From the NCBI GenBank assembly GCA_022701475.1, contig JAKOOI010000217.1:1-11475 (forward strand): a stretch of 11,475 bases of DNA, given 5' to 3'. The position numbers and the translations under genes were made by a program. Source of the stretch: Weeksellaceae bacterium. Lineage in GTDB: Bacteria; Bacteroidota; Bacteroidia; Flavobacteriales; Weeksellaceae. The notes below the pieces were generated by a model. It had not been told where the DNA came from. It saw nothing but the letters and a program-made list of their open reading frames with translations, and searched no databases. Below, one piece after another: positions 1-11,475 of this stretch. Within the stretch, counting starts at the first letter, position 1. Each line of letters starts with the position of its first letter.

Positions 1-54
1 TTTATCAATGTAAAAATCACCATCCGTTTTATAAGACAGATTGCTAAAAGTTAA
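1..54 (+). CDS. Possible 3' end of an upstream gene
   Basis: Frame 1 is open from the window edge to a TAA at 52-54 and gives 17 residues ending in RFIRQIAKS. A strong terminator follows about 60 nt later, which suits a plus-strand gene ending here. The other two plus frames also stop within 50 nt, so the frame cannot be chosen with certainty and the piece is too short to recognise. No function is proposed. Confidence 0.25.
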   Translation, partial: FINVKITIRFIRQIAKS

Positions 55-114
55 ATAACTTGGTTACTCCTGCTTATACCATAGAAAAGAAAATTGAAGG
101 ATAAGATTTATTCA

Positions 115-166
115 TTCAGATACAAAAAAACCGTTCAGTTTTCTGAGCGGTTTTTTTGTATCTGAA
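115..166. terminator. Long symmetrical terminator hairpin
   Basis: Bases 115-138 pair with 143-166 over 24 positions, with one G-U wobble and a TTTT loop. The stem core CCG(T/C)TCAG is flanked by seven A on the left and seven T on the right, so the structure can end transcription from either side. It separates whatever lies upstream from the amidase gene at 223. Confidence 0.85.
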
Positions 167-222
167 AGGTACTTTATTTGTAGTGGTATCCAGGGAAATG
201 ATAAATCTAAAAAATACCAGTC

Positions 223-1044
223 ATGAAAATCGTCAATGAAAAATTAGCCAAAACGGTATCTTCCGAAAACATCAGTTTTGTGCCAAGCCCCAATAAAGGG
301 GGACCAATGGTTCCTGATTCCATTATTATCCACTTCACGGCCGGCAGAAGTGCCGAAAGTTCCGTTACCTGGTTCAAGAATCCCGAAGCAGATGCTTCTG
401 CCCATCTCGTCATCGGTCAGGATGGAAAGATCATCCAGATGGTAGAATTCAACAGGAAAGCATGGCATGCCGGAGTCAGCCGGTGGGCAGACTGCAAAGG
501 ATTCAATAATTTTTCCATTGGCATTGAACTGGACAATCCGGGAAGACTGACCAAAGTAAATGACCGGTATTACGCCTGGTTCGGAAAAGAATACCTTAAG
601 GATGCCGTACTCGAGGCACGGCATAAGCACGAAAAAGAAATGTCGTACTGGCATATTTTCCCGGAAAAGCAGATGGATGCCTGCCTGAAGGTCTGCAAAC
701 TCATTATGCAGCACTACAAGATCAGGGAGATCCTCGGGCATGATGACATCGCACCGCTCCGGAAAAATGATCCCGGACCTGCATTTCCCATGGAAAGCTT
801 CAGGGCAAAATTGTTGGGAAGGCAGGATGATACTGCCGATGTTTATGAAGTGATTATTGATCATACTAACATCAGGGCCGGTGCAGGTACTGCATTCGAG
901 AGCCTGGCAAAACTCCCGGTAGGCACACCTGTGGAATTTGTGGAAAGCCGGTCAGGATGGTTTCATGTTTATGTGCTCAGAAACCCTGCCGGTGGAGAGC
1001 CGCTGTACGGATGGATCAACGGTTCATTGCTAAAAAAGATATAA
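223..1044 (+). CDS. N-acetylmuramoyl-L-alanine amidase (amidase_2/AmpD type) with SH3 domain
   Basis: This zinc amidase should cleave the bond between N-acetylmuramic acid and L-alanine of the peptide stem in peptidoglycan or its turnover fragments. Residues about 30-195 form the amidase_2 domain. The expected zinc ligands are visible: His37 (IIIHFTA), His173 (LGHDDIAP) and Asp183 (KNDPGPAFP). Glu102 in SIGIEL matches the catalytic Glu of AmpD, and Lys181 matches the AmpD active-site Lys. Residues about 206-273 look like a bacterial SH3 domain (NIRAGAG, GWFHVYV, YGWINGSLL), which AmpD itself lacks. There is no signal peptide or membrane segment, so by sequence it is cytosolic, unless it is phage-endolysin-like or released by lysis. 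The gene stands alone between two terminators. The ATG at 223 is the first in frame after the upstream hairpin. I see no good flavobacterial promoter before it. Confidence 0.88.
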   Translation: MKIVNEKLAKTVSSENISFVPSPNKGGPMVPDSIIIHFTAGRSAESSVTWFKNPEADASAHLVIGQDGKIIQMVEFNRKAWHAGVSRWADCKGFNNFSIGIELDNPGRLTKVNDRYYAWFGKEYLKDAVLEARHKHEKEMSYWHIFPEKQMDACLKVCKLIMQHYKIREILGHDDIAPLRKNDPGPAFPMESFRAKLLGRQDDTADVYEVIIDHTNIRAGAGTAFESLAKLPVGTPVEFVESRSGWFHVYVLRNPAGGEPLYGWINGSLLKKI

Positions 1045-1062
1045 CCAGCAGACAGCTGCAAA

Positions 1063-1088
1063 AAGGCCTTCATCGGGATGGAGGCCTT
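1063..1088. terminator. Bidirectional terminator between convergent genes
   Basis: Bases 1063-1073 pair with 1078-1088 (AAGGCCTTCAT against ATGGAGGCCTT, one wobble) around a CGGG loop. Read on the minus strand the hairpin is followed by five T, so it best serves the lipoprotein gene. On the plus strand a weaker T-rich tail follows and serves the amidase gene. Confidence 0.7.
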
Positions 1089-1093
1089 GTTAT

Positions 1094-1528
1094 TTAAATC
1101 TTGGTCTTTTTCAGTTCGATAATATTGCTACCCTGTTCCAGATGGAGGCTGTCTCCTTTTACACGGGCGGTCATATCGTCTTTTTTATAAACGGTCTCAT
1201 CACCTGTAGTTTCCGTTTGCTTAAGGGTAAATGTTTTCTTATTGCTCGTGATGGCTACTGTGCTTTCTTTCGGTGTGGTTTCAAAGACTACCTTTACCAG
1301 TGTGCCGTCTGTTGCCTTATATACATTGCTTACCTTCTCGGTTTTCTGCCCGTTTACCTCCGTCACGGTAGAACGGGTGGTAACGGAATCTGTTCTGCCG
1401 TTATTGTCCGTCACCGAAGTTTCGGAGCTTTCCTCCCGGATGACACTTTTGTTTCCGCTTTCATTCTTCTTACAGCCGGTAAATGTGAGGAGCAGTGCGC
1501 TTCCTGCCAACAGGAATCTTTTTTTCAT
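1094..1528 (-). CDS. Small lipoprotein with MliC-like C-terminal domain
   Basis: The 144-aa product starts with a lipoprotein signal: MKKR, a hydrophobic stretch, then TFTGC with the acylated cysteine at 19. Residues 20-66 are a polar Ser/Thr/Glu-rich linker. Residues about 69-135 follow the pattern of the MliC/PliC fold, which inhibits c-type lysozyme: YKATDGTLVKVVF, a variable strand, FTLKQTETTGDETVY, then VKGDSLHLEQG. Lys124-Gly125 lies where MliC proteins carry their conserved KG. The usual SGSGxxY stretch is replaced by TTGDETVY, and the disulphide cysteines are absent. I infer an inner- or outer-membrane-anchored envelope protein that may protect peptidoglycan. The domain call rests on pattern alone and could be wrong; the lipoprotein call is firm. 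It is convergent with the amidase and divergent from the response regulator. Confidence 0.75.
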   Translation of the reverse strand: MKKRFLLAGSALLLTFTGCKKNESGNKSVIREESSETSVTDNNGRTDSVTTRSTVTEVNGQKTEKVSNVYKATDGTLVKVVFETTPKESTVAITSNKKTFTLKQTETTGDETVYKKDDMTARVKGDSLHLEQGSNIIELKKTKI

Positions 1529-1569
1529 AGTTTTATTTTTTAGGTATTGATTTATGATTGTATTGAAAA

Positions 1570-1589
1570 TTTTATTAAATTTAATAAAA
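1570..1589. repeat. Perfect 20-bp AT-only palindrome
   Basis: TTTTATTAAA is followed directly by its reverse complement. It sits over the proposed -7 box of the lipoprotein gene, in the divergent region between the lipoprotein and the response regulator. It could be an operator, but AT-only sequence makes such symmetry more likely by chance. Confidence 0.5.
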
Positions 1590-1605
1590 ACAAAAACTAA
1601 AACAA
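1576..1605 (-). promoter_or_regulatory. Possible promoter of the lipoprotein gene
   Basis: On the minus strand a TTG (plus-strand CAA at 1603-1605) lies 19 nt before TAAATTTA (1576-1583), close to the flavobacterial TTG-N-TAnnTTTG pattern except for the last base. It would give a leader of roughly 40 nt. The region is so AT-rich that this is tentative. Confidence 0.3.
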
Positions 1606-1628
1606 TGGACCGGACTCAAAACTTTGAA

Positions 1629-1648
1629 AATTACCCGTTCGGGTAATT
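1629..1648. promoter_or_regulatory. Candidate operator: perfect inverted repeat before the response regulator gene
   Basis: AATTACCC (1629-1636) and GGGTAATT (1641-1648) are exact inverted 8-bp half sites separated by GTTC. The right half runs into the -33 TTG of the promoter. A dimeric regulator binding here would touch RNA polymerase. A related element lies at 4615-4634 at the same place relative to its promoter. The natural candidate to bind is the response regulator encoded just downstream; that is inference. Confidence 0.6.
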
Positions 1649-1677
1649 GACTGCATTTTACCACTTGTTTACCTTTG
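1647..1677 (+). promoter_or_regulatory. Promoter of the signalling operon
   Basis: TTG at 1647-1649, 20 nt, then TACCTTTG at 1670-1677 fits the flavobacterial consensus TTG-N(17-23)-TAnnTTTG exactly. Transcription would start near 1684, about 10 nt before the ATG at 1695. This also rules out the in-frame TTG at 1647 as the translation start. Confidence 0.75.
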
Positions 1678-1694
1678 TCTTAAACCACATCAGC

Positions 1695-2327
1695 ATGAGC
1701 ATCTCCATAGCCATCGTAGAAGACGAGAAAAACTACAACAACGCGTTGAAAAAGGTCATCAATTATCAGGATGACATGAATGTTGTTGCCCAGTTCCATA
1801 ACGGCAGTGATGCATTGGCAGGGCTTCCGGGCAGCGCTCCGGAAGTGGTGATGATGGATATCCAGCTGCCGGACATGCAGGGCATTGAAATCATGGAAAA
1901 ACTGAAGCGGCAGATGCCCGGTACACGGTTTATCATGTGCACCAGCTTCGAAGACGATGAAAAAGTCTTCCGTTCCCTGAAAGCAGGAGCCTTAGGATAC
2001 CTCGTAAAAGGAGAAAGTATGGATAAAATTCTTTCTTCGATCCGCGATGTCTGTAACGGCGGCGCCCCGATGAGCTTCTCCATCGCCCGTAAGGTACTTA
2101 GTCATTTCGAAATGAAATCGCCGGAAGCAGAGGGCTTCGATGATCTTACGGAACGGGAAAAAGAAGTCCTTCAACTTTTGTCGGAAGGACTTCTGTATAA
2201 GGAAATCGCCGACCGGAAATGCATCAGCATCGATACCGTTAAAAAACATATCGGAAATACCTACAGAAAACTTCACGTCAGTAACAAAGTGGAGGCTGTC
2301 AATAAATTTAACCGTTTTAAAAACTAG
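1695..2327 (+). CDS. NarL/LuxR-type response regulator
   Basis: This is a cytosolic two-component transcription factor of 210 aa. Residues 1-120 form the receiver domain: acidic pocket Glu9/Asp10, phosphoacceptor Asp55 (VVMMDIQLPD), Thr83 and Lys105 (YLVKGES). Residues about 147-208 form a LuxR/GerE helix-turn-helix: LTEREKEVLQLLSEG, then KEIADRKCISIDTVKKHI. This class normally works with HisKA_3 kinases, and one lies three genes downstream in the same operon. The ATG at 1695 was chosen because the frame upstream of it runs through a clear promoter; an in-frame TTG at 1647 would add 16 residues with no match to the family. The inverted repeat at 1629-1648 suggests self-regulation. The gene is much richer in GC (55% on one sampled 60-nt line) than the two genes after it. 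Confidence 0.93.
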   Translation: MSISIAIVEDEKNYNNALKKVINYQDDMNVVAQFHNGSDALAGLPGSAPEVVMMDIQLPDMQGIEIMEKLKRQMPGTRFIMCTSFEDDEKVFRSLKAGALGYLVKGESMDKILSSIRDVCNGGAPMSFSIARKVLSHFEMKSPEAEGFDDLTEREKEVLQLLSEGLLYKEIADRKCISIDTVKKHIGNTYRKLHVSNKVEAVNKFNRFKN

Positions 2328-2332
2328 AAAAC

Positions 2333-3154
2333 ATGGAAAAGAAATTTTTTGATTTTGAATGTGCTCTCGAAGCTGCTATTATTGCAATACAAAAGGGAGG
2401 AACTATTAAAGACTTCTATGAAATGAAAGAATTTACGGAGCGTGAGCAACTGATCAAGAATTATATTACAAGGAGTGGGATAATTTTTTTCTTAAGCCAT
2501 CCTATAGGAGATGACGAATTTTTAAAAAACAGAACATTGTTTGAACAGCTGGCTCCTGATATTAGTCAGGAATTATACATAGATTTTCAATTATTTCAAA
2601 TCCTTGTCAGAGACCATTTGAATGAAGGATATAAAACAATGAAAATCTCTTTTAGAGAACTTAAAAATAGTACAATTAGTGAATTCTCTGGGATGATACC
2701 TGAAAATCAATCCTCACTGAAAAGTATAGAAGGATACTTATATGCAACCTTATCCTTCCACGAAGCATCAGATCAAACAAAGCCGGATAAACATTATTTT
2801 GTTTTCAACCTGAATAGATTTTATGAGGTAAATGTATCTCAATTGAAAAAATTTGATTGTACGAATTTAGGGGGAATTCTTACTAATGCATCAGATGACA
2901 AATATGTAGCAAACTCTATACGTTACGAGTTGATTCTCGTAAAACAGTATATTGATAGAATACATATGTACCTGGAAGGTTGCCTTAAAAAAAGTATCTC
3001 CAGGCTTGAATTCATACCGTGTATTGGAAAAAAAACGGTAAGTTCTGGAGGAGAGAAACAGTCAATATACCTTGCAACGATGCCATCAGATAATAGTAAA
3101 CAATTACTTAGTACACACTTCCCATATTACGACCAGGGAAGTTTAGAGCCATAA
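2333..3154 (+). CDS. Unrecognised soluble protein in the signalling operon
   Basis: I do not recognise this 273-aa protein. It has no signal peptide, no membrane segment and no motif I can name. The N-terminal third is probably helical (ALEAAIIAIQKGGTIKDF, then FTEREQLIKNYI). The middle holds alternating short strands, and the sequence ends in a polar tail. The ATG at 2333 lies 5 nt after the response regulator stop, and the next gene starts 1 nt after this one ends, so translation is probably coupled. The position between regulator and membrane protein suggests a cytosolic accessory part of the signalling chain, for example a connector between the 7TM protein and the kinase; nothing in the sequence proves that. 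The gene is AT-rich, unlike the regulator before it and the kinase core after it. Confidence 0.85.
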   Translation: MEKKFFDFECALEAAIIAIQKGGTIKDFYEMKEFTEREQLIKNYITRSGIIFFLSHPIGDDEFLKNRTLFEQLAPDISQELYIDFQLFQILVRDHLNEGYKTMKISFRELKNSTISEFSGMIPENQSSLKSIEGYLYATLSFHEASDQTKPDKHYFVFNLNRFYEVNVSQLKKFDCTNLGGILTNASDDKYVANSIRYELILVKQYIDRIHMYLEGCLKKSISRLEFIPCIGKKTVSSGGEKQSIYLATMPSDNSKQLLSTHFPYYDQGSLEP

Positions 3155-3155
3155 A

Positions 3156-3776
3156 ATGCTTATTACAGCTTACTATATAATTTCTTTTATTGTCTTGATA
3201 AAAGGCATCATAGTTTTGAGAGGAAGAAAATTATCCTCTCAAAACTATTTTATATTGTATTTGATTATAAATTTTGCGGTAGATTATTTTTCAGAAATTA
3301 ATGTTATTTCAACCAGATCAATTCAGTATAACTATCTGAACATTTTCAATATTTTCTATTTTGTCATTTTTTATTTTCGACATACTAAAAACAAAAATAT
3401 AGCTGTTGTATTATCTGTTATAGTTTTAATAATAATAGTCTTGAATATTGAACTTTTTTATATTGATAAATATAATTTGAATATTGCTATCACGTATTGT
3501 GTTATCAACATACTACAGGTATTGTATTGGTGCAGTTATAAGTTAAATAATATCAATAAATCGAAAATTACAGACGATCCCATTTTTTGGATCTCAATAT
3601 CGATACTTTTATGGAGCTGTTTTTTCCTTTTCAGAATTATTCCTATGTATCTGCTGAATGAAGTTGATAAACCATTTCTGAAATTGTTGAAACAAATATT
3701 AAATATAATTAATATTGTATGTGGTGGCTTATTTTATATTGCTTTACATAAATATAACCTAATGAGTAAAAGATGA
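3156..3776 (+). CDS. Seven-helix membrane protein, probable sensor module
   Basis: The 206-aa product is almost entirely membrane. Likely helices lie at about 3-21, 31-46, 60-74, 82-101, 107-127, 143-160 and 181-197, with short loops and no large extracellular domain. NIFNIFYFVIFYF and DDPIFWISISILLW recall stretches I associate with small Bacteroidota membrane proteins found next to sensor kinases; this is a recollection, not a match I can show. The gene starts 1 nt after the previous stop and its stop overlaps the kinase start by 4 nt (ATGA), which argues for a fixed ratio with the kinase. The kinase has only one membrane helix and no sensing domain, so this protein is the likely receptor. 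Local GC is very low (22% on the line at 3361). The ligand cannot be guessed. Confidence 0.85.
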   Translation: MLITAYYIISFIVLIKGIIVLRGRKLSSQNYFILYLIINFAVDYFSEINVISTRSIQYNYLNIFNIFYFVIFYFRHTKNKNIAVVLSVIVLIIIVLNIELFYIDKYNLNIAITYCVINILQVLYWCSYKLNNINKSKITDDPIFWISISILLWSCFFLFRIIPMYLLNEVDKPFLKLLKQILNIINIVCGGLFYIALHKYNLMSKR

Positions 3777-4558
3777 AGTCTCTACCCTCAGAAATAAAAC
3801 TTATTTTTTTAATCGCATTACTTTTAGTGATACTTTTGGTTGCTTTCACAATTTTCATTGTATTAATGTACAACAGAAAACAGCTTTTATATCTGAAAGA
3901 AAACCAGCTCAAAGAATCCGAACACCAAAACCAGCTCCTCCAAAAAGAACTCGAAAAACAAAAACTGATCGAAAAAGAACGCGAACGTATTTCCCACGAC
4001 ATGCACGATGATCTTGGAGCGGGAATTTCTGCCCTTAAACTCCAGGCGGAATTCTTAAAACAGCGGGCCGAAAACGAAGATCTGAAAAGTGACATCGACG
4101 AACTCCTGAAAACCTCTGAAGAAATGAACCTTTCCATGCGCGAAATGCTCTGGAGCTTAAATTCAGGAAATGATACCTTGGGAAGCTTTATCGGCTATGC
4201 TAAATCCTACGCGCAAAACTTCCTCAAAAAAACAACCATTGTCCTTCACATTGAAAATGAAAATGTCATTCAGGAAACGACTATCACGACGGAACAGCGG
4301 CGCAACCTTTTTTTATGCCTGAAAGAAGCCTTAAATAATGCTTACAAACACAGCCGGTCCAACAGATTGATCCTTTCATTTATCCAGCAGGAAAAGGAAT
4401 TTATGATGAAAATTTCGGATAACGGAGTCGGCATCGATCCCGGCAACCCTGAAGGTAACGGCTTACGCAATATGAAGCGCCGGATGCAGGAACAGAACGG
4501 GCATTGCGAAGTCACCACGGAAAACGGAACGCACCTGTTTTTCAGGATAGAATTGTAA
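3773..4558 (+). CDS. HisKA_3 sensor histidine kinase, single membrane anchor
   Basis: This 261-aa kinase should autophosphorylate and pass phosphate to Asp55 of the regulator encoded at 1695. Residues about 10-33 are one membrane helix with almost no extracytoplasmic part. Residues 36-72 are a Gln/Glu/Lys-rich coiled coil. The dimerisation helix carries the phosphoacceptor His78 in RISHDMHDDLGAG. The HATPase domain follows, with the N box (CLKEALNNAYKHS), the G1 box (SDNGVGID) and the G2 box (GNGLRNMKRRM). The family is that of NarX/LiaS-type kinases. The start overlaps the membrane gene by 4 nt. Composition jumps within the gene: the anchor-coding part is AT-rich (27% GC on the line at 3841) and the coiled coil and kinase core are not (43-45% from about 3900). 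That break suggests recombination at the input/transmitter border. Confidence 0.93.
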   Translation: MKSLPSEIKLIFLIALLLVILLVAFTIFIVLMYNRKQLLYLKENQLKESEHQNQLLQKELEKQKLIEKERERISHDMHDDLGAGISALKLQAEFLKQRAENEDLKSDIDELLKTSEEMNLSMREMLWSLNSGNDTLGSFIGYAKSYAQNFLKKTTIVLHIENENVIQETTITTEQRRNLFLCLKEALNNAYKHSRSNRLILSFIQQEKEFMMKISDNGVGIDPGNPEGNGLRNMKRRMQEQNGHCEVTTENGTHLFFRIEL

Positions 4559-4578
4559 AATCATTGAGATTGAAATAG

Positions 4579-4608
4579 AAACAGCATCATTTTATGGTGC
4601 TGTTTTTT
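4579..4608 (+). terminator. Terminator of the signalling operon
   Basis: Bases 4579-4590 pair with 4594-4605 over 12 positions (core ACAGCA with TGCTGT, one wobble) around a TTT loop, and the right arm runs into a six-T tract. It separates the kinase gene from the next unit, so the genes at 4690 and 5113 need their own promoter. Confidence 0.85.
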
Positions 4609-4614
4609 ATTGTA

Positions 4615-4634
4615 AATCATCCGTTTGTGTAATT
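4615..4634. promoter_or_regulatory. Second copy of the operator-like element
   Basis: AATCATCC (4615-4622), GTTT, GTGTAATT (4627-4634) corresponds to the inverted repeat at 1629-1648. Between 4621-4640 and 1635-1654, 17 of 20 bases are identical. The symmetry is weaker than in the first copy, with five of eight half-site positions pairing. It overlaps the -33 TTG in the same way. Confidence 0.55.
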
Positions 4635-4663
4635 GACCGCGGTTTGTTTTTATGGGAACTTTG
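4633..4663 (+). promoter_or_regulatory. Promoter of the 138-aa/outer-membrane protein unit
   Basis: TTG at 4633-4635, 20 nt, then GAACTTTG at 4656-4663. The spacing is identical to the response regulator promoter. The -7 box lacks the consensus TA at its start, so this promoter may be weak without an activator. An in-frame TTG at 4633 lies inside the promoter and is not a credible start codon. Confidence 0.55.
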
Positions 4664-4689
4664 AGGTGGAAATTTTAATATTAAAAATC

Positions 4690-5106
4690 ATGGCAAAAAA
4701 AACAGGACAAAACAGTGTGATCGCTTTAACTCCAAAAGAACTTGTAAAGTATAGTCTGGGAGAGCGTTCAGTATTTTATGCACAGTATAACGTGCTTGAT
4801 TTAGTAGGAGGAGATGTTTCTCTAAGGACTTCGATTACAGGTATTGTTACTGCAGGAAATGCACAGTACAAATTAAATGGAGAGGTACATGAAATTCCTG
4901 ATGGTACAACAGTAACAGTTGGTGAGAATAAAGACTTGTTTGGAAAACGTATAAAAATTGTAAGAAGTGTTTCCGGTGAGGAAGGAATTCCTTGTATGTT
5001 TACCATTACATTCGCAGGGGGATATAAAGATGCAGAGTATCATGTGTCTTCGAAAATAGACCATGTTGGAGTAACGGCGTTTGTGGCATTTATAGATTTT
5101 ATATAA
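4690..5106 (+). CDS. Unrecognised 138-aa beta-rich protein
   Basis: I do not recognise this protein. It begins MAKKTGQNSVIALTPKELVK, has no signal peptide and no membrane helix, and then alternates short beta-type stretches with Gly/Asn/Asp turns (GGDVSLRTSITGIVTAG, EIPDGTTVTVGEN, GKRIKIVRSVSG), ending in a hydrophobic strand (VGVTAFVAFIDFI). A small cytosolic beta-sandwich or barrel would fit. The ATG at 4690 follows an A/T-rich leader about 20 nt after the predicted transcription start. The next gene starts 6 nt after its stop and encodes an exported protein, so the two form one unit. The promoter element shared with the response regulator operon suggests it is a target of that system. The gene is AT-rich, unlike enolase downstream. 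Confidence 0.82.
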   Translation: MAKKTGQNSVIALTPKELVKYSLGERSVFYAQYNVLDLVGGDVSLRTSITGIVTAGNAQYKLNGEVHEIPDGTTVTVGENKDLFGKRIKIVRSVSGEEGIPCMFTITFAGGYKDAEYHVSSKIDHVGVTAFVAFIDFI

Positions 5107-5112
5107 AAAAAC

Positions 5113-6360
5113 ATGACCATGAAAACAATCTATGTATTATTAATTTTGGGTTCAAACTTTTTTTTGGGACAGGTAAGCCCAGAATTGTTACAAGCCCCGG
5201 CTTCTCCTGCATCAAGTCTATTAGGAGTTGCCAATAGTGAAATCAATAGACCAACAGATGTAGCAACTTTAATGGTAGGATTGCAGAATCTTCCCTTCAA
5301 TTTTATCGAAAAAGGTTCTTTTTCAGTAGATGTAGCGCCATATTGGATATCTCCAAATAAAAGTGACAAATCTATTTCTGAAATGCTGACAAATGCACAT
5401 TCAATTCCTCAGACGTTCGTTGTATCATTTGCTGTTAAGAATATGGATGATAATGCAGAAAAAATGATTGGGAATTCTATTTATTCAGCAGTAGGGTTTA
5501 AATTTTCTGTCCTGCGAGGTAATGCAAACAATGAAACTTATACGAAACATGCTTTGTTAAAAAAATTACTAACCAAAAATGCAAAAGTAATAGCGAAAGA
5601 TGTAACGGATGAAGATATTATTTTTAATGATGAAAAAGTGATAGATTACAAAACTAAGATGGAGGCAATAATGAAACTGATAGAATCTGATCGTTTGAAA
5701 AAGAACTCAGAAGAACTTTTACAAGAGTATAATAATCTGCTTCTGAAACTTAATGATAGAATAGGTGAGCTTAGTCCGATAGTTAAAAAGATCAGAGAAA
5801 AGGAAAGTCAGGAATATGTAGAGAGTATAGCCGAGATTCAAGCCATCCAAAAAAACTTTAAAATTGTGCGTGAGGGACTTCTATTAGATATTGCAGGCGG
5901 GACAAGTCTTCAATTCAGAGAAAAGCAATTTAATAATTCCAGAGTATATAATGCAGGTTTATGGACCGTTTTAGGATATGCATTTGAAAAATCGGGAACA
6001 CCATTATTTTTAATGCGTTATATGTATAATCCGAAAAGTGATTGGATGACTGTTGAAGACTTTAAGCCGAATGGAAACTTCTCCACTTTTGATGCCGGTG
6101 TAAAATATGAATATTCACCTAAAGATTCAAAATTTACAGGAAGTGTAGAAGGTTTATACAGAAGCTTTATTTCAGGATCCGATTTAAAACCTACTTGGAA
6201 ATGTGTTCTGAATTTAGACTATGCGATATTTAACAATCAACATTTGACACTATCGTTAGGTAAAGATTTTGACAATAATATCATAAAAAATGGAAATGTG
6301 ATGGCAGGACTCTCATTTCTCAGCGGTATCGGAACCAGGAGAAAAATCAGTGATAAATAA
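5113..6360 (+). CDS. Exported beta-rich protein with a helical insert, probably outer membrane
   Basis: Two start codons are possible, 5113 (MTMK) and 5119 (MK); the second gives the more usual signal peptide, MK followed by TIYVLLILGSNFFLG, with cleavage likely before or near Gln. After a Pro/Ala/Ser-rich stretch, residues 50-140 contain amphipathic strands (GSFSVDVAPYW, QTFVVSFAVKN, SAVGFKFSVLRG). Residues about 175-250 are strongly helical and charged, likely a coiled coil (KKNSEELLQEYNNLLLKLND). Residues 255-405 return to alternating strands typical of an outer-membrane barrel (LDIAGGTSLQF, FDAGVKYEYSP, GSVEGLYRSF, HLTLSLGKDF, VMAGLSFLSGIG). I infer an outer-membrane barrel with a large periplasmic or surface helical insert. 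No family name can be given. It is the last gene of its unit and is followed by a terminator. There is no T9SS C-terminal sorting domain that I can see. Confidence 0.82.
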   Translation: MTMKTIYVLLILGSNFFLGQVSPELLQAPASPASSLLGVANSEINRPTDVATLMVGLQNLPFNFIEKGSFSVDVAPYWISPNKSDKSISEMLTNAHSIPQTFVVSFAVKNMDDNAEKMIGNSIYSAVGFKFSVLRGNANNETYTKHALLKKLLTKNAKVIAKDVTDEDIIFNDEKVIDYKTKMEAIMKLIESDRLKKNSEELLQEYNNLLLKLNDRIGELSPIVKKIREKESQEYVESIAEIQAIQKNFKIVREGLLLDIAGGTSLQFREKQFNNSRVYNAGLWTVLGYAFEKSGTPLFLMRYMYNPKSDWMTVEDFKPNGNFSTFDAGVKYEYSPKDSKFTGSVEGLYRSFISGSDLKPTWKCVLNLDYAIFNNQHLTLSLGKDFDNNIIKNGNVMAGLSFLSGIGTRRKISDK

Positions 6361-6378
6361 TTAATCAAGAAAAAGAAG

Positions 6379-6418
6379 ACCTTCATTTTAAAGAAAATTT
6401 AAGTGAAGGTTTTTCTTT
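6379..6418 (+). terminator. Terminator after the outer-membrane protein gene
   Basis: ACCTTCA (6379-6385) pairs with TGAAGGT (6404-6410); several further pairs can form inside the A/T-rich loop. A T-rich tail (TTTTCTTT) follows at once. Confidence 0.7.
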
Positions 6419-6474
6419 GTCATCTCAAATTAACTTAAATTTAACTCTGAATAAACGTATAAATTACCCTTCAG

Positions 6475-6507
6475 TTGTTCCCAGCCATTAAAAATTGATT
6501 AAATTTG
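6475..6507 (+). promoter_or_regulatory. Enolase promoter
   Basis: TTG at 6475-6477, 22 nt, then TAAATTTG at 6500-6507, a full match to the flavobacterial -7 consensus. Transcription would start near 6514, with a leader of about 17 nt before the ATG at 6531. Confidence 0.65.
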
Positions 6508-6512
6508 TCTGA

Positions 6513-7823
<1,311 letters not shown>

Positions 7824-7841
7824 TTCATTGAATTTATAAAT

Positions 7842-7876
7842 TACGGCAAGCGAAATTTTTTGTTTGCCGTATTTTG
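7842..7876 (+). terminator. Enolase terminator
   Basis: TACGGCAA (7842-7849) pairs with TTGCCGTA (7864-7871), and the stem continues inward with A-T and wobble pairs to a small T loop. TTTTG follows. The right arm also supplies the likely -33 TTG of the citrate synthase promoter, so terminator and promoter overlap. Confidence 0.8.
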
Positions 7877-7894
7877 TAAGAAGTAGTATATTTA
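7864..7894 (+). promoter_or_regulatory. Probable citrate synthase promoter
   Basis: TTG at 7864-7866, 20 nt, then TATATTTA at 7887-7894, one base off the TAnnTTTG consensus. The start would be near 7901, giving a short leader. The only other upstream sequence is the enolase terminator, so the promoter has to lie about here. Confidence 0.45.
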
Positions 7895-7913
7895 GAAAAA
7901 ATAAATTAAAATA

Positions 7914-9200
7914 ATGTCAGACAACAAAGTAATATTGAATTACGACGGTAATTCGTATGAATATCCCATCGTAGACAGTACGATCGGAGACAGAGGAATC
8001 GATATTTCAAAATTAAGAGACCAGACCGGTCTTATCACCTTGGATCTGGGATACAAAAACACCGGCGCTACCTTAAGCGACATTACTTACCTGGACGGTG
8101 ACAAGGGTGAACTTTTCTACAGAGGATACCCGATCGAACAGATTGCTGATAAATCCAACTTCACCGAAGTAATGTACCTTTTGCTTCATGGCGATCTTCC
8201 AACCCAGGATCAATACAGCTCTTTTGAATCCAATATCAAAAAATATAACTTCGTAGCAGAGGAGATGAAAAAAATCATCGATGCTTTTCCTCGTTCTGCA
8301 CACCCTATGGGCGTTTTGTCCTCTTTAACTTCCGCCCTTACCGCATTCAATCCTAAAGCGGTAAACGTAAATTCTAAAGAAGAGATGGACCTTGCTGCCG
8401 AGCTGATGATTGCCAAATTTTCTCATCTTTGCGCATGGACTTACAGAAAAACCCTGGGATTGCCGATTAACCATGGCGATAACAGCCTGAATTATGTAGA
8501 AAACTTCTACAAAATGGCTTTCAGAATGCCGAATCAGGAGTTCGAAATCGATCCTGTAGTGGTTCAGGCATTGGATAAATTACTGATCCTTCACGCAGAC
8601 CATGAGCAAAACTGTTCCACTTCTACCGTAAGAATGGTAGGATCTGCACACACCGGATTATTTGCTTCCGTTTCTGCAGGGGTTTCCGCACTTTGGGGAC
8701 CGCTTCACGGCGGAGCCAACCAGGCGGTTATCGAAATGCTTGAGCTGATTGAAAAAGACGGCGGTGATGTAAACAAATGGGTTGCTAAAGCAAAAGATAA
8801 AAACGACAGCTTCCGTCTGATGGGCTTTGGACACAGGGTATACAAGAACTTTGACCCGAGAGCTAAAATCATCAAGAAAGCAGCCGATGATATCCTGAAT
8901 GCACTGGGAATCCAGGACAAAGCACTGGATATTGCGATGCAGCTGGAAAAAGTGGCGCTGGAAGATGAGTATTTCGTAGAAAGAAAGCTGTATCCGAACG
9001 TGGACTTCTATTCAGGAATCATTTACAGGGCATTAGGTATCCCTACCGAAATGTTTACGGTAATGTTCGCATTGGGAAGACTTCCGGGATGGATTTCCCA
9101 GTGGAAAGAAATGAGAATCAAAGGAGACCCGATCGGAAGACCGAGACAGGTATACCAGGGAGCTCAGAAAAGAGACTATATCGATATGGTAAACAGATAA
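7914..9200 (+). CDS. gltA: Citrate synthase
   Basis: This enzyme condenses acetyl-CoA with oxaloacetate to form citrate, the entry step of the TCA cycle, in the cytosol. The 428-aa length and the N-terminal beta domain (LNYDGNSYEYPIVDSTIGDRGIDI) match the Gram-negative type I enzyme, which is usually hexameric and inhibited by NADH. The catalytic residues are visible: His265 (GPLHGGANQAV), His307 (MGFGHRVYKNFDPRA) and Asp364 (NVDFYSGI). HADHEQNCSTSTVRMVGS is the characteristic stretch before the first catalytic His. The gene is intact. It lies just after eno but is separated from it by a terminator, so it need not be co-transcribed. Confidence 0.98.
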   Translation: MSDNKVILNYDGNSYEYPIVDSTIGDRGIDISKLRDQTGLITLDLGYKNTGATLSDITYLDGDKGELFYRGYPIEQIADKSNFTEVMYLLLHGDLPTQDQYSSFESNIKKYNFVAEEMKKIIDAFPRSAHPMGVLSSLTSALTAFNPKAVNVNSKEEMDLAAELMIAKFSHLCAWTYRKTLGLPINHGDNSLNYVENFYKMAFRMPNQEFEIDPVVVQALDKLLILHADHEQNCSTSTVRMVGSAHTGLFASVSAGVSALWGPLHGGANQAVIEMLELIEKDGGDVNKWVAKAKDKNDSFRLMGFGHRVYKNFDPRAKIIKKAADDILNALGIQDKALDIAMQLEKVALEDEYFVERKLYPNVDFYSGIIYRALGIPTEMFTVMFALGRLPGWISQWKEMRIKGDPIGRPRQVYQGAQKRDYIDMVNR

Positions 9201-9226
9201 ACATAACCTATCGTTATTATAATCAT

Positions 9227-9256
9227 AAAATCCTGAAGCCTGCTTCAGGATTTTTT
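9227..9256 (+). terminator. Citrate synthase terminator
   Basis: Bases 9227-9238 pair perfectly with 9243-9254 (AAAATCCTGAAG with CTTCAGGATTTT) around the loop CCTG, ending in a six-T tract. Confidence 0.9.
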
Positions 9257-9355
9257 ATGCATTGTGGTTTCCCGTCCATGACATCTAACTTTATGAACCG
9301 GAAGGCCAATTTGAAAACAGGCTGCCCATATACCGGAAAGTCTGTTATGTAATTT

Positions 9356-9517
9356 TTATGGGCACTGACAACGGTCGCACGTCCAGATATAGCATTTACC
9401 GGATTCGTCCCACTCGCAGCATCTGCGCCCGGCAGGATTAATGCCGCCTGCAATGGATTTCTGGTTTTCTCGGCTCAGTTTGTGTGCATTCTTTAGCACA
9501 GGGTTTCTTCTGTTCAT
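9356..9517 (-). CDS. Six-cysteine peptide with double-glycine leader (bacteriocin-like)
   Basis: The minus strand encodes 53 residues from ATG at 9517 to TAA at 9356. The first 25 residues look like a class II bacteriocin leader: basic start (MNRRN), then KLSRENQKSIAGG ending in Gly24-Gly25, the usual cut site of C39-peptidase ABC exporters. The remaining 28 residues hold six cysteines (33, 34, 42, 47, 50, 52), three Arg and two Trp: a CC pair, then CYIWTCDRCQCP. This resembles the short 'bacteriocin-like' proteins that are numerous in Chryseobacterium, whose role is unknown. Cysteines could form three disulphides, bind a metal or be modified. No exporter, modification enzyme or immunity gene is in the window. 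No clear promoter is seen; the upstream DNA is very AT-rich, as expected for a leader region. Confidence 0.75.
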   Translation of the reverse strand: MNRRNPVLKNAHKLSRENQKSIAGGINPAGRRCCEWDESGKCYIWTCDRCQCP

Positions 9518-9777
9518 GATTTTGTTATTTGATTGTTAATAATATAGCTGTTAATTTCCATGAAAATTATATCACTAATGTATGAAAAAAAATAATAGAT
9601 CAGGCCCAAAAATCCTTTTAAAAATCCTGTAATTTTCTGTCAGATAAAATTATCTGTAAAAACCTCTTTGGCAGTAATAAAATGCAATGGTTTTCAGACA
9701 TTCGCGGCGAAAAAACTACGGCATAATCAATTTACAGAATAGGGAGGGAATAAGTCCCTAAAATACGCTTAAAAGTT
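9518..9777. other. Intergenic region between the peptide gene and the hydrolase gene
   Basis: No convincing gene is present. It should hold the divergent promoter of the six-cysteine peptide. It contains a short palindrome, CAGATAA-AA-TTATCTG at 9641-9656, and a small inverted repeat, TAGGGA (9740-9745) with TCCCTA (9755-9760), lying upstream of the hydrolase promoter; either could be an operator, but neither has a second copy here. Confidence 0.5.
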
Positions 9778-9806
9778 TTGCAGATACACGTCTTTACTTA
9801 TATTTG
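9778..9806 (+). promoter_or_regulatory. Promoter of the hydrolase/protease/ctlX unit
   Basis: TTG at 9778-9780, 18 nt, then TATATTTG at 9799-9806, an exact match to the flavobacterial -7 consensus. The transcript would start near 9813, about 13 nt before the ATG at 9826. Confidence 0.7.
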
Positions 9807-9825
9807 CAGCATTGCATAAACCTTT

Positions 9826-10740
9826 ATGAAACTAAATATCAAGAACGAAACGGGAAGGCTGAAATCAGTTGTTTTGGGGCAGCCGAATTCTCTTGGCGGC
9901 ATACCTGTGCTGGCCGAAAGCTATGATGCCAAATCTTACCATTCCATTGAGAATAACATCTATCCCAAAGAAGAGGATATCATCAGTGAAATGGATGCCT
10001 TTGAAAACGTTTTGAAAAAACATGGAGTTGAAGTATTCCGGCCCAGTATTATTGAAAACTATAACCAGGTGTTTGCCCGGGATGTGGCATTTGTGATCGA
10101 TGATAAAATGATTATTTCCAATGTGATCTCAGACCGCGCAGATGAACAGGATGCCTACAGGAATATTTTCAAACAGGTAGAGTGGCGTAAAATCATCAAT
10201 CTGCCGGAGACGGCCCATATTGAAGGCGGGGATGTGATCGTATGGAATGATTTCCTGTTTATCGGAACCTGTTTCAGCGAAGACTACCGGAGCTATAAAA
10301 CCGCCAGGACCAACGAGTATGCGATTGAGATCCTGAAAGAATATTTCCCGAAAAAAAGGATCATCGATCTGGAGCTGAAGAAAAATGACAGGATTCCGTA
10401 TGAAGGGATCCTTCATCTGGACTGCACCTTTAATCCGGTGGGAGAGGACAAATGCATTATCTATAAAAACGGATTCGTGGATGAAAGCGATTACCGCCTC
10501 ATCATCGATATCTTCGGGGAAGAAAACTGCTTCCATGTCACCGATGAGGAAATGTTCGAGATGTGCCCGAATATCTTTTCCATTTCTCCGGAGATTGTAG
10601 TTTCCGACAAAGCTTTCATCCAGATGAACAATCACCTGAGAAATGAATGGGGGATGACGGTGGAAGAAATCCCTTACCGTGAAATATCCAAAATGGGAGG
10701 CCTGCTGAGGTGCTCTACCATGCCGTTGATACGTGAATAA
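9826..10740 (+). CDS. Arginine deiminase/DDAH-superfamily hydrolase (amidinotransferase fold)
   Basis: The 304-aa product belongs to the guanidino-group modifying superfamily (Amidinotransf/DDAH), which hydrolyses or transfers groups on arginine-like substrates through a cysteine. The hallmarks appear in order: substrate-binding FARD (Arg85-Asp86), HIEGGD (Glu133, Asp136), the catalytic His197 in LHLDCTF, and the nucleophile Cys296 in LLRCSTMPL close to the C-terminus. The start MKLNIKNETGRLKSVVLGQP is typical of the first strand. The protein has no signal peptide and is cytosolic. Whether it acts on arginine, dimethylarginine, citrulline or another guanidino or ureido compound cannot be read from the sequence. 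A probable ctlX lies two genes downstream, so a role in arginine/citrulline breakdown is likely. It is the first gene of its unit, with a good promoter just upstream. Confidence 0.88.
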   Translation: MKLNIKNETGRLKSVVLGQPNSLGGIPVLAESYDAKSYHSIENNIYPKEEDIISEMDAFENVLKKHGVEVFRPSIIENYNQVFARDVAFVIDDKMIISNVISDRADEQDAYRNIFKQVEWRKIINLPETAHIEGGDVIVWNDFLFIGTCFSEDYRSYKTARTNEYAIEILKEYFPKKRIIDLELKKNDRIPYEGILHLDCTFNPVGEDKCIIYKNGFVDESDYRLIIDIFGEENCFHVTDEEMFEMCPNIFSISPEIVVSDKAFIQMNNHLRNEWGMTVEEIPYREISKMGGLLRCSTMPLIRE

Positions 10741-10756
10741 TAAAAAAACAATACAA

Positions 10757-11413
10757 ATGATGAAACCAAAAATAATGAACAGCAGGTGGATGTCGCTGTT
10801 TTTTCTGGCTGCTGCTTTTTCTCTGATCTATAATCCGCTGACGAAGTTTCCCTATACCTTCTGTGTGATTATAATAGCCATCATGTTTTTTACCTATCTT
10901 CAGGACGGAAACCTGAAAGCATTGCACTTCAGGAAAACCGGATTACGGGAAGTAAAGATCATTCTGGCCTGCTATCTGATCATGGAACTGGCAATGGACT
11001 TTATCTTGCAGCCGGTTATCAGCAGGATCCTGAATGAACCTGCGGATTATTCCCTGTTCAAGCCGATAGAAGGAAATGCAGGATTGTATTTTAAATGGCT
11101 TTCCGGCATGTGGATCAGTGCAGCCGTAGGTGAGGAGCTTCTCTTCCGGAGTTTTGCTTTTGCCCAGCTTAAGCGGATTGTTGGCAGCAATAAAGCGGTC
11201 ATGATATTGATCAGTGCGGTGATGTTCTGCATTCCACATCTGTATCAGGGCACCTCAGGACTTATCCAGACTTTTATTTATGGACTGGCATTCGGGTTTA
11301 TTTATGCAAGGTTTCAGAATATCTGGATCAATATCATCGTGCACGGGCTGATTGATACTTTGTTCCTGACGCTGAGCTATTATGGGCTGATGGACTTTTA
11401 TACCTTTTTTTAA
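10757..11413 (+). CDS. CPBP-family intramembrane glutamic protease
   Basis: This 218-aa membrane protein carries the three CPBP (Abi/CAAX protease-like) motifs: EELLFR (Glu126, Glu127, Arg131), FCIPH (Phe157 to His161) and HGLID (His196, Asp200). Several hydrophobic helices surround them (SLFFLAAAFSLIYNPL, FCVIIIAIMFFTYL, the EE helix, AVMILISAVMFCIPH, NIIVHGLIDTLFLTLSYYG). Members are known as prenyl-protein proteases, bacteriocin self-immunity proteins and membrane regulators; the substrate here is unknown. The start is uncertain: a GTG at 10733 would overlap the upstream stop, while the ATG at 10757 or 10760 leaves a 16-19 nt gap and gives a normal polar N-terminus, so I use 10757. It sits between two arginine/citrulline-type hydrolases and is probably co-transcribed with them. 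The six-cysteine bacteriocin-like peptide is encoded about 1.2 kb away on the other strand. Confidence 0.87.
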   Translation: MMKPKIMNSRWMSLFFLAAAFSLIYNPLTKFPYTFCVIIIAIMFFTYLQDGNLKALHFRKTGLREVKIILACYLIMELAMDFILQPVISRILNEPADYSLFKPIEGNAGLYFKWLSGMWISAAVGEELLFRSFAFAQLKRIVGSNKAVMILISAVMFCIPHLYQGTSGLIQTFIYGLAFGFIYARFQNIWINIIVHGLIDTLFLTLSYYGLMDFYTFF

Positions 11414-11434
11414 CAACCAAAACACTTTACAAGT

Positions 11435-11475
11435 ATGCAGACAACCGATACCGTACTTATGATAGAGCCGATTGC
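11435..11475 (+). CDS. ctlX: Start of a second amidinotransferase-fold gene, probably citrulline hydrolase CtlX (cut by window end)
   Basis: Only 13 complete codons are present: MQTTDTVLMIEPI, then the window ends. This opening closely resembles the N-terminus I know for CtlX proteins (short polar start, then LMIxPxxFGxN), which hydrolyse the ureido group of citrulline. It lies 21 nt after the protease gene, and the unit begins with another enzyme of the same fold, which supports the call. The visible piece is too short for certainty. Confidence 0.55.
   Translation, partial: MQTTDTVLMIEPI

Follow-up and report, generated by a model that had tools for sequence, protein, structure and literature searches.

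The locus studied here raises the question why a two-component operon and the transcription unit that follows it are preceded by the same sequence element, and which protein could act on both. All genes concerned lie on the forward strand of the window (the whole stretch of 11,475 nucleotides that was analysed). The operon begins with a response regulator of 210 aa (RR; 1695–2327), which combines a receiver with a LuxR/NarL-type helix-turn-helix (HTH) domain (PF00072, E 9.4e-25; PF00196, E 5.4e-16) and thereby belongs to the NarL/FixJ family; its sequence relatives among solved structures (PDB) are VraR, DesR, DevR and NarL. PADLOC gave only weak matches in the HTH region of RR, and RR was the sole DNA-binding protein recognised among eight window proteins scanned with Pfam. 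Two ORFs of no known family follow, X (273 aa; 2333–3154) and Y (206 aa; 3156–3776), the latter a small hydrophobic protein whose membrane topology was judged by eye. Structure prediction gave a poor model for X (mean pLDDT 61.3), for which a fold search yielded no match at E ≤ 0.001. The last gene of the operon encodes a histidine kinase (HK; 3773–4558) with HisKA_3 and HATPase domains, a hydrophobic N-terminus (by eye) and no sensor domain recognised by Pfam. Behind it stands a cassette, in the window consisting of genes for a 138-aa protein of no known family (4690–5106; cargo cluster c11) and a 415-aa putative outer-membrane protein, so named by eye (5113–6360; cargo cluster c1, with 30 members in loci), for which Pfam gave no match at E 0.001. 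Gene order places the right border of the cassette slot at enolase (6531–7823).

An inverted repeat at two promoters

The original prediction had reported that positions 1635–1654 and 4621–4640 share 17 of 20 bases, or 23 of 29 when extended to the left, and that both copies have an equal distance to the −7 box. On recount, these figures were exact: in each copy the TTTG of the −7 box begins 24 nt past GTAATTG (1674–1677 for the RR operon, 4660–4663 for the cassette promoter). The 20-mer is, however, only a section of a larger structure. Comparison within the genus yields a consensus operator in the form of an inverted repeat, ATTACMC-N4-GKGTAAT (7-4-7), of which the 20-mer covers part of the left arm, the spacer, the right arm and bases beyond, while the leftward extension to 1626 and 4612 covers the remainder of the left arm. 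Copy 1 (1630–1647; ATTACCC-GTTC-GGGTAAT) is a perfect 7-4-7 repeat, or an 8-2-8 repeat when two spacer bases are included, and its right arm enters the −33 TTG (1647–1649). Copy 2 (4616–4633; ATCATCC-GTTT-GTGTAAT) enters the −33 TTG (4633–4635) in the same way but is imperfect, with four of seven arm pairs matching by hand count; its affinity could therefore be low.

Within the window, the match is not strong evidence. When both intergenic regions were dinucleotide-shuffled 2000 times each, a best common 20-mer of at least 17/20 occurred in 25 of 2000 cases (1.25%), and 16/20 was reached by two other promoter pairs of the window (amidase/138-aa and RR/enolase). A shuffle test of the original pattern itself (0.01 expected) was set aside as circular, because that pattern had been derived from both copies. 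Since the match is weak by itself, the case rests on conservation.

Conservation and specificity of the element

Of 118 Chryseobacterium genomes sampled, 101 carry the RR/HK locus, among them the genome of the window. Directly at the regulator promoter, the operator was found in 94 of the 101 loci with the same 24-nt spacing to TTTG, and all seven arm pairs are intact in 60 of these 94 proximal sites. Absence of the operator from the other seven loci was considered and rejected, as it was found further upstream in each (four exact copies, three with one mismatch), 372–936 nt before RR and in front of inserted genes. TTTA replaces TTTG after all seven displaced operators, and we assume read-through into RR. 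On the cassette side, an HK–enolase gap of at least 500 bp was taken to indicate a cassette; behind the kinase, the operator is present in 81 of the 84 loci so defined vs. 1 of the 17 whose gap is smaller (Fisher 1.0e-14; this and the further Fisher values given here are too strong, because related genomes are not independent). Locus L069, whose contig stops before enolase, was counted among the former. A stricter first scan had given 66/84 vs. 1/17 (Fisher 1.9e-8). Hits in L086 and L092 were dropped (83 to 81), as they lie about 900 nt inside coding sequence with one to two of seven arm pairs; no operator could be recognised at the cassettes of these two loci and of L081, and only degenerate ones stand before the cassettes in L073 and L123 (three and two of seven pairs). 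The element is thus conserved before orthologous regulators as well as after the kinase, so that a lack of conservation, which would have refuted the original prediction, was not observed. Both sites are also carried by an environmental type strain, C. gregarium DSM 19109 (L279).

The promoter phase is constant, too: when the 101 loci were searched with the palindrome alone, 150 of the 158 sites had TTTG at exactly 24 nt. Over all 118 genomes, the exact palindrome occurs in 94/101 with the kinase vs. 1/17 without (Fisher 1.7e-13, with the same reservation), and in that one kinase-less genome it stands before a decayed RR pseudogene. A backwards palindrome, used as control, was found in none of the 118.

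In other genera, where RR is 53–64% identical, the operator precedes RR in 11 of 17 loci and follows the kinase in 10 of 17, and no operator was found upstream of the remaining six RR orthologs. Three divergent RR homologs (44–45%) lack the palindrome; in two of them, L275 and L277, a relaxed core match at −132/−133 without palindrome was left uncounted. The recognition helices did not cleanly separate regulators with an operator from those without. These comparisons cover 20 of 25 RR places outside the genus; those in G200, G172, G129, G256 and G232 were left out.

The motif is not scattered through the genome at random: with up to three mismatches allowed, it matched nowhere in G000 but at the two window sites and, more weakly, at one further place, and a bipartite pattern had exactly two matches there. 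In a strict form applied to 24 genomes, the bipartite pattern gave 65 matches, i.e., 32 sites at RR/HK loci, two before an amidase and 31 elsewhere (three of which are distal palindromes), vs. 12 for its backwards control; at the locus itself it had no match in four of the 24 genomes. The strict pattern is, consequently, not exclusive to the RR/HK locus. As the element includes the −33 TTG and keeps a constant distance to the −7 box, these 31 off-locus matches might be taken to mean that promoters of the genus generally have it, as an extended −33 region, and that it is not an operator of RR. Yet 31 matches correspond to about 1.3 per genome, which is too few; the full palindrome is missing from 16 of 17 kinase-less genomes, just as the backwards control is missing from all 118; and a general promoter does not include a dyad that reaches 17 nt beyond the −33 TTG on its upstream side. 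This explanation is largely refuted, and we regard it as hardly credible.

The sites of relatives also bear on the origin of copy 2. Their spacers are usually AAAR on the regulator side and TTTT or GTTT on the cassette side, and their left arms read ATTAC on the regulator side and mostly ATCAC on the cassette side. Since the two sites of relatives differ in their spacers, the CCGTTyG likeness outside the arms is partly peculiar to the window genome. The unusual similarity of the window copies outside the core would fit a recent duplication, in which copy 2 was brought along from the RR promoter with a cassette insertion and is itself functionless. Distinct spacers and left arms kept by the two classes of sites argue against this, as do arms and phase that stay constant over very different cargo, and we consider such an origin very improbable.

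Predicted regulation of operon and cassette

Based on these comparisons, we consider it highly likely that the element is the operator of the RR encoded at 1695, switching its own operon and the cassette. Inverted repeat, fixed promoter phase and conservation are all present at the candidate operator; by sequence comparison, its structure, phasing, conservation, locus specificity and dependence on a cassette can be regarded as established, together with the covariation of X and Y described below. One regulator very probably controls both units, because the site precedes both in nearly all sampled cassette-bearing Chryseobacterium loci, and the NarL-type RR is most likely the binder of both sites, as the palindromy fits a dimeric regulator of this type. 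The claim that one regulator serves its own operon and the 138-aa/outer-membrane pair is supported with respect to shared control. The genes behind the second site vary, however, so the target would be the exchangeable cassette rather than this pair as such.

A different DNA-binding protein encoded elsewhere could in principle bind both sites, with RR having other targets. Among the matches listed, at least 18 distal palindrome sites would suit this idea (TTT[GA] at 24 nt in 14/18, TTTG in 10/18); these rare copies stand before peptidase and other genes. On the other hand, the sites come and go with the RR/HK locus over 118 genomes, the single palindrome of a kinase-less genome precedes an RR pseudogene, and the three divergent RR homologs are without palindrome, which makes a foreign binder improbable. 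An amidase was considered as third target and not adopted: of 15 amidase starts in range, counting that of the window, five have the core with N24-TTTG, the window amidase lacks it, and the left arms are mostly weak.

For RR as binder, we infer the following course, from phosphorylation and activation to the input by X and Y. After probable phosphorylation by the HK (3773), RR would sit as a dimer on the 7-4-7 repeat, which spans about −51 to −34 and adjoins and overlaps the −33 element; the most likely effect is activation of a promoter whose −7 box is weak. Copy 1 (1630, perfect) would serve autoregulation of the RR-X-Y-HK operon, while copy 2 (4616, imperfect) would drive the cassette (4690–6360). 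Within the genus, both operators and RR/HK stay constant, and exchange affects the X-Y pair and the genes of the cassette; X and Y would supply the input.

The overlap with the −33 element would also allow repression, since a bound dimer could block the polymerase at both promoters until a signal lifts the repression. However, the −7 box in most relatives is GAnnTTTG, weaker than the consensus TAnnTTTG, which suits activator-dependent promoters. Furthermore, counting the first T of TTTG in the −7 box as −7, the centre of the operator falls near −42, a usual position for activators. Copy 1 in the window has a −7 box close to consensus (TACCTTTG), which weakens the activator argument for the RR promoter. 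Altogether, repression appears unlikely, and activation by RR is preferred.

Polymorphism of the locus and known systems

The sequence comparison newly revealed that the locus is polymorphic between species. RR and HK are conserved, and X and Y between them are exchanged as a covarying pair (89 loci); in one pair of loci, HK is 98% identical, Y 21% and X 15%. The C-terminus of X, directly before the stop codon, is a short tail that is conserved (YYDQGSLEP in the window). Behind the operator, cassettes are exchanged separately from X-Y and encode YLATT/pYEATS-like, trypsin-like, DyP-type or putative outer-membrane proteins. One member of each of the first three types was scanned; the YLATT protein matched at E 9.2e-21, and its pYEATS-like end (E 2.3e-4) falls below the Pfam cut-off. 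The window's own cassette has no protein of these three types. YLATT/pYEATS proteins, which some of the cassettes encode, are linked to prokaryotic conflict systems.

In the open-access papers searched, no two-component-controlled system of such a layout was found, but parts of it have parallels. The quorum-sensing cluster comQXPA of Bacillus combines a conserved regulator, ComA, with polymorphic signal and receptor (PMC4797271, PMC4008528, PMC4408185), and ComA, of the same family as RR, recognises an inverted repeat for which a spacer of 4 nt is optimal (PMC4797271). In both cases, a conserved kinase domain and regulator stand beside polymorphic parts, here the covarying X and Y as putative signal and receptor. 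Differences concern the arms, ATTACMC here instead of TTGCGG, and the operator before the RR operon itself, with an exchanged cassette as a proposed main target. Among the Pfam matches of the eight proteins scanned in the window (223 to 6357), no ComQ-type isoprenyl transferase was found. X measures about 190–320 aa and Y is a separate protein, whereas ComX of Bacillus is a short pre-peptide for which the kinase acts as receptor. The bacteriocin three-component loci (pln, blp) of lactic acid bacteria and pneumococcus also have polymorphic signal and receptor, and, as proposed here, a regulator site before their own operon and before an adjoining exchangeable cassette. In these loci of Firmicutes, however, the regulators are of LytTR type, their sites are direct repeats, and the leader peptides are short and of the double-glycine kind, unlike the NarL-type RR and inverted-repeat operator in Bacteroidota.

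Tentatively, and with rather less than even confidence, the locus may be read as a polymorphic signal-receptor system of Bacteroidota. The C-terminal tail of X, or a peptide released from X, would be the type-specific signal, which the membrane protein Y would read, thereby controlling the sensorless HK; RR would then activate its own operon and any effector cassette behind a 7-4-7 operator, local or distant. Recombination could exchange the effectors behind this constant switch in the fashion of a plug-in board, with peptidases, peptidoglycan enzymes, peroxidases, outer-membrane and pYEATS-like proteins as envisaged effectors.

For Chryseobacterium, a locus found in 101 of 118 sampled genomes thus gains a testable regulatory logic, with the operator as a sequence tag for both local and distant targets. 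The unnamed X and Y are brought out together with many unannotated cassette proteins whose production probably answers to a single signal. Should X be this signal, Bacteroidota would have a polymorphic, peptide-like system of communication or recognition on the plan of the pheromone loci of Gram-positive bacteria.

The inverted repeat at two promoters

According to the original prediction, bases 1635-1654 and 4621-4640 share 17 of 20 positions and stand equally far from a -7 box; both statements are exact. Taken by itself, the window barely beats chance: when the two intergenic regions were dinucleotide-shuffled 2000 times, an equally good pair arose in 25 cases. Alignment of sites on GTAATTG revealed the inverted repeat ATTACMC-N4-GKGTAAT, hereafter the operator, the right arm of which extends into the -33 TTG. 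Copy 1 (1630-1647), before the NarL-type response regulator gene (RR, 1695..2327, forward strand), is a perfect inverted repeat; 4/7 arm positions pair in copy 2 (4616-4633), between the histidine kinase gene (HK, 3773..4558, forward strand) and the cassette genes (4690..6360). The typical operator reads ATTACAC-AAAR-GTGTAATTG on the RR side, where all seven arm positions pair in 60 of 94 sites, six in 32 and five in two, and ATCACCC-TTTT-GTGTAATTG on the HK side (n = 77; six pairs in 23, five in 44, four in 7, fewer in 3). Since spacer and left arm differ, the two classes are not mere copies of each other. TTTG, the -7 element, lies exactly 24 nt downstream in 150 of 158 sites picked by the palindrome alone.

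ComA, a regulator in the family of RR, binds TTGCGG-N4-CCGCAA, the 4-nt spacer being optimal (accessible text of PMC4797271); such a geometry is thus known for dimers of this family. Most likely, a phosphorylated RR dimer would bind the inverted repeat adjoining -33 and activate the promoters of both the RR operon and the cassette, with the perfect site (copy 1) most likely providing autoregulation of RR.

Conservation along the locus

Judged by RR, the closest named relatives belong to Chryseobacterium; the window is an entire contig (C125) of a draft genome of 602 contigs and 73% completeness. Across the genus, 118 genomes were sampled; 101 of them, including that of the window, have an HK ortholog. 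The window and the 100 other loci, taken with their flanks, form the locus set. Gene order is near-constant in these 101 loci: a lipoprotein-like gene on the reverse strand at varying distance, RR, X (2333..3154), Y (3156..3776), HK, a variable cassette, enolase (6531..7823) and citrate synthase. RR or HK reading frames are broken in loci L148, L162 and L163 and genomes G038 and G060, where the system may have been lost or the assembly may be at fault.

Conservation of the element before orthologous regulators and behind the kinase was borne out. On the RR side, 94 of 101 loci have the exact core and spacing no more than 160 nt from the start. The operators of the remaining seven (L064, L065, L066, L068, L069, L106, L109) are displaced to 372-936 nt upstream of RR, with an exact palindrome in four, one mismatch in three, and TTTA at 24 nt in all. 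Between them and RR lies an inserted ORF (62-68 codons), and L106 and L109 additionally carry a 191-codon inserted gene (the L106 copy matches CHAP); the operon is therefore headed by the operator in 101/101 loci if the inserts belong to it. On the HK side, the element occurs in 81 of the 84 loci where HK and enolase are 500 bp or more apart vs. 1 of 17 with a shorter gap (Fisher 1.0e-14, kinship of genomes ignored). This count was taken after two spurious matches had been dropped and includes degenerate elements in L073 and L123; the lone short-gap site, L124, is perhaps a remnant. A stricter first scan gave 66/84 vs. 1/17 (Fisher 1.9e-8, kinship likewise ignored), and 2633 control windows, taken from the same strand at other places in the loci, yielded 41 relaxed matches.

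The slot between HK and enolase (4559-6530 in the window) is a cassette exchange site, ranging over the window and its relatives from 106 bp to about 3.9 kb and holding many gene families. Its ORFs form 19 clusters of at least two members plus 12 singletons; Pfam matches among those scanned comprise YLATT with a pYEATS-like end (below cut-off), DyP-type peroxidase and trypsin-like proteins. Two proteins are encoded by the window's cassette, one of 138 aa and a putative outer-membrane protein of 415 aa; Pfam gave no match to either at E 0.001. A search of 5.8 billion sequences, which depends on shared words, returned seven sequences similar to the 138-aa protein, apparently including the window's own.

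Occurrence beyond the locus

Random occurrence throughout the genome, named by the original prediction as a counterargument, was not observed: with up to three mismatches allowed, the pattern occurs three times in the whole draft, the third time (contig C280) with three mismatches. In the genus, the mismatch-free palindrome is present in 95 of 118 genomes (backwards control, 0/118), that is, in 94 of 101 with the kinase vs. 1 of 17 without (Fisher 1.7e-13, kinship ignored). In the exception, G060, it precedes an RR gene whose reading frame is interrupted by four stops. With a looser bipartite pattern (core, N23, TTTG), 65 matches were obtained in 24 genomes, 32 at RR/HK sites, two before the amidase gene and 31 elsewhere, three of the latter being palindromes away from the locus; this pattern had no match at the locus in four of the 24 genomes, and its backwards control gave 12 matches. 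The 15 bipartite matches in kinase-less genomes (n = 17), spread over nine of them, are taken as chance, the G060 site aside. As far as comparison goes, operator conservation and locus specificity support the predicted control of both promoters by the regulator encoded at 1695.

Distal operator copies, away from the RR/HK locus, are rare; at least 18 exist across the genus genomes. Among the 18 listed, chosen by the palindrome alone, TTT[GA] stands at 24 nt in 14 and TTTG in 10; L339, L350, L345 and L346 are without TTT[GA] there. Among the products of the first genes behind them are peptidases of matrixin-like (L344) and thermolysin type (L353), an L,D-transpeptidase with a peptidoglycan-binding domain, its gene 511 nt off (L348), proteins related to cassette clusters c15 (L341, L342) and c20 (L349, L352), and a subtilase (L339) with a look-alike in L350, the sites of these last two being without a -7 match; scanning assigned no Pfam family to those at L340 and L343. 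Since these listed copies precede other genes, the operator appears portable. Separately, for the N-acetylmuramoyl-L-alanine amidase gene close to the locus, the core and -7 spacing were seen at 5 of the 15 amidase starts in range (L065, L113, L118, L142, L144), the window's amidase (223-1044) being without them; L084 and L088 have the core and a different -7.

In the family sample, 66 of 197 genomes, representing 8 of 33 genera, hold an RR relative at E 1e-45 or below. From 25 RR places in other genera, 20 loci were compared. RR is 53-64% identical in 17 of them, and the element (at most one core mismatch) lies before RR in 11/17 and after the kinase in 10/17, the sequence of L260 ending inside the kinase. 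The palindrome is absent at the three loci with RR 44-45% identical, two of which show a relaxed core match at -132/-133. One long kinase gene (617-668 aa) replaces X-Y-HK in L262, L264 and L266, and the operator before RR stays.

Paired exchange of X and Y

No known family was found for X and Y of the window. X carries one of several types of short, conserved tail ending at the stop codon, examples being YYDQGSLEP, YDLGNLKP, FDMGSLYP, YDRNGLCPPGC, DDFCLKPPGC and PSDITSLWP (window and relatives L064-L163), and the tail is invariant in 16 close relatives of the window's X. Over 89 loci, the hydrophobic protein Y covaries with the X tail and the X body (partial Mantel given HK, r 0.44 and 0.27, both 1/2001), whereas HK and RR give rank correlations of -0.07 to 0.17. 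L076 and L085, for instance, are 98% identical in the last 200 residues of the kinase vs. 21% in Y and 15% in the X body. The X-Y pair is thus swapped as a unit, with a conserved gene on either side, and the two proteins may serve in sensing. Four loci (L089, L095, L111 and L142) have additional X-like genes downstream of HK, and there the operator is located 3' of these genes and 5' of the effector genes.

The arrangement resembles comQXPA in its polymorphic halves beside a conserved kinase/regulator, but ComQ, the short ComX and the within-kinase receptor have no match in the locus as far as checked. As far as the search of openly available literature and the accessible text of PMC7159879 and PMC4797271 show, a locus of this kind has not been described for Bacteroidota. 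Of wider reach than the predicted control is the two-component locus itself, which is polymorphic: the operator is constant, and the putative input and the output modules are exchangeable.
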